Below, one piece after another: positions 1-64,000 of a DNA stretch of 64,000 nucleotides. The DNA comes from a bacterium (GTDB lineage Bacteria; Bacteroidota; Bacteroidia; B-17B0; Aurantibacillaceae). How positions within the stretch are numbered: the first letter of the stretch is position 1; every line of letters starts with the position of its first letter. Position numbers and translations under genes: made by a program. The notes below the pieces were generated by a model. The model was given only the letters and a program-made list of their open reading frames with translations, did no database searches and was not told where the DNA came from. The DNA lies in contig JAQSCW010000010.1 in the NCBI GenBank assembly GCA_029945625.1, positions 219,815-283,814 on the forward strand. The letters run 5' to 3'.

Positions 1-762
1 AAAGACTTCAGGAACGAAGGCATGGATCGCACGCATAATCCTGAATTTACCATTCTTGAGTTTTATGTGGCTTACAAAGATTACAATTGGATGATGACGT
101 TTACTGAAAAATTACTGGAAAAAGCGGCGAATGATCTGCACGGAAAAACGGATGTGTCTGTGGGAAATCTCACAATCGACTTCAAGGCTCCTTTCAAGCG
201 CGTTACCATGTATGAGGCTATTAAAGAACATACAGGTTTCGACATTTCAGCAATGAACGAAGACGATTTACGTGAAGTTTGTACTAAATTGGGTATTCAC
301 ATAGAAGCCAGCATGGGGAAAGGAAAGTTGATCGACGAAATTTTTAGTGAAAAATGCGAAGGCAATTATATCCAACCCACTTTTATTACGGATTACCCCG
401 TAGAAATGAGTCCGCTTACCAAAAAACACCGAACTGCCGAAGGGCTCGTTGAGCGATTTGAATTGATGATCAACGGTAAAGAAATCGCCAATGCCTATAG
501 TGAATTAAACGATCCTATCGATCAGCGTGAGCGTTTTGAGGATCAGTTGAGGTTGCAAGAACGCGGCGATGATGAAGCGATGTTCATTGATCATGACTTC
601 TTAAGAGCCTTAGAATACGGCATGCCTCCTACCTCCGGAATTGGAATTGGAATAGACCGTTTAACGATGCTGCTGACCAATAACGTGAACATTCAGGAAG
701 TACTTTTCTTTCCTCAAATGCGTCCGGAAGCGCCAGCCACGGCGGCAGAAGTACATTCTTAG
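1..762 (+). CDS. lysS: Lysyl-tRNA synthetase class II, C-terminal part (5' truncated by window edge)
   Basis: Frame 1 is open from base 1 ([32 protein letters not shown]...); class II motif 3 [15 protein letters not shown] near C-terminus. Confidence 0.95.
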
Positions 763-929
763 CCAAATTGGACAAGGAACTAAGGAAGTAAAATGTGCTC
801 TAATTAGTTGCGGGTGTATTTAAAATAATGAGCCGGCCCTGGCCGCATGTATAGGAGAAGTATCAGAATACAGCCTATTTGCCGCTTGGGCAATTTAATT
901 TATTTCATATATTTACTTGCTTAAATTTG

Positions 930-1475
930 ATGCGCTTCTCTTTGAAAAATATTTTTTTTCCAATTCTTGTTTTTTTCTTTGTTCTTTCATGCAAACAGGA
1001 GGAAAAAAAACAAGACGCTCCCGTGAAGACACGGATCTTTCCCGGCTACCATATTTTATTGGATGAAGTTGTACGATCTAACGAAGGGGTGTTTCGCGGA
1101 TTGAACCTCAACGCCAATGCCTCTCAGATTAGAAATATCGAAAAATCAACGCCTGCTGAGGAGTCGGAGGGGCACTTGTATTATGAATACAGTCCTGATA
1201 GTGTGACCAATTATTCTATTGATTATTCTCTTACCAAAGATAGTCTTGAAGAAATTACCGTGCAGATCAATACAAATGATCTCGAACTTAGCTCCTATCT
1301 TTTTTGTGACCTTAAAGACTACTATGCCAACAAACTCCCGAATCCCACTGAGGATAAGGGATACGTGGTGTATAATTGTTTTGAGGGACAACGAAAACCT
1401 TTTGTGGTTTCGTTGAGCGACAATTCAAGTCCGAGTAAAGGCATCATCAACATGGTGATTTATAAGGATAAGTAA
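930..1475 (+). CDS. Hypothetical lipoprotein
   Basis: ATG at 930 gives a hydrophobic signal followed by a lipobox-like cysteine (FFFVLSCKQ); the ORF track start at 879 is a TTG further upstream. Confidence 0.6.
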   Translation: MRFSLKNIFFPILVFFFVLSCKQEEKKQDAPVKTRIFPGYHILLDEVVRSNEGVFRGLNLNANASQIRNIEKSTPAEESEGHLYYEYSPDSVTNYSIDYSLTKDSLEEITVQINTNDLELSSYLFCDLKDYYANKLPNPTEDKGYVVYNCFEGQRKPFVVSLSDNSSPSKGIINMVIYKDK

Positions 1476-1477
1476 AA

Positions 1478-2677
1478 TTAATTTCTAAAAAATTTCTGAG
1501 TGGCAAGCAGGCGATCGCCTTCGTAAAGCTCTACAAAATAAACTCCCAGTACAAGATCAGAAGTTTGCAACTCAACAAATGAGTCTTTAGTTTCGGTGTT
1601 TGATGTAAGAACTATTTCACCCAGGATACTTTTTACATTAATCCGATAGCCGATCGATTGTGCCGGATGTGGCAAAGAAATTGTTAAACGCGATTGACAT
1701 GGGTTTGGAAAAACAGAAAGAGACCGCATCTTTTTATTTTGTACGATGCCTGTGGGCACATCGGTTGACCATGTTTCGGTAAGGCGACCAACCGCACTAA
1801 TACCACAGGAATAATAAAAGTCCTGGCCATTAGCACAACTCATTCCCCCTTTTCGACTCTGGCCCGGGAGATTCGGGCCGGGAAACCAGCTCAGAGTAGC
1901 GGGATTAAAGAACCAACAATCATTGTAATAGTTATTTTGTGAATCGTGTCCTCCAAATACAAAGAGTCTGTTGTTAAGTCCGTGCATGGCGGCATACGCG
2001 CGGCCCTCAGTGAGTGGAAAATTAATGAGCGCCAACCAGGTATCGTTTGTGGGATTATATTGATAAAGTTCTTTTCGATGCGCATTGGTGGAATCGATTC
2101 CAAAGAGCATATAGCCTAACCCGTTTAAAGTTGTTCCCGAAGCCCGCCACACAGGCGTGGAAGGGAAATTATTTTTTTGAAGCCAGGTGTCTGAACTCAG
2201 CGTATATTCCCACACCTCTCTACTTAAAGTGCCATCCTGAAATTTGCCCCCCGCAATAATTATTTTGTCTCCGAACGGAAAACACACTGCCGCAATAAGT
2301 CCTTTTCCCGGCTTTGAGGCTACTGTTGTCCACGAATTGGAAGCCAAGGTGTATTTGTACATATTGGTAAGTGCTCCGCCAATTCCATCCCCGCCAAACA
2401 CATAAAAACAATTGCTCCCTGCAAAAGCGCAGGCATATTGTCGTTCGGTGGTATGAGGCATGAAGGCGATCGGGCTCCATGTTCTTGTTGAAAGATTAAG
2501 GGCATAAAAATCGATGGTGGCATTCCACTCTTGCAAACCTGTACCGAAATAGGCGGTGTTATTTACCACCACGGCTACGCCATCATCGCGTTTGGTAGAG
2601 GGAAAATCTGCCAATTTCACCCATAATTGGGCATGCAAAATGGGAGAGACCAACCATAAAAGCAAAAGGGTTCGCAT
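1478..2677 (-). CDS. Secreted Kelch-repeat protein with T9SS C-terminal sorting domain
   Basis: Repeated kelch-like blades (YVFGGDGIGG, FVFGGHDSQNNYYNDCW) and C-terminal SVFPNP...GVYFVELYEGDRLLATQKF typical of type A CTD; likely start at 2677 (MRTLLLLWLV signal). Confidence 0.75.
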   Translation of the reverse strand: MRTLLLLWLVSPILHAQLWVKLADFPSTKRDDGVAVVVNNTAYFGTGLQEWNATIDFYALNLSTRTWSPIAFMPHTTERQYACAFAGSNCFYVFGGDGIGGALTNMYKYTLASNSWTTVASKPGKGLIAAVCFPFGDKIIIAGGKFQDGTLSREVWEYTLSSDTWLQKNNFPSTPVWRASGTTLNGLGYMLFGIDSTNAHRKELYQYNPTNDTWLALINFPLTEGRAYAAMHGLNNRLFVFGGHDSQNNYYNDCWFFNPATLSWFPGPNLPGQSRKGGMSCANGQDFYYSCGISAVGRLTETWSTDVPTGIVQNKKMRSLSVFPNPCQSRLTISLPHPAQSIGYRINVKSILGEIVLTSNTETKDSFVELQTSDLVLGVYFVELYEGDRLLATQKFFRN

Positions 2678-2741
2678 GCGTGTGGTTTTGTTAAGGTTAA
2701 CTAACGAAAAGTGTCGGTATTTAGTATTAATGCCCTTCAAC

Positions 2742-2770
2742 AAAAAAGCCACCCCTAAGGATGGCTTTAA
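2742..2770. terminator. Hairpin AAAGCCA-N10-TGGCTTT with flanking A/T runs
   Basis: Stem AAAGCCA/TGGCTTT between two minus-strand genes. Confidence 0.6.
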
Positions 2771-2784
2771 AATGATTTTGTTAA

Positions 2785-3324
2785 TTAAGCAGTTCCTGTT
2801 TTTCGAACGCCGGTGGTTTTTTTCACACCAACAGCTGTTTTAGGTTTGGCTTTGTCTTTGCTGGCGCTTTTCTTCACACCTAATTTATCTTCGGTTTTAA
2901 GAGCTTTTGTTTTGTCGTCGCCCTCTTTGTTTTCTTCTTTTTGTTTGAGAGCACCATTTGCCTGAAGTATGTTGTACCACGTGATCAATTTGCGCATGTT
3001 GCTGATGTACACGCGATCTTTATCGTATTCAGGTAAGATTTCAGCAAAATATTTTTCGATAGATGTATCGTCAGCTTTGCTGTCAATCGCTGCCCCACCT
3101 TTTTCCTTATCAGATATTGATGTCATAATCTCTTCAAGAGGTTTGTCTTCACCGGTAGTGAACATGCTGATTTCGCCCAAAGTTGAAACTTTGGTAGAAG
3201 CGTAAACGTTTACCCGCTTTTTATCGGCAAGGCCTTCTACAATGATACCATTCTTGCTTTGCGCAATAATTTTAAATAAACCCGGTTGGCCTGTAATAGA
3301 AATAATTCCTGTTAAATCGATCAT
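2785..3324 (-). CDS. DUF5606 family protein
   Basis: MIDLTGIISITGQPGLFKIIAQSKNGIIVEGL...; Lys-rich C-terminal tail; start reassigned to 3324. Confidence 0.75.
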   Translation of the reverse strand: MIDLTGIISITGQPGLFKIIAQSKNGIIVEGLADKKRVNVYASTKVSTLGEISMFTTGEDKPLEEIMTSISDKEKGGAAIDSKADDTSIEKYFAEILPEYDKDRVYISNMRKLITWYNILQANGALKQKEENKEGDDKTKALKTEDKLGVKKSASKDKAKPKTAVGVKKTTGVRKTGTA

Positions 3325-3345
3325 AAATTTGTCTTTTCTGTTGTG

Positions 3346-3353
3346 CAAAGATA
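3346..3353 (-). promoter_or_regulatory. Putative Bacteroidota -7 element TATCTTTG for the DUF5606 gene
   Basis: CAAAGATA on plus strand (TAnnTTTG on minus), 22 nt upstream of ATG. Confidence 0.35.
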
Positions 3354-3672
3354 AGTTTTTAAACAAAAAAAGCACCTTTTTCTCTCATATTTTAAAAAAC
3401 AATAAAAGAGTCATGATATGCCCCTTAACCCCAGTTAATTAGGCATTTGGAGTCGGGAGAAAGAGCAAAATAGGGAGAAAAAAGGCATATTATTATTGCC
3501 GAAAGTCTGAATAAAGCAGGAAAACAATTTTTAGTAAGCAGTAAAAACGGTGCCAACAACAAAGGTAAGCCGGCTATGATTAGGGCCGGGCAAGTTGTTT
3601 ATAAAAACCCAAATGGATACCTTAGTGATCTTCAAAAAAACACGAACTCTAAATTAAATAAAGAAAACGACT

Positions 3673-4968
3673 ATGAAGTACCAATCGATCGACAGCAGTT
3701 TGTTTATAGATAACAGACAAAAATTCAGCAATCATCTAAAGGCAAATTCCATGGCTTTATTTATGAGCAACGATATTTTGCCGACGAATGCCGATGGAAG
3801 TATGGGTTTCAGACAGAATAGCGATTTGTTCTATTTAAGCGGGATTGATCAGGAGGATACCATCTTGGTGCTATTTCCGGATGTAAAAGACGGTCGTCAT
3901 AAAGAGATTTTGTTTGTGAAAGAAACCAGCGAACTCATCGCCATTTGGGAAGGGGCAAAATTAGATAAGGCACAAACCAAACACGTGAGTGGTGTTGATA
4001 TGGTCTATTGGTTCCATGAATTTGAAAAGATCATGAAACCCTTTTTCTCGCAGGCAGAACGCATCTACCTGAACAGAAACGAACACACCCGACGCTCTAT
4101 TGAAACAGAAACTGCTCAGGATCGTTTCAATGCTTCGGTAATGGCGAAATATCCTCTGCATAAATACGAGCGCAGCGCGCCCATCATGCATAAAATTCGG
4201 GCTATAAAAAGTACCCGCGAAATTGAACTCATTCAACAGGCATGCGATATCACTGAGAAGGGATTCAGGCGACTTCTTAAATTCATTAAGCCCGGAGTGT
4301 GGGAATATGAAATTGAAGCGGAACTCATCCATGAATTTATACGCAACCGTTCACAGGGCTTTGCGTATGGTCCCATTGTAGCCAGCGGAAAAAACGCCTG
4401 CGTATTGCATTACGTTGAAAACAATCGACAATGCAAAGACGGCGACATAATTTTATTGGACGTTGCTGCTGAGTATGCGAATTACGCCAGCGACCTCACG
4501 CGATCAGTTCCTGTAAATGGAAAATACACCAAACGTCAAAAAGAAGTGTACAATGCCGTACTGCGCATGCACCGTGCTGCCACTAAATTATTGGTGCCGG
4601 GCATGACCTTCGAAAAATACAACAAACAAGTAGGAGAAATGATGACCGAGGAATTACTTCAATTAGGTCTGCTGAAGAAGGAAGATGTAAAAAATCAAAA
4701 TCCCGATTGGCCTGCTTATAAAAAATATTACATGCATGGTACCAGTCACTTTATGGGATTGGATGTGCATGATGTTGGATTTTTTACTGAGCCTATTCAG
4801 GCAGGCATGGTGTTTACCGTTGAACCCGGTATTTATATTCCGGAAGAAGGTTTGGGAATTCGGATTGAAAATAATTTTATGGTTACGACCACGGGTCAGC
4901 TCGACTTGATGAAAAATATTCCTATAGAAGCCGAAGAAATTGAAGATTTGATGGCCTCGCGGAAATAG
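3673..4968 (+). CDS. pepP: Aminopeptidase P family (M24) Xaa-Pro aminopeptidase
   Basis: Metallopeptidase M24 motifs: ILLDVAAEYANYASDLTRSVPVNG, HGTSHFMGLDVHDVG, FTVEPGIYIPEEGLGIRIENN. Confidence 0.92.
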   Translation: MKYQSIDSSLFIDNRQKFSNHLKANSMALFMSNDILPTNADGSMGFRQNSDLFYLSGIDQEDTILVLFPDVKDGRHKEILFVKETSELIAIWEGAKLDKAQTKHVSGVDMVYWFHEFEKIMKPFFSQAERIYLNRNEHTRRSIETETAQDRFNASVMAKYPLHKYERSAPIMHKIRAIKSTREIELIQQACDITEKGFRRLLKFIKPGVWEYEIEAELIHEFIRNRSQGFAYGPIVASGKNACVLHYVENNRQCKDGDIILLDVAAEYANYASDLTRSVPVNGKYTKRQKEVYNAVLRMHRAATKLLVPGMTFEKYNKQVGEMMTEELLQLGLLKKEDVKNQNPDWPAYKKYYMHGTSHFMGLDVHDVGFFTEPIQAGMVFTVEPGIYIPEEGLGIRIENNFMVTTTGQLDLMKNIPIEAEEIEDLMASRK

Positions 4969-5008
4969 AGAGACTTTTCCTATATGTAGTTTACTCAAAA
5001 AGCAAAGT

Positions 5009-5950
5009 ATGAAAAAATTCGTTCTGCTATCGTGTGCTTCAATTTTTCTCACTCTGGTGTCGTTTGCTCAGGACCCCATTCTCTTGAACAACAATCAGTC
5101 CCTGGTGTACTTCAACCCTTCGTTTGCCGGTTCAAACGGCGGCATTCGTAACCAATTTTCTTACCGCAATCAGTGGCCTGAGTACCATACTAATTATGTT
5201 ACTTATGTGAATAGCTTTGATGCCTACATCCGTCCTATAAAAGCAGGCCTGGCATTTACATATGTGAATGACAACGTTTGGCATGGCGATCTTATAACCT
5301 CATTATACAACCTGAGTTATGCCCAACACCTGAATTTTTTCAACGACAAGTTAAAGATCATTCCCTCAGTTCAGTTTAGTTATGGGCAAAAAGTGTTGAA
5401 CATGAACTCTATCCATTTTGGAGATATGCTGGATGCCCGGACCAGCCAATGGTGGGATACGAAAGAGGCAATTCCTTCTTCCACGAAATCTTATTTTGAC
5501 ATGAGCACCGGCTTACTCGTAAATTTTAAATCAAACTGGTATTTGGGTGCCTGTATGTTTCATATTAATCAACCTGATGTAGGATTAGAAGGGGCACACA
5601 CTTTGCCTGCTCGTTTCCTGTTGCATGCCTCCTATACCTGGCATTTTTCGGAAAAATCGCAACTACAATTCTTTTACCGATATGCGCGTCAGGATAATTA
5701 TGGCACGAACCAGTTGAGTTTGAACATGGTTACCTTTAAATACCTGCTTGTTGGAGTAAGTTATTTTGACGCGGATGCGCTACAAATAAATCTGGGTGCA
5801 AGAACCAATAATTTTTCCTTGCAAGTGGGGTATGATTATACCTATAGTAAACTGGCTGGAAATACAGTAGGATCATGGGAAGTGCATGGAGCATATTATC
5901 TTAGAAACAAAGAAAACCGCAAGTTGCTGACGAATTTTGAAACCTGGTAA
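5009..5950 (+). CDS. PorP/SprF family type IX secretion system membrane protein
   Basis: Signal peptide then QDPILLNNNQSLVYFNPSFAGSNGGIRNQFSYRNQWPE, characteristic of PorP/SprF. Confidence 0.85.
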   Translation: MKKFVLLSCASIFLTLVSFAQDPILLNNNQSLVYFNPSFAGSNGGIRNQFSYRNQWPEYHTNYVTYVNSFDAYIRPIKAGLAFTYVNDNVWHGDLITSLYNLSYAQHLNFFNDKLKIIPSVQFSYGQKVLNMNSIHFGDMLDARTSQWWDTKEAIPSSTKSYFDMSTGLLVNFKSNWYLGACMFHINQPDVGLEGAHTLPARFLLHASYTWHFSEKSQLQFFYRYARQDNYGTNQLSLNMVTFKYLLVGVSYFDADALQINLGARTNNFSLQVGYDYTYSKLAGNTVGSWEVHGAYYLRNKENRKLLTNFETW

Positions 5951-5977
5951 AATAGTGACGGACCCGGTACATCTTTA

Positions 5978-6004
5978 CCACTAAGGGCACTTAGGAACAC
6001 CAAG
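5978..6004. repeat. Nonamer repeat CCACTAAGG|GCACTTAGG|AACACCAAG
   Basis: Direct reading; 9-nt periodicity and similarity to the reverse complement of repeats at about 49.6-49.9 kb. Confidence 0.65.
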
Positions 6005-6056
6005 TGAGGAGTTTGCAGTTTCGACCTTTGAACGTCTTGAACCAATTGATTCTGCC

Positions 6057-6171
6057 GACACGAATTACACTCAGAGGAAATTGTATTGTAAGCGTCTGAG
6101 TATTGCCTCTGTACACTTTATTAATGTTAATTCGTATAATCAGTGTGTACCATAGATATCGAATTCGTGTC
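6057..6171. repeat. Inverted-repeat-bounded intergenic element (GACACGAATT ... AATTCGTGTC)
   Basis: Perfect 10-bp inverted repeat at 6057-6066 and 6162-6171. Confidence 0.5.
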
Positions 6172-6178
6172 TCTTTGC

Positions 6179-8326
6179 TTAGAGGTTATCAATAAAATAA
6201 TTACACACCTTCTCCATCAAATGTGCTCTGTCTTTTCCAAGCACATTGTGCTGATGCCCGGGATAAACATAATAGTCTAACTGAATACCCTTATCTACTG
6301 CTTTCTTTTGGTACATGATGCTGTGTTGCCATACCACCACATCGTCTTGTGCGCCGTGGATCATCAGCAATTTACCTTTGAGTTTGTCAACATGATTCAA
6401 CAGATTGTTGGCGTCATAACCTGCACTGTTTTCTTGCGGCATGTCCATGTACCGCTCGCCATACATGATCTCATAATATTTCCAGTCAATAACAGGTCCA
6501 CCTGCTGCCGCAACTTTAAATGTACCGGGGTAGCGGGTCATTAAGGAGGTGGTCATAAAACCACCATAACTCCAGCCATGAACTCCCATGCGGTTGGCAT
6601 CAACATACGAAAGTGACTTAAGGTACTCCACTCCTTTTAATTGATCTTCCATTTCTTTGGTTCCCACCTGCCGGTGAATCACTTGCTCAAAGGCTTTGCC
6701 ACGGTTAGAAGTGCCGCGTCCGTCGAGTGTAAAAACTATAAATCCTTTTTCTGCCATATATTGGTACCACAATTCTCCTCCTGCCATCCAGGTATTGGTC
6801 ACCAATTGAGAATGAGGTCCGTTATACAAATACACGAGTACCGGATATTTTTTTGTGCTGTCGAAATCAACAGGTTTAAACAAACGGCAATACAAATCAG
6901 TGCCCTCGGTGTTCTTAATGCTGAACAAAGTCCAGGTTCCTTTTTTGTATTCTTTGGTAGGATCTTCTGCATTAAAAATAGTTGTTGATTTGCCATTCGA
7001 AGTATTAATCAACCTGCATTCCCGCGGAGTATAGCAGGATGAAAAATTATCGATCAGATAATCCCCCTTTTTGTTAAGGACTGCTGTATGAAAGCCAGAG
7101 TCCTTTGTAAGCCGAGTTAGTTTTCCTGTTTTTAAATTCACGGAGTAAAAATCCTGGTTTACGGGGCTTTGTTCGTTGGCATGAAAAAATAAGTTCTCTC
7201 CTTTTTCATCAAAGCCATTTTCGGCCTTTACTTCCCAATTGCCTTTGGTAAGTTGCTTCACAAGGGTGCCGTCGCTGTTATACAAATAAAAATGATTGTA
7301 GCCATCACGGCGACTTTGCCAGATAAATTGACCGGGATTGTTTTTCACAAATACCATGGCATGCTGGGGCTCAATGTATTTGTCGTCGTTCTCCGAAAAC
7401 AATGTTTTAATAAAAGCACCTGTTTGGGCATTATACTCATTTAATTTGCTTTGATTTTGTTCGCGGTTAATGATGTCGATGTAGATTTTTGTTTCATCAG
7501 GACTCCATGCAATATTGGTGAGGTACTGTTCTTTGGGCCCTTCGGTAATAATGGAAATACTTTTTTGAGTTTGGAGGTTATGCACCAGCAAGGTCACATA
7601 ATGACTTTTATTGCCGGCCATAGGGTATTTGATGTTTTTGTTTTTTGCGGGGTAGGTAGTCCAGTCAATAATGGGATAATCCGTCACATCACTTTGATCC
7701 ATGCGGTAATATGCGATGTAGTTTCCTTTCGGACTCCAATAGGTGCCCTTGTGAATTCCAAACTCATCGCGGTGCACACTTTTGCCGTAAACCAATTCGT
7801 AGGAGCCGTCTCTTGTAACTTGCTCGGCTGTGCCCTTCTGAGCAATGAACAAATTATTTTCAACGGTCCATGCAAAGGTCACCCCTTCTTCAAACACATC
7901 TAAATTTTCGAGCGTCCCATCGCTGGACTTGCGATCTGATTTGACAATAGATTTTTTATCGATGGTATAGGCTAACTCCCCTTTCTTTCCGAGAAAAAAG
8001 AATTCGTTTTCATTTTTCCATTTTACGCCATCAAGCGCACTTACTGTATCGAGATTCTGCGACACAAGCACTTTATTAAGAGCAGACCTAGTGATGGAAA
8101 GAAGATTTTTACCGCTGGCAGGGTCAAGAACCAGCAGTTCATTATTTTCGATATAACTTACCTTATTGGAATTAGGAATAAAGTCAAGATTTTGAAGACG
8201 CTTTGGAGCAAGAGAAGTTCGACCTTTTAAAACAGCTTCCTGAATGCTGAGCAATTTGTTTTGTGAAGTGAGATGGGAAACACCGATGCTGCATAGCAGT
8301 GAAAGGGTGACAAATAAATTTTTCAT
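6179..8326 (-). CDS. S9 family peptidase (dipeptidyl peptidase IV-like)
   Basis: Catalytic GWSYGGF serine motif, GAQDDVVVWQHS and YPGHQH motifs, N-terminal DPP4 beta-propeller region, signal peptide. Confidence 0.9.
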   Translation of the reverse strand: MKNLFVTLSLLCSIGVSHLTSQNKLLSIQEAVLKGRTSLAPKRLQNLDFIPNSNKVSYIENNELLVLDPASGKNLLSITRSALNKVLVSQNLDTVSALDGVKWKNENEFFFLGKKGELAYTIDKKSIVKSDRKSSDGTLENLDVFEEGVTFAWTVENNLFIAQKGTAEQVTRDGSYELVYGKSVHRDEFGIHKGTYWSPKGNYIAYYRMDQSDVTDYPIIDWTTYPAKNKNIKYPMAGNKSHYVTLLVHNLQTQKSISIITEGPKEQYLTNIAWSPDETKIYIDIINREQNQSKLNEYNAQTGAFIKTLFSENDDKYIEPQHAMVFVKNNPGQFIWQSRRDGYNHFYLYNSDGTLVKQLTKGNWEVKAENGFDEKGENLFFHANEQSPVNQDFYSVNLKTGKLTRLTKDSGFHTAVLNKKGDYLIDNFSSCYTPRECRLINTSNGKSTTIFNAEDPTKEYKKGTWTLFSIKNTEGTDLYCRLFKPVDFDSTKKYPVLVYLYNGPHSQLVTNTWMAGGELWYQYMAEKGFIVFTLDGRGTSNRGKAFEQVIHRQVGTKEMEDQLKGVEYLKSLSYVDANRMGVHGWSYGGFMTTSLMTRYPGTFKVAAAGGPVIDWKYYEIMYGERYMDMPQENSAGYDANNLLNHVDKLKGKLLMIHGAQDDVVVWQHSIMYQKKAVDKGIQLDYYVYPGHQHNVLGKDRAHLMEKVCNYFIDNL

Positions 8327-8352
8327 AGTAGGATAATAAGGCGCTAAAATAT

Positions 8353-8360
8353 CAAAAATA
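8353..8360 (-). promoter_or_regulatory. Putative -7 element TATTTTTG for the S9 peptidase gene
   Basis: CAAAAATA on plus strand upstream of ATG at 8326. Confidence 0.3.
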
Positions 8361-8429
8361 GCCGGAATTGAAGAGAATCGGAGCGAGGATTTTTCTCAAT
8401 TTCGAATCTAAATCTTTGATTAATGAATC

Positions 8430-9443
8430 TTAATTGGCATCAAACTCCAATAAGGTATTGTTGCTGATGAGGGTGCCGTCGTTGTAGATGCTAATCTGCA
8501 CATAGTCCCAGACTTTAGGAGAAAGGAGGTCGGGACTGGTAAGGCTGTAGTTATAGGGAATCTTGCCTTCCAGGATCTTAGTTAAGAGTTCTGTTTTCCA
8601 GGGTTCGCCCGATTTACTCAATACACTTTTTATGCTTTCGCGGAAAGAGGCTTCGGGAACCTTCAGATTCAAAACACAGAGTGCCGTTTCAATGGATAAA
8701 TCGTTCTCAGGATTCTTTTCTGACAAAATATAATCTCTAATTAATGTCATGGGATGGATCTTTGAATACAGTGCACACAAGAGATCTTCGATCATGGCCT
8801 CTTGTTTGAAGACATACAGGTTTTTCTTCAAGTTGCCGGCAATAATACTATCCTGAACCAAAGAGGCACTGAGGCACATATAGTGATTAAATATAGTAGG
8901 ATTCTTAGAATTCATGATCGTTTGACCTTGAGAAAAAGTATGTAATTTTTCAAGGACCTTATCGCTGTTGAGCATGGTGGCCAAAAGCAAGGCATTGGAG
9001 GAGATAATCGGATCTTTTGATTTATGAGAATCCGCAAGCTGAATATAGGCGGTAGGATCCAGCATCAATTTCGACAGAAAATCTTTTGTTTTTTGCATTA
9101 CCTGGATTTTACTCAGGTGAAACACATAATAATTTTGTTTAGGTGGCAGGTAATTCACCCCTACAAACGCATAGCCCAATTTTTTTTGCATGAGGTAGAA
9201 AAGCTGCACTTTCTCTTTTGCAGAATAATTCTTGTCGAGTAATACTTTTTTTAGGAGTCCGTTAAAGAAGTCGTCGTTAAAATAATTTTCACGTTTGGTG
9301 GCATCTACCTGATCACGTAGAGTTTTTGAGATCTCGGCGTAAGAGTAGGTAGTTTCGAGGGTAAGTTTATTTATGTTCCTACCTTGTGAAAAGCCTGAAA
9401 GAGAAAATTGGATACAAAGGCAAAAAAGTAAAATTCTTTTCAT
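8430..9443 (-). CDS. Hypothetical secreted protein
   Basis: Long ORF with signal peptide MKRILLFCLCIQFSLSGFSQG. Confidence 0.6.
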   Translation of the reverse strand: MKRILLFCLCIQFSLSGFSQGRNINKLTLETTYSYAEISKTLRDQVDATKRENYFNDDFFNGLLKKVLLDKNYSAKEKVQLFYLMQKKLGYAFVGVNYLPPKQNYYVFHLSKIQVMQKTKDFLSKLMLDPTAYIQLADSHKSKDPIISSNALLLATMLNSDKVLEKLHTFSQGQTIMNSKNPTIFNHYMCLSASLVQDSIIAGNLKKNLYVFKQEAMIEDLLCALYSKIHPMTLIRDYILSEKNPENDLSIETALCVLNLKVPEASFRESIKSVLSKSGEPWKTELLTKILEGKIPYNYSLTSPDLLSPKVWDYVQISIYNDGTLISNNTLLEFDAN

Positions 9444-9537
9444 AAGATTTCTTCAATTCTAATTTAGGAAGGGAAAACGTTTGGTCGGCGTTCCATTTGT
9501 AATGTTTTACACATTACCTTTTTCATTAACGCCTCAT

Positions 9538-11544
9538 TTATAGTGGCCCATCCAGCAATGCATCATCCACTAAATTCGGCAGAGTTACTTTCAGGTTGGG
9601 AGTTCTGGCCATTTCGCGCTTAATGGCAAAAAGGGCCTCTTCGTTTCTGGCCCAGCCCCGGCGGGCAATTCCATTGTTAACATCCCAAAACAGCATGCTT
9701 TCGAGGCGGCGATCTGCATCTTCGCTGCCATCGAGCACCAATCCGAATCCTCCGTTAATCACTTCTCCCCAACCCACACCTCCGCCATTGTGCAAACTAA
9801 TCCACGTGGCGCCGCGGAATGCATCCCCTGCAAAATTTTGCACGGCCATATCGGCTGTAAACTTACTGCCATCGTATATGTTTGAGGTTTCGCGGTAGGG
9901 GCTGTCGGTACCGCTTACGTCGTGGTGATCGCGCCCTAATACAACCGGGGCACTAATTTTTCCCACTCGTATGGCAGCATTAATTGCCTGAGCAATTTTG
10001 ATCCTCCCTTCGCTATCGGCATAGAGAATTCTTGCTTGTGAGCCCACCACCAAATTGTTTTGCCCGGCCTCTTTAATCCACACAATATTATCATGGAGTT
10101 GCTGTTTGATTTCTGGTGGCGCAGTCTCGTAAATGGTTTCAAGCACCTGTTGAGCTAATTTATCGGTGGTAGCAAGATCGGCCGGATCGGCTGAGGTACA
10201 TACCCAACGGAAAGGACCAAATCCATAGTCGAAACACATTGGTCCCAGAATGTCCTGTACATAGGACCTGTATTTAAATTCCCCCTTTTCTTTGTTCTTA
10301 AACACATCCCCTCCTGCGCGCGATACTTCCAGCAAAAAGGCATTGCCGTAATCAAAAAAATACATGCCTTTTGTTGCGAGGGTATTTACCGCCTTAATGT
10401 GACGGACTAAGGAGTTCTGAACTTCTTTTTTAAATTGTTCAGGTTGTTCCGCCATCATCTGATTACTTTGTTCGAGAGAAAGTCCTACCGGGTAGTATCC
10501 TCCCGCCCAAGGATTGTGCAGGGAGGTTTGATCGGTGCCAATATCCACTTTTATGTTTTCTTTCACTAATCGCTCCCATAGATCTACTACGTTTCCCTGA
10601 TAAGCCAAGCTGATGGCTTCTTTATTGAGTTGCGCTTTTTGAGTTCGCACAATCAGTTCGTTCAGGTCGGTATACACCTCATCCACCCAGCCTTGCGAAT
10701 GACGCGTGTTAACGGCTTTGGGATTTATTTCAGCCGTTATAGAAACAAGTCCCGCAATTTTTGCTGCTTTGGGTTGTGCGCCACTCATACCACCCAAACC
10801 ACAGGTAACAAATAATTTGCCTCTGCGCTCTTGTTCTGTTTTGAAAGTTTTTCGTGCAGCGTTCATTACTGTGATGGTTGTGCCATGTACAATGCCCTGA
10901 GGACCTATGTACATAAAACTTCCCGCCGTCATTTGTCCGTATTGAGTTACACCCAGGGCATTGAACTTTTCCCAATCATCGGGTTTGCTGTAATTTGGAA
11001 TCATCATGCCATTGGTGACTACCAGGCGCGGAGCTTCTTTATGCGAGGGAAACAAACCCAGAGGGTGACCACTATAGAGCACCAATGTTTGCTCATTGGT
11101 CATGGTGCCCAGGTATTGCATGGTGAGCAGGTATTGGGCCCAGTTTTGGAAAACAGCGCCATTGCCGCCGTAGGTGATTAGTTCGTGGGGGTGCTGAGCC
11201 ACCGCATAATCGAGGTTATTACTCAGCATGTGCATGATGGCCGCCGCTTGTGTTGAGGCGTTGGGATACTCTTGAATGGGCCGGGCAAAAATTTTATAAT
11301 CCGGACGAAAGCGGTACATGTAAATTCGGCCGTAAGTTCTTAATTCTTCCGCAAATTCTTTGGCCAGTGTGGTGTGGTGTTTTTTGTCGAAATAACGTAG
11401 GGCATTTCTGATCGCCAGCTTTTTTTCTTCCTGCGTTAAGCTGTCTTTGCGTTTAGGCGCATGATTCACGGTTCGATCATATTCTTTTGGTTGAGGAAGA
11501 AGATCGGGAATCCCTTGTAAGACCTGTATTTTGAATTCGTTCAT
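9538..11544 (-). CDS. hutU: Urocanate hydratase
   Basis: Full-length urocanase-like sequence (YGGNGAVFQNWAQYLLTMQYL, GLGGMSGAQPKAA, DGSKFTADMAVQNFAGDAFRGATWISLHNGGGVGWGEVINGGFG). Confidence 0.92.
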   Translation of the reverse strand: MNEFKIQVLQGIPDLLPQPKEYDRTVNHAPKRKDSLTQEEKKLAIRNALRYFDKKHHTTLAKEFAEELRTYGRIYMYRFRPDYKIFARPIQEYPNASTQAAAIMHMLSNNLDYAVAQHPHELITYGGNGAVFQNWAQYLLTMQYLGTMTNEQTLVLYSGHPLGLFPSHKEAPRLVVTNGMMIPNYSKPDDWEKFNALGVTQYGQMTAGSFMYIGPQGIVHGTTITVMNAARKTFKTEQERRGKLFVTCGLGGMSGAQPKAAKIAGLVSITAEINPKAVNTRHSQGWVDEVYTDLNELIVRTQKAQLNKEAISLAYQGNVVDLWERLVKENIKVDIGTDQTSLHNPWAGGYYPVGLSLEQSNQMMAEQPEQFKKEVQNSLVRHIKAVNTLATKGMYFFDYGNAFLLEVSRAGGDVFKNKEKGEFKYRSYVQDILGPMCFDYGFGPFRWVCTSADPADLATTDKLAQQVLETIYETAPPEIKQQLHDNIVWIKEAGQNNLVVGSQARILYADSEGRIKIAQAINAAIRVGKISAPVVLGRDHHDVSGTDSPYRETSNIYDGSKFTADMAVQNFAGDAFRGATWISLHNGGGVGWGEVINGGFGLVLDGSEDADRRLESMLFWDVNNGIARRGWARNEEALFAIKREMARTPNLKVTLPNLVDDALLDGPL

Positions 11545-11568
11545 GGTGGCGTTACCTGTTTCTTGGTT

Positions 11569-11763
11569 TTAGTGAGACCCTGTTGTTGGAGCACCGGATG
11601 GATTCTTGTCAAAATTACCGGTTTTGGGATTGTAGCCGTAGGGGCAATGTTTGCATCCGCTTTTGCAGCAATAACCACGTTTTAGATGGTATTTCTCTGT
11701 AAAAATGATGTAGCCTTCGGGACTGTAATAAAAATCTTCCGGCTCCAGTTCTTTAGTAAACAT
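11569..11763 (-). CDS. DUF5522 family small cysteine-rich protein
   Basis: DFYYSPEGYIIFTEKYHLKRGYCCKSGCKHCPYGY. Confidence 0.75.
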   Translation of the reverse strand: MFTKELEPEDFYYSPEGYIIFTEKYHLKRGYCCKSGCKHCPYGYNPKTGNFDKNPSGAPTTGSH

Positions 11764-11790
11764 AGCGCCGCAAAGATAAGAATAAGCGAT

Positions 11791-12405
11791 TTATTCCAAT
11801 CGTTTAATTGTGCAACCGATGGATTTTGTTTCTTGCTTTTTGGGGAGGTGATTTGTAACCAGGGCGCTGAGCGCATCTTTTAAAAAGGGTTCTTTAACGG
11901 CGGCCGGGTCTTTTACATTATCATCAATGGCACCTTTGTAAATAAGTACAGTGCCATTAAAAAGGAAACATTGCGGAGTTCGCCCCGCCCCGAAAGCGTC
12001 GGCTAAAGCACTTTTTTCATCCACGGTATAGGCGCATTGTAATTTTTGCGCGGCATGGTACTTTACCATTTCGTCAAAACTATCTTCTTCGTTACGCTGT
12101 GCTTCGTTGCTATTCACCAACACACAACCAATGCCGTTTGCCAGACAATAATCCGAATACTCTTTGATGCGGCCTGCACTTAGTTTCACGTATGGACAGG
12201 TATTGCATGAGAAAATGACCAGAAGGCCTTTTTCTTTTTTGATGTCATTCAGAGAGAGTTCTTTGCCTGACACATCTTTCATCCTGAATTCCGCCATCGG
12301 AATCGCTGAATTTAATGGGAGTTCTTCGGGCGGGGTGCTTACAAAAGAGAACAGGCCTGTGCATAGAAATAACAAAAGCAGTAGTGAGTGGTTTTTGATT
12401 TTCAT
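11791..12405 (-). CDS. Thioredoxin-like (redoxin/AhpC-TSA type) secreted protein
   Basis: LLVIFSCNTCPYVKLSAGRIKEY CxxC-type active site; signal peptide if start is MKIKNHSLLLLLF (12405). Confidence 0.75.
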   Translation of the reverse strand: MKIKNHSLLLLLFLCTGLFSFVSTPPEELPLNSAIPMAEFRMKDVSGKELSLNDIKKEKGLLVIFSCNTCPYVKLSAGRIKEYSDYCLANGIGCVLVNSNEAQRNEEDSFDEMVKYHAAQKLQCAYTVDEKSALADAFGAGRTPQCFLFNGTVLIYKGAIDDNVKDPAAVKEPFLKDALSALVTNHLPKKQETKSIGCTIKRLE

Positions 12406-12426
12406 GATCATCGGTTTGTTGTTACT

Positions 12427-12434
12427 CAAAGTTA
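12427..12434 (-). promoter_or_regulatory. Putative -7 element TAACTTTG for the thioredoxin-like gene
   Basis: CAAAGTTA on plus strand; overlaps the upstream ORF-track start and so favours a start near 12405. Confidence 0.35.
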
Positions 12435-12594
12435 GGGTATTAATTATACAAAACTAGGGCGTATGCTGTTAAATGTTTTTTTTACGAAAAGCACTGTTCG
12501 TCGAAACAAATAATTATAGGGCAAGGTTCGAGGTAAAAAAACAAAATAGGAAACAAAAAATTGAAAACAACGTATGCGTTAAAGGAACCGAGAT

Positions 12595-13599
12595 TTATTT
12601 CCCCGTCTTACTCCCATCATAAGCCCATTTCACATAAATGGCTCCCCAGGTAAATCCACCGCCAAAAGCAGAAAGTATGAGGTTGTCTCCTTTGCGAAGT
12701 TGTTTTTCATAATCCCAAAGTAATAATGGGATGGTGCCTGAAGTGGTGTTTCCGTAACGTTCAATGTTCATCATCACTTTTTCCGGACCAATACCCATTC
12801 TGGAGGAAGTGGCATCAATAATGCGCTTATTGGCCTGATGGGCTACCAGCCATTTCACATCTTCGGCTTTTATGTGATTTTTTTCCATAATCCGGGCGCT
12901 TACCTCAGCCATATTGTAAACCGCGTGCTTAAAAACGGCTTGACCCTCCTGATACACATAGTGCATTTTTTTATCAATGGTATCGTGACTTGGCGGACGT
13001 AAAGAACCACCGGCTTTCATGTGAAGGTGGGTAGCACCTTTTCCATCGGCGTGCAAAACAAAGTCCATAACACCCAGATTTTCTTCGGTGGGTTCTAACA
13101 ACACTGCTCCGGCGCCATCACCAAAGATCACGCAGGTGGTGCGATCGGTATAATCTACAATACGGCTCATCATATCGGCACCTACCACTACTACTTTTTT
13201 ATACTTCCCGGTTTCGATAAACTGAGAGCCTGTTGATAAACCATAGAGAAAGCCTGAACAAGCTGCGCCGAGATCAAAACCCCAGGCGTTTTTTGCGCCG
13301 ATTTTTGCGCAGATCAAATTGGAGGTAGAAGGGAAAATCAGATCTCCGGTTACCGTGCCGCAGATCAGCAAATCAATTTCTTCAGGGCTAATGCCGCGCT
13401 TCTTACATAATAATTTAACGGCCTCCACCGCCATGTCGGAAGTTGCTTTATCGGGATCGTTTTCAATGTGCCGTTCCCTGATTCCTGTACGACTGGTGAT
13501 CCACTCGTCGGTGGTATCAATCATTTTTTCAAGGTCGTGGTTGGAAAGAATGTTTTCCGGCACAAATCCTGCAATGGAAGTGATAGCTGCTCTGATCAT
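12595..13599 (-). CDS. fabH: 3-oxoacyl-ACP synthase III
   Basis: DLGAACSGFLYGL active-site Cys, WLVAHQANKRIIDA, ERYGNTTSGTIPLLL. Confidence 0.95.
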   Translation of the reverse strand: MIRAAITSIAGFVPENILSNHDLEKMIDTTDEWITSRTGIRERHIENDPDKATSDMAVEAVKLLCKKRGISPEEIDLLICGTVTGDLIFPSTSNLICAKIGAKNAWGFDLGAACSGFLYGLSTGSQFIETGKYKKVVVVGADMMSRIVDYTDRTTCVIFGDGAGAVLLEPTEENLGVMDFVLHADGKGATHLHMKAGGSLRPPSHDTIDKKMHYVYQEGQAVFKHAVYNMAEVSARIMEKNHIKAEDVKWLVAHQANKRIIDATSSRMGIGPEKVMMNIERYGNTTSGTIPLLLWDYEKQLRKGDNLILSAFGGGFTWGAIYVKWAYDGSKTGK

Positions 13600-14537
13600 T
13601 ACTGAAAGGTTTGCATTATTTTATCGTTCAATTTGGCGTCAATAACCTCTTTTGCCAAAATTAGCATATTCTTAAATGCTAATGAGCTGGAGATGCCGTG
13701 ACCTATTAACACGTTTGAATTAATTCCTAGAACCGGAGTGCCTCCATAAAGTTCGTAATTGAACTTATCAAAATAGTCATCGCTGCGGTTACGACTTTTA
13801 ATTAAGTCGTAAAACGCCTCGGCGGTTTTTAACAGGATGTTGCCAACAAATCCCTCGCAAACAATCACATCGGCTTTATCGCTAAAGACCTCGCGGCCTT
13901 CAATATTTCCAACAAAATTAAAATCTTTCGATTCTTTCATTAAGGCATGTGTAGCTTGCGACACAAGGTTTCCCTTTTCGGGTTCTTCCCCAATATTGAG
14001 CAGGCCAACTCGCGGGTTTTCGATCTTATAAACTTCTTTGGCGCAGATAGAACCTAAAATACCGAATTGATAAAGCACATCGGGTTTGCAATCAGCATTG
14101 GTTCCCACATCGAGAACGATTCCAAACCCACCGTTTTCTCTAGGAAGGATGGAGGTGATGCAAGGGCGAATCACGCCCGGAATGGCCTTTACGGTGAACA
14201 TGGAGCCAACCAACATGGCACCTGTATTCCCGGAACTGCAAAAGGCATCAATTTGTTTTTCTTTCAATAATTTAAATCCTAAAAAGATACTGCTATTTGG
14301 TTTCTGTGAAAAGGCTTTCGTAGGATGTTCTCCCATTGCGATAACTTCGGTAGTGTGAACATAGTCGAACTGTTCAGGATCGATCTGGTTTTTTAAAAAA
14401 TAATCTTTTGCAAGTTGACTGTCACCAATCAACACGAGTCTCACTTCTTTGGGCAACTCCTTTGCCGCCAGTACAACCCCTTCCAGGCAGTTTTTTGGGG
14501 CAAAATCGCCACCCAAAATATCAAAGCCAATTTTCAT
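13599..14537 (-). CDS. plsX: Phosphate acyltransferase PlsX
   Basis: MKIGFDILGGDFAPKNCLEG..., ASSGNTGAMLVGS-like CSSGNTGAMLVGS; start reassigned to 14537; adjacent to fabH. Confidence 0.93.
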   Translation of the reverse strand: MKIGFDILGGDFAPKNCLEGVVLAAKELPKEVRLVLIGDSQLAKDYFLKNQIDPEQFDYVHTTEVIAMGEHPTKAFSQKPNSSIFLGFKLLKEKQIDAFCSSGNTGAMLVGSMFTVKAIPGVIRPCITSILPRENGGFGIVLDVGTNADCKPDVLYQFGILGSICAKEVYKIENPRVGLLNIGEEPEKGNLVSQATHALMKESKDFNFVGNIEGREVFSDKADVIVCEGFVGNILLKTAEAFYDLIKSRNRSDDYFDKFNYELYGGTPVLGINSNVLIGHGISSSLAFKNMLILAKEVIDAKLNDKIMQTFQ

Positions 14538-14626
14538 ACGAATGATCTGAAAGTTTTTTCTAAACCACAATAATACAATTTTATACGGTTAAAAACACCT
14601 CAAAAAAACCTTGCATGTGCGAAAAA

Positions 14627-15874
14627 TTAATTGAGGTCAAAATTGAGCTCAATTCTAGCGCCACCTCGCGTCATAAAGGCCACTTTGCCATCAATCTGTT
14701 CGGTGAGTGTTTTGATCAAAAAGACGCCCAAAGAGAGATTTTCAGCCTCCGGATTAAACGATTCGGGGAAGCCCGGGCCGTTATCCTGGATGGTTACCGT
14801 TACATGGTTGTTGTTTTCCCGTATGCTAACATAGAAATTACCTTTTTCCGGCGACGCCGAGCGGTAGGCGTATTTGATGCTATTTGTCACTATTTCGTTA
14901 AGGATAAGGCCTAGGGGAATAGATTTAGCTATTGGGAGAATAATTGTATCATATTCTTGTGTGATCTGAACTTTTCGTGCAAGGTTATAGGAATTGAATA
15001 GCTCCAGAATAAGTTCGGAAGCATATTGACCGAGATCGAGATTCTTAAGTTCGGTATTTTCATACAACATTCGGTGAACAAGTGCCATACTCATAATCCG
15101 CGCCTTGCTGTCGCCGATGATCTCTTTAGCTTCTTCGTTGGAAGTGGCATCATCTTGCAAATTCAAGAGTCCCGAAATAATGGCTAAATTGTTCTTCACC
15201 CGATGATGGAGTTCGGCAAGTAAGATCTCTTTTTCCTTTAGAGAAACGTTTACTTCCTCCTTTGCTACGGTGAGGTCTTTGTTTTGAGTTAGGATCTCAT
15301 TGCTTTGCTGCAAAATGAGACGGTTGAGCAAGAAGCTGAGTGTGGCCGTGATTATGGCTGAAATAAACATATCGTAATACCACATTACTTTTATTTCTTC
15401 CGCACTAAGCGTTTTTACCTCAATAAAACGGACCTTCACAAACATGCTCAGACTAAAACCTACAGCACAAATGAGCGAATGGAAGAGAAAATACTTGTCT
15501 TTGAAAGTGGGGTTGTTAAGTAGCACCACGCTCACGATCAGCGGAAAGTAAAACAAGTAAGCACCAACCTCAAGAGGGTATTGTTGATTGAGATAGAAAA
15601 TAGAAGCGTTTACGTTCAAACTGAAGAGCACAAACGAGGCGCCCGGCATGTGAAGCTTGCTCAGAACTAACGAGAGAAGTGTAAGTACAAGAAAAAGGGA
15701 AACAGGCCCCGCCGCAAAATTGGAACCGAGAATAAAATAATTGCTGTAACCAATGATGAGAAAACAGGCGCAAATAACATTCAGGAAATTTACAGTCTTG
15801 ATCTTTCTACGATCGTGAGGAAGCAAAACTTCGCTAATTCCAAAATTAATAACCGAGTCGAATAACTTTTTCAA
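14627..15874 (-). CDS. Sensor histidine kinase (HisKA_2/HATPase_c) with N-terminal membrane domain
   Basis: LLAELHHRVKNNLAIISGLLNLQ H-box of HisKA_2 type, IPLGLILNEIVTNSIKYAY N-box, IQDNGPGFPE; multiple N-terminal TM segments. Confidence 0.88.
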   Translation of the reverse strand: MKKLFDSVINFGISEVLLPHDRRKIKTVNFLNVICACFLIIGYSNYFILGSNFAAGPVSLFLVLTLLSLVLSKLHMPGASFVLFSLNVNASIFYLNQQYPLEVGAYLFYFPLIVSVVLLNNPTFKDKYFLFHSLICAVGFSLSMFVKVRFIEVKTLSAEEIKVMWYYDMFISAIITATLSFLLNRLILQQSNEILTQNKDLTVAKEEVNVSLKEKEILLAELHHRVKNNLAIISGLLNLQDDATSNEEAKEIIGDSKARIMSMALVHRMLYENTELKNLDLGQYASELILELFNSYNLARKVQITQEYDTIILPIAKSIPLGLILNEIVTNSIKYAYRSASPEKGNFYVSIRENNNHVTVTIQDNGPGFPESFNPEAENLSLGVFLIKTLTEQIDGKVAFMTRGGARIELNFDLN

Positions 15875-15892
15875 AGTCCGGAAATAAATAGA

Positions 15893-15922
15893 AATGTAAA
15901 AAAGCAGGCAACAAGGCCTGCT
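15893..15922 (-). terminator. Rho-independent terminator downstream of rpmF
   Basis: Stem AGCAGGC/GCCTGCT with a T-run on the minus strand. Confidence 0.7.
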
Positions 15923-15952
15923 AATAAGAATTACAAGTAAGAGGATTACAGA

Positions 15953-16138
15953 TTAGGCTTTTTTCTCCATTACTACGTTTCCTTTGTAGTAAAGTTTTCC
16001 TTCAAACCAATGTGCGCGGTGCATTAAATGAGCTTCTCCGGTTGTTGAGTCTTTGGAGATGGTCATCGAAGGCGCTTTATAAGTCGAACGACGGGAGTCC
16101 CTGCGGGAACGTGATAATTTTCGTTTTGGATTTGGCAT
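15953..16138 (-). CDS. rpmF: 50S ribosomal protein L32
   Basis: [23 protein letters not shown]... Confidence 0.95.
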
Positions 16139-16149
16139 GATTTCTAATT

Positions 16150-16683
16150 TTAATTTTTATTAAACTTTATTTTATTTAATTGTTCCCATATAGGGTTATT
16201 TGGCTCTTCCCCTTCATCAGGTTCAGCGGCCAGATTAGTTAGTTTATCCAGTACGTCATAGTCGCATCGAAATCTTGTTTCATCAAGTTCACAAGGCACA
16301 CGCCGCGCAGGAATAGCTAAAATAATGTATTCGTATAAATAGTGCGATACGTCAAATTCGTCTTGCCCCTCAGCAATTACCAATATTTCATCGGTGCTTT
16401 CACTTGGTTGTCCGTGTTTGATTACCAGATCTTCACTGGCATCTACCGGGTAATCGAAATACTTCAAACAGCGATCACAATCAACACCAATGGTGCCAAC
16501 AATGTCGAAGTGCAGTTGTAAAAGATTGTTTTGCTTGGTAAGCAAGGCATTTACTTTCAGTTCTGCTTTCTGAATCTCACTATTTTCAATCTTACTAAAG
16601 AACGTATCGTTTACATCAAATTCAAATTCGTGTAAACCAACAGGCAGGCCGCCAAACTGTATTATGTACTGACTTTTGCCCAT
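16150..16683 (-). CDS. DUF177 (YceD-like) protein
   Basis: [27 protein letters not shown] with paired cysteines; located directly upstream of rpmF. Confidence 0.85.
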
Positions 16684-16706
16684 GTCCTCTTTTTTAAAAA
16701 GGACTG

Positions 16707-16735
16707 CAAATATAGGCTTTTTGTTTGATTTGCAA
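16707..16735 (-). promoter_or_regulatory. Putative Bacteroidota promoter TTG-N18-TATATTTG for DUF177-rpmF
   Basis: CAAATATA (16707-16714) followed at 18 nt by CAA on plus strand. Confidence 0.4.
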
Positions 16736-16850
16736 AAATATGATGGGCAAAAAGCCTCTCTGAATGCTGATTATTTGCAAAAAGGGAAGGACGTTGCTTT
16801 CAAAATGTGGAATTTTACGCCATTCATCTTCAAAAAGCCGAATATTGGCC

Positions 16851-18443
16851 CTAAAAATCGCGGTAAGTATTCCAAAAACTGGTCTTTATACCAAGGTAGA
16901 TATAGGGATTTTCTAGTCCGTAACCCCTGCCATTCTTTTCAGATCGCTGAATATACCCCAGTTCCAGTCTCATGTTGAGGTTAGGAATGAGGAAGTAAGT
17001 GAATTTGAGATGGCTCTGAACCACCGTGGTCTTGAGCCCCTGAGTAGTATAGTTACCATACTCATTGGCTCGTGTGTTATAACTCAAAAATATATTCTGT
17101 CCCACGTTTGAGGAATTAGCTGATGAATCTTTGCCTATAAGGGCATACATAAGTTGTGTTCCCAACTCCCAGCGATGATGACGGTAGGTTACAAAACCCT
17201 GTATTTCTTTAAAATTTGCACCAAAGGGGTGTGCCAGGGGTGTTCCATAATGGGCGTAGTTTTGATCGGGAAGGCCGTGGCTGTATGTATAGGGCCGAGC
17301 TTCATTGTATTCGAGCTGTAATTTAAGTCCTTTTATGCCCAGTGCATTTACGTATTTTGCTCCCAGTTGCCAGGCCTGTTTGTTTCCCCACCAGCCATTT
17401 CCGGCCTTTACTTCCTTGGTATAAAATTCATCCAATCCAAGTTGACCATAGATTTTCAGTTTCTTAAACAAGGTAGCATTGAAATTAAAGCCAATAAATG
17501 AATTATCGGGGGAGCCAACGGAGTATTCCTGCGGACGTAAAAAGATGAGTGGATTAAGGTAATTTACTTCAAAGGTTCTCACCTGATTGGAGTCGGTACC
17601 CCGCCAGATCACATTTTCAAAAAGTCCAATGCTGAACTCCTTTACTACGTTGTAACTCAAATAATGAAAGGTGCCGTATTTATTGGTGAAGTTTTGCTTC
17701 ACACCATTGGCGGTAGAAACGTCGTACATCCACGAATACCACACACTGTATTGAAGGCGCCATACATTCACATTACATCTCAGATAGGGATTTGCTGGAG
17801 AATAATCACTCAATAATACACTTCTGTATCCATCACCAATAAAGTGTTTGTCGCGCCCCGCCTGCACATTAAATATTTTGTTTTTTGTGGTATAGGAAAG
17901 GTAACCGGTAACATCGAAAAAGGAATACGCCGATTTGCCGTTACCATACCCTTGCCCAAACTCGGGAATAATTTTTTGCTTTTTTACCGAAGTGTCGAGA
18001 AAGAAAGGAAAACCCATGGTGCCTCCTATAATAGTAGCAGCAAATGTGAAATTTGAGTTGATGTTGGCCTTCACGTGGGTGCCGGCAATCAGCGACAAAA
18101 GGCTGCGCTTCTTGAGGAGGTCATAGCCGGGCTCGGCGTCGATGATGGGATGTAATTGAACACTATAATCAGGTTTAGTTGAACCGGAAATTAGATGTTT
18201 ACTCAAAAAAATGTTTTGAAAGGAATAGATACTGAATGGCACTAAAGAATCTCTGGCAGAGGTGTATGTACTGCTTAGATATGGCTTAAAAGAAGAATGA
18301 AATCGGGTACCCGGATGGGTGATGTTCCAAAAATCAAAGGCCTGAAGAATGTCTTTGCCCATAAAGGCGTTTTTTGCTAATGCCGTATCCTGCGCCAGCA
18401 TGGGGCAGAGCAAAAGAATAAAATAAGCTGTGAGAAATCGCAT
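16851..18443 (-). CDS. Outer membrane beta-barrel protein, capsule assembly Wzi / gliding RemB-like
   Basis: Signal peptide MRFLTAYFILLLCPMLAQ; aromatic beta-barrel pattern; FIGDGYRSVLLSDYSPANPYLRCNVNVWRLQYSVWYSWMYD. Confidence 0.5.
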   Translation of the reverse strand: MRFLTAYFILLLCPMLAQDTALAKNAFMGKDILQAFDFWNITHPGTRFHSSFKPYLSSTYTSARDSLVPFSIYSFQNIFLSKHLISGSTKPDYSVQLHPIIDAEPGYDLLKKRSLLSLIAGTHVKANINSNFTFAATIIGGTMGFPFFLDTSVKKQKIIPEFGQGYGNGKSAYSFFDVTGYLSYTTKNKIFNVQAGRDKHFIGDGYRSVLLSDYSPANPYLRCNVNVWRLQYSVWYSWMYDVSTANGVKQNFTNKYGTFHYLSYNVVKEFSIGLFENVIWRGTDSNQVRTFEVNYLNPLIFLRPQEYSVGSPDNSFIGFNFNATLFKKLKIYGQLGLDEFYTKEVKAGNGWWGNKQAWQLGAKYVNALGIKGLKLQLEYNEARPYTYSHGLPDQNYAHYGTPLAHPFGANFKEIQGFVTYRHHRWELGTQLMYALIGKDSSANSSNVGQNIFLSYNTRANEYGNYTTQGLKTTVVQSHLKFTYFLIPNLNMRLELGYIQRSEKNGRGYGLENPYIYLGIKTSFWNTYRDF

Positions 18444-18651
18444 GGTGTTGTCGCGGTAAATGTATAAAAAACAAAATGTTTCATCTTCATTAATTAATCT
18501 TTCAGGAGCGATAATTCCTGAAAACCGAATGAATAATTGTCTTAAAACAGACCATTCCATCCAAAAAAGAAGCGCAAAATATACCTAAATTGCGGTACTA
18601 TTGTGCAATAAGTTTTTTTATGAAGATGATTTCTTCCCAACCTATTACCGA

Positions 18652-20850
18652 ATGACGTATCGTGGCATTTCTTTTTGCTTTTTTGTCTTTATGTATTATT
18701 CATATTGTGTGGGGCAGCAGCAGAACCTTCAAAAAAATTTCGTCCCTATTAAGTCCGTAGGACCTTTGCCGGATGTGTTTACGCAGAATATTCGGGAGGT
18801 GATTAAACAAGATATTAGCACGCTTAAACAAAACAAAGACAAGGACAAAGGACTGAAGTCCACTTTTCTTACAGCCTCCAATTATCAAATAGAACGCATC
18901 TTGCGCAGCGGGAATGCCTTGGTGAATGACGAGATCACGACGTATTTGAACGAAATCACCGATGTGATTTTGAAAGACAATCCCACTTTGAGGAAACAAC
19001 TGAACGTTTTTACGCTCAAATCGTCGGTAGTGAATGCGTACAGTTATGACAAGGGATACATATTCATCGATATTGGGCTGATCGCGCAGTTGGAAAGTGA
19101 GGCCCAATTGGCCTATATTCTTTGTCATGAAATATCTCATTATACAAAACAACACCACATCAATAGTTTTGTGATTAACGACAAAATTGATCGCGAACGC
19201 TACGATGGCAATAACGAGTCAAAGTTCATTGAAAAATGTCAGTACTCGAAGGAATATGAGAGTGAGGCCGATCTAGAGGGATTAAAATTATTTGAGAGAA
19301 CAACTTACGACCTAAAACAAGCAGAAAAGGGATTCACTGTGCTTCAGTATTCTCATTTACCATTTGAGCTGGTTGAATTCAAAAAAGCATATTTTGAGAA
19401 CCCAAATTATAAGATTCCCAATCGGTATTTTTTGCCGGAGGTGTCGCCCATAAAAGACAATTCGAATGAAGATGATTCAAAATTAACGCATCCCAATGCC
19501 AAGAAAAGACGACTGGCCATTGCAGAGATTATTTCGGAGCGCGACAACACCAAACGGGTAAAGGCGATAGTGGGCCAGCCGCGATTTGAGTATATCCGCG
19601 ACCTTTCCCGCATGGAACTTTGCCGCTTGTATCTAAAAGACCGGGACTACCCCAATGCTCTGTACGCCAGCTATATTCTTGCAAAAAAATACCCTTCCAA
19701 TTCTTATGTAGCCGAAGAAATGGCAAAGTCCTTGTATGGCATTTCACTTTATTTAAACGGTGAGATCAAATACAATAAGGATTCACACCTTGAAGAAGGC
19801 ATTCCAAAATATACCGACATTGAGAGTTACCCGCAGCAGATTTATTATATGATTGATAAGATGCCGGTAAACGAGTGGATCATTTTATCACTCAATCAGG
19901 TGTACCGCTTGCATAAAAAATTTCCGGAAAGTAATTCTTTGGAAGTGCTTTCCGACAGTTTATTTGGCCTAATGAAACGAATCGATTGGGGGATCTCCGA
20001 TTTTGCGCATGTACTTAAGTCGCCTCTAACTTCTACAGTAGACATTCCAAAGGACAGCGTGTTGGAAGAAGAAAAATCGAAGACCGAGCTAATCGCCAGC
20101 TTACAAAAGGAGATCAACAACAAAGCCGAAGACACCATCTACTATAAAACAGCATACGTTGATCTGTTTATGAATGATCCCGAGTTTTCGAGGAAGTTTC
20201 CTTCACAGGACGGTGGTGCGGAAAAGAAGGAAGATGGCTTTAAGTCGTATTCGAGTTCGGATGAAAATGAGGAATATGAGCACAGAAAGAGAGGCAGCAG
20301 AAATATCAGGTTGGCATCCGGATTAAAGGTGGATACGATTATCCTTGTGGAACCGTTTTACATAAAAATTGATGAGCGCGACAAACAATCCATGCAATAC
20401 GTTACGTCGGATGAGAAACAAGAGCACTATGTTAAAACCGTTGAAGCTTGCGCAAAAGATTTGAAATTTGAGGTAGTGAAACTTGATCCGGGACTAATGA
20501 CGGCCATGGATGTGGACAAAATGAATGATTTTTCGGTAATCAACGATTGGTTTGATGAGCGATTTGATGCAGATGCCGAGCGGAAAGTAATTTTGAACAC
20601 AAACGATATTGAGCAAATAATCAAAAAATACGGGAGCTCCTACGTATTGAAAACAGGAGTGGCCTCGGTGGTGAATGAGAAGGGTAAAAAGAGGACCTTC
20701 TATTTTGGATTTTTATTTGATATTAGAAAAAACGAATTAGTTTATCGCAAGTATGAGATTTTTAAAAGTCGTGATCAACACGATTTGATTTCTTCAAAAA
20801 CCTATCAAATGTTATTTGAGATTAAACACCCCAAAAAGAGACTGAGGTAG
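18652..20850 (+). CDS. M48 family metallopeptidase with long C-terminal extension
   Basis: LCHEISHYTKQHH (HExxH) and ESEADLEGLKLF; ATG at 18652 preferred over TTG at 18601. Confidence 0.8.
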   Translation: MTYRGISFCFFVFMYYSYCVGQQQNLQKNFVPIKSVGPLPDVFTQNIREVIKQDISTLKQNKDKDKGLKSTFLTASNYQIERILRSGNALVNDEITTYLNEITDVILKDNPTLRKQLNVFTLKSSVVNAYSYDKGYIFIDIGLIAQLESEAQLAYILCHEISHYTKQHHINSFVINDKIDRERYDGNNESKFIEKCQYSKEYESEADLEGLKLFERTTYDLKQAEKGFTVLQYSHLPFELVEFKKAYFENPNYKIPNRYFLPEVSPIKDNSNEDDSKLTHPNAKKRRLAIAEIISERDNTKRVKAIVGQPRFEYIRDLSRMELCRLYLKDRDYPNALYASYILAKKYPSNSYVAEEMAKSLYGISLYLNGEIKYNKDSHLEEGIPKYTDIESYPQQIYYMIDKMPVNEWIILSLNQVYRLHKKFPESNSLEVLSDSLFGLMKRIDWGISDFAHVLKSPLTSTVDIPKDSVLEEEKSKTELIASLQKEINNKAEDTIYYKTAYVDLFMNDPEFSRKFPSQDGGAEKKEDGFKSYSSSDENEEYEHRKRGSRNIRLASGLKVDTIILVEPFYIKIDERDKQSMQYVTSDEKQEHYVKTVEACAKDLKFEVVKLDPGLMTAMDVDKMNDFSVINDWFDERFDADAERKVILNTNDIEQIIKKYGSSYVLKTGVASVVNEKGKKRTFYFGFLFDIRKNELVYRKYEIFKSRDQHDLISSKTYQMLFEIKHPKKRLR

Positions 20851-20867
20851 AAACAGAGAATTTATTT

Positions 20868-21839
20868 TCAATCTTTTACCAGCCGGATACTGAAGCCGGA
20901 TTGATTAGCGAACAGTGCTTGATCTGCCGCGCTGGTATTGTTCCATAAGTAGGTGCAGTAGTATCCCGAGGAACTTCCCGTTTTTGACCAGAAAGTTGAT
21001 TTGTATTGAAGGTCGTAGTAGTTGCCATTGAAATAAGCCCTGCTTCCCGCCGGCAAAGCGGTAAAGCCGCTTTCATTGGTAGCACCCACATTCCCGAACC
21101 AGAGGGTGCTGCCAATTGATTTCATTTTTGCACCGGCAATTGTATTGCCACCAAGGTAATTAATGAGTTGGGCCCATTCGCTGTATGAGGGCATGTGCCA
21201 GCCCGGCGGCGCAATTCCTGAAGCGTTTATTGCTGCGTTGATGTTATATAAATTTCCAAAAGTGGTGCTAGAGCCTGAATTACCGTTCACAAAACAATAG
21301 GCCCCAACTAATGTAGCAGAGCTCCAAGAACTGTTGTTTGAGATGAACGAAATGGGTGTTCCATCACGGTAGTGGGTAACTTTTAAATTTTCGGCCATCC
21401 ATTCCTGTGTCCCAATTTTAATAGTCTTGTAAACATTGCCGTCAATGTCCATCATATAATTAGCATCGAATTGCTGGGTAGTAAAAACCATTTCCGAACC
21501 ATAGGCTGTGCCAACTGCACTGGTAGCATAAGCTCTTACGTAATATTTGGTGTTGGTATAAAGTCCGGTGAGTGTACTTGTAAAATTTCCTTCGCCGGCA
21601 CCATCCACCGTCTTAAAATCGCTGATTTCAGGCAAGCCCGAGGTGTTCCAGCAAACGCCTCTTTCTAGTACCTCGTCATCTCCCTTAAAATAAACTACAC
21701 CACCGCATTCAGCTTGCAACGCCATAATATTTGAAACGTTTAGTGTGGTAATAAGTGGTAGTTTTTTTTCTTTCTTCTTACATCCCAACACACCAAACAG
21801 GCCTATTACAAGCAGTATTACAACTATAAGTTGTTTCAT
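20868..21839 (-). CDS. FISUMP-domain lipoprotein with fibronectin-III-like segment
   Basis: DIDGNVYKTIKIGTQEWMAENLKVTHYRDGTPI, GWHMPSYSEWAQLINYLGG, lipobox GLFGVLGCKK; start reassigned to 21839. Confidence 0.8.
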   Translation of the reverse strand: MKQLIVVILLVIGLFGVLGCKKKEKKLPLITTLNVSNIMALQAECGGVVYFKGDDEVLERGVCWNTSGLPEISDFKTVDGAGEGNFTSTLTGLYTNTKYYVRAYATSAVGTAYGSEMVFTTQQFDANYMMDIDGNVYKTIKIGTQEWMAENLKVTHYRDGTPISFISNNSSWSSATLVGAYCFVNGNSGSSTTFGNLYNINAAINASGIAPPGWHMPSYSEWAQLINYLGGNTIAGAKMKSIGSTLWFGNVGATNESGFTALPAGSRAYFNGNYYDLQYKSTFWSKTGSSSGYYCTYLWNNTSAADQALFANQSGFSIRLVKD

Positions 21840-21950
21840 ATTTTGGAAAACAAAGGTTGGAAAAAAAAAAGAAAACAGACATTGATTCAAAAGTAGGAGA
21901 AATAAACCAATTCACCGTGACAAAAAGATAATTTAAAATGTTGAAATAAT

Positions 21951-21982
21951 TGGAGATTCAAAAGAATTTTAATCTATTTTTG
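21951..21982 (+). promoter_or_regulatory. Putative Bacteroidota promoter TTG-N21-TATTTTTG
   Basis: TTG at 21951-21953 and TATTTTTG at 21975-21982, upstream of ATG 22007. Confidence 0.4.
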
Positions 21983-22006
21983 AAAAGATTAATTGTTAAG
22001 ACTAAA

Positions 22007-22765
22007 ATGTTCTCACAGCCTCAGGGCAGCCGTAATATCCATTTGCTCATGATCCGTTTTTTCTCTCTCATGATACTACTGCCCTTTCTTGCTTTCACTC
22101 AAGCTCCGGGATACATGGGAAAAAAGTGCGTGGTGGGATATGGATTTAATATAAGTCCCGCCATCAACAATGCCACTCCAAGAGACAATCACCTCAATAC
22201 AATTCATGAGCTGTACCTCGATTACGTCATCGGCAATAAGTGGCTCGTGGGACTAGGGGCGCGCTACTATAAAACCATTTACGACAACAAGGCCAATTTT
22301 AGCGATAGTGATGTACATCCCGAGGGCTCTTATACGATTAACGGAATAAGCCTGTGTCTAAATTTTAAATATTATAAACGAAACTATGTGGCACCCTGGG
22401 GCAGATATTTTATGATAAGTCCGGTGCTGAACATGGCCAAAACCTCCTATGATCCAAGCATGCATACTGTTGGCAGGGTTAACGGCCATGATACCTTGTA
22501 TCTTGATTTTGGTCCCAGCCCGGTCAACTATTATCATTTTGACATCATGTTGGGTTGGGGAAGAAGCAGGGTGATTGCTGATAGGTTCACAGTGGATTAT
22601 GGCTATAACCTTCAATTGTGGTCGCTCATTACTGCACTTAATGAAGTAGGCCAATTATTCCCGGCCAGCCTTGCTATGAACAATTACATTGAGGAAACCC
22701 ACAAGTGGCGGGTTCACGGGATTAACCGCTTTAATTTCTTTATCAAGCTCGGTTATTTGTTTTAA
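22007..22765 (+). CDS. Hypothetical outer membrane/secreted protein
   Basis: ORF with internal signal-like segment MIRFFSLMILLPFLAFTQ; ORF-track start (21950) is TTG, ATGs at 22007 and 22049. Confidence 0.5.
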   Translation: MFSQPQGSRNIHLLMIRFFSLMILLPFLAFTQAPGYMGKKCVVGYGFNISPAINNATPRDNHLNTIHELYLDYVIGNKWLVGLGARYYKTIYDNKANFSDSDVHPEGSYTINGISLCLNFKYYKRNYVAPWGRYFMISPVLNMAKTSYDPSMHTVGRVNGHDTLYLDFGPSPVNYYHFDIMLGWGRSRVIADRFTVDYGYNLQLWSLITALNEVGQLFPASLAMNNYIEETHKWRVHGINRFNFFIKLGYLF

Positions 22766-22775
22766 GAACTTGATC

Positions 22776-22818
22776 GATCAAAAAAAAATCGTCACCCGAG
22801 GGCGGCGATTTTTTTTAA
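22776..22818. terminator. Bidirectional terminator between convergent genes
   Basis: AAAAAATCG-TC-ACCCGAGGG-CGGCGATTTTTTTT hairpin with A-run and T-run. Confidence 0.6.
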
Positions 22819-22832
22819 GGAGAACATAAAAT

Positions 22833-23771
22833 TTAAACAGTCTTCATTTCGCTCAGCACATTGTTCATGCTTCTTACCGCTTCAGCACTCTTATTAAAAG
22901 CCGCTTGTTCGTCGGCATTCAGTTTATAATCCACAATTTTTTCCCAGCCGTTTTTGCCGATAATAACGGGCACGCCCATACAAATATCTTTTTGACCGTA
23001 TTCGCCGTCAAGCATCACACAACAGGGGAAGAGTTTTTTCTGATCGATCACAATACTCGCCACCAGAGCGGCCACTGAAGCACCCGGAGCATACCAGGCA
23101 CTGGTGCCAAGCATTCCCGTTAAAGTAGCGCCACCTACCATGGTATCGGCGGCCACTTTTTTAAGAGCTTCCGCGTCAAGAAATTGCGAAACAGGAACGC
23201 CGGTATAAGAAGCCAGTCGTGTAAGTGGAATCATGGTTGTGTCACCATGTCCACCAATTACTACGCCGCTAATATCGCTGGCTGGCGCATTGAGTGCGGT
23301 TGACAAATAATGTTTGAATCGGGAACTGTCTAAAATACCACCCATTCCAATGATTCTGTTCTTAGGAAGTTTACTTGATTTTAAAGCCAAATACGTCATG
23401 GTATCCATTGGATTACTTACCACAATGATGATGGCTTCCGGAGAATGTTTTAATACATTTTCAGTTACTGTTTTCACAATGCCGGCATTGATGCCAATAA
23501 GTTCTTCACGGGTCATTCCCGGTTTACGCGGAATACCGCTGGTAATTACCACCACCTTACTGTTGGCGGTTTTACTGTAATCGTTGGTGCTTCCTGTAAT
23601 TCGGGTATTAAACCCATTCAGGGTAGCTGTTTGCATGAGGTCGAGTGCCTTTCCTTCTGCATAGTTTTCTTTAATATCTAAAATAACCACTTCGCTGGCA
23701 ATGCGATTGAGTGCGATGTACTCGGCACATGTGGCTCCTACGTTTCCTGCTCCAATTACTGATACTTTCAT
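22833..23771 (-). CDS. mdh: Malate dehydrogenase
   Basis: MKVSVIGAGNVGATCAEYIA, VITSGIPRKPGMTREELIGINAGIVK, VIGGHGDTTMIPLTRLASYTGVPV. Confidence 0.95.
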   Translation of the reverse strand: MKVSVIGAGNVGATCAEYIALNRIASEVVILDIKENYAEGKALDLMQTATLNGFNTRITGSTNDYSKTANSKVVVITSGIPRKPGMTREELIGINAGIVKTVTENVLKHSPEAIIIVVSNPMDTMTYLALKSSKLPKNRIIGMGGILDSSRFKHYLSTALNAPASDISGVVIGGHGDTTMIPLTRLASYTGVPVSQFLDAEALKKVAADTMVGGATLTGMLGTSAWYAPGASVAALVASIVIDQKKLFPCCVMLDGEYGQKDICMGVPVIIGKNGWEKIVDYKLNADEQAAFNKSAEAVRSMNNVLSEMKTV

Positions 23772-23792
23772 GATGTTGTTTTTTATGTGGTG

Positions 23793-23800
23793 CAAATTTA
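23793..23800 (-). promoter_or_regulatory. Putative -7 element TAAATTTG for mdh
   Basis: CAAATTTA on plus strand 21 nt upstream of ATG. Confidence 0.35.
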
Positions 23801-23859
23801 TAACATTTAGAAACAGGTTTTAAGTGCTGTTAACACTTTTTTAAGCATCCGGCCCTTCC

Positions 23860-25287
23860 TTATTCTGTTTTGATGGTGGCGGCTAAAGCCAAAAGTTTTG
23901 TTTCTTCAAAGTAATTTGTCATCAATTGAAGACCAATTGGCAAACCATTACTATGCATGGCGCAAGGCACCGAAATAGCCGGAATCCCAGCAATATTGGC
24001 CTGTACGGTGAAAATATCTTCGAGATACATTTTAATGGGGTCGGCACTATTCTTCCCAAATTCAAAAGCTGTACCGGGCGTAGATGGTGTTAAAATGAAA
24101 TCAAAATTCTTAAAAATCTCACGGGTTTTGTCCTGTATGATTCTTCTCACTTTTTGCCCTTTATTATAATAAGCGTCGTAATAACCGGCACTTAATACAA
24201 ATGTGCCCAACATGATGCGTCGTTTTACTTCGGCTCCAAATCCTTCGGAGCGTGATTTTTTATAAGTACTTTCCAAATCTGACGCCTGTGCGCTGCGATG
24301 TCCATAATGTATGCCCGAGAAACGGGCCAGATTGGAAGATGCCTCCGCTGTGGTAAGCACGTAATAGGTGGGCACCAGGTATTCAAGATATGGAAAGCTG
24401 ATAGCTTCTACCTGATGGCCTGCCGACTTTAAAGATTCTAGTTGCCGTACAATGGCTGATTTCACTTCGGGATCAAGTCCTTCAGCTTCTACACACTCTT
24501 TTAAATAGGCGATCTTGTATTTCTTTTCAGAACGTATTTCTTTGGAATAAGCATTAACCGGGGCAGAAGAGCAGGTATTGTCGTGTGTGTCTTTACCTGC
24601 AATAACTTCAAGAATTAGAGCGGCATCAGAAACTGTTTTGGTTATGGGCCCAATTTGATCAAAGGAAGATGCATACGCAATCAGGCCGTAACGCGACACG
24701 CGCCCGTAGGTTGGCTTGAGACCTACTGTGCCGGTAAAAGAGGCGGGCTGGCGGATAGATCCACCTGTGTCGGAGCCCAGAGCAACATGGCATAAATTGG
24801 CGGCCACTGCAGCAGCTGCTCCTCCGGAAGAACCCCCGGGAACACATTTTTCATTGAGCGGATTAAGCACATTTCCAAACGCAGAGTTTTCGTTGCTGCT
24901 TCCCATAGCAAACTCGTCGCAATTGCAACGACCAATAATGATGGCATCTTCTGCCAGCAAACGATCTACAACCGTTGCGGAATAAAGCGATTCAAAACCT
25001 TCGAGGATCTTAGAGGAGGCCGAAACTTTGTGCCCCTTAAAACAAATGTTATCTTTCAGAGCCACAATAGTGCCGGCCAATTTGCCGGCCGTTCCGTTTT
25101 TAATCTTTGCATCCACACGCAAGGCCTCATCGCGGGCCGAAACCTCGAATACTTCTAAAAAAGCGTTTAGGTGTTTTTTTGAGGCGATTTGAGAAATAGT
25201 TTGTTCAACCAGATCGTGGCAAGTTACGCGGCCCGCCTTCAAATCGGTTTGTAATTGCAGGATGGTTGAAAAGTGATATACAGTCAT
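23860..25287 (-). CDS. gatA: Asp-tRNA(Asn)/Glu-tRNA(Gln) amidotransferase subunit A
   Basis: Amidase signature GGSSGGAAAAVAANLCHVALGSDTGGSIRQPASFTGTVGLKPTYGRVSRYGLIAYASSFDQIGP. Confidence 0.95.
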   Translation of the reverse strand: MTVYHFSTILQLQTDLKAGRVTCHDLVEQTISQIASKKHLNAFLEVFEVSARDEALRVDAKIKNGTAGKLAGTIVALKDNICFKGHKVSASSKILEGFESLYSATVVDRLLAEDAIIIGRCNCDEFAMGSSNENSAFGNVLNPLNEKCVPGGSSGGAAAAVAANLCHVALGSDTGGSIRQPASFTGTVGLKPTYGRVSRYGLIAYASSFDQIGPITKTVSDAALILEVIAGKDTHDNTCSSAPVNAYSKEIRSEKKYKIAYLKECVEAEGLDPEVKSAIVRQLESLKSAGHQVEAISFPYLEYLVPTYYVLTTAEASSNLARFSGIHYGHRSAQASDLESTYKKSRSEGFGAEVKRRIMLGTFVLSAGYYDAYYNKGQKVRRIIQDKTREIFKNFDFILTPSTPGTAFEFGKNSADPIKMYLEDIFTVQANIAGIPAISVPCAMHSNGLPIGLQLMTNYFEETKLLALAATIKTE

Positions 25288-25294
25288 TTACAAA

Positions 25295-25328
25295 ACAAGA
25301 AAAGCGTTACTCAATATTGAATAACGCT
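25295..25328 (-). terminator. Rho-independent terminator downstream of tatA
   Basis: AGCGTTA..TCAATATTGA..TAACGCT stem followed by TTTTCTTGTTTT on minus strand. Confidence 0.7.
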
Positions 25329-25348
25329 TCAAAGCTACACATTAATAA

Positions 25349-25546
25349 TTATTTTTTTTCGGGTTCGTTGCTTTCGCCGGTCTCCCCTTTGCTTGCGTCC
25401 TTAAAGTCTTTGATACCGCGGCCTAGGCCCTTCATTAACTCGGGAATTTTTTTCCCTCCAAACATTAACAATACGATCACCAAAATGATAATAATTTCCG
25501 GAGCACCTAAGCCTCCTAATATCCCTAATATAAACGTTGCTGTCAT
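25349..25546 (-). CDS. tatA: Sec-independent translocase TatA/TatE-type subunit
   Basis: [40 protein letters not shown]; start reassigned to 25546. Confidence 0.9.
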
Positions 25547-25563
25547 TTTTTTATTTCTTCCCG

Positions 25564-25571
25564 CAAAGTTA
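25564..25571 (-). promoter_or_regulatory. Putative -7 element TAACTTTG for tatA
   Basis: CAAAGTTA on plus strand. Confidence 0.3.
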
Positions 25572-25767
25572 CTCAATTAAAGCCTTCCTGCAAAATTTCA
25601 ATTTTATCTGTTTTCAGGCAGCAGACTCATGTTAAAACATGACTATTATCATCATTCAAGGCCATTTGTTGCGGTATAACGCTAACAATAATCAGTTTAT
25701 TTTTAAAGGATAATGTTTGATGGTTTATATAATATTCGCTAATCTTACACTCTAAAATTGAAATCTC

Positions 25768-26139
25768 ATGGCCTCTAGTTCCCCAATGGATTACCTTCCG
25801 ATTTTTATCATGTTTACAATTGCTGTTGGATTTGCCATTGTGTCGTTGTGGGCAACGCACGCACTGGGCCCAAAGCGCAAAACAAAAGTAAAATTAGAAT
25901 CGTTTGAGTGCGGCATTGAAGCACAGGGAAACGCTCGTGTTCCTTTTTCAATTAAGTATTTTTTGGTGGCCATATTATTTGTGTTGTTTGACATAGAGGT
26001 CATCTTTATGTATCCTTGGGCTGCCAACTTTAAAGAACTGGGTATGTTAGGAGTGGTAGAGGTTTTTAGTTTTATTGCCTTATTATTAGTAGGCTTTTAT
26101 TATATGATTAGTAAGAACGCCCTAAAGTGGGAAGATTAG
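25768..26139 (+). CDS. nuoA: NADH-quinone oxidoreductase subunit A
   Basis: KVKLESFECGIEAQGNARVPFSIKYFLVAILFVLFDIEVIFMYPWA. Confidence 0.95.
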   Translation: MASSSPMDYLPIFIMFTIAVGFAIVSLWATHALGPKRKTKVKLESFECGIEAQGNARVPFSIKYFLVAILFVLFDIEVIFMYPWAANFKELGMLGVVEVFSFIALLLVGFYYMISKNALKWED

Positions 26140-26202
26140 GAGTTAGATTTAGGACGATTAAGAATTCGGAAGAAACCTTATTCTCGCAGCAAAAAAAAGA
26201 AC

Positions 26203-26766
26203 ATGTCGAAAGAAATTGAAAAAAAATCCAAACTCGAAATTGCAAAATCACCTGAGGGAATTGAAGGTCCCGGCTTTTTTGCAACCAAAGTAGATGATGT
26301 TATTGGAATGGCCCGCGCCAATTCTTTGTGGCCGCTTCCTTTTGCAACCTCGTGTTGCGGCATTGAGTTTATGGCCACCATGGGTTCACATTACGACCTT
26401 GCCCGTTTTGGCATGGAACGTTTAAGTTTCTCGCCCCGTCAGGCCGACTTATTAATGGTGATGGGAACGATTGCAAAAAAAATGGGACCAATATTGCGCC
26501 AAGTGTATGAACAAATGGCGGAACCGCGATGGGTACTGAGTGTTGGTGCTTGTGCCAGTAGTGGTGGTATATTTGACACGTACAGTGTGTTGCAGGGGAT
26601 TGATCGCATTATTCCGGTGGATGTATATGTTCCGGGCTGCCCTCCTCGCCCTGAGCAACTCATTGAGGGGATCTTAAAAATTCAGGAACTCACACGAAAC
26701 GAATCGGGAAGAAGAAGACATTCTCCCGAGTACAAAAAGTTATTAAATAGTTACGGGATAGAATAG
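26203..26766 (+). CDS. nuoB: NADH-quinone oxidoreductase subunit B
   Basis: [34 protein letters not shown]. Confidence 0.96.
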
Positions 26767-26768
26767 AG

Positions 26769-26842
26769 CCAATTGACGATTTATTCATTGACGATTTACG
26801 ATTTTGGTCGTCAAACTAAATTTAAAAATCGTAAATAATATT
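26769..26842. repeat. Heptamer-based GATTTAC/GATTGAC repeat with internal hairpin (nuoB/nuoC junction)
   Basis: TTGACGA TTTATTCA TTGACGA TTTACGA...; perfect 12-bp stem ATTTACGATTTT (26794-26805) / AAAATCGTAAAT (26825-26836). Confidence 0.8.
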
Positions 26843-26846
26843 TGAA

Positions 26847-27347
26847 ATGAGCAAAGCACACCTTGATAAAGTAAACGAGAAACTTCAGGCAAAATTTGAA
26901 GGCGCCATACTGAGTGCAGAATTGTTATATGATTTTCCGGTATTTACCGTAAAAACAGAACAGATCCACGAGTTACTCAGTTTCTTAAAAGCTGATCCCG
27001 AACTCAATTTTCATTTTCTTACCGATATTACCGGCATGCAAACCGCCGACGAAAAGCAATTGGGGGTGATCTATCATTTGCATAATATGCATTCGAATAT
27101 TCGTATTCGACTGAAAACATTTTTTGATATTAATAAACCCGAAATTGATACGGCTACCGACCTGTGGCCCTGTGCCAATTGGATGGAGCGTGAGACTTAC
27201 GATTTTTTTGGCGTTCGCTTTAAGGGTCACCCTAATTTGAAACGAATTTTGAACGTGGATGAAATGGATATTTTTCCTTTAAGAAAAGAGTACCCTTTGG
27301 AAGACCAAACACGCGAAGATAAAGAAGACAAAATGTTTGGACGATAA
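26847..27347 (+). CDS. nuoC: NADH-quinone oxidoreductase subunit C
   Basis: WPCANWMERETYDFFGVRFKGHPNLKRIL, FPLRKEYPLEDQTREDK. Confidence 0.94.
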   Translation: MSKAHLDKVNEKLQAKFEGAILSAELLYDFPVFTVKTEQIHELLSFLKADPELNFHFLTDITGMQTADEKQLGVIYHLHNMHSNIRIRLKTFFDINKPEIDTATDLWPCANWMERETYDFFGVRFKGHPNLKRILNVDEMDIFPLRKEYPLEDQTREDKEDKMFGR

Positions 27348-27385
27348 GACCTAATTTAATTTTTGTTTGACTGCGAATACTAACG

Positions 27386-28597
27386 ATGAGTAAAAAAGAA
27401 AATACGATCACCCCGCCGCCGGACACCATGGAGAAGGAATATTCTACCTTGAATTTAGGGCCGACGCACCCCGCCACGCATGGCATCTTTCAAAACGTAC
27501 TCAAAATGGATGGGGAAACCATTCACGATGCAGTACCTACACTTGGGTATATTCACAGGGCTTTTGAAAAATTGGCCGAACGCCGTCCCTATGCACAGGT
27601 CACACCCATTACCGATCGTTTAAATTATTGTTCCTCACCCATCAATAATATGGGCTGGCACATGACCGTTGAAAAACTGCTCAAAGCCGAAATCCCGAAG
27701 CGTGCCGAATACATGCGCGTGATCGTGATGGAATTATCGCGAATTGCCGATCATATTATTTGCAATACCATCATTGGGCAGGACACAGGCGCTACCACCG
27801 GCTTCTTATACCTATTTCAATGGCGCGAACATATCTATGATATTTTTGAGGGGATTTGCGGCGCCCGATTAACCACCAACATTGGTCGAATTGGCGGCTT
27901 TGAACACGAATGGAGCCAAACGGTTTGGGACCGCATCGATTCTTTCTTAAAAAAATTCCCCAAGGAACTTACTGAGTTTAATAATTTATTGGAGCGCAAT
28001 AAGATCTTTATGGATCGTACCATTAAATGCGGACCAATTAGCAGCGAGCGGGCCTTGGAGTATGGGTTCACAGGACCCAATTTACGCGCAGCCGGTGTGG
28101 ATTATGACGTTCGGGTAGCTACTCCGTATTCTTCGTATCAGGATTTTGAATTTGTAATTCCGGTTGGAACAGGCGGTGATACTTACGATCGTTTCACTGT
28201 GCGGCAAGAAGAGATGTGGCAGTCACTCAGCATCATTAAACAGGCCATAAAAAACATGCCGGGCGGACCAACGCATGCCGACATACCTGATTTTTTCCTT
28301 CCGCCAAAGCAAGAAGTGTACAATAACATGGAAGCACTCATTTACCATTTTAAAATTGTAATGGGTGAAACAGAAATTCCGGTTGGCGAAGTATACAACT
28401 GCGTAGAAGGCGGAAACGGGGAACTGGGATTCTACCTCATTAGTGATGGCGGAAGAACACCCTTCCGTTTACATTTTCGCAGGCCCTGCTTTATTTATTA
28501 TCAGGCTTATCCCGAAATGATTAGAGGTGGATTATTAAGTGATGCAATTATTACGATGAGCAGCATGAATGTAATAGCGGGAGAACTGGATGCGTAA
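27386..28597 (+). CDS. nuoD: NADH-quinone oxidoreductase subunit D
   Basis: LNLGPTHPATHGIFQNVLKMDGETI, IGRIGGFEHEWSQ, VEGGNGELGFYLISDGGRTPFRLHFRRPCF. Confidence 0.96.
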   Translation: MSKKENTITPPPDTMEKEYSTLNLGPTHPATHGIFQNVLKMDGETIHDAVPTLGYIHRAFEKLAERRPYAQVTPITDRLNYCSSPINNMGWHMTVEKLLKAEIPKRAEYMRVIVMELSRIADHIICNTIIGQDTGATTGFLYLFQWREHIYDIFEGICGARLTTNIGRIGGFEHEWSQTVWDRIDSFLKKFPKELTEFNNLLERNKIFMDRTIKCGPISSERALEYGFTGPNLRAAGVDYDVRVATPYSSYQDFEFVIPVGTGGDTYDRFTVRQEEMWQSLSIIKQAIKNMPGGPTHADIPDFFLPPKQEVYNNMEALIYHFKIVMGETEIPVGEVYNCVEGGNGELGFYLISDGGRTPFRLHFRRPCFIYYQAYPEMIRGGLLSDAIITMSSMNVIAGELDA

Positions 28598-28634
28598 TTA
28601 TAAAATTGATTAAAGAACATTTCAAACAATAACA

Positions 28635-29216
28635 ATGGGTTCAGAAGTTCAGGGAACACAAACATTTGACAAGGCGAAACGCGCGGGATTAAAATTCAGC
28701 GAGGAAGCGATGACTACAGTTCAAACAATCATTTCGCATTATCCCGATGACAAACGAAAATCGGCTTTAATTCCTGTGTTGCACATTGCGCAAGCCGAAT
28801 TTGGCGGATGGCTCAGCGCAGAGACAATGGATTATGTGGCTTCCATTATTAAGATCCAACCTATTGAAGTATTTGAAGTGGCTTCTTTTTATTCCATGTT
28901 TCATTTGCATCCGGTTGGCAAATGTGTGTTTGAAGTGTGTCAAACCAGTTCCTGCTGGTTAATGGGCGGAGAAGATATTGTAAAATACATTGGCAAGAAA
29001 TTGAACCTTAAGGTGGGCGAAACTACCGCCGATGGTTTGTTCACCTTAAAAGTGGCCGAATGTTTAGGATCTTGCGGAACAGCGCCCATGCTGCAATGCG
29101 GCGCAAGTTACCACGAGAAACTCACCTACGAAAAGATCGACAAATTAATTGAGAGTTACCGTGCCGAAGGAAAACAAAAAAATTATACGGATTTAGATTA
29201 TAAAAACACCTTGTAA
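28635..29216 (+). CDS. nuoE: NADH-quinone oxidoreductase subunit E
   Basis: FEVCQTSSCWLMGGEDIV..., VAECLGSCGTAPMLQ 2Fe-2S motif. Confidence 0.94.
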   Translation: MGSEVQGTQTFDKAKRAGLKFSEEAMTTVQTIISHYPDDKRKSALIPVLHIAQAEFGGWLSAETMDYVASIIKIQPIEVFEVASFYSMFHLHPVGKCVFEVCQTSSCWLMGGEDIVKYIGKKLNLKVGETTADGLFTLKVAECLGSCGTAPMLQCGASYHEKLTYEKIDKLIESYRAEGKQKNYTDLDYKNTL

Positions 29217-29243
29217 AAAAATTCAAGAGGATAAAACATTTTT

Positions 29244-30581
29244 ATGGGAAAAAAATTACTGATACACAACGATAAAGTTCCCGGAATTCAAGGTCTTGCT
29301 GTTTATCGTCAACATGGAGGCTATGCTTCGGTTGAAAAAGCGTTAAAAACTATGACGCCCGATCAGGTGACCGATGAGGTAAAAAAATCAGGCTTACGTG
29401 GTCGCGGTGGCGCAGGTTTTCCAACCGGTTTAAAATGGAGTTTTTTGGCGAAGCCCGAGGGCGTTGCCCGGTACTTGGTGTGTAATGCCGACGAATCGGA
29501 GCCCGGCACATTTAAGGATCGCTATTTGATGGAGCACATTCCTCATGCCTTAATTGAGGGGATGATAACCTCTTCGTATGCACTGGGAGCAAAAGTATCT
29601 TATATCTATATCCGCGGCGAATATTTTTATGTGGCTCGTATTTTAGAAGTAGCCATTAAGGAAGCCTACGAAGCAGGTTGGCTCGGAAAAAATATTTTAG
29701 GAACCGATTTTTCGAATGATTGTTATGTTCATGTGGGTGCCGGAGCGTATATCTGTGGAGAAGAAACTGCTTTACTTGAATCACTCGAAGGCAAACGGGG
29801 TAATCCGCGCATCAAACCACCGTTTCCGGCAGTAGCGGGACTTTGGGGTTGCCCTACCGTTGTGAATAATGTAGAAACTATTGCAGCAGTTTGTCCCATT
29901 GTAGTAAATGGCGGAGAAGAATATGCGAAGATTGGGATTGGAAAATCAACCGGAACTAAATTGATTTCTGCCTCGGGACATATTAATAAGCCGGGTGTTT
30001 ATGAAATTGAATTAGGCTTACCTGTTGAAGAATTTATTTATAGCGAAGAATATTGTGGAGGTATCAGAAATGGCAAAAAACTTAAAGCGGTTGTTGCCGG
30101 AGGATCTTCAGTGCCAATTCTTCCCGCTGAACTGATCTTAAAAACCGCAAAGGGCGAACCCCGCTTAATGAGTTATGAAAGCTTGGGGGATGGCGGATTT
30201 ATTAGCGGCACCATGTTAGGTTCGGGGGGATTTATTGTGATGGACGAAGACACCAGTATTGTAAAGAACCTATTTACATTTGCCCGTTTTTACCATCATG
30301 AAAGTTGTGGTCAATGTTCTCCTTGCCGTGAAGGAACCGGTTGGATGGAGAAGGTGATCAAAAAATTCATAAATGGCACTGCTAATGAAAGTGATGTGGA
30401 TTTGCTGTGGGATATTCAAAGCAAGATAGAAGGCAAAACCATTTGTCCTTTGGGAGAAGCAGCAGCCTGGCCGGTTGCAGCGGCAATCCGCCATTTTAAA
30501 CAAGAGTTTTTAGACATTGCAAGAGCAAAGAAATTTGTGGATGTGAGTCATTATAACAGATTAAATAAAGTAGCAGTTTAG
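29244..30581 (+). CDS. nuoF: NADH-quinone oxidoreductase subunit F
   Basis: GLRGRGGAGFPTGLKWSF, GAGAYICGEETALLESLEGKRGNPRIKPPFPA, ESCGQCSPCREGTGWM. Confidence 0.96.
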   Translation: MGKKLLIHNDKVPGIQGLAVYRQHGGYASVEKALKTMTPDQVTDEVKKSGLRGRGGAGFPTGLKWSFLAKPEGVARYLVCNADESEPGTFKDRYLMEHIPHALIEGMITSSYALGAKVSYIYIRGEYFYVARILEVAIKEAYEAGWLGKNILGTDFSNDCYVHVGAGAYICGEETALLESLEGKRGNPRIKPPFPAVAGLWGCPTVVNNVETIAAVCPIVVNGGEEYAKIGIGKSTGTKLISASGHINKPGVYEIELGLPVEEFIYSEEYCGGIRNGKKLKAVVAGGSSVPILPAELILKTAKGEPRLMSYESLGDGGFISGTMLGSGGFIVMDEDTSIVKNLFTFARFYHHESCGQCSPCREGTGWMEKVIKKFINGTANESDVDLLWDIQSKIEGKTICPLGEAAAWPVAAAIRHFKQEFLDIARAKKFVDVSHYNRLNKVAV

Positions 30582-30637
30582 ACAATAAGCGCAAGCCTAT
30601 TTGCCTCGAACGGGCACTACAGAAACGTTTAATTCAT

Positions 30638-31621
30638 ATGAAAGTAACAATAGACGGAAAAGAAATTGATGTGCCAAAGGGAACTACCATTCTTCAGGCA
30701 GCCCGAATGATAGGCCATGAGGTGGCGCCACCTGCCATGTGTTATCACTCGAAATTAAAAACCAGTGGCGGGTATTGCCGTACCTGTTTGGTAAAAGTGG
30801 CACAAGGCAGTACTGCTAATCCAAACCCAATGCCTAAACCGGTGGCTTCGTGCAGAACGGAAGTAATGGATGGGATGGTAGTTGAGAATTTTACATCTCC
30901 CGAAATTTTAGAGGCCCGTAAAGGGGTGGTGGAGTTTTTACTGATTAATCATCCTCTCGACTGTCCTGTATGCGACCAGGCTGGTGAATGTAAATTGCAG
31001 GACCTTGGGTATGAAAATGGATCTGCCGCAACGCGATACGAATTTAAACGTCGCGAATTTGAAGTGATAGATATTGGTGAGAAGATTAAATTGCACATGA
31101 ACCGTTGCATTCTTTGTTACCGTTGCGTTAAAGTTGCCGACCAAATTACCGATGGCCGGGCACACGGTGTTATTTCAAGAGGCGATTCATCTGAGATTTC
31201 TACCTACATAGAAAAGGTGATTGATAACGACTTCTCGGGCAATGTGATTGATGTTTGTCCGGTTGGTGCTTTAACCGATAAAACGTTTCGTTTCAAACAA
31301 CGGGTATGGTTCACCAAGCCGGTAGATGCCCATCGCGATTGTAAGAAATGCAGCGGAAAAGCACGTGTATGGTTAAAGGGCGAAGAAGTACTTCGTGTAA
31401 CTTCCAGAAAAGATGAGTGGGATGAGTCGGAAGAGTTTATTTGTAACGATTGTCGTTACGAACATAAACGAAAAAGCGATTGGGTAATTGAGGGACCATC
31501 GCCGGTGAACCGCAATTCGGTGATCTCGCAAAATCAATACCAGCATTTAAATGAATTAAAAGTTCAGATCATGAAACAACAAAAAGCGTTAGGCTTTATG
31601 GATCTAAATAAAAAACCTTAA
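30638..31621 (+). CDS. nuoG: Short-form NuoG-like 2Fe-2S/4Fe-4S protein (lacks molybdopterin oxidoreductase-like domain)
   Basis: 327 aa; HPLDCPVCDQAGECKLQDLG, CILCYRCVKVADQI, VIDVCPVGALTDK; ends before any large C-terminal domain. Confidence 0.9.
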   Translation: MKVTIDGKEIDVPKGTTILQAARMIGHEVAPPAMCYHSKLKTSGGYCRTCLVKVAQGSTANPNPMPKPVASCRTEVMDGMVVENFTSPEILEARKGVVEFLLINHPLDCPVCDQAGECKLQDLGYENGSAATRYEFKRREFEVIDIGEKIKLHMNRCILCYRCVKVADQITDGRAHGVISRGDSSEISTYIEKVIDNDFSGNVIDVCPVGALTDKTFRFKQRVWFTKPVDAHRDCKKCSGKARVWLKGEEVLRVTSRKDEWDESEEFICNDCRYEHKRKSDWVIEGPSPVNRNSVISQNQYQHLNELKVQIMKQQKALGFMDLNKKP

Positions 31622-31639
31622 ACGAAAGAGGAGATAAAG

Positions 31640-32695
31640 ATGGCTGTATTCTTATTTTATAAATCGCTGTTGTGTTTGGCTGTGTTTGCAGTGTCGTTGG
31701 GCATAGCAGCTTATTCCACCTGGTGGGAGCGTAAATTTGCCGGATTGTTACAAGATCGCTGGGGTCCGAGCCGAGCCGGATGGTGGGGATTGCTGCAACC
31801 CCTTGCCGACGGTGGAAAGATGCTGTTCAAGGAAGAGATTATTCCAAATGTGTCGAACAAATTTTTATTTGTACTTGCTCCCGGTTTATTTATTGTAACC
31901 GCAATTATGGCAGGGGTATTAATTCCCTGGGCACCCGATTTGGTAATTAATGGCGTATCTTATCCTATGCAGGTGGCCGACATAAATGTGGGCGTCATTT
32001 TTTTGTTGGGCGTTACTTCCATTGGTGTATATGGTATCATGATTGGCGGATGGTCTTCAAATAATAAATATTCTTTGCTTGGTGCTATTCGTGCTTCGGC
32101 ACAAATGATTAGTTATGAATTGGCGATGGGAATTTCCCTGATCGCTCTGATTATTGCGTGTGGTGGCACACTGAGTTTCCGTGAAATAGTGGGAATGCAA
32201 GATGCCGGAGTGGCCAACATTGTTTTGCAACCTTTGGGATTTATTATCTTTTTTGTATGTGCTATGGCCGAAACCAACCGTGCGCCTTTTGACTTGGCCG
32301 AATGCGAAACAGAATTAGTGGGAGGATATCATACTGAATACTCCGCATTTAAACTGGGCTTATTTTTATTTGCAGAATACATCAACATGTTTGTGTCATC
32401 AGCGGTAATGGCCGGATTTTATTTTGGCGGCTATAACTTTCCTTTTTCGGCAGAGCTTTATCATATGATGGGACTTGAGCCCGGTTCGTGGATGATTAGC
32501 ATGATTGGTTTTATCGCCTATTTTACAAAAACCTGTATTTTCATTTCGGTGTTTATGTGGATCCGCTGGACTATTCCAAGGTTCCGTTACGATCAGTTAA
32601 TGAATTTAGGATGGAAGACCTTATTGCCTTTGTCGCTGTTTAATTTATTATTAACAGTGGTGATCGAGTTTTTTAGAGGGAATTTACATTTTTAA
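31640..32695 (+). CDS. nuoH: NADH-quinone oxidoreductase subunit H
   Basis: WWERKFAGLLQDRWGPSRAGWWGLLQPLADGGKMLFKEE, AETNRAPFDLAECETELVGGYHTEYS. Confidence 0.96.
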   Translation: MAVFLFYKSLLCLAVFAVSLGIAAYSTWWERKFAGLLQDRWGPSRAGWWGLLQPLADGGKMLFKEEIIPNVSNKFLFVLAPGLFIVTAIMAGVLIPWAPDLVINGVSYPMQVADINVGVIFLLGVTSIGVYGIMIGGWSSNNKYSLLGAIRASAQMISYELAMGISLIALIIACGGTLSFREIVGMQDAGVANIVLQPLGFIIFFVCAMAETNRAPFDLAECETELVGGYHTEYSAFKLGLFLFAEYINMFVSSAVMAGFYFGGYNFPFSAELYHMMGLEPGSWMISMIGFIAYFTKTCIFISVFMWIRWTIPRFRYDQLMNLGWKTLLPLSLFNLLLTVVIEFFRGNLHF

Positions 32696-32732
32696 TCAGG
32701 AGCGGAAGCAAAAAATTTAATTACGTTTTAAA

Positions 32733-33335
32733 ATGCAGTTAACCAACCGAAAAAAAGTAGTATCGAACAAAGAGCAAAGCTTTGCGGAACGAATATATTT
32801 TCCGGCGATCATAAAAGGAATGGCCATTACGTTCAGCCATTTGTTTAAGAAGCGACCTACCATCATGTATCCCGAACAGCAGCGCGAATATGCTCCCATT
32901 TACCGTGGTCAACATGTGTTGAAACGTGACGATAATGGGGCAGAACGTTGCACCTCTTGTGGTATGTGTGCCGTAGCTTGTCCTGCCGAAGCCATCACCA
33001 TGGAAAGTGCAGAACGCAAAAAGGGAGAAGAACATTTGTACAGGGAAGAAAAATACGCGGCCAAATACGAGATCAATATGTTGCGCTGTATTTTTTGCGG
33101 ATTGTGCGAAGACGCTTGTCCCAAAGAAGCGATCTTTTTAACCGATAAGATTGTGGATGCGCATTTTGAAAGAGATGAATTTATTTTCGGAAAAGATAAA
33201 TTGGTGGAAAAGATGGAGCAACGTGTCGACGTATCGAAACGTCAAACGCCGGAAGTATTGGCATTTAAAAAAATTCCGGGATTAAAACACAACGAATTGT
33301 TTACTGAAAAATTAGAAAAAGGGAAGAAGCATTAG
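32733..33335 (+). CDS. nuoI: NADH-quinone oxidoreductase subunit I
   Basis: Two 4Fe-4S motifs CTSCGMCAVACPAEA and CIFCGLCEDACPKEA. Confidence 0.95.
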   Translation: MQLTNRKKVVSNKEQSFAERIYFPAIIKGMAITFSHLFKKRPTIMYPEQQREYAPIYRGQHVLKRDDNGAERCTSCGMCAVACPAEAITMESAERKKGEEHLYREEKYAAKYEINMLRCIFCGLCEDACPKEAIFLTDKIVDAHFERDEFIFGKDKLVEKMEQRVDVSKRQTPEVLAFKKIPGLKHNELFTEKLEKGKKH

Positions 33336-33381
33336 AAGTTAAAAGGCAGAAGTTAGAGGTTAGAACGCAGAAGTTAGAAGT
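33333..33381. repeat. Tandem degenerate heptamer YAGAAGT x7, beginning with the nuoI stop codon
   Basis: TAGAAGT TAAAAGG CAGAAGT TAGAGGT TAGAACG CAGAAGT TAGAAGT read directly in 7-nt phase. Confidence 0.8.
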
Positions 33382-33421
33382 AAAGAGAATAGATATAAAA
33401 ACGATTTAAAGAGGTGGGAGA

Positions 33422-33463
33422 AAATCTTAAATCTTAAATCTTAAATCTTAAATCATAAATCAA
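33422..33463. repeat. Tandem heptamer AAATCTT x4 + AAATCAT + AAATCAA immediately before nuoJ
   Basis: Direct reading in 7-nt phase; reverse complement is GATTTAA-type. Confidence 0.9.
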
Positions 33464-33465
33464 TT

Positions 33466-33978
33466 ATGTTAGGTTACACAATCACACAATGGGTTTTCGG
33501 AATACTCTCCTTTTTGGCGATCATGTTCGCCTTAATGGTGGTCTTCAGTCGCAATCCGGTTAATTCTGTTCTATACCTGGTATTAACTTTCTTTTGTATT
33601 GCAGGGCATTACCTGGTGCTGAATGCTCAGTTTTTGGCGGTGGTGCACATTGCGGTGTATGCCGGCGCAATCATGGTTCTGTTTTTATTCGTGATTATGT
33701 TAATGAATCTGAATCAGGACACCGAACCTCAAAAAACCACCATTTCAAAAATCATTGCCGGAGTAATAGGCGGCATGCTTTTGCTGGTGCTTGTGGGAGT
33801 ATTAAAGGGAACCGAACAAATTCAGTTAAGTCAGTATGGCCACAGCGAAATAGGATTGGTGAAGAACTTAGGAAATGTGTTGTTTAAAGAATTTTTGTTT
33901 CCATTTGAAATTGTGTCGGTGTTATTACTCGCCGCATTGGTAGGGGCTATTATGATTGGGAAGAAGGAGATTAAATAA
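33466..33978 (+). CDS. nuoJ: NADH-quinone oxidoreductase subunit J
   Basis: FALMVVFSRNPVNSVLYLVLTFFCIAGHYLVLNAQFLAVVHIAVYAGAIMVLFLFVIMLMN. Confidence 0.95.
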   Translation: MLGYTITQWVFGILSFLAIMFALMVVFSRNPVNSVLYLVLTFFCIAGHYLVLNAQFLAVVHIAVYAGAIMVLFLFVIMLMNLNQDTEPQKTTISKIIAGVIGGMLLLVLVGVLKGTEQIQLSQYGHSEIGLVKNLGNVLFKEFLFPFEIVSVLLLAALVGAIMIGKKEIK

Positions 33979-34421
33979 TTTACGATTGACAAATTTACAA
34001 TTGACGATTGCATGAGCATTACACCCGAAATAATGAAATCCAGGTCCTTTCGATTTGCTTTAAGTACATTGAGAGTAATTGATAAGCTAAATGGCTCTGT
34101 CGCAAATGACATTATGGGTCGACAAGTGATGCGTTCGGCGACATCGGTTGGAGCGAATTACAGATCAGCTTGTAAGGCAAAATCTACTGCGGATTTTATT
34201 AATAATTTGAAAATAGTGGAAGAAGAGGCTGATGAGTCGGTGTATTGGCTTGAATTGATAAAGGAGTTTAATAGCGTGCAAAGTGAAGAGTTTGAAGCTT
34301 TACTCCGCGAATCAAAGGAATTGGATCGGATTTTTTCCAAATCAGCCATTACAGCGAAGAATAATAATAAGATTAAATGAAGTACCAATCGTAAATTGTC
34401 AATTAAAAAATCGTCAATAAA
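33970..34421 (+). mobile_element. Putative inverted-repeat-bounded cassette carrying a four-helix-bundle gene, inserted between nuoJ and nuoK
   Basis: Left repeat about 33970-34011 and right repeat about 34386-34421; gene-proximal ends match as inverted repeats at 17 of 19 bases (CAATCGTCAATTGTAAATT vs CAATCGTAAATTGTCAATT). Confidence 0.6.
34012..34380 (+). CDS. Four-helix-bundle protein (S23 / 23S rRNA intervening-sequence protein family)
   Basis: MGRQVMRSATSVGANYRSACKAKSTADFINNLKIVEEEADESVYWLELIKE matches the family hallmark (QxxRSxTSxGAN...DFI...EAxExxYWL). Confidence 0.9.
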   Translation: MSITPEIMKSRSFRFALSTLRVIDKLNGSVANDIMGRQVMRSATSVGANYRSACKAKSTADFINNLKIVEEEADESVYWLELIKEFNSVQSEEFEALLRESKELDRIFSKSAITAKNNNKIK

Positions 34422-34435
34422 ACTGAGTTAGACCT

Positions 34436-34747
34436 ATGATTAACGGAATTTCCATAAACATGTACCTGATGCTGAGCACCGTCATTTTTATTATTGGTGC
34501 CATAGGTGTGATGGCCAGAAGAAACACCATTATTATTTTTATGTGCATTGAATTAATGCTTAACGCAGTGAATCTTCTGCTGGTGGCATTTAGCACGCTG
34601 CATAACGATGGCAGCGGACAAGTTTTTGTATTTTTTGTAATGGCTGTGGCGGCCGCTGAGGTTGCGGTGGGCTTGGCAATATTGAGTATGATTTACAGAA
34701 ATGTAAAAAGTATTGATACGGATATTTTGGGGAATTTGAAAAATTAA
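34436..34747 (+). CDS. nuoK: NADH-quinone oxidoreductase subunit K
   Basis: GVMARRNTIIIFMCIELMLNAVNLLLVAFS, VFFVMAVAAAEVAVGLAI. Confidence 0.95.
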   Translation: MINGISINMYLMLSTVIFIIGAIGVMARRNTIIIFMCIELMLNAVNLLLVAFSTLHNDGSGQVFVFFVMAVAAAEVAVGLAILSMIYRNVKSIDTDILGNLKN

Positions 34748-34804
34748 GCTGGGCTTAAATTAGATATATTGAATAAAGAATTAATATAACGGTAAAAAAA
34801 TACT

Positions 34805-36694
34805 ATGATCAAGTTAGTGGCACTTATTCCTTTATTTCCTTTAATAGGTTTTGTGATTAATGGATTTTTTGGAAAGAAGATAAGTAAAGCAATGAGCGGG
34901 GGCATCGCTTCGTTGAGCGTATTCGCTTCCTTAATTGTTTCGGTGGGGGTGTTTATGGAGTTGCAGGGTTCCGAAAGTAAAACCCATGTGGTAAATGTAT
35001 TTTCCTGGATTACGTCGGGCATGTTAAATGTTCCATTTGAGTTTTTGGTTGACCCTTTATCCACCGTATTTCTGCTGATCATTACCGGGATTGGGTTTCT
35101 GATCCATGTTTATTCTATCGGTTACATGCACGACGATGAAGGATTTGCCCGCTTCTTTACGTATATGAATTTGTTTGTGTTCTTTATGTTATTGCTGGTA
35201 CTTGGGAACAATTTCCTGATCACATTTGTGGGTTGGGAAGGAGTGGGATTGTGCTCGTACCTTTTGATAGGTTTTTGGTTCAAGAATACCGCATACAATA
35301 ATGCAGCTAAAAAAGCATTCATCATGAACCGTATTGGTGACCTCGGTTTCTTGCTGGGCATCATTTTGATTTTTATCAATTTCGGAAGTATTACTTATGG
35401 CGAAGTATTTGACAAAGCCGGCACCGTAAGTGTTTCAACCATTACTACCATTGCGTTGCTGCTCTTTGTTGGTGCCATTGGAAAATCAGCACAATTGCCG
35501 CTATACACCTGGTTGCCTGATGCCATGGCCGGTCCTACCCCGGTTTCTGCTCTCATCCATGCGGCTACCATGGTTACCGCCGGTATTTTTATGGTGGCGC
35601 GCGCTAATGTATTTTATTCGATCAGTGCGGTGGCCAGCGAAACGGTGGCTATTGTAGGAGTCGTTACTGCAGTATTTGCGGCAACAATTGGTTTGTTGCA
35701 AAACGACATTAAAAAAATTCTGGCTTATTCTACTGTGTCACAATTGGGACTCATGTTTTTGGGTCTTGGCGTGGGAGCGTACAGCTCTTCGGTATTTCAC
35801 GTAACCACGCATGCCTTTTTTAAGGCCCTCTTATTTCTTGGGGCAGGCTCGGTGATTCATGCAATGGGTGGAGAGCAGGACATTCGCAAAATGGGAGGAT
35901 TAAGCAGTAAGATTAAGATCACTTTCATTACGATGCTTATTGGAACTATTGCCATCAGCGGCATTCCGCCATTCAGCGGATTTTTCAGTAAGGATGAAAT
36001 ATTGGCCCATACCTATGAACATAGCAAAACTCTGTGGTTCTTTGGCATGTTGGCTTCTATGATGACTGTGTTTTATATGTTCCGTTTGATGTTTCTTACT
36101 TTTTTCGGAAAATTCAGAGGTACCCATGCACAAGAACATCATTTGCATGAGTCGCCACCATCTATGACTTTTCCATTAATCGTTTTGGCCATACTGTCGG
36201 TAATTGGTGGTGTGTTAGGTTTTCCGGAGTTTTGGAATTTACCAAATTGGATGCACCATAATTTAGAACCGATTGTTCTTCGTCCGAATTATTCAATTTT
36301 AAGTCATGAAACCGAATGGTCTTTGATGGGAATAGCAGTAGCTGCAGCATTGGCCGTGGCTTATTTTGCTTACCTCATGTTTGAGAAATACAAAGTATTG
36401 CCGGCCGACAGAGAAGAGCAGTTAAAGCCGTGGCAGCGCCTTATTTACAATAAATACTATGTGGATGAGATTTACGATGCAGTGATTCGAAAACCATTGG
36501 ACGGAATCTCTAAAGTATTGCACAGCGTTGTGGACAAGGAATTGATCGACGGACTGGTAAACGGGGTGGGAAGCTCAGTGAAACTGGTGGGGGCTTCGGT
36601 GCGCTATTTTCAAAATGGAAATATTGGATTTTACCTTATGAACATGGTACTTGGAGTGGTATTGATTATATTATTAACGTTTATCATCAGATAA
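34805..36694 (+). CDS. nuoL: NADH-quinone oxidoreductase subunit L
   Basis: FFMLLLVLGNNFLITFVGWEGVGLCSYLLIGFW, GKSAQLPLYTWLPDAMAGPTPVSALIHAATMVTAG. Confidence 0.96.
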   Translation: MIKLVALIPLFPLIGFVINGFFGKKISKAMSGGIASLSVFASLIVSVGVFMELQGSESKTHVVNVFSWITSGMLNVPFEFLVDPLSTVFLLIITGIGFLIHVYSIGYMHDDEGFARFFTYMNLFVFFMLLLVLGNNFLITFVGWEGVGLCSYLLIGFWFKNTAYNNAAKKAFIMNRIGDLGFLLGIILIFINFGSITYGEVFDKAGTVSVSTITTIALLLFVGAIGKSAQLPLYTWLPDAMAGPTPVSALIHAATMVTAGIFMVARANVFYSISAVASETVAIVGVVTAVFAATIGLLQNDIKKILAYSTVSQLGLMFLGLGVGAYSSSVFHVTTHAFFKALLFLGAGSVIHAMGGEQDIRKMGGLSSKIKITFITMLIGTIAISGIPPFSGFFSKDEILAHTYEHSKTLWFFGMLASMMTVFYMFRLMFLTFFGKFRGTHAQEHHLHESPPSMTFPLIVLAILSVIGGVLGFPEFWNLPNWMHHNLEPIVLRPNYSILSHETEWSLMGIAVAAALAVAYFAYLMFEKYKVLPADREEQLKPWQRLIYNKYYVDEIYDAVIRKPLDGISKVLHSVVDKELIDGLVNGVGSSVKLVGASVRYFQNGNIGFYLMNMVLGVVLIILLTFIIR

Positions 36695-36708
36695 GAATTT
36701 AAGAATTT

Positions 36709-38169
36709 ATGTTGACAGTCTTATTAATAGCAGTTCCCTTTATAGCAGCCCTGCTGGTGTTTCTTACAAAAGGTGTTGGGGCCCGTAATCTGGCTTTGGG
36801 TTTTTCGGTAGTTGAGTTTGTAATATCACTTTTTGCTCTTTTCCAATACAAGTCCGATGCCGCTGCAGCGAGTCTCAGCTTTACTATGCCCTGGGTAAAA
36901 TCGTTGGGAATTAATTTCTCGGTAGGCTTAGATGGTTTGAGTATCCTTCTGGTTCTTCTTACTACTTTTTTGGTACCGCTCATTATTTTAAGTTCCTTTA
37001 AAAACACGTACTCCAATGCGCAAAATTTTTACGGACTTATCCTCCTCATGCAAATGGCCTTGGTTGGTGTGTTTGCCGCCAACGATGGGTTTTTATTTTA
37101 TGTATTTTGGGAATTGGCACTTATTCCTATTTATTTTATTTCATTAATTTGGGGAGGGGAAAATCGCGCAGCCATTACTTTCAAATTTTTCGTGTACACC
37201 TTATTTGGTTCGCTCTTTATGCTTATTGGTTTTATCTATCTCTACAACCATACCAATGTAGATGGCCTAAAATCATGGGCAATACACGACCTCTATAATG
37301 CAGGAAGAAGTTTGAGTGCGCCGCAACAAAGTGCTGTTTTTTGGTTGATCTTTATTGCTTTTGCCATTAAGATGCCCATATTTCCATTTCACACGTGGCA
37401 GCCTGATACGTATGTGAATGCGCCAACAGAGGGAACCATGCTCCTTTCGGGAATCATGTTAAAAATGGGAACCTTTGGGTTAATCAAATGGTTATTACCC
37501 ATCGTTCCATTAGGATTAGAGAGGTGGGGTCATACCGCGATTGTACTTTCGGTGATTGGAATTGTGTATGCATCGTGCATCGCAATTGTTCAAAAGGACT
37601 TTAAACGTTTGATCGCGTATTCATCGATTGCGCACGTGGGTTTAATTTCTGCAGGAATATTGTCATCGAATCAGCAGGGTATTCAGGGAGCGCTCATGCA
37701 AATGTTGGCACACGGGGTGAATGTAGTAGGGTTATTTTTTATTGCCGACATTCTATTACGTCATACCGGAACCCGTGAAATTGATAAATTGGGAGGCATC
37801 CGGAATATGAATGGTAATTTTGCAACCCTCTTTTTAATTATTGTTTTAGGTGCCGTAGCTCTTCCCTTAACCAATGGATTTGTAGGTGAGTTTTTGCTGA
37901 TCAATGGGCTGTATCAATATAGCGCCATTCTTGCCGGTTTTGCGGGACTCACCATTATTTTGGGCGCTGTTTATATGCTGCGCAGCTATCAACACATAAT
38001 GTTGGGCGAGCGAAAAGATGCGGGCATCGCATTTGGCTCTGTGGCATCTACCGATAAAGTGGTGTTGATCATCATTTGCTCAGCTATAATTGCATTTGGA
38101 GTGTATCCCAAACCATTGAATGATATTGCAGAAGAAGGAACGAAGATGATATTAATGTATATTAAATAA
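36709..38169 (+). CDS. nuoM: NADH-quinone oxidoreductase subunit M
   Basis: FYVFWELALIPIYFISLIWGG, KMPIFPFHTWQPDTYVNAPTEGTMLLSGIMLKMGTFGLIKW. Confidence 0.96.
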   Translation: MLTVLLIAVPFIAALLVFLTKGVGARNLALGFSVVEFVISLFALFQYKSDAAAASLSFTMPWVKSLGINFSVGLDGLSILLVLLTTFLVPLIILSSFKNTYSNAQNFYGLILLMQMALVGVFAANDGFLFYVFWELALIPIYFISLIWGGENRAAITFKFFVYTLFGSLFMLIGFIYLYNHTNVDGLKSWAIHDLYNAGRSLSAPQQSAVFWLIFIAFAIKMPIFPFHTWQPDTYVNAPTEGTMLLSGIMLKMGTFGLIKWLLPIVPLGLERWGHTAIVLSVIGIVYASCIAIVQKDFKRLIAYSSIAHVGLISAGILSSNQQGIQGALMQMLAHGVNVVGLFFIADILLRHTGTREIDKLGGIRNMNGNFATLFLIIVLGAVALPLTNGFVGEFLLINGLYQYSAILAGFAGLTIILGAVYMLRSYQHIMLGERKDAGIAFGSVASTDKVVLIIICSAIIAFGVYPKPLNDIAEEGTKMILMYIK

Positions 38170-38244
38170 TTTACGATTGATAGAATTGACGATTTACGAT
38201 TGCTGTGTTGTCGTAGATTGTAAATAATAAAATCGTCAATCATA
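38161..38244. repeat. GATTTAC/GATTGAC repeat with terminal pairing (nuoM/nuoN junction), gene-less
   Basis: ATTGACGATTT (38185-38195) pairs with AAATCGTCAAT (38230-38240); left 20 bp ATTAAATAATTTACGATTGA identical to 33970-33989. Confidence 0.8.
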
Positions 38245-38260
38245 AAAAGGAAATAAAAAT

Positions 38261-39652
38261 ATGAAAGGTCTTTTAATAATAAGCGGTTTGGGTCTTGTGG
38301 CCATGCTGGCAGAGATATTTAAGTTCAAGAAATTATTGCTTCCCATTGTGTTATTGGGAATTGTTGCCGCTTATGTATTTAATTTCATGGAATGGCGCGA
38401 GAGCATGAGCATTTCGTATTTCGACAACATGATTGCATTCGATAAATTGGGCATTGCATTTTCGGGAATCATTATTGCCACTGCATTTTTCTGGTTCATT
38501 TTAGCCAACGATTATTTTGAAGAAGATTCAAACCTGGTAGATCATTTTGCTTTGGTTTTATTTGCACTGGTTGGTGCGCTCATGCTTACGGCCTTTACTA
38601 ATATGACCACTTTGTTTTTAGGCATTGAAATTATGAGCATACCCATGTACGTATTGGCCGCCAGTAAAAAGAAAGATCTGCGCAGCAATGAAGCCGGCTT
38701 TAAATATTTGATCATGGGATCATTTGCGAGCGCCTTTTTGTTATTTGGAATAGCTTTGATCTATGGAGCCAGCGGTTCTTTTGACTTAAAAGAGATCAGC
38801 GCTTATATCTCTGCGAATAACGGAAATTTACCCATGTTCTTTAATGTAGGAGTAGTATTGATGTTGGTGGCCATGTGTTTTAAAGTTTCTGCGGCTCCAT
38901 TCCATTTCTGGGCGCCTGATGTATACGAAGGATCTCCTACTTTAATTACCGCGCTGATGAGCACGGTGGTGAAAACCGCAGCCTTTGCCGCATTTATGCG
39001 TTTGTTCCTTATTGGATTTGCTGATCTCAGTGGACTGTGGACCGGTATTCTGGCGGTAGTGGTAGCCTTGTCGCTCATTATTGCGAATTTCACAGCGGCC
39101 ATGCAAACCAATGTAAAACGGATGTTGGCCTATTCAAGTATAAGCCATGCCGCGTTTATGCTGATGGTGATTGTTGCCAATGTAAGAAGTAATTTGTCGG
39201 TGGATATACTGATTTATTACTCGTTGGCGTATTCAATTGGAAGCATTGCTGCTTTCGGAGTATTGTACAATGTTACACGCAACGGAAACGAAACCCTAGA
39301 CGCCTTTAATGGCTTGGGAAAACGTAATCCTGCTCTGGCGGTATGTATGACCATTGCGATGCTGTCCTTGGCAGGAATACCGGTTACGGCGGGTTTCTTC
39401 GCTAAATATTTTGTGTTTACTGCTATGATCGGCACACCTTATAAATGGTTATTGATTCTTGCCATCCTAACTTCTGCAGTGGGTGTGTATTATTATTTAA
39501 AGGTAGTAATTGCCATGTTCTTCAAAGCCAACACGAATGAAGAAACAATTAAGTTAGAGTATTCTAATCAATTTGTGATTCTGGTGACTACGGTTTTAAC
39601 TCTGGCTCTTGGTATTGTCCCAGGCATTGTAGCGGAAATGTTTTCGTTTTAA
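38261..39652 (+). CDS. nuoN: NADH-quinone oxidoreductase subunit N
   Basis: FKVSAAPFHFWAPDVYEGSPTLITALMSTVVKTAAFAAF, NVKRMLAYSSISHAAFML. Confidence 0.95.
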   Translation: MKGLLIISGLGLVAMLAEIFKFKKLLLPIVLLGIVAAYVFNFMEWRESMSISYFDNMIAFDKLGIAFSGIIIATAFFWFILANDYFEEDSNLVDHFALVLFALVGALMLTAFTNMTTLFLGIEIMSIPMYVLAASKKKDLRSNEAGFKYLIMGSFASAFLLFGIALIYGASGSFDLKEISAYISANNGNLPMFFNVGVVLMLVAMCFKVSAAPFHFWAPDVYEGSPTLITALMSTVVKTAAFAAFMRLFLIGFADLSGLWTGILAVVVALSLIIANFTAAMQTNVKRMLAYSSISHAAFMLMVIVANVRSNLSVDILIYYSLAYSIGSIAAFGVLYNVTRNGNETLDAFNGLGKRNPALAVCMTIAMLSLAGIPVTAGFFAKYFVFTAMIGTPYKWLLILAILTSAVGVYYYLKVVIAMFFKANTNEETIKLEYSNQFVILVTTVLTLALGIVPGIVAEMFSF

Positions 39653-39851
39653 GACCGGGCTTCGGAATCTCACCTCACCGATCCAAAAACTTATTTATTT
39701 TGAACAGGCATGATTTTGCGGTGCGCAGTTGTGTTTGTTTTGCCATTTTTCCTAGATTTACTTGACTAAATTGAATTTTGCAATAGGTTCAGTGAATTAG
39801 GGGGCTAAGAAATTTGGACGCCATCAGTAAATCCTTATAAGATAACAAACT

Positions 39852-41762
39852 ATGCATACTAAAATGCTTTTTTCAAATTTACTTAGTTTTTCCTTTGCGT
39901 TTATATTGATTCCATTTGTTATATTGTCACAAAACCAAACCAGAAATTGGTATTTCGGAAACGGTGCTGGTCTTACGTTCGCTAGTGCCACACCTACTTT
40001 GACTTCTGGTGGTGCTATCACCACTTCACTGGGATGCGCCGCTATTTCTGATGTAGCGGGAAACCTTTTGTTTTATACTGATGGTGTAACGGTGTATAAT
40101 CAGACCCATTCGGTGATGGCAAATGGAACAGGACTGCATGGGACAAACGCATTTCAACCTGCACTGATTCTTAAACAGCCGGCAATGCCAAATATTTACT
40201 ACGTATTTACCGTAGGGGGATGGAATACAGCAAACGGCTTAAAGTACTCGATTGTTGATATGAGTCTTGCTGCAGGGCTTGGTTCTGTTACCGTGAAAAA
40301 CTTTTCTCTTTACGCTCCAACTTGCGACAAACAAGTGGCAGTAAGACATTGTAATGGAAAAGATGTTTGGATCATTAGTCACGAATATCATTCTGATAAA
40401 TTCCGCAGCTACCTGCTTACAAGTGCTGGTCTAAGTTCAAGCCCTGTGATCTCAGCGGTAGGGGAAACCATTACATTACCAGCAACTGCGTCAAGTGGGG
40501 AAATGAAAATTTCTCCCGATGGTAAAAAACTCGCCGTTGCAACTGCAAGTAGTTCAAGTCCTCCGGGAATTGGACTTGGGGGTTTTTTTCTTTTTGATTT
40601 TGATGCTTCAACTGGAGTAGTATCAAATTCGCTTGCTTTGTTAAATTTCAACCCAACTTATGGTAGGGCTATAGGTATGGAGTTCTCCCCCGATGGCACA
40701 AAACTTTACGGTAGCTCAACCACCTCCACCAATCCCCCGGTTTCCTGGTTATACCAATGGAATGTATGTGCACCAACAGCTCCTGCAATCATAGCTTCCC
40801 TTTATTCATTCAGTGTTCAAAATACTTTTAATGTTGCGTTTGGAGGCATGCAAAAAGGGATCGACGGAAAAGTTTATTTATCGGTAAGCGGACAGCAAAG
40901 CCTTGGAGTGATAAACAATCCTAATTCTTCCGGAGCGGCCATGAATTTTGTTTTAAATGGACAAAGCGTTGCCCCTAATATATGCGGATTCGGTTTGCCC
41001 AACTTTATAAACTCCTATTTAAAACCCATACCTAGCATATTTTCTAATTCGATTAGTTGCCAAAATGTAAATTTTTCTGTTCCGCCCTTACCCACTTTCA
41101 GCAGCGGATGCCAGTCCTCACCCTATCCAACTTTGGGTTACATTTGGAACTTTGGTGATCCTTCTTCAGGTGCTGCCAATTCTTCCACACTCACTTCGCC
41201 AGTACATTTTTATTCATCGCTCGGCACGTATTCCGTTTCGCTTATTTTGTTGAATCCCTGTTCAAATGATACTGTAACAAAAACTGTTACGGTTGCAGTT
41301 GCCGGTCCCAGCCCGGCAATATCCGGAAATACCCTAATTTGCAAGGGCGAAAAAAATACTTACTCTGTAACAGGAGGAAGCACTTATTCCTGGAGCACCG
41401 GTGGCGGCACCTCAACGGTCGCGCTTACTCCAACTCAAACCACTGTTTTTAGCGCCTCGGCAACAACCAATGGTTGCACTTTATCTAAATCCTATACTGT
41501 CACGGTCAATCCTTGCACAGGTCTAAATGCAGACGAAGAGTACAAAGTTCAAATTTTTCCGAACCCGGTTAGTAGGCTACTCAATATAGAAGTTGAGGAC
41601 CCTGCTCAATTAAGGATATTTGACCTAAATGGAATCATAATTTTGCAGCAGAGCCTCAAACCGGGTACAAACAGTATCGATCTGCTCTTATTAGCCCCAA
41701 CAGTTTATATTGTGGAAATCGGTAACTGGCGCGGAAGAGTTATTAAGATAAATTCAAACTAA
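39852..41762 (+). CDS. Secreted PKD-domain protein with T9SS C-terminal sorting domain
   Basis: N-terminal NWYFGNGAGLTF; PKD-like YIWNFGDPSSGAANSSTLTSPVHFYSSLGTYSVSLILLNPC; C-terminal VQIFPNPVSRLLNIEVED...LLAPTVYIVEI. Confidence 0.85.
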   Translation: MHTKMLFSNLLSFSFAFILIPFVILSQNQTRNWYFGNGAGLTFASATPTLTSGGAITTSLGCAAISDVAGNLLFYTDGVTVYNQTHSVMANGTGLHGTNAFQPALILKQPAMPNIYYVFTVGGWNTANGLKYSIVDMSLAAGLGSVTVKNFSLYAPTCDKQVAVRHCNGKDVWIISHEYHSDKFRSYLLTSAGLSSSPVISAVGETITLPATASSGEMKISPDGKKLAVATASSSSPPGIGLGGFFLFDFDASTGVVSNSLALLNFNPTYGRAIGMEFSPDGTKLYGSSTTSTNPPVSWLYQWNVCAPTAPAIIASLYSFSVQNTFNVAFGGMQKGIDGKVYLSVSGQQSLGVINNPNSSGAAMNFVLNGQSVAPNICGFGLPNFINSYLKPIPSIFSNSISCQNVNFSVPPLPTFSSGCQSSPYPTLGYIWNFGDPSSGAANSSTLTSPVHFYSSLGTYSVSLILLNPCSNDTVTKTVTVAVAGPSPAISGNTLICKGEKNTYSVTGGSTYSWSTGGGTSTVALTPTQTTVFSASATTNGCTLSKSYTVTVNPCTGLNADEEYKVQIFPNPVSRLLNIEVEDPAQLRIFDLNGIIILQQSLKPGTNSIDLLLLAPTVYIVEIGNWRGRVIKINSN

Positions 41763-42005
41763 TTAAAGTTGTGAAGTATTTTAGAAGATCTCTTTGCTGA
41801 ATTTAATCAATCAAAACAAAATTAAGGTTGTATAAAAAATAATAGTTTCACTAAAAGATTGCTTACAAAGAGAATTCATTCCCATCAAGAATAAATGATT
41901 TCTCTGAGGACATCTATCCGTCGAAGATTGATATGGTGGTTTGGATAGGTGGAAAACCCTACAACGACAAGGAGGGAGCGCAGGGATTTGCGCATAACCC
42001 GCGGA

Positions 42006-43088
42006 TCACAACCTCCTAAAAAGATCTTTAATATAATCCATAGTGGCGATCTCTTTATAGTTATCACCAAAGGCGTGGTTCCACATAAATGGTAAGTTAT
42101 AACTTACGGTGGCCATTTTGGTAATGGTGTCGTCGCTCCAATGTTTACTTAAACCCTGAGGCAGGGAGATCTTGTGTTTTTTGATCATACGCTTAAATTC
42201 ACCAACACCTTGAGGATAGATGTCTTCGAGATGCTGAAAAATAATGCAGTTTGCATAACAGTGGCGGGTACCCAGTATTTTTGATAGACCATAACTCACG
42301 GCGTGACATACACCCACTTCGCTGTAGGTTAAACTGAGGCCGCCCATTAAGGAAGCCACCATCAAAATATCGTCGTTTTCGGGAGTTTGACCCGAGCCAT
42401 CATCTAAATATACTTTACGAGATAAATTCAAAGCTTGATCGCCATAGGCTAGACTAAATGCGTTATTGCGGATGCCGTTATGAGATTCGATGCAGTGAAT
42501 GTACGTATCCATACCGGTATAGAACCACCAATCGGTTGGCACGCTGCTAATCAAATCGGGATCGAGGATCACTTGATTAAAAACAGTCCAATCGCATTTT
42601 AATCCTAATTTCTTTTCGGGTCCGGTTAATACCGCTGTCATCGACACCTCTGCTCCGGTACCGCTGATGGTGGGAACCCCCAAGTGGTAAAGGCCCGGGT
42701 TTTTAATAAGATTCAGTCCCTGATACAACGTGGAAGACCCTTCGTTGGTGAGCATCAGTGAAAGTGCTTTGGCAATATCTAAAATGCTTCCACCGCCGAT
42801 GCCTATGACGCCGCTTGGTAAACCCTTTTTTGAGAGGATGCCGTCGCGAAGTGTATCAATTTGTTCGGTAGTAGGTTCATGCGGATCTACATCAATGTAA
42901 AAAACAAGATCTTCGGGTTTGTTCTGCAATTGTTTACTGAGAGGTTTGTCTTTGAAATAGTTATCTACCACATAAACAAAGTATTTGAAGTTTTCTTTGC
43001 GAATAGGTTCTACTGTTTGGGCGAGTTGTGCGAAAGAGCCCCGGCCGTAGGTAACTTTGTCGATGTTCTTAAAATTCTTGTGATTCAT
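42006..43088 (-). CDS. kdnB: Iron-containing alcohol dehydrogenase family, KdnB-like (3-deoxy-alpha-D-manno-octulosonate 8-oxidase)
   Basis: MNHKNFKNIDKVTYGRGSFAQL, GIGGGSILDIAKALSLMLTNEGSSTLYQGLNLIKNPGLYHLGVPTISGTGAEVSMTAVLTGPEKKLGLKCDWTVFNQVILDPDLI, WFYTGMDTYIHCIES resemble Shewanella KdnB as recalled. Confidence 0.75.
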   Translation of the reverse strand: MNHKNFKNIDKVTYGRGSFAQLAQTVEPIRKENFKYFVYVVDNYFKDKPLSKQLQNKPEDLVFYIDVDPHEPTTEQIDTLRDGILSKKGLPSGVIGIGGGSILDIAKALSLMLTNEGSSTLYQGLNLIKNPGLYHLGVPTISGTGAEVSMTAVLTGPEKKLGLKCDWTVFNQVILDPDLISSVPTDWWFYTGMDTYIHCIESHNGIRNNAFSLAYGDQALNLSRKVYLDDGSGQTPENDDILMVASLMGGLSLTYSEVGVCHAVSYGLSKILGTRHCYANCIIFQHLEDIYPQGVGEFKRMIKKHKISLPQGLSKHWSDDTITKMATVSYNLPFMWNHAFGDNYKEIATMDYIKDLFRRL

Positions 43089-43100
43089 GATGGTTGGATT

Positions 43101-43260
43101 GACGCAGATTGCACAGATTTCGCGGAAGCATTATTAATTGTGCAAATAGTGCTTAGTAATGAAATATTAATTAATCTATTTTGTATTGTGAATTCAACAT
43201 GCAAAAAGAGGTTCACCGCGTATTGTATTTTTTCTGTGAAATCTGCGAAATCTGTGTTTA
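43101..43260. repeat. Inverted nonamer repeats (CRCAGATTN type) spanning the kdnB/sod intergenic region
   Basis: Left GACGCAGATTGCACAGATTTCGCGGAAG (43101-43128); right TTTCTGTGAAATCTGCGAAATCTGTGTTTA (43231-43260). Confidence 0.75.
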
Positions 43261-44007
43261 TTTATGTTTGTATAATTCCTCCGCTTTTTCCCAGTTCACC
43301 ACGTTCCACCAATTGCTGATATAGTCGGCGCGTTTGTTTTGATATTTTAAATAGTAAGCATGTTCCCACACGTCCAAACACAAAACCGGTTTACCCTGAT
43401 CCCCGGCGATTTTCATAAGGGGATTATCTTGGTTAGGAGTGGTAGTGATCTTGAGAGCGTTTTTTTCATCTACGATTAACCAACACCAACCACTTCCAAA
43501 AATCTTGAGCGCTTTGTCGGAGAATTCTTTCTTAAAATCATCAAATGTTTTGAAGTTAGAATTAATGGCATCCCCTAATTTTCCAAGAGCTTTGAGTTCT
43601 TTCTTATCAGGGTTGGGCTTCATCAAAGGCCAAAATAGGGAATGGTTAAAGTAACCGCCCATGTTATTGCGAATAAGAGGCGGGGTGCTTGTGTCAATTT
43701 TTCGGCACTTGGTACTATCATCGTCATTAAAATCAAATGAACCGGGAGCAGCAGAATTAAGTTTATCAATATACGCCTGATGGTGTTTTGTGTGATGAAT
43801 CTCCATGGTTTGTTTATCGATAAAAGGCTCTAGAGCATCATAGGCATAGGGGAGCGCGGGAAGGCTGAGTTTTCCGGGTTCTGATGCAAATGTTTCGGAA
43901 ACATGTTCAAGCGCAGCAATTTTTTCGTTGCCTAGCAGGCCTGTTGCCAGACCGCTAAGACCCAACAAGGCACTTTTCTTCAAAAAATTTCTTCGGTTGT
44001 CGCTCAT
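43258..44007 (-). CDS. Fe/Mn superoxide dismutase with N-terminal twin-arginine signal
   Basis: MSDNRRNFLKKSALLGLSGLATGLLG Tat-like signal; LPYAYDALEPFIDKQTMEIHHTKHHQAYIDKLN; DVWEHAYYLKYQNKRADYISNWWNVVNW. Confidence 0.92.
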   Translation of the reverse strand: MSDNRRNFLKKSALLGLSGLATGLLGNEKIAALEHVSETFASEPGKLSLPALPYAYDALEPFIDKQTMEIHHTKHHQAYIDKLNSAAPGSFDFNDDDSTKCRKIDTSTPPLIRNNMGGYFNHSLFWPLMKPNPDKKELKALGKLGDAINSNFKTFDDFKKEFSDKALKIFGSGWCWLIVDEKNALKITTTPNQDNPLMKIAGDQGKPVLCLDVWEHAYYLKYQNKRADYISNWWNVVNWEKAEELYKHK

Positions 44008-44008
44008 G

Positions 44009-44518
44009 TTAAAATTGTATTAATAATTGATTTTTTTCAACAGCAGTACCTTTTACTGCAGCCACTTTTTTAATTACCCCGTCGGTAGGGGATTTTAAAA
44101 TATTTTCCATTTTCATAGCTTCAAGTACCAATAACGCATCTCCTTTTTTTACGGTATCACCTTCTGCCACCAGAATATTAAGTACCATGCCGGGCATAGG
44201 AGCTTTAATTTCATTTACTTTTTTGGCAGCCAAATTATCCAAACCGAGGCTGTGCAGCAACTCGTCGTATTTATCTTTGAGTTGTAAACTGTACTTAACA
44301 GAATTGATTTTAAGAACCAGAGTTTTTTCTTCTGGCAGTGTTTTCACAACTTCAATATTATAAGACTTTCCCTGATACAGTAAATGGTACTGGTAGGGAT
44401 TTATTTTCACGAGATCACCTTCGATCTTTTTTCCATTAAACTCCCCACTAAAAAACCGGTCACTTAAAACCAGATCAGCTTTGTAAGATTTGGCGCCGTT
44501 AACTGTAATAGAATACAT
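44009..44518 (-). CDS. Biotin carboxyl carrier-type protein (biotin/lipoyl attachment domain)
   Basis: KAPMPGMVLNI-like IKAPMPGMVLNILVAEGDTVKKGDALLVLEAMKMENILKSPTDG. Confidence 0.88.
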   Translation of the reverse strand: MYSITVNGAKSYKADLVLSDRFFSGEFNGKKIEGDLVKINPYQYHLLYQGKSYNIEVVKTLPEEKTLVLKINSVKYSLQLKDKYDELLHSLGLDNLAAKKVNEIKAPMPGMVLNILVAEGDTVKKGDALLVLEAMKMENILKSPTDGVIKKVAAVKGTAVEKNQLLIQF

Positions 44519-44544
44519 AATACAAATCTAGAATTTATTCCAAT

Positions 44545-44577
44545 AAAAAAACCTCCTTCGGGTGGGAAGAAGGTTTA
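44545..44577. terminator. Hairpin terminator AAACCTCCTTC...GAAGAAGGTTT
   Basis: Near-perfect stem with A/T-rich flanks, downstream of the minus-strand gene at 44598-45416. Confidence 0.5.
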
Positions 44578-44597
44578 ATTTAACGAAAATTACTGAA

Positions 44598-45416
44598 TTA
44601 CTTCTTTACGAATTCGCCCATTTTATTATCGAAGTTGATGTAATAGGGCCCTTTTGGCAGATTGCTGACGTCCACTTTAAGTCCCGATCCCTTTTTCACA
44701 ATATTTCCATATTGATCGTAAATCTCATACATGGTTTCGGCGGGCTTTGTTTCTTTACCCTTTACAAAAAAGTTAATGTCCTTTATTGCCTTTAACGGCG
44801 CAAAATCAATCTCGGGAGATTCACTCAAAAAGTCTGTTGCTTTGCTTAAACGGGGACTGCCGCTATAGTCGGTTTGCCGTACCCGAAAAGTATTTTTTCC
44901 ACTGTGAGGCGCTATTTTGAAGGAGTATTCGCAGGTAGTGGGTTTTCCTTCTCCTTCCACTTCGCCCACTTTCACCCATTTGTTCCAGCGGTATTGTTCA
45001 ATAAAGAAGGCCAGTTTACCTGTTTCGGAGCGAGTGGACCAGTGAAGGATTCCTTCCTTGTCAATACCCATACCTATAACCTCGTAGGTACTTTTAGGCT
45101 TCAGCACTTCGGGATTCAGCACTTTTGGTTTGCAGCCTTCTTTGTGAAAGATCTTTATTTCAACCTTATCGCCGATATTTAATTTATGAGGTTTAAGGTC
45201 AATCTCAAAAGCACTGGAGTTGGTCTCATCGGTAGTTATGTTTCCATTTACCATGATCTCAGTTACACAAAAACCAACACTTCCGGGGCCATAAGGGTTT
45301 TGCACATAAAGCACCTTGCCCTGGTAATTTCCCTCCAGAATAATAACATTGACCGGAGTTTGCGCTTTTGAAAAAGAGATCACCAGAAGAAAAATATATA
45401 TGGTAAGTCTCTTCAT
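44598..45416 (-). CDS. Hypothetical secreted protein
   Basis: Signal peptide MKRLTIYIFLLVISFSKAQ; start reassigned to 45416; C-terminal TMYEIYDQYGNIVKKGSGLKVDVSNLPKGPYYINFDNKMGEFVKK resembles a sorting-domain-like tail. Confidence 0.55.
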   Translation of the reverse strand: MKRLTIYIFLLVISFSKAQTPVNVIILEGNYQGKVLYVQNPYGPGSVGFCVTEIMVNGNITTDETNSSAFEIDLKPHKLNIGDKVEIKIFHKEGCKPKVLNPEVLKPKSTYEVIGMGIDKEGILHWSTRSETGKLAFFIEQYRWNKWVKVGEVEGEGKPTTCEYSFKIAPHSGKNTFRVRQTDYSGSPRLSKATDFLSESPEIDFAPLKAIKDINFFVKGKETKPAETMYEIYDQYGNIVKKGSGLKVDVSNLPKGPYYINFDNKMGEFVKK

Positions 45417-45641
45417 ATCAGCAAAATAAACGCTTTGCATGCAATATTATAACCTAATTTCTGAATTACAAAATATATTTGTTGCATAAATGCAAAGGTT
45501 TTCACCTCGTTCTAACCCCCTAAATAGCTTAGGTAACACACTTTTTTTATTCGTGAAGGATGAAATTAAGTGGGCAATTGTGCAGGAGAGATGGTTTAGG
45601 TACAATTCAGCTCTCTTTATTTTTTTGTATTTTTAAGTCCA

Positions 45642-48116
45642 ATGTTCATGGTTCGAAAATCGGCACTCATCATTCTGTTAATGGGACTTAGTCCCATCTT
45701 GAGCCATGCCCAATTTGTGATCAGGGGAAAAGTTTTTTCGGTGGATAATAAAGAGGCTTTACCCTTTGTGCCCGTGGCCATGAAGGGCACGCCATACGGG
45801 GCACAGACCGATTTTGACGGGAATTATGTGATTAAATGTTCGAAGCTTGGAGATTCCATCGTTGCTCAATACGTAGGATACAAAAGGATGTCGAGGGCCG
45901 TGAACAAACAATTGAGCGAACAGGTAATCAACTTCCCTCTCAAGGAATTGGGCGGAATATCTCTGGATGAAGTGGTAGTGAAGGCAGGTGAAAATCCGGC
46001 GCATCGCATCATTCGAAATTGCGTGAAGAACAAAGACAAAAATAACAAGGCGAAACTCGAAGCCTATGAGTACGAAGCGTATAACAAACTTGAGTTCGAC
46101 CTTAACCGAATTCCGAAAGAAATGCGAACGAATAAAATGTTCAAACCCATTGCCTTTGTTTTTGAAAATGTAGACAGCACGTATAGCAATGAGAAGCCCT
46201 CTTTGCCGTTTTTCATCATAGAAAATCTATCTCAGTTTTACTACAGGAAGGACCCTACTCGAAAAAAAGAAGTTGTGATCGCCAGCAAGGTTACCGGACT
46301 TGAAAACGCAAGTGTTTCTCAAGTGCTTGGAGACATGTATCAGAACGTGAATATTTACGATAACAACATTCTGGTTTTCAATAAACAATTGCCCAGTCCC
46401 CTGAGTGAAAATGCCTTGTTTTATTATAAATTTTATTTGCAAGACAGTGCCTTTGAAAACAACCAATACATCTACCATATTACATTCAAACCCAAACGTG
46501 TTCAGGAATTAAGTTTTTCGGGCAACATCTGGATTGCAGATACCACTTGGGGTGTGAAGCGACTGGAAATGACAATTCCAAAAGATGCTAATTTAAATTT
46601 CATCAATACGGCCAATGTGGTGCAGGAATTTTCGTATAGCGACAGTACTTGGTTTATGTCGAAAGACCGCCTCGTGCTGGATTTCTCACCAAATAAAAAA
46701 GTACCGGGATTCTATGGAAGAAAAACCACCTCCTATAAAAAGATCATTTTAAACCAACCTAAAGCTGACAAATTTTACGAATTTGCCGACCGAATTGTGG
46801 TGGATGAGGGAGCGTTAAATAAGTCGGATGAATTTTGGAATGAAAACAGGCACGACAGTTTAACAGTGCGTGAGAAGAAGATCTTTAAGATGATCGATAC
46901 CATCCAAACCTTGCCGATCTATCGCACCTGGGTGGATGTGTTTTATCTGCTGATAGCGGGTTATGCGAAAGTGAATAATTTTGAGATTGGCCCCTACTAC
47001 AATTTGGTTTCTTACAACAAAGTAGAAGGTTTGCGTTTGCGTTTTGGGGGCAGAACCACCGAGAAGTTTAGCAAATGGTACGAACTAAATGGTTATGTGG
47101 CGTATGGCCTTTTGGATGAAAAGTGGAAATATTCTTTGGGGTTTAAATCTTTCATTACAAAAACTCCGCACCGGCAAATTGTGGGTATGACATTTAGAAG
47201 CGATAACGAAATTTTGGGGCAAAGCACAAATGGATTTTCGCAGGACAATATTTTTGCCTCCTTGTTTAGAACCAATCCGCTCACAAACCTCACGCGTGTA
47301 AGCGGTACAGAAGCATGGTACCAGCGCGAGTGGTTTCAGGGTTTACTCACAAAAGGGATTTTGGTGGGCAGAACGCTGATGCCTCTTGGAACGCAACGGT
47401 ATTTGGAATTTCAGGACGATGGGAGTGTGAAACCCATTCAAAGCATTTATACCACCGAATTTAGGGTGAACGTGAGGTTTGCCTGGAAAGAAAAATATGT
47501 GGGGGAAGGCTTCTCTAGGGTATCTATTGGCACCCGATATCCTATTCTTCAGTTAAACTATGCCAAGTCGCTGCAAAATGCATTTAAAGCGCAATATGAT
47601 TACCAAAAGTTGGTGCTGAATGTGAACGACAGGATAAGAATTACGCCAATTTTGGGGTATACTGATTATACCATTGAATTTGGAAAGATCTGGGGCATTT
47701 TACCCTATCCACTCATGGAATTGCACGGAGGTAACGAGACGTATATTTACGACTATATGGCTTTTAACATGATGCACTATTACGAATTTACAAGTGATAA
47801 ATGGGTATCGGCCGCTGTGTTTCATCATTTTGAAGGGTTATTTTTAAATAAGTTACCTTTGCTCAGAAAGTTGAAATGGCGAGAAGTGGCAACAGTAAAA
47901 GGAGTATGGGGAACAGTAAAGAAAGAGAATATGCAGGTCTTGCTTTTTCCGCGCACGCTCTCTTCACTTAATCGGGGTCCCTACGTGGAAGCCAGTCTGG
48001 GAATAGAGAATATTTTTAAGGTGTTTCGAATTGATGCGTTTTGGAGACTCAGTTATCAGTTTCCGCGATCGGCAGATAATTTTGGTATAAAGGTAGGGTT
48101 CCAATTTATGTTGTAA
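45642..48116 (+). CDS. DUF5686 / carboxypeptidase-like regulatory domain outer-membrane protein
   Basis: N-terminal [42 protein letters not shown] (CarboxypepD_reg-like), [28 protein letters not shown] typical of DUF5686. Confidence 0.85.
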
Positions 48117-48118
48117 TT

Positions 48119-48844
48119 ATGATTTTAAGAAGCGAGAATCTGGTAAAGAAATACAAAAACAGAACCGTGGCCAACATGGTATCTGTTCAGGTGGCACAGG
48201 GCGAAATAGTTGGATTGCTGGGTCCTAATGGCGCCGGAAAAACCACCTCCTTTTATATGATCGTGGGCATGGTGAAGCCCAATAGTGGCCGCATTTTTTT
48301 AGACGACATGGAGATTACGAAAGAAGCCATGTATCGGCGGGCGCAATTGGGCATTGGGTATTTACCGCAGGAAGCCTCGGTATTCCGAAAACTCAGCATT
48401 GAGGATAATTTGCTGGCCATTTTAGAGATGACAAAGCTGAGCAAAAAAGAACAGCAGATGAAAGCCGAAAGTTTACTCGATGAATTTGGGCTCCAACATG
48501 TGAGAAAAAATCTGGGAGATCAGTTGAGCGGAGGTGAACGAAGAAGAACAGAGATAGCCCGGGCCTTAGCGACAGACCCAAAATTTATTTTGCTGGATGA
48601 ACCCTTTGCGGGAGTTGATCCTATTGCAGTGGAGGATATTCAACAAGTAGTAAGAAAGTTGAAAGAAAAAAACATAGGCATTCTAATAACCGATCACAAT
48701 GTGCACGAAACCCTGAGCATTACTGACCGTGCGTATTTGTTGTATTCGGGAAGTGTGATTAAGAGTGGCACAGCAGAAGATTTGGCAAACGACGAACAGG
48801 TGCGCAGAGTATATCTGGGGGCGAATTTTGAGTTGAGAAAATAA
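48119..48844 (+). CDS. lptB: LPS export ABC transporter ATP-binding protein
   Basis: [91 protein letters not shown]. Confidence 0.95.
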
Positions 48845-48845
48845 A

Positions 48846-49436
48846 ATGAAGATCCTTTTTGCTTCTTCCAACAAAAACAAAATTCGTGAAATAAATTCTC
48901 TCCTTGCGGGAAGACATACCGTTTTGGGTTTGGAAGAAGCGGGAATAACAGTTGAAATTCCTGAAACAGGAAGCACACTCCATGAGAATTCATTCTTAAA
49001 AGCAAAATTTGTTTTGGAACATTTTGGTGAAAAATCATTTGCTGATGCTGTATTTGCCGACGACAGCGGCTTGGAGGTGGAGGCGTTGAATGGCGCACCC
49101 GGAGTTTTTAGCGCGCGTTATGCCGGGATTCCAAAAAACGATGTGAGTAACAACATTAAATTACTGGAGGAATTGAAATGGACCACCAATAGGAAAGCGC
49201 GATTCGTGACGGTGATTACCCTAATCATAAATGGTGAAGTACACTATTTTGAAGGAGAAATAAAAGGAACGATTGCGCAAGAGCCAAGAGGAAAGAATGG
49301 ATTTGGGTACGATCCCTTATTTATTCCGAGGGGATACAGAAGTACCTTTGCTGAATTGAGCGCAGAGACTAAAAATGCAATTAGTCACCGTGCTATCGCG
49401 GTTAATAAAATGGTGAAGTTTTTAGAAAAGTTCTGA
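48846..49436 (+). CDS. rdgB: XTP/dITP pyrophosphatase (RdgB/HAM1)
   Basis: FASSNKNKIREINSLL, FADDSGLEVEALNGAPGVFSARYAG, GFGYDPLFIPRGYRSTFAELSAETKNAISHRAIA. Confidence 0.94.
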   Translation: MKILFASSNKNKIREINSLLAGRHTVLGLEEAGITVEIPETGSTLHENSFLKAKFVLEHFGEKSFADAVFADDSGLEVEALNGAPGVFSARYAGIPKNDVSNNIKLLEELKWTTNRKARFVTVITLIINGEVHYFEGEIKGTIAQEPRGKNGFGYDPLFIPRGYRSTFAELSAETKNAISHRAIAVNKMVKFLEKF

Positions 49437-49619
49437 GTTTCGGATTTCAAAGGCTTTTGCTAACAGAGCGACGAGAGATCGAGTTGTGTCCTTCTTTTTA
49501 GGGCATGCATGTAAACCCTCAGCAACCTTTGTGGTTTTTAGTTTCAGGTTTCGAGTTATGGGTTAAATGCTGCCTAAGCTTTCTGCAAATTGCCTACTGC
49601 CTACCGATTACGATAAAGT

Positions 49620-49925
49620 CCCTTAGTGTTTCTGAAAGTGCTTAGTGTCTTAGTGTTTCCTGCCAACTGCCAACTGCCAACTGCCAACTGCCCACCGCCA
49701 ACTGCCAACTGCCAACTGCCAACCGCCAACTGCCCACCGCCCACCGCCTCCTGCCTACTTAAAACTTATCTCAGTGTTTCTTCGTGTTCTAAGTGCCTTA
49801 GTGGTTTCTGTTAACTGCCAACTGCCAACTGCCAACTGCCTACTGCCTACTGCTCCTGCCAACTGCCCCTGCCAACTTAAAGCTTTTCTTAGTGTTCCCT
49901 TGTGTGCTAAGTGTCTTAGTGGCTC
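49620..49925. repeat. Compound repeat: alternating TTAGTG-type nonamer modules and GGCAGTT/TGCCAAC heptamer arrays
   Basis: 14 consecutive TGCCAAC-like heptamers at 49661-49758, a second array at about 49809-49877, separated and bounded by CTTAGTGTNTC...AAGTGNCTTAGTGG modules. Confidence 0.9.
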
Positions 49926-49931
49926 TTGAGA

Positions 49932-50864
49932 TCACTTCAACTCCCATTCCTTCCAGTCCATTTCCTCCCCATTAAGTATTCCCAAGTAACTGTTGTAACG
50001 CTCGGGACTGATGTCACCCTTTTCAACAGCAGAAAGTACTGCGCATTTTGGTTCATTGACATGAATGCAGTTATTGAATTTACAATCATTCATGCGTGCT
50101 CTGATCTCAGGAAAGTAATGGCCCACTTCTTCTTTTTTCATTTCAACCAATCCAAGTTCTTTAATGCCGGGACTGTCGATGATGTTTCCTCCAAAACTAA
50201 GAAGATGTAATTCGGCAAAAGTAGTCGTATGCATTCCTTTCGCATGCGCGGTCGAGATCTCTCCCGTCTTAATATTGAGACCGGGTTCGAGGGCATTGAT
50301 AAACGTTGATTTACCTACCCCTGAATGCCCGGCTATTAAAGTTGTTTGGTCTTTAAACACCGAGCGGAGAGCGTTCACCTGCTTTTCATCATAACTGCTT
50401 ACCTGATAGCATCGGTAACCAATCTTTTCGTAAAGAGAAATAATTTCGTTCTGAATTTGTTTTTGTTGCTCATCCAACAGATCACATTTGTTAAAGATAA
50501 TTCGGGCTGGAATACGATACGCCTCGGCGGTAATTAAAAAACGATCAATAAAACCCAAACTGGTACGTGGTGAAACAAGGGTGGCAATGAGGATGGCCTG
50601 ATCTAAATTACTGGCAATAATTTGTGCCTGCTTACTTAGGTTAATGGATTTTCGGATGATGTAATTCTTACGCGGGTGAATACCCGTGATAATAGTTTCA
50701 CCATTTTCTTCCAAATCAAAATCTACTTTATCGCCCACCGCAATTGGATTGGTGGTTTTGCGACCATCAAGTCGGATCTTCCCCTTGAGCACACAATCAA
50801 AAATCTTATCTCCGGCTTTTACCATGTATCGGCTGCCGGTTGATTTTATTACAAGTCCATTCAT
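49932..50864 (-). CDS. rsgA: Ribosome small subunit-dependent GTPase A
   Basis: Circularly permuted GTPase: IIFNKCDLL, GHSGVGKSTFINAL, IIDSPGIKELGL; C-terminal CKFNNCIHVNEPKCAV zinc motif. Confidence 0.95.
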   Translation of the reverse strand: MNGLVIKSTGSRYMVKAGDKIFDCVLKGKIRLDGRKTTNPIAVGDKVDFDLEENGETIITGIHPRKNYIIRKSINLSKQAQIIASNLDQAILIATLVSPRTSLGFIDRFLITAEAYRIPARIIFNKCDLLDEQQKQIQNEIISLYEKIGYRCYQVSSYDEKQVNALRSVFKDQTTLIAGHSGVGKSTFINALEPGLNIKTGEISTAHAKGMHTTTFAELHLLSFGGNIIDSPGIKELGLVEMKKEEVGHYFPEIRARMNDCKFNNCIHVNEPKCAVLSAVEKGDISPERYNSYLGILNGEEMDWKEWELK

Positions 50865-51000
50865 TTTATCTTTAGCTCAGAGGATCGTATAAAATTACTT
50901 ATTTAATATTAATTGTAATTTGAGCGTAAAAAAGTGACTAGAATCAGCAATAATTAGGGAAAGCATCGGATATTTCATCAAAATTAGCGAACAAAAATCG

Positions 51001-51008
51001 TAAATTTG
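51001..51008 (+). promoter_or_regulatory. Putative -7 element TAAATTTG for the thiolase gene
   Basis: TAnnTTTG 32 nt upstream of ATG at 51040. Confidence 0.35.
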
Positions 51009-51039
51009 AGGCCTTTAACTAAATAAGAACTTAGATACC

Positions 51040-52218
51040 ATGAAAGAAGTAGTAATAGTAGCAGCAGTTAGAACAGCAATAGGCTCCTTTGGAGGCACAT
51101 TAGCAGGTATTCCTGCAACAAAATTAGGCGCCACTGCCATTAAAGGGGCACTCGATAAAATTAAACTCGACCCTAAATTAGTTACCGAAGTATTTTTTGG
51201 CTGTGTGATGCAGGCCAATTTGGGACAAGCACCTGCGCGTCAGGCAGCGAAAATGGCCGGACTTCCCGATAGTGTAAATTGCACCACCGTAAACAAAGTG
51301 TGCGCAAGTGGCATGAAATCAATTTCATTGGCCGCTCAAAGTATTCTGCTGGGCGATAATGATATTGTGGTAGCCGGCGGCATGGAAAGTATGAGCAATG
51401 TTCCGTTTTATTCAGACAGCACCCGTTGGGGCGCAAAATATGGAAGCACAACATTTATTGATGGCCTGGCAAAAGATGGGTTGATTGATGTGTATGGGAA
51501 TTATCCAATGGGAAACTGCGCTGAGCTTTGCGCATCTGAAATGAAATTCACCCGCGAAGAGCAAGATGCATTTGCCATTGAGTCTTATAAACGTTCTGCG
51601 GCCGCTTGGTCTGCGGGAAAGTATAAAGAAGAAGTTGTATCGATCACGGTAAAAACAAAAAAGGGGGACATTGAATTTGCGGAGGATGAAGAATATAAAA
51701 ATGTGAACTTTGAAAAAATCCCAACCCTCAAGCCTGTATTTACAAAAGATGGCACAGTTACCGCAGCCAACGCAAGTACCATGAACGATGGGGCTGCCGC
51801 AGTGATCTTAATGAGTCGTGAAAAAGCCGAAGAGTTGGGACTGAAACCCCTCGCAAAAATTAGAGCTTACTCAGATTTTGAAGGGTCTCCGGAATGGTTC
51901 ACAACTACGCCGGCTTCGGTGGTACCAAAAGCAGTAAAAAAAGCAGGTCTCGAAATGAAAGATATTCAATACTACGAATTGAATGAGGCGTTTAGTGTGG
52001 TTGGCCTTGCCAATATTAAATTAATGAATCTTGATCCAACAAAAGTAAATGTTAATGGTGGAGCAGTTTCGATCGGACATCCTCTTGGGGCCAGTGGGGC
52101 GCGAATCATTGTAACATTAATTAATGTGCTCAAACAAAACAAGGCAAAATATGGCGCTGCCGGAATTTGTAACGGAGGGGGAGGTAGCACTGCCATTGTA
52201 ATCGAGAACATCGACTAA
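51040..52218 (+). CDS. Acetyl-CoA acetyltransferase (thiolase)
   Basis: [60 protein letters not shown]. Confidence 0.94.
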
Positions 52219-52234
52219 CTTTTCCATATCTTAT

Positions 52235-52268
52235 AAAAATCAGCAGAATGCCTGCTGATTTTTATTTT
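52235..52268 (+). terminator. Rho-independent terminator downstream of thiolase
   Basis: AAAAATCAGCAG-N-CTGCTGATTTTT stem followed by ATTTT. Confidence 0.75.
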
Positions 52269-52270
52269 AC

Positions 52271-52278
52271 TACTTTTG
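52271..52278 (+). promoter_or_regulatory. Putative -7 element TACTTTTG for gcvT
   Basis: TAnnTTTG between the terminator and ATG at 52302. Confidence 0.4.
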
Positions 52279-52301
52279 TTTTCTTAAATAAAATTAAAAC
52301 C

Positions 52302-53384
52302 ATGAAATCAACAGCTTTATCAAACAAACATATTTCTTTAGGTGCCAAAATGGTACCATTTGCAGGTTATAACATGCCGGTATCGTATACAGGTTTAAAC
52401 GACGAACACATGGCGGTGCGCAACAGTGTGGGCGTGTTTGATGTAAGTCACATGGGTGAATTTATTTTGAAGGGAGAAAATGCTTTGGATTTAATTCAAA
52501 GGGTAACCAGCAACGATGCTTCTGTTCTTACTGACGGAAAAGCGCAGTATTCTTGTTTGCCGAATGCAAGTGGTGGAATTGTAGATGATTTGATTGTTTA
52601 CAAAATAGCAGATGCTCATTATATGCTTGTTGTAAATGCGAGCAATATTGACAAAGACTGGAACTGGATCAAATCATATAACACAAAGGGAGTGGACATG
52701 AAAAACATTTCCGACGACACTTCATTGTTGGCGATTCAGGGACCAAATGCTATTCACGCTTTGCAAAAACTAACCGAGGTAAAATTGGCAGACATTCCGT
52801 ATTACGGATTTGCAAGAGGAAAATTTAACGGTGTTGATCAGGTGGTAATCAGTAATACAGGCTATACCGGTGCAGGAGGATTTGAATTATATTTTGAAAA
52901 TGCGCAGGCCGAGAACATGTGGAATGCGATTTTTGAAGCCGGCAAAGAATTTGGAATTAAATCAATTGGTTTGGGAGCCCGTGATACTCTGCGTTTAGAA
53001 ATGGGTTTTTGTTTGTATGGCAATGATATTGATGATACCACTTCGCCAATTGAAGCAGGTTTGGGTTGGATTACCAAATTTACCAAAGACTTCACCAACA
53101 GGGCTGCCATTGAAGCGCAGAAAAAGAATGGCGTGACCCGAAAACTGGTGGGGTTTGAAATGATCGATCGCGGAATTCCCCGTCACGACTACCAGATTGC
53201 TGATGCCGTAGGAAAAGTAATAGGAAAAGTAACATCTGGCACGCAGTCGCCCAGTTTGGGAAAAGCCATCGGTTTAGGATATGTAACTCCTGAATTTGCT
53301 AAAAATGACACTGAAATCTACATTTTAATCCGCGATAAGGCAATTAAGGCCAAAGTGTGCAAAATCCCCTTCCTAAAAAAATAG
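52302..53384 (+). CDS. gcvT: Glycine cleavage system T protein (aminomethyltransferase)
   Basis: [85 protein letters not shown]; start reassigned to 52302. Confidence 0.95.
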
Positions 53385-53439
53385 AGTCTAAAAAAAGTCC
53401 TGATTCATCGAAAAAGCAGAAGCTTTGGGCTAATTTTTA

Positions 53440-53470
53440 TTGAGTCTTATTTGCAAAACCAGTATATTTG
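53440..53470 (+). promoter_or_regulatory. Putative Bacteroidota promoter TTG-N20-TATATTTG
   Basis: TTG 53440-53442 and TATATTTG 53463-53470, upstream of ATG 53483. Confidence 0.45.
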
Positions 53471-53482
53471 ATTTATTCATCT

Positions 53483-54382
53483 ATGAGGCCACTCCTTATT
53501 TTCATTATAGTTCTGTGTTTGCCTCGCCATTATTTAGCGCAGACCTGGGAACTTTATGGTAAGGACACCATTAATAAAATTGATCCCGAGGGCAAAAAAC
53601 AGGCCAAGTGGATTTTATTAGGGAAACACAAACCCGGAACCTGTTATCAGGTTGATCAAAAAGCGGAGGAAGGTTTATACAGAGATAATAAGAAGACCGA
53701 TAAGTGGTTAGAATATTATTGTAATGGCAAAATGAAAAATAAGATCACTTTTGCCAATGGCCGTCCCGATGGCTACGCGCAGATGTATCATGAAAATGGG
53801 AAGATCAGTGAAGAAGGGATTTGGAAAAATAACCGCTGGGTAGGAAGTTATAAGTTGTATTATGACAATGGGCAGGTTCAGCACGAATTTGTATTTAATG
53901 AAATGGGGAAACGGCAGGGACCTCAGAAATACTATTTTGACAATGGACAGTTGGCCATTGAAGGAAATTTTCAGAACGGGAAGGAAAGCGGTTTAATAAA
54001 AGAATATTACGAAAACGGAGATCCTAAAGCAGAGAAGAATTTTGCGGATGGCAATGTGGATGTGACCTCTATCAAGGAATTTCAACCATTGAAACCCATT
54101 GCAAAAAGATCGGAGATTCCCGAAGAAAATGCTCCAGTTATTAAAGCGAGTGCCGATGAACGCCCGAATGAGGCTGTAAAAAAGGCAGCAAAAGGACCGA
54201 TGGTACTTAATGGGCAATACACGCTTTACAACAAGAACAAACAGATTACCAAGGATGGTGTATTTAAAGACAACCGTTTTATTGAAGGGAAGGCATATAT
54301 GTACAATGAGAATGGTATATTGACGCGGGTAGCTATTTATAAGAACGGCATGTATATCGGTGATACCCAGGTAGAGAATTAG
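53483..54382 (+). CDS. Secreted MORN_2/YwqK-like repeat protein
   Basis: Repeated [Y/F]xxGKxxxEGxxxN motifs (MYHENGKISEEGIWKNNRWVGSYKLYYDNGQVQHEF, YYFDNGQLAIEGNFQNGKESG); signal peptide. Confidence 0.8.
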   Translation: MRPLLIFIIVLCLPRHYLAQTWELYGKDTINKIDPEGKKQAKWILLGKHKPGTCYQVDQKAEEGLYRDNKKTDKWLEYYCNGKMKNKITFANGRPDGYAQMYHENGKISEEGIWKNNRWVGSYKLYYDNGQVQHEFVFNEMGKRQGPQKYYFDNGQLAIEGNFQNGKESGLIKEYYENGDPKAEKNFADGNVDVTSIKEFQPLKPIAKRSEIPEENAPVIKASADERPNEAVKKAAKGPMVLNGQYTLYNKNKQITKDGVFKDNRFIEGKAYMYNENGILTRVAIYKNGMYIGDTQVEN

Positions 54383-54445
54383 TTCCGATTTTTTATTCGG
54401 CATCAGACTTCCCTTACGCAAATTATCAGGATTTTTAGGTTAACT

Positions 54446-54495
54446 AAAAGCAGGGCGAGTTCAGTATGTCACTGAAGCCCGCTTTTTATTTTTTC
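54446..54495 (+). terminator. Strong hairpin terminator
   Basis: AAAGCaGGGCgagTTCAGT-atgtc-ACTGAAGCCCGCTTTTTATTTTTT. Confidence 0.75.
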
Positions 54496-54531
54496 GTGAT
54501 GAAAGGAACCGACTGAAATTTTTTTTGCAGA

Positions 54532-55404
54532 TTACTTGGAGGGCCGGATGCTGATGCTAACGTGATTACTCCTCAAGGCTCCTCCACTTTGGCAACCTCC
54601 CGAACTGATGATCCCTCCGAAACCATAATTTGTGCTTCCCCTTTCGGAGCAGCCTCCGGTACCTTTTTTAATGAGAAAAGTAAATCCGACTTTAAAAACG
54701 ATGGCGTTTTTTGGAGTACTTTGGTTTTCAGTAATTACGGTACCTCCTTCCACTTTTGCCGTACTCACGTTGACCATTTCGCCAAACTGGTTGGTGGTGG
54801 CGTACATGATACCGGTATTGATTATTGCCCATGAGTTGAGTGAATACATCAATCCGATGGTAGCACCATAATTCCAATGTGCGGTGGAAGACAGATTAGT
54901 AGAGCTGCTCGATTCGTATCCGCTCTGATATTGAATAGGAGTAATGATGAGGTTGCTGGAATAGCCCCTGAGTCCTGTAAAAACATCAAGGTAAGGTGTT
55001 AATTTTCCATTATCAGTGCTGATCAAAAACCGGGCAACTACGTTAAAACCATAATTGTTTTGATTTATTTTTACTTTGGCATCTCCGGTTTGGGGAGCAA
55101 CGAGTGGCACAGTGCCCAAATTCTTATGGAGGTTTTGCAGACAATAAAAGTCGGCACCGAAACGTAACTGCAATTTTGTAACCGGACTAAATTGCTCCAG
55201 TGTAAAAGGTTTGGCAAACACTCCGAATCCGGCGCCACCGCCAATTGCGCAATGTGGAATAGCTCCGTAAATGTCAAGGGAGGGCAGTCCCTCATCTTGC
55301 CAGAGAGTTCTTAAGGTGCGGGGAGAGGAGGATTGGTTTAATTGCCCGAAAGAAATAGAGCCGGAAAAAACAAGGCCAAGAGTTATTAGACTAACTGAAT
55401 TCAT
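54532..55404 (-). CDS. Hypothetical outer membrane beta-barrel protein
   Basis: MNSVSLITLGLVFSGSISFGQ signal; beta-strand-like alternation (LQLRFGADFYCL...YGFNVVARFLIS); start reassigned to 55404. Confidence 0.6.
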   Translation of the reverse strand: MNSVSLITLGLVFSGSISFGQLNQSSSPRTLRTLWQDEGLPSLDIYGAIPHCAIGGGAGFGVFAKPFTLEQFSPVTKLQLRFGADFYCLQNLHKNLGTVPLVAPQTGDAKVKINQNNYGFNVVARFLISTDNGKLTPYLDVFTGLRGYSSNLIITPIQYQSGYESSSSTNLSSTAHWNYGATIGLMYSLNSWAIINTGIMYATTNQFGEMVNVSTAKVEGGTVITENQSTPKNAIVFKVGFTFLIKKGTGGCSERGSTNYGFGGIISSGGCQSGGALRSNHVSISIRPSK

Positions 55405-55637
55405 CTTTTCAGATTTTAATTCCAAAACAAAATTAGAAATGAAATAGTTCCTGCATATAGCTAATACTTGCCAAAAGGTTCTTAAAAATCACTGTTTCCC
55501 TTTAGAATGGCGCCATCCGGGGTGATTGGTCAAAACAGGTAGATTTTTATAAGAGGTGGATTTTTGGACATATGTGGCAAGAGCTCTTTGATATACGCTA
55601 TATATCTATAATGGGCTAATTGTGGGCAAAATAACAT

Positions 55638-55676
55638 AAAAAAACCCCAAGATTTTCAATGTCAGGGTTTTTTTTG
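55638..55676 (-). terminator. Terminator downstream of tRNA-Ala
   Basis: Minus strand AAAAAACCCTGACATTGAAAATCTTGGGGTTTTTTT. Confidence 0.65.
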
Positions 55677-55683
55677 TTTTTTG

Positions 55684-55757
55684 TGGAGAATATCGGATTC
55701 GAACCGATCACCTCTTCACTGCCAGCGAAGCGCTCTAGCCAAATGAGCTAATCCCCC
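55684..55757 (-). tRNA. tRNA-Ala (anticodon GGC)
   Basis: GGGGGATTAGCTCATTTGGCTAGAGCGCTTCGCTGGCAGTGAAGAGGTGATCGGTTCGAATCCGATATTCTCCA; cloverleaf with anticodon loop CTGGCAG. Confidence 0.93.
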
Positions 55758-56134
55758 ATTAAATTTGAGAAGGCAAAAATAACACTTTTTTTTATATTAA
55801 GAAAGTTGAATTTCTACCCAGTCGCTTAGCATTCGTCTCTTTTAGATATTCATACCGTTACTGTCCCCCGAAATTTCTCGAAACACCCGACTGTATTGCT
55901 GGGCCCCAAAAGAGCTTTGGAACGGCTCCTGTGCCAAGCTCAAACAGTAGACGTTTTTTTCTATTGGACAATTGGAAAATGTAATATTCTTTTGGTAATG
56001 TGTTTTTTACCAGTTCTATGAAATTAATCCGATGTCTTTTGATCCGGCCCAAACCTCTGCGGATCTTTGTCAATCCCCAAAAATGACATTTCTTAGCTTC
56101 CCTCAATTCTGCCCAAAATCACCCGAATATTTCG

Positions 56135-56142
56135 TAAATTTG
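56135..56142 (+). promoter_or_regulatory. Putative -7 element TAAATTTG for gcvP
   Basis: TAnnTTTG 21 nt upstream of ATG 56163. Confidence 0.35.
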
Positions 56143-56162
56143 CCTCCTAAAATTTAGGTCAT

Positions 56163-59036
56163 ATGAATTACGACAAATTTGTAAACCGTCACAACGGACC
56201 CCGTGAGCAAGAAGTGAAAGCCATGCTTAAAAAAATTGGAGTTTCAAGCATGGATGAATTGATCTCTCAAACAGTTCCCCCAAACATTCGTTTAAAGCAG
56301 CCCCTTCGCGTGGCTCCTGCCATGAGCGAATACGCATACAGCAAACATTTAAAAGCCATCGGTAAAAAGAACAAAGTGTTTCGTTCTTATATTGGATTGG
56401 GATATTATAATTCTATTTTACCTGCCGTAATTCAACGCAATGTATTGGAAAATCCGGGTTGGTATACCGCGTATACGCCTTACCAAGCTGAGATCTCACA
56501 AGGACGACTGGAAGCCATTCTTAATTTCCAAACCATGGTGATGGACCTCACCGCCATGCCAATTGCTAACGCCTCACTTCTTGACGAAGCTACTTCTGCA
56601 GCAGAAGCGCTATTTATGTTTTACAATAACAGAAGCAAAGATCAGGTTAAAAATAAAGCATTAAAGTTTTTGGTAAGTCAAACTTGTTTCCCTCAAACTA
56701 TTGATGTGATGAAAACCCGTGCGGTGCCCTTCGGCATTGAATTGGTGATTGGAGATGTAACGACTACCGCCATGGATGATTCATTCTTTGGCGTGCTTTT
56801 ACAATACCCTGATATTAACGGGGAAGCCAATGACTATAAAAAATTTGTAGCCGATGCAAAAGCAAAAGGCAAACAAGTAGCTGTGGCTTCTGATCTTTTA
56901 GCTTTGGCGCTCTTAACACCTCCGGGTGAATGGGGTGCTGATTGTGTATTCGGAAATTCTCAACGATTTGGTGTACCTCTGGGTTATGGTGGTCCTCATG
57001 CGGCTTTCTTCACGTGTCGTGAAGACTATAAACGTTTGATTCCCGGCCGCATCATTGGTGTTTCGGTAGATTCGGAAGGCAATCAAGCCTTGCGTATGGC
57101 ATTACAAACTCGCGAACAACATATTAAACGCGATAAGGCTACCAGCAATATTTGTACCGCGCAGGCGCTTCTCGCCATTATGGCAAGCATGTATGCCGTG
57201 TATCATGGTCAGGATGGCATCAGAGCCATTGCGAATTCGGTGCACAGTGCAACAGCATTTGTTTCTTCCGAACTAAAAAAATTAGGTTTTGAAACCAACA
57301 CCAAATTGTATTTTGATACAATTGTTATTGCTGCTGATTCTAATAAAATTCGTCCCATTGCGGAAAGTAAAAGCATCAATTTCAGATATATTGACGACAA
57401 ACACCTTGCCATCTCACTCGATCAAACCGCCGATGAGCAGGACTTACAGGACATTGTTTCAATTTTTGCGGAAGTAGCCGGAAAAAAACAAGAGGCCATT
57501 TACAGCAAACAGAAATCGCTCATTGCGGCTTCGCCTTTGGTACGAACCACTGCTTACCTTACTCACCCGGTGTTTAACAGCTATCACAGCGAAAGCGACA
57601 TGATGCGTTATATCAAACGTTTGGAGAATAAAGATTTGTCGTTAGTACACTCCATGATTTCGTTGGGTTCCTGCACCATGAAACTAAATGCAGCTTCTGA
57701 ATTATTACCGATCACTTGGCCCGAGTTTGCCAACATTCACCCTTTTGTACCGTTAAATCAGGCACTGGGCTATGCTGAGCTGATTGAACAATTAAACAAA
57801 GATCTTTCTGAGATCACCGGATTTGCCCGCATGAGTTTCCAGCCAAATTCAGGAGCTCAAGGCGAATACGCAGGTTTGATGGTGATTCGTGCCTATCACA
57901 TTGCGCATGGTGCCCCTCATCGTCATATTGCCCTCATTCCATCGTCCGCCCATGGCACTAACCCCGCCAGCGCGGCCATGGCAGGCATGACCATTGTGGT
58001 GACAAAGTGTGACGACAAAGGAAATATTGATCTGGTTGATTTGAAAGAAAAAGCCGAAAAACACAAAGATAATCTCTCCTGTTTAATGGTGACTTATCCT
58101 TCTACACACGGGGTGTACGAAGAGTCTATTACAGAGATTACTAAAATGATCCACGATAATGGCGGATTGGTTTATATGGACGGTGCCAATATGAATGCTC
58201 AGGTAGGACTTACTTCTCCCGGCAATATTGGAGCAGATGTATGCCACCTCAATCTTCATAAAACTTTTGCGATCCCTCATGGTGGTGGCGGTCCCGGCAT
58301 GGGACCCATTGGCGTGGTGGAGAAATTAGTACCATTCCTTCCTTCGCATACCATTGTAAACACCAGTGGTGACAAAGGAATTACGGCAGTTTCGAGCGCA
58401 CCTTACGGAAGCGCATTGATCCTTTTGATCTCTTACGGGTATATCAAAATGCTGGGAGGCGAAGGCTTAAAAGCAGCTACCGAAATGGCCATCTTAAATG
58501 CGAATTACATTAAAGAGTCGTTAAAAGAGTATTACAAAACCTTGTATACCGGTAAAAATGGTCGCTGTGCACATGAGATGATTCTTGATTGCTCAGGCTT
58601 TAAAACGTCAAGTGGTGTAGAAGTAGGAGATATGGCCAAACGGTTGATGGATTATGGTTTTCATGCGCCTACCGTATCATTTCCGGTGCATGATACTTTA
58701 ATGATTGAACCAACAGAATCGGAATCAATGGCCGAGTTGGATCGTTTTTGCGAAGCAATGATTTCAATTCGCAAAGAAGTGAAGGAAATTGAAGAAGGTA
58801 AATTTGACAAGGTAAATAACGTGATCAAAAACGCGCCTCATACCTGCAAATTGGTGGTGAACGATGAGTGGACTAAACCATACAGCCGTCAAAAAGCAGC
58901 ATTCCCGCTCCATTGGGTGCGTGATAACAAATTTTGGCCAAGTGTGGGCAAAGTGGATAATGCCTACGGTGACAGGAATCTGATTTGTTCCTGCGCTCCT
59001 ATTGAGGCCTACGTAGAAGAATCGGTAGAGGCCTGA
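56163..59036 (+). CDS. gcvP: Glycine dehydrogenase (decarboxylating), single-chain P protein
   Basis: NPGWYTAYTPYQAEISQGRLEAILNFQTMVMDLT, GADVCHLNLHKTFAIPHGGGGPGMGPIGV (PLP lysine), full length 957 aa. Confidence 0.96.
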   Translation: MNYDKFVNRHNGPREQEVKAMLKKIGVSSMDELISQTVPPNIRLKQPLRVAPAMSEYAYSKHLKAIGKKNKVFRSYIGLGYYNSILPAVIQRNVLENPGWYTAYTPYQAEISQGRLEAILNFQTMVMDLTAMPIANASLLDEATSAAEALFMFYNNRSKDQVKNKALKFLVSQTCFPQTIDVMKTRAVPFGIELVIGDVTTTAMDDSFFGVLLQYPDINGEANDYKKFVADAKAKGKQVAVASDLLALALLTPPGEWGADCVFGNSQRFGVPLGYGGPHAAFFTCREDYKRLIPGRIIGVSVDSEGNQALRMALQTREQHIKRDKATSNICTAQALLAIMASMYAVYHGQDGIRAIANSVHSATAFVSSELKKLGFETNTKLYFDTIVIAADSNKIRPIAESKSINFRYIDDKHLAISLDQTADEQDLQDIVSIFAEVAGKKQEAIYSKQKSLIAASPLVRTTAYLTHPVFNSYHSESDMMRYIKRLENKDLSLVHSMISLGSCTMKLNAASELLPITWPEFANIHPFVPLNQALGYAELIEQLNKDLSEITGFARMSFQPNSGAQGEYAGLMVIRAYHIAHGAPHRHIALIPSSAHGTNPASAAMAGMTIVVTKCDDKGNIDLVDLKEKAEKHKDNLSCLMVTYPSTHGVYEESITEITKMIHDNGGLVYMDGANMNAQVGLTSPGNIGADVCHLNLHKTFAIPHGGGGPGMGPIGVVEKLVPFLPSHTIVNTSGDKGITAVSSAPYGSALILLISYGYIKMLGGEGLKAATEMAILNANYIKESLKEYYKTLYTGKNGRCAHEMILDCSGFKTSSGVEVGDMAKRLMDYGFHAPTVSFPVHDTLMIEPTESESMAELDRFCEAMISIRKEVKEIEEGKFDKVNNVIKNAPHTCKLVVNDEWTKPYSRQKAAFPLHWVRDNKFWPSVGKVDNAYGDRNLICSCAPIEAYVEESVEA

Positions 59037-59046
59037 AAAAAATTAG

Positions 59047-59071
59047 GCGGAATCCGGGAGTCGGATTCCGC
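59047..59071 (+). terminator. Hairpin terminator downstream of gcvP
   Basis: Perfect 9-bp stem GCGGAATCC-N7-GGATTCCGC. Confidence 0.6.
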
Positions 59072-59176
59072 TTACATTTTCTAAAAAGCGTTAAAAGCTT
59101 CCGAGGCAGCGTAGATTTGGCAACCTTTTGCCTAACTTTATGTATAATAAGGCAGATTACTGTCTGAATTACGTAA

Positions 59177-60136
59177 ATGAAAAAATTTGTTCTTGTACTT
59201 TCTCTCCTGATTACCTCAGTTTTTTTTCTCAGTCATTGTTACCTGATGAATAGTCTCTATAAATCAGATGCTGAACTGGATGAACATTACCGCAACGCCA
59301 AAGTAAAACCCCTTTATAAAGAATCCCAATTTCTTGATCGCACGCAGCATTATGTGGTGATGAGCAAAAGTGATACTCTTCCTTTATTGGTGATGGTGCA
59401 TGGTGCCCCCGGGGCTTGGTACGGTTATATGAACCTCACCGACGACAGTTTGTTGCAAGCCAATTTTAAGATTGTGGCGGTAGATCGTTTGGGATACGGT
59501 AAATCGGGTTATGGCAAAGAAGTTCTTTCAGTAGAAGAACAAGCTTTATCCATCAAAAAAATAATTGAAACAGAAAATACAAGCGGAAAAAAAGTGTATT
59601 TGCTGGGAAGATCTTACGGAGCACCCATCACTGCCTGGTTGGCCATTAATTATCCTCAAAAATTTGAGAAGCTGGTAATGGTATCGCCGGTAATTGATCC
59701 TCAAAAAGAAAAGTTTTACTGGTTCAGTGATCTTGGCCGATCAACACTAATTCAATGGTTTCTTCCTTCCATGCTAAACGTGGCTACAAAGGAAAAATTT
59801 GCACATGCCCGCGAAATGAAAAAGATGCAAAACGAATGGGAAAAATTGTGTACTCCCACTTATGTACTGGTGGGCGAAAATGATGCCATTGCCGATACTT
59901 CTAATTACTCCTATGCGCGCAAACACATAACCAATTGTTCAGCTGTTTTTATGAAATTAGAAAATACCGGGCACCAGATTACTCATCAAAAACCCCAGCT
60001 TATAAAAGAACTATTGATGGAGAAATCGCATTGCGAGAATGATCCTTTGATGGCCGAAAATAAAGCCATTGGTTCAGTGGGCGCAAACACCAATAAGGCA
60101 ATTGCGTCGGAACACTTCACGGTGCTTAAAAAATAG
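59177..60136 (+). CDS. Alpha/beta hydrolase, secreted or membrane-anchored
   Basis: MVHGAPGAWYGYMNL oxyanion region, LLGRSYGAPI nucleophile elbow, GHQITHQKP histidine. Confidence 0.85.
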   Translation: MKKFVLVLSLLITSVFFLSHCYLMNSLYKSDAELDEHYRNAKVKPLYKESQFLDRTQHYVVMSKSDTLPLLVMVHGAPGAWYGYMNLTDDSLLQANFKIVAVDRLGYGKSGYGKEVLSVEEQALSIKKIIETENTSGKKVYLLGRSYGAPITAWLAINYPQKFEKLVMVSPVIDPQKEKFYWFSDLGRSTLIQWFLPSMLNVATKEKFAHAREMKKMQNEWEKLCTPTYVLVGENDAIADTSNYSYARKHITNCSAVFMKLENTGHQITHQKPQLIKELLMEKSHCENDPLMAENKAIGSVGANTNKAIASEHFTVLKK

Positions 60137-60184
60137 ATCACGTACGATCTTCATTTTTAAAACCAATCTTTTCGATCCCGGAAC

Positions 60185-60580
60185 TTATTTAACTTTTATC
60201 TTACCCTTCACAATAAAGGCTGTGGGGAATTCGCTCTGAATTTTTTTCACCGATTCAAAGGCTTCGAGTTTGGTTTTGTAATCACCTACCAAGATCACAA
60301 AATTGGGTTGCTGGTAATCTAAATACGTTGGGAGTTCGGGAAAACGTGTGTCAAATTTTAACCGTATCGCTTCAGCAGCATCTCTGTCAATACCAAAGTG
60401 AATCTTAATTCGGTAGCCATCTTTTTCGCCATTGGTGAGGTGATGGTACTCTGCTTTTTTTTCGATCAATTGCTGCACCTGAAGATCGGTGGAAGTTTGA
60501 ACGGGATTGTTTAAGGGATTCTCCTGCGCCGAGAGCCATGCACTTAAATAAACAAAAAACAAAAACAGGGAGCGTTTCAC
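60185..60580 (-). CDS. SPOR-domain secreted protein
   Basis: GYRIKIHFGIDRDAAEAIRLKFDTRFPELPTYLDYQQPNFVILVGDYKTKLEAFESVKKIQSEFPTAFIVKGKI. Confidence 0.75.
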   Translation of the reverse strand: MKRSLFLFFVYLSAWLSAQENPLNNPVQTSTDLQVQQLIEKKAEYHHLTNGEKDGYRIKIHFGIDRDAAEAIRLKFDTRFPELPTYLDYQQPNFVILVGDYKTKLEAFESVKKIQSEFPTAFIVKGKIKVK

Positions 60581-60864
60581 CTTGTAAAGTTAATCATTAA
60601 GTCGAAATATTGAATAGATATACTTACCTCTAAATCTCTTTCATGGAGCAAGGTCCAATTTTGTTCGCATAACAATTGTTTTTGCGTTAAAGGATTTAAT
60701 GCTCTAAAAACGCCAGATTCGCTCTGCGATCTTGCGGGCTTAAATGAATCATTTGATTTAAAGAAGTCCGGGCCCCGGAATCTTAGAGAAAAGCCTTTTC
60801 CCGCCCAAAAACTGACAAATGTCATGTTATTTCTTTAATTTTACTTCTTATTCCAATTCACACA

Positions 60865-63615
60865 ATGGACAAATTTTCATACATAGGAAACGCCGATGTA
60901 AACGCCATCGAAGCGCTTTTCCACAAATTTCAGCAAGATCCCGAATCGGTAGATAAAACCTGGCAGGATTTTTTTAAGGGATTTGAGTTTGGTAGAGCGG
61001 ATTATTCGCCTTCTGTTGCTCAAGGGATTTCAAAGACGACTAACTCTGAAGTTTCGGAGAATGTGACTAAAGAATTTAGGGTTATTAACCTCATACATGG
61101 GTACCGGCAGAGAGGACATTTATTTACCAAGACCAATCCGGTGCGTACTCGCCGCAAATACCGCCCCGATCTTGGTCTGGATGTATTTGAACTGGAACCT
61201 AGTGATCTTGAAACGGTTTTTCAGGCAGGTACAGAAATTGAAATCGGTCCGGCCAAATTAAAAGACATTATTGCACATTTAGAAAAGACCTATTGTCAAA
61301 GTATTGGGGTTGAATATATGTTCATCCGAAATCCCAATTTATTATCCTGGTTGCAGGAAAGGATGGAGTTGAGCCAGAATATCCCTCATTTTACGAAGGA
61401 GGAAAAGGGAAATATCCTGAAGAAAGTTATTGAAGCGGTAACTTTTGAGAATTTTTTGGCGACAAAGTTTGTGGGACAAAAACGGTTTTCATTGGAAGGC
61501 GCTGAATCATTTTTACCTGCCATGAATGCACTCATGGAGCATGGAGTAGAATTGGGCATCGAAGATTATGTAATTGGAATGGCCCACCGCGGGCGACTCA
61601 ATGTATTGGCCAATATTATGGAAAAACCGGCCAAAGATATTTTTACTGAATTTGAAGGGCGCCCGAGCGAGGATGGTTTATTTGACGGAGATGTAAAGTA
61701 CCATATGGGTTATAGCAATGATGTAACCAGTATTTCAGGTAAAAAAGTACATATTTCTCTTACACCCAATCCTTCGCATTTAGAAACTGTAGGTCCGGTG
61801 GTAGAAGGAATTACCAGAGCCAAGATTGATGGTCGTCATCAGGGCAATCACCGCAAAGTTTGTCCAATTATTGTTCACGGCGATGCGGCCATTGCCGGAC
61901 AAGGCATCGTTTATGAAGTGGTTCAAATGGCCCATTTGGATGGATACAGGGTTGGAGGCACCATTCATTTTATTATCAATAATCAAGTAGGATTTACCAC
62001 CAATTATAAAGATGCGCGGTCGAGTACCTATTGTACCGATGTGGCAAAAGTTACGAAGGCTCCTGTATTTCATGTGAACGGAGACGATGTGGAAGCCTTA
62101 ACCCTGGTTGCGAAGATGGCTATGGAGTTTCGCTTGAATTTTCGTAAAGATGTTTTTATTGATGTGTTGTGTTATAGAAAATACGGACACAACGAAGGCG
62201 ATGAGCCACGTTTTACTCAGCCATTATTGTATAAACAAATTGCCTTGCATCCGAATCCTAAAGTCATCTATTCAAAAAAATTAATTGAAGAGGGCAGTTT
62301 CACGTCTGCTGAAATTGACGCGATGGAGAAGACTTATAAGGATGAATTAGAAAAGGATCTGGAAGAAGCAAAAAAGGTGGAGAAGACAAAAGTGAATTCC
62401 TATTTGCAGGGACCCTGGCAAGGGGTTCAAATGGCGGGTAAGGATGATTTTGATCAATCACCTGATACGGCAGTTTCTGAAAAATTATTTTTGGAGCTGG
62501 CAAAAAAAACTACTGAGCTTCCAAAAGATAAGAAGTTCTTCAATAAAATTGAGCGTTTGTTTGGTGATCGTCAGAAAATGATTGAGAGCGATACTTACGA
62601 TTGGGCCATGGGCGAACTATTGGCGTATGCTTCCCTGATGAATGAAGGGCACCACGTACGATTTAGCGGACAAGATGTGGAGAGGGGGACATTTTCGCAC
62701 CGTCATGCAGTGGTAAAAGTGGAGGACAGTGAAGAAGAATACATTCCTCTTAATAATTTTGGGGCTCCCGAAAAACTTGAAATTTACAATTCACTCCTAA
62801 GCGAGTATGCAGTTTTAGGATTTGAATACGGATATGCTTATGCTTCGCCTAATGCCCTAACGATTTGGGAAGCACAATTTGGTGATTTTTTTAACGGAGC
62901 GCAAATCATCATCGACCAATATTTAGCGGCTTCAGAATATAAGTGGAGAAGGATGAATGGTTTGGTAGTATTGCTCCCTCATGGTTACGAAGGGCAGGGA
63001 CCGGAACACTCCAGTGCGCGCATAGAGCGTTTTTTACAAATGTGCGCTGAGAACAATATGCAAATTGTGAATGCCACCACCCCGGCGCAACAATTTCATG
63101 TTTTACGTCGTCAGTTAAAGCGCAGTTTTAGAAAACCACTCATTTGTTTTACACCTAAAAAATTATTGCGTTATCCAAGTTGTGTAAGTGGATTAAAAGA
63201 TTTTACTCACAATAAATTCAGAGAGATTCTGGATGATCAGGTGAATGAGAAAAAAATAAAGCGTGTTGCTTTTTGTTCGGGAAAAATATACTACGATCTC
63301 ATTGAGCGCAGAGAAAAGGAGGGCGCCACTGATATTGCTTTTATCAGATTGGAGCAACTTTATCCTTTTCCGCGCAAACAAGTTGACAGTATCATTGCGA
63401 AATACACGCAAGCCTCGGAATACCTGTTTATTCAGGAAGAAGCTGAGAACATGGGTGCCTGGCGTTTCGTAGATAACCATTTGCGTGCGCTAAAAATGCG
63501 TTATGTGGGAAGAGACGAAGCCGCCAGTCCGGCCACCGGATTCTCGAAGCGTCACAATGCGGAGACTGAAGAAATAATGTTGAGTATTTTTAAGAAGGTA
63601 CCGGTAAAAAATTAA
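60865..63615 (+). CDS. sucA: 2-oxoglutarate dehydrogenase E1 component
   Basis: FSYIGNADVNAIEALFHKFQQDPESVDKTWQDFFKGFEFG, GMAHRGRLNVLANIM, HGDAAIAGQGIVYE, VLLPHGYEGQGPEHSSARIERFLQ. Confidence 0.96.
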   Translation: MDKFSYIGNADVNAIEALFHKFQQDPESVDKTWQDFFKGFEFGRADYSPSVAQGISKTTNSEVSENVTKEFRVINLIHGYRQRGHLFTKTNPVRTRRKYRPDLGLDVFELEPSDLETVFQAGTEIEIGPAKLKDIIAHLEKTYCQSIGVEYMFIRNPNLLSWLQERMELSQNIPHFTKEEKGNILKKVIEAVTFENFLATKFVGQKRFSLEGAESFLPAMNALMEHGVELGIEDYVIGMAHRGRLNVLANIMEKPAKDIFTEFEGRPSEDGLFDGDVKYHMGYSNDVTSISGKKVHISLTPNPSHLETVGPVVEGITRAKIDGRHQGNHRKVCPIIVHGDAAIAGQGIVYEVVQMAHLDGYRVGGTIHFIINNQVGFTTNYKDARSSTYCTDVAKVTKAPVFHVNGDDVEALTLVAKMAMEFRLNFRKDVFIDVLCYRKYGHNEGDEPRFTQPLLYKQIALHPNPKVIYSKKLIEEGSFTSAEIDAMEKTYKDELEKDLEEAKKVEKTKVNSYLQGPWQGVQMAGKDDFDQSPDTAVSEKLFLELAKKTTELPKDKKFFNKIERLFGDRQKMIESDTYDWAMGELLAYASLMNEGHHVRFSGQDVERGTFSHRHAVVKVEDSEEEYIPLNNFGAPEKLEIYNSLLSEYAVLGFEYGYAYASPNALTIWEAQFGDFFNGAQIIIDQYLAASEYKWRRMNGLVVLLPHGYEGQGPEHSSARIERFLQMCAENNMQIVNATTPAQQFHVLRRQLKRSFRKPLICFTPKKLLRYPSCVSGLKDFTHNKFREILDDQVNEKKIKRVAFCSGKIYYDLIERREKEGATDIAFIRLEQLYPFPRKQVDSIIAKYTQASEYLFIQEEAENMGAWRFVDNHLRALKMRYVGRDEAASPATGFSKRHNAETEEIMLSIFKKVPVKN

Positions 63616-63632
63616 CAAATCAAATTTATAAC

Positions 63633-64000
63633 ATGGCAATTGTAGAATTAAAAGTTCCCAGCCCGGGTGAATCGATCACAGAGGTGATCATTGCACGCTG
63701 GGTAAAAAATACCGGTGATATTGTTCAAAAAGATGAGGTATTGGCGGAAGTGGATTCCGACAAAGCTACTCTCACTTTAAATGCCGAAGAAGCAGGTAAA
63801 ATTGAAGTGCTGGTACCCGAGGGAGAAACGGTGAAGGTGGGACAGGTGGTGGTGAAAATAGACACTTCGTTTAAGGTTGAAGCTAAGGTTGAGGTTAAGA
63901 AGGAGGCAGAAGGCAGTGGGCAGTCGGCTGCTAGCAGTGAGCAGTCGGCAGTGAATAGTAAGCCATCGGCAGCGAGCAGTGGGCAGTCGGCGGTTTCCGG
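63633..64000 (+). CDS. sucB: Dihydrolipoyllysine-residue succinyltransferase (E2), N-terminal lipoyl domain and linker (3' truncated by window edge)
   Basis: Own translation from ATG 63633: MAIVELKVPSPGESITEVIIARWVKNTGDIVQKDEVLAEVDSDKATLTLNAEEAGKIEVLVPEG...; follows sucA; open to window end and absent from the ORF track. Confidence 0.93.
   Translation, partial: MAIVELKVPSPGESITEVIIARWVKNTGDIVQKDEVLAEVDSDKATLTLNAEEAGKIEVLVPEGETVKVGQVVVKIDTSFKVEAKVEVKKEAEGSGQSAASSEQSAVNSKPSAASSGQSAVS
63905..63995 (+). repeat. 13 tandem degenerate heptamers (RGCAGTS) within sucB linker coding sequence
   Basis: GGCAGAA GGCAGTG GGCAGTC GGCTGCT AGCAGTG AGCAGTC GGCAGTG AATAGTA AGCCATC GGCAGCG AGCAGTG GGCAGTC GGCGGTT in uninterrupted 7-nt phase. 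Confidence 0.85.

What the first reader, a model, noticed from the sequence alone, without database searches (positions are those of the whole stretch)
33970..34421. Inverted-repeat-bounded four-helix-bundle gene inserted inside the nuo operon
Seen: a 123-codon gene with the S23/IVP four-helix-bundle signature lies between nuoJ and nuoK, where complex I operons normally have no extra gene. It is flanked by GATTTAC/GATTGAC-type repeats in opposite orientation, with gene-proximal arms matching at 17 of 19 bases. Gene-less copies of the repeat occur at two other nuo junctions (nuoB/C and nuoM/N). Established: S23-family proteins are encoded in intervening sequences inserted in 23S rRNA of some bacteria, and the related Avd protein works with diversity-generating retroelement reverse transcriptases. 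Inference: this is a small mobile cassette whose only gene is the four-helix-bundle protein. The repeat-only copies would be its non-autonomous or decayed forms. It encodes no recognisable transposase, so the mobilising mechanism is unknown.
Basis: partly seen in the sequence, partly recalled or inferred. Interest (0 to 1): 0.72.

Follow-up and report, generated by a model that had tools for sequence, protein, structure and literature searches.

The report
Gene cassettes framed by seven-base repeats
A small four-helix-bundle gene slipped between two respiratory-complex genes belongs to a widespread class of inserted gene cassettes, in at least six bacterial phyla, that sit between facing arrays of seven-base repeats; this links two unexplained things, bacterial seven-base repeats and the "intervening sequences" of ribosomal RNA.

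Summary
A 122-aa IVP/S23 gene (PF05635, TIGR02436) sits between nuoJ and nuoK, flanked by inverted repeats. At nuoJ/K it is present in 6 of 27 readable congeners; the others are nearly all short empty gaps. The idea of one fixed repeat arm is not right: every cassette has its own heptamer, tandemly repeated and inverted across the gene. In 64 congeneric loci, 78 loci from other named genomes, 26 loci from four further genomes and 19 cyanobacterial plasmid loci, left and right arms match each other far better than other loci's arms (z 20, 18, 15, 9). Lag 7 is the unique best period in 63-94% of arms against 9% of ordinary intergenic gaps. Arms differ between orthologous junctions yet stay matched. 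The 5' arm is G-rich in 130 of 147 cassettes and in gene-less hairpins (10:0). A classical 23S rRNA IVS (Azospirillum) has the same arms. The proteins are under purifying selection (dN/dS 0.13-0.23). G·U pairs are not enriched over A·C mismatches, so the arms look maintained at DNA level. Best reading: IVS-type selfish cassettes, mostly inherited, often lost, rarely relocated, linked to heptamer-hairpin spread. Mobilising enzyme unknown.

The parts
33466..33978 (+). nuoJ, upstream host gene
   Evidence: ORF; C-terminus conserved at this junction across the genus
33979..34011 (+). 5' (left) heptamer arm TTTACGATTGACAAATTTACAATTGACGATTGC, units of the type (G/A)ATT(T/G)AC
   Evidence: complementarity to right arm score 36 against shuffle mean 13.2, 0 of 3000
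34012..34380 (+). IVP/S23 four-helix-bundle gene, 122 aa
   Evidence: PF05635 2e-16, TIGR02436 1.6e-22, PDB 2RLD 7.7e-19; nuoJ/K orthologues median dN/dS 0.16
34386..34424 (+). 3' (right) heptamer arm, CAATCGTAAATTGTCAATTAAAAAATCGTCAATAAAAC and following base, inverted relative to the left arm
34436..34747 (+). nuoK, downstream host gene
   Evidence: ORF; used to find the orthologous junctions
26767..26846 (.). gene-less inverted heptamer hairpin in the nuoB/nuoC gap, same heptamer family
   Evidence: p=0.009; z -1.6
38170..38260 (.). gene-less inverted heptamer hairpin in the nuoM/nuoN gap, same heptamer family
   Evidence: p=0.0007; z -2.4
33338..33462 (.). two further heptamer arrays of other sequence (GAAGTTA type, AATCTTA type) in the nuoI/nuoJ gap

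Best explanation
This is an IVS-type selfish cassette: one IVP gene between two convergent, locus-specific arrays of 7-base units, placed in the short gap between two operon genes where it breaks nothing. The same architecture occurs at dozens of other operon junctions, in at least six phyla, and in a 23S rRNA intervening sequence (shown). Cassettes are inherited at a junction, often lost, and sometimes relocated (partly shown). The inverted arrays can fold into a DNA hairpin or cruciform; I infer that the IVP protein, a four-helix bundle kept by purifying selection, acts on such hairpins together with host replication or repair enzymes. Slippage and copying between arms would then keep the two arms matched and let them grow in 7-base steps, and would seed gene-less hairpins elsewhere (inferred). 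The mobilising enzyme is unknown.
For: Occupied and empty nuoJ/K sites. Arms pair with their own partner: genus set obs 2459, permuted 1521 +/- 47; 78 loci z 17.9; four other genomes z 15.0 and cyanobacterial plasmids z 8.9. Same-orientation controls show little or nothing. Co-change of arms at orthologous junctions: 1848 against 1622 +/- 50, 0 of 10000 permutations. Period 7: 67/78 left and 73/78 right, control 5/77; intergenic control 9%. 5' arm G>C in 42:7, 54:8, 21:1, 13:1 cassettes and 10:0 gene-less hairpins; this polarity is unchanged by reverse complement, so gene orientation does not impose it. G.U no commoner than A.C among arm mismatches (0.486 and 0.485, 95% limits about 0.40-0.58), which favours a DNA-level process. 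More IVP genes go with more 7-mer arrays: Spearman 0.76, p=0.003 (13 genomes); 0.58, p=0.018 (16 genomes, looser detection); other periods show none. GATTKAC pairs are commoner in genomes with a nuoJ/K cassette of that heptamer, also outside the nuo contig (p=0.0012). dN/dS 0.13-0.23. 23S rRNA IVS with heptamer arms.
Against: Nobody has seen IVP bind or move DNA; no catalytic domain and no excision or circular form is shown. The general test that arm k-mers are enriched in their own genome was not significant (p=0.36). A relocated gene (G009:C67:14670) has arms unlike those of its parent clade, so arms may belong to the site rather than to the gene. Two cyanobacterial cassettes (Pseudanabaena galeata, Oscillatoria) have arms in the same orientation. 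The IVP/array correlation rests on 13-16 genomes sampled in part and is not corrected for phylogeny; the GATTKAC comparison has the same weakness.
Confidence: 0.5

Rival explanations
1. RNA-level intervening sequence: the arms pair in the operon transcript, the stem is cut by RNase III as in 23S rRNA IVSs, and selection on RNA pairing keeps the arms matched.
For: Same architecture as the 23S IVS; Coxiella's IVS has heptamers GACAGAT at its 5' end and is cut by RNase III in vitro (PMC4990558); cassettes are nearly always co-oriented with the operon: 59/64 and 63/75 with both neighbours; the RNA fold of the window cassette joins the arms (z -2.0).
Against: No G.U excess over A.C mismatches in the arms, which selection for RNA stems should give; some cyanobacterial cassettes lie antisense to their neighbours. 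Processing may still happen without being what maintains the arms.
Confidence: 0.25
2. The heptamer arrays are an independent slippage-prone repeat class and IVP genes merely insert into, or survive best in, inverted heptamer hairpins (arms belong to the site, not to the element).
For: Gene-less hairpins exist; a relocated IVP has new arms; heptamer over-abundance in bacteria has been ascribed to polymerase slippage (Mrazek 2007 as cited in PMC4679880); two direct-orientation cases.
Against: Array density follows IVP number; orthologous junctions lacking the gene mostly lack any array, so the arrays come and go with the gene.
Confidence: 0.15
3. A host-beneficial regulatory gene of the operon (for example tuning nuoJ/nuoK stoichiometry).
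For: Purifying selection; co-orientation with the operon.
Against: Absent from most congeners at this junction; the same family sits in many unrelated junctions (pdh, suf, sdh, parE-type, nuoF/G, cas6/cas4).
Confidence: 0.05
4. An Avd-like partner of a diversity-generating or other reverse transcriptase acting in trans.
For: Structural homology of the family to Avd (PMC10053308).
Against: No PF00078 match in this genome or in 28 of the 40 other genomes searched, many of them with several IVPs.
Confidence: 0.03

Closest known systems
23S rRNA intervening sequences with an S23/IVP ORF (Leptospira, Coxiella, Azospirillum)
   Same: Same protein family, similar size (about 430 nt), ORF enclosed by inverted ends; in Azospirillum and Coxiella the ends carry tandem heptamers.
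   Different: Here the cassette lies between protein genes of an operon; excision from RNA not shown; arms are locus-specific and appear maintained at DNA level.
REPIN/RAYT systems
   Same: A gene flanked by inverted short repeats, with gene-less paired copies elsewhere in the genome (known families; PMC3116915 found, not read).
   Different: No Y1/HUH transposase; repeat sequence differs from cassette to cassette; tandem 7-mers rather than one REP sequence.
Heptameric repeats of cyanobacteria, Xanthomonas (GGGAATC) and Beggiatoaceae (TAACTGA)
   Same: Same 7-base period, same phyla in part, and in Xanthomonas the same convergent G-rich inverted pairs (PMC4692102). X. campestris also encodes an IVP, Xcc0516 = PDB 2GSC.
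   Different: The main texts mention no S23 or four-helix gene; they propose regulation or G-quadruplexes.
DGR accessory protein Avd
   Same: Homologous four-helix bundle (PMC10053308).
   Different: No reverse transcriptase in this genome; no template/variable repeats seen.
23S_rRNA_IVP genes in cas loci
   Same: Reported next to cas4 and cas6 (PMC3936711); seen here in Pseudanabaena and Anabaena 90.
   Different: Read there as a function associated with CRISPR-Cas; here they look like one more operon-gap insertion with heptamer arms.

Membership tests
IVP/S23 protein family (PF05635, TIGR02436) | Profile match above curated cut-off | tested here: met
   60.6 bits vs 33.8; 79.7 vs 24
23S rRNA IVS | IVP ORF enclosed by complementary ends | tested here: met
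23S rRNA IVS | Located in a 23S rRNA helix | tested here: not met
   between nuoJ and nuoK; met by the relative in L152
23S rRNA IVS | Excised from RNA by RNase III | not testable with these tools
   needs RNA data
REPIN/RAYT | Y1 (HUH) tyrosine transposase encoded between the repeats | tested here: not met
   the only gene between the arms is the IVP
REPIN/RAYT | Gene-less paired repeats of the same sequence in the genome | tested here: inconclusive
   nuoB/C and nuoM/N hairpins; GATTKAC excess p=0.0012, but the general own-genome test gave p=0.36
Classical IS/MITE transposon | Constant terminal inverted repeats | tested here: not met
   arms differ between loci
Classical IS/MITE transposon | Target-site duplication | tested here: inconclusive
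   empty gaps too short and diverged to tell
Diversity-generating retroelement (Avd) | Reverse transcriptase in the genome | tested here: not met
   0 matches to PF00078 in G000
Heptameric short tandem repeats (STRR type) | Tandem units of 7 nt | tested here: met

The most novel reading that the evidence does not exclude
IVP is part of a repeat-adding system: G-rich heptamers are added to the 3' ends of both sides of a DNA break, as telomeres are extended, and the ends are then joined with or without an IVP gene between them. This would explain the 7-base units, the locus-specific sequences, the matched arms, the convergent G-rich polarity in gene cassettes and gene-less hairpins alike, and the gene-less hairpins themselves.
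Probability: 0.08. Interest if true: 0.95.

Novelty: new variant of a known kind. Interest (0 to 1): 0.76.

Why it matters
Heptameric repeats have been reported as over-abundant and unexplained in cyanobacteria, Xanthomonas and other bacteria, and S23/IVP proteins have had no settled function since the 23S rRNA intervening sequences were described. The searches here show that the two go together across phyla, with matched, convergent, G-rich arms. That gives both problems one testable model with defined genes, defined substrates and natural empty sites, and offers an alternative reading of IVP genes in CRISPR loci.

Tried and rejected
Fixed terminal repeats: rejected, arms are locus-specific. 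Reverse-transcriptase partner: disfavoured. Selection for an RNA stem as what maintains the arms: not supported by the mismatch test. General enrichment of each cassette's heptamer in its own genome: not significant, although single cases look strong (G000 CAGTTGG type, G001, G020). Homogenisation of arms across junctions of one genome: none seen (23.4 vs 23.0). Phages as carriers: tblastn with one cyanobacterial IVP found no phage record. The first related-loci run failed because the alignment was too diverse; a single protein worked. Target-site duplications could not be judged. No structure was predicted because 2RLD and 2GSC already cover the fold.

Full report
What is there. Between nuoJ and nuoK lies a 122-aa gene of the IVP/S23 four-helix-bundle family. 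Its flanks are inverted repeats made of 7-base units of the type (G/A)ATT(T/G)AC; left and right arm match with score 36 against a shuffled mean of 13.2, 0 of 3000 shuffles as high.

It is an insertion. nuoK located the junction in 31 congeneric genomes; 27 could be read automatically. Six carry an IVP gene: G000, G001, G003, G010 and G016 with similar GATTTAC-type arms, and G045 with different arms. G021 carries a gene-less heptamer hairpin (TAGTGTT type). Most of the others have a gap of about 20-40 nt from the nuoJ stop to the NuoK motif; two gaps are longer (67 and 78 nt). A further genome, G011, has an IVP match beside a nuoK fragment on a short contig.

The arms are a general feature of the family but never one sequence. 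TIGR02436 was sought in 41 genomes, and 35 have it. 62 congeneric genes were fetched with their flanks, and the window gene and the G045 gene were added for 64. They sit at recurring junctions: pdhA-type/E2, nuoJ/K, nuoF/G, sufB/C, next to a sigma54-regulator-type gene, next to a topoisomerase-type (parE-like) gene and others; these gene names are my reading of the neighbouring translations. Cognate left/right arm complementarity exceeds other pairings (2459 against 1521 +/- 47). Among 78 loci from named genomes found by one scan, mostly Bacteroidota with Balneolaceae, Ignavibacteriae, Melioribacteraceae and Stahlbacteria members, the same test gives z 17.9, and lag 7 is the unique best period in 67 of 78 left and 73 of 78 right flanks, against 5 of 77 controls. 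With narrower 90-nt windows the fractions are 63-64% for the genus set and 74% and 94% for the 78 loci; ordinary intergenic gaps give 9%. Four other genomes (Stahlbacteria, Ignavibacteriae, Balneola, Melioribacteraceae) give z 15.0, and 19 cyanobacterial plasmid loci give z 8.9. Single loci in Treponema, Gemmatirosa and Riemerella show heptamer flanks by eye. In Azospirillum lipoferum the IVP lies in a 23S rRNA gene (RF02541) and its ends are GGACAGA-type inverted heptamers; the Coxiella IVS has GACAGAT heptamers (PMC4990558).

Arms co-change. At the same junction in different congeners the heptamer differs, yet each left arm fits its own right arm better than those of its orthologues (1848 against 1622 +/- 50, 0 of 10000 permutations). 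The IVP tree puts most junctions in one clade each, so the genes are mainly inherited. A few lie inside another junction's clade: G009:C67:14670 within the parE-type group and G012:C6:29038 within the glcF-type group, which indicates occasional relocation. The relocated genes have arms of other heptamers (read by eye).

DNA or RNA. If selection for an RNA stem kept the arms matched, G.U pairs should outnumber A.C among mismatches. They do not (70 vs 74 and 81 vs 86). The 5' arm is G-rich in 130 of 147 scorable cassettes and in 10 of 10 scorable gene-less hairpins. Because this polarity is unchanged by reverse complement, it is not a consequence of gene orientation. Rehm et al. describe 70 and 75 pairs of convergent G-rich heptamers in two Xanthomonas genomes (PMC4692102), the same polarity; X. 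campestris encodes the IVP Xcc0516 (2GSC). None of the papers found links heptamers outside rRNA to IVP genes; subscription journals and preprints were not covered.

Link to gene-less arrays. IVP gene number correlates with density of lag-7 arrays in sampled sequence (Spearman 0.76, p=0.003 in 13 genomes; 0.58, p=0.018 in 16 genomes with a looser detector); other periods show no correlation. Pairs of GATTKAC units are commoner in the six genomes with a nuoJ/K cassette of that heptamer (G011 counted among them), also after hits on the nuo contigs are removed (p=0.0012). A general version of this test over 20 cassettes was not significant (p=0.36). These comparisons are not corrected for phylogeny.

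The protein matters. dN/dS among orthologues is 0.13-0.23 in five junction groups, with many pairs saturated. The Coxiella authors judged S23p expendable in that species (PMC4990558); in this genus it is conserved.

Mechanism. Shown: IVP gene, matched inverted heptamer arms, operon-gap insertion, purifying selection, arm co-change, polarity, association with gene-less arrays. Inferred: IVP acts on the hairpin at DNA level with host enzymes, and slippage plus arm-to-arm copying keeps arms matched. Not shown: any enzymatic activity, excision or integration. An RNA-level IVS remains the main rival, since cassettes are nearly always co-oriented with their operon (59/64 and 63/75).

Verdict. The finding is real and larger than described; the interpretation as a small mobile cassette is partly right. 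It is a new variant of a known kind, the IVS, found outside rRNA with a repeat architecture that appears not to have been connected with it before.

Noticed in passing
window 49583-49930 and 63897-63991: Other heptamer arrays (CTGCCAA type and GGCAGTC type); the CTGCCAA/GCAGTTG heptamer is also that of the arms of another IVP cassette of this genome (G000:C32:45630, L001/L067).
   Followed up: partly
window 33338-33462: Two arrays with different heptamers (GAAGTTA, AATCTTA) side by side in the nuoI/nuoJ gap, with no gene.
   Followed up: no
L144 and L265: In two cyanobacteria an IVP gene lies between cas6 and cas4 (type I-D cas1d next to it in Anabaena 90); in Pseudanabaena the flanks are long AAAAGCT and AAAAGCC arrays in the same orientation.
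   Followed up: partly
L146 and L149: IVP cassettes lying antisense between two neighbouring co-oriented genes (nrdB/nrdA in Nostoc edaphicum; secretion genes in Calothrix 7716).
   Followed up: no
L110 (G021 nuoJ/nuoK): Gene-less inverted heptamer hairpin exactly where congeners carry the IVP cassette; the heptamer resembles that of the same genome's pdh cassette.
   Followed up: partly
L269 and L276: IVP genes of Nostoc commune HK-02 and Pseudanabaena PCC 7367 plasmids without clear heptamer arms; exceptions worth study.
   Followed up: no
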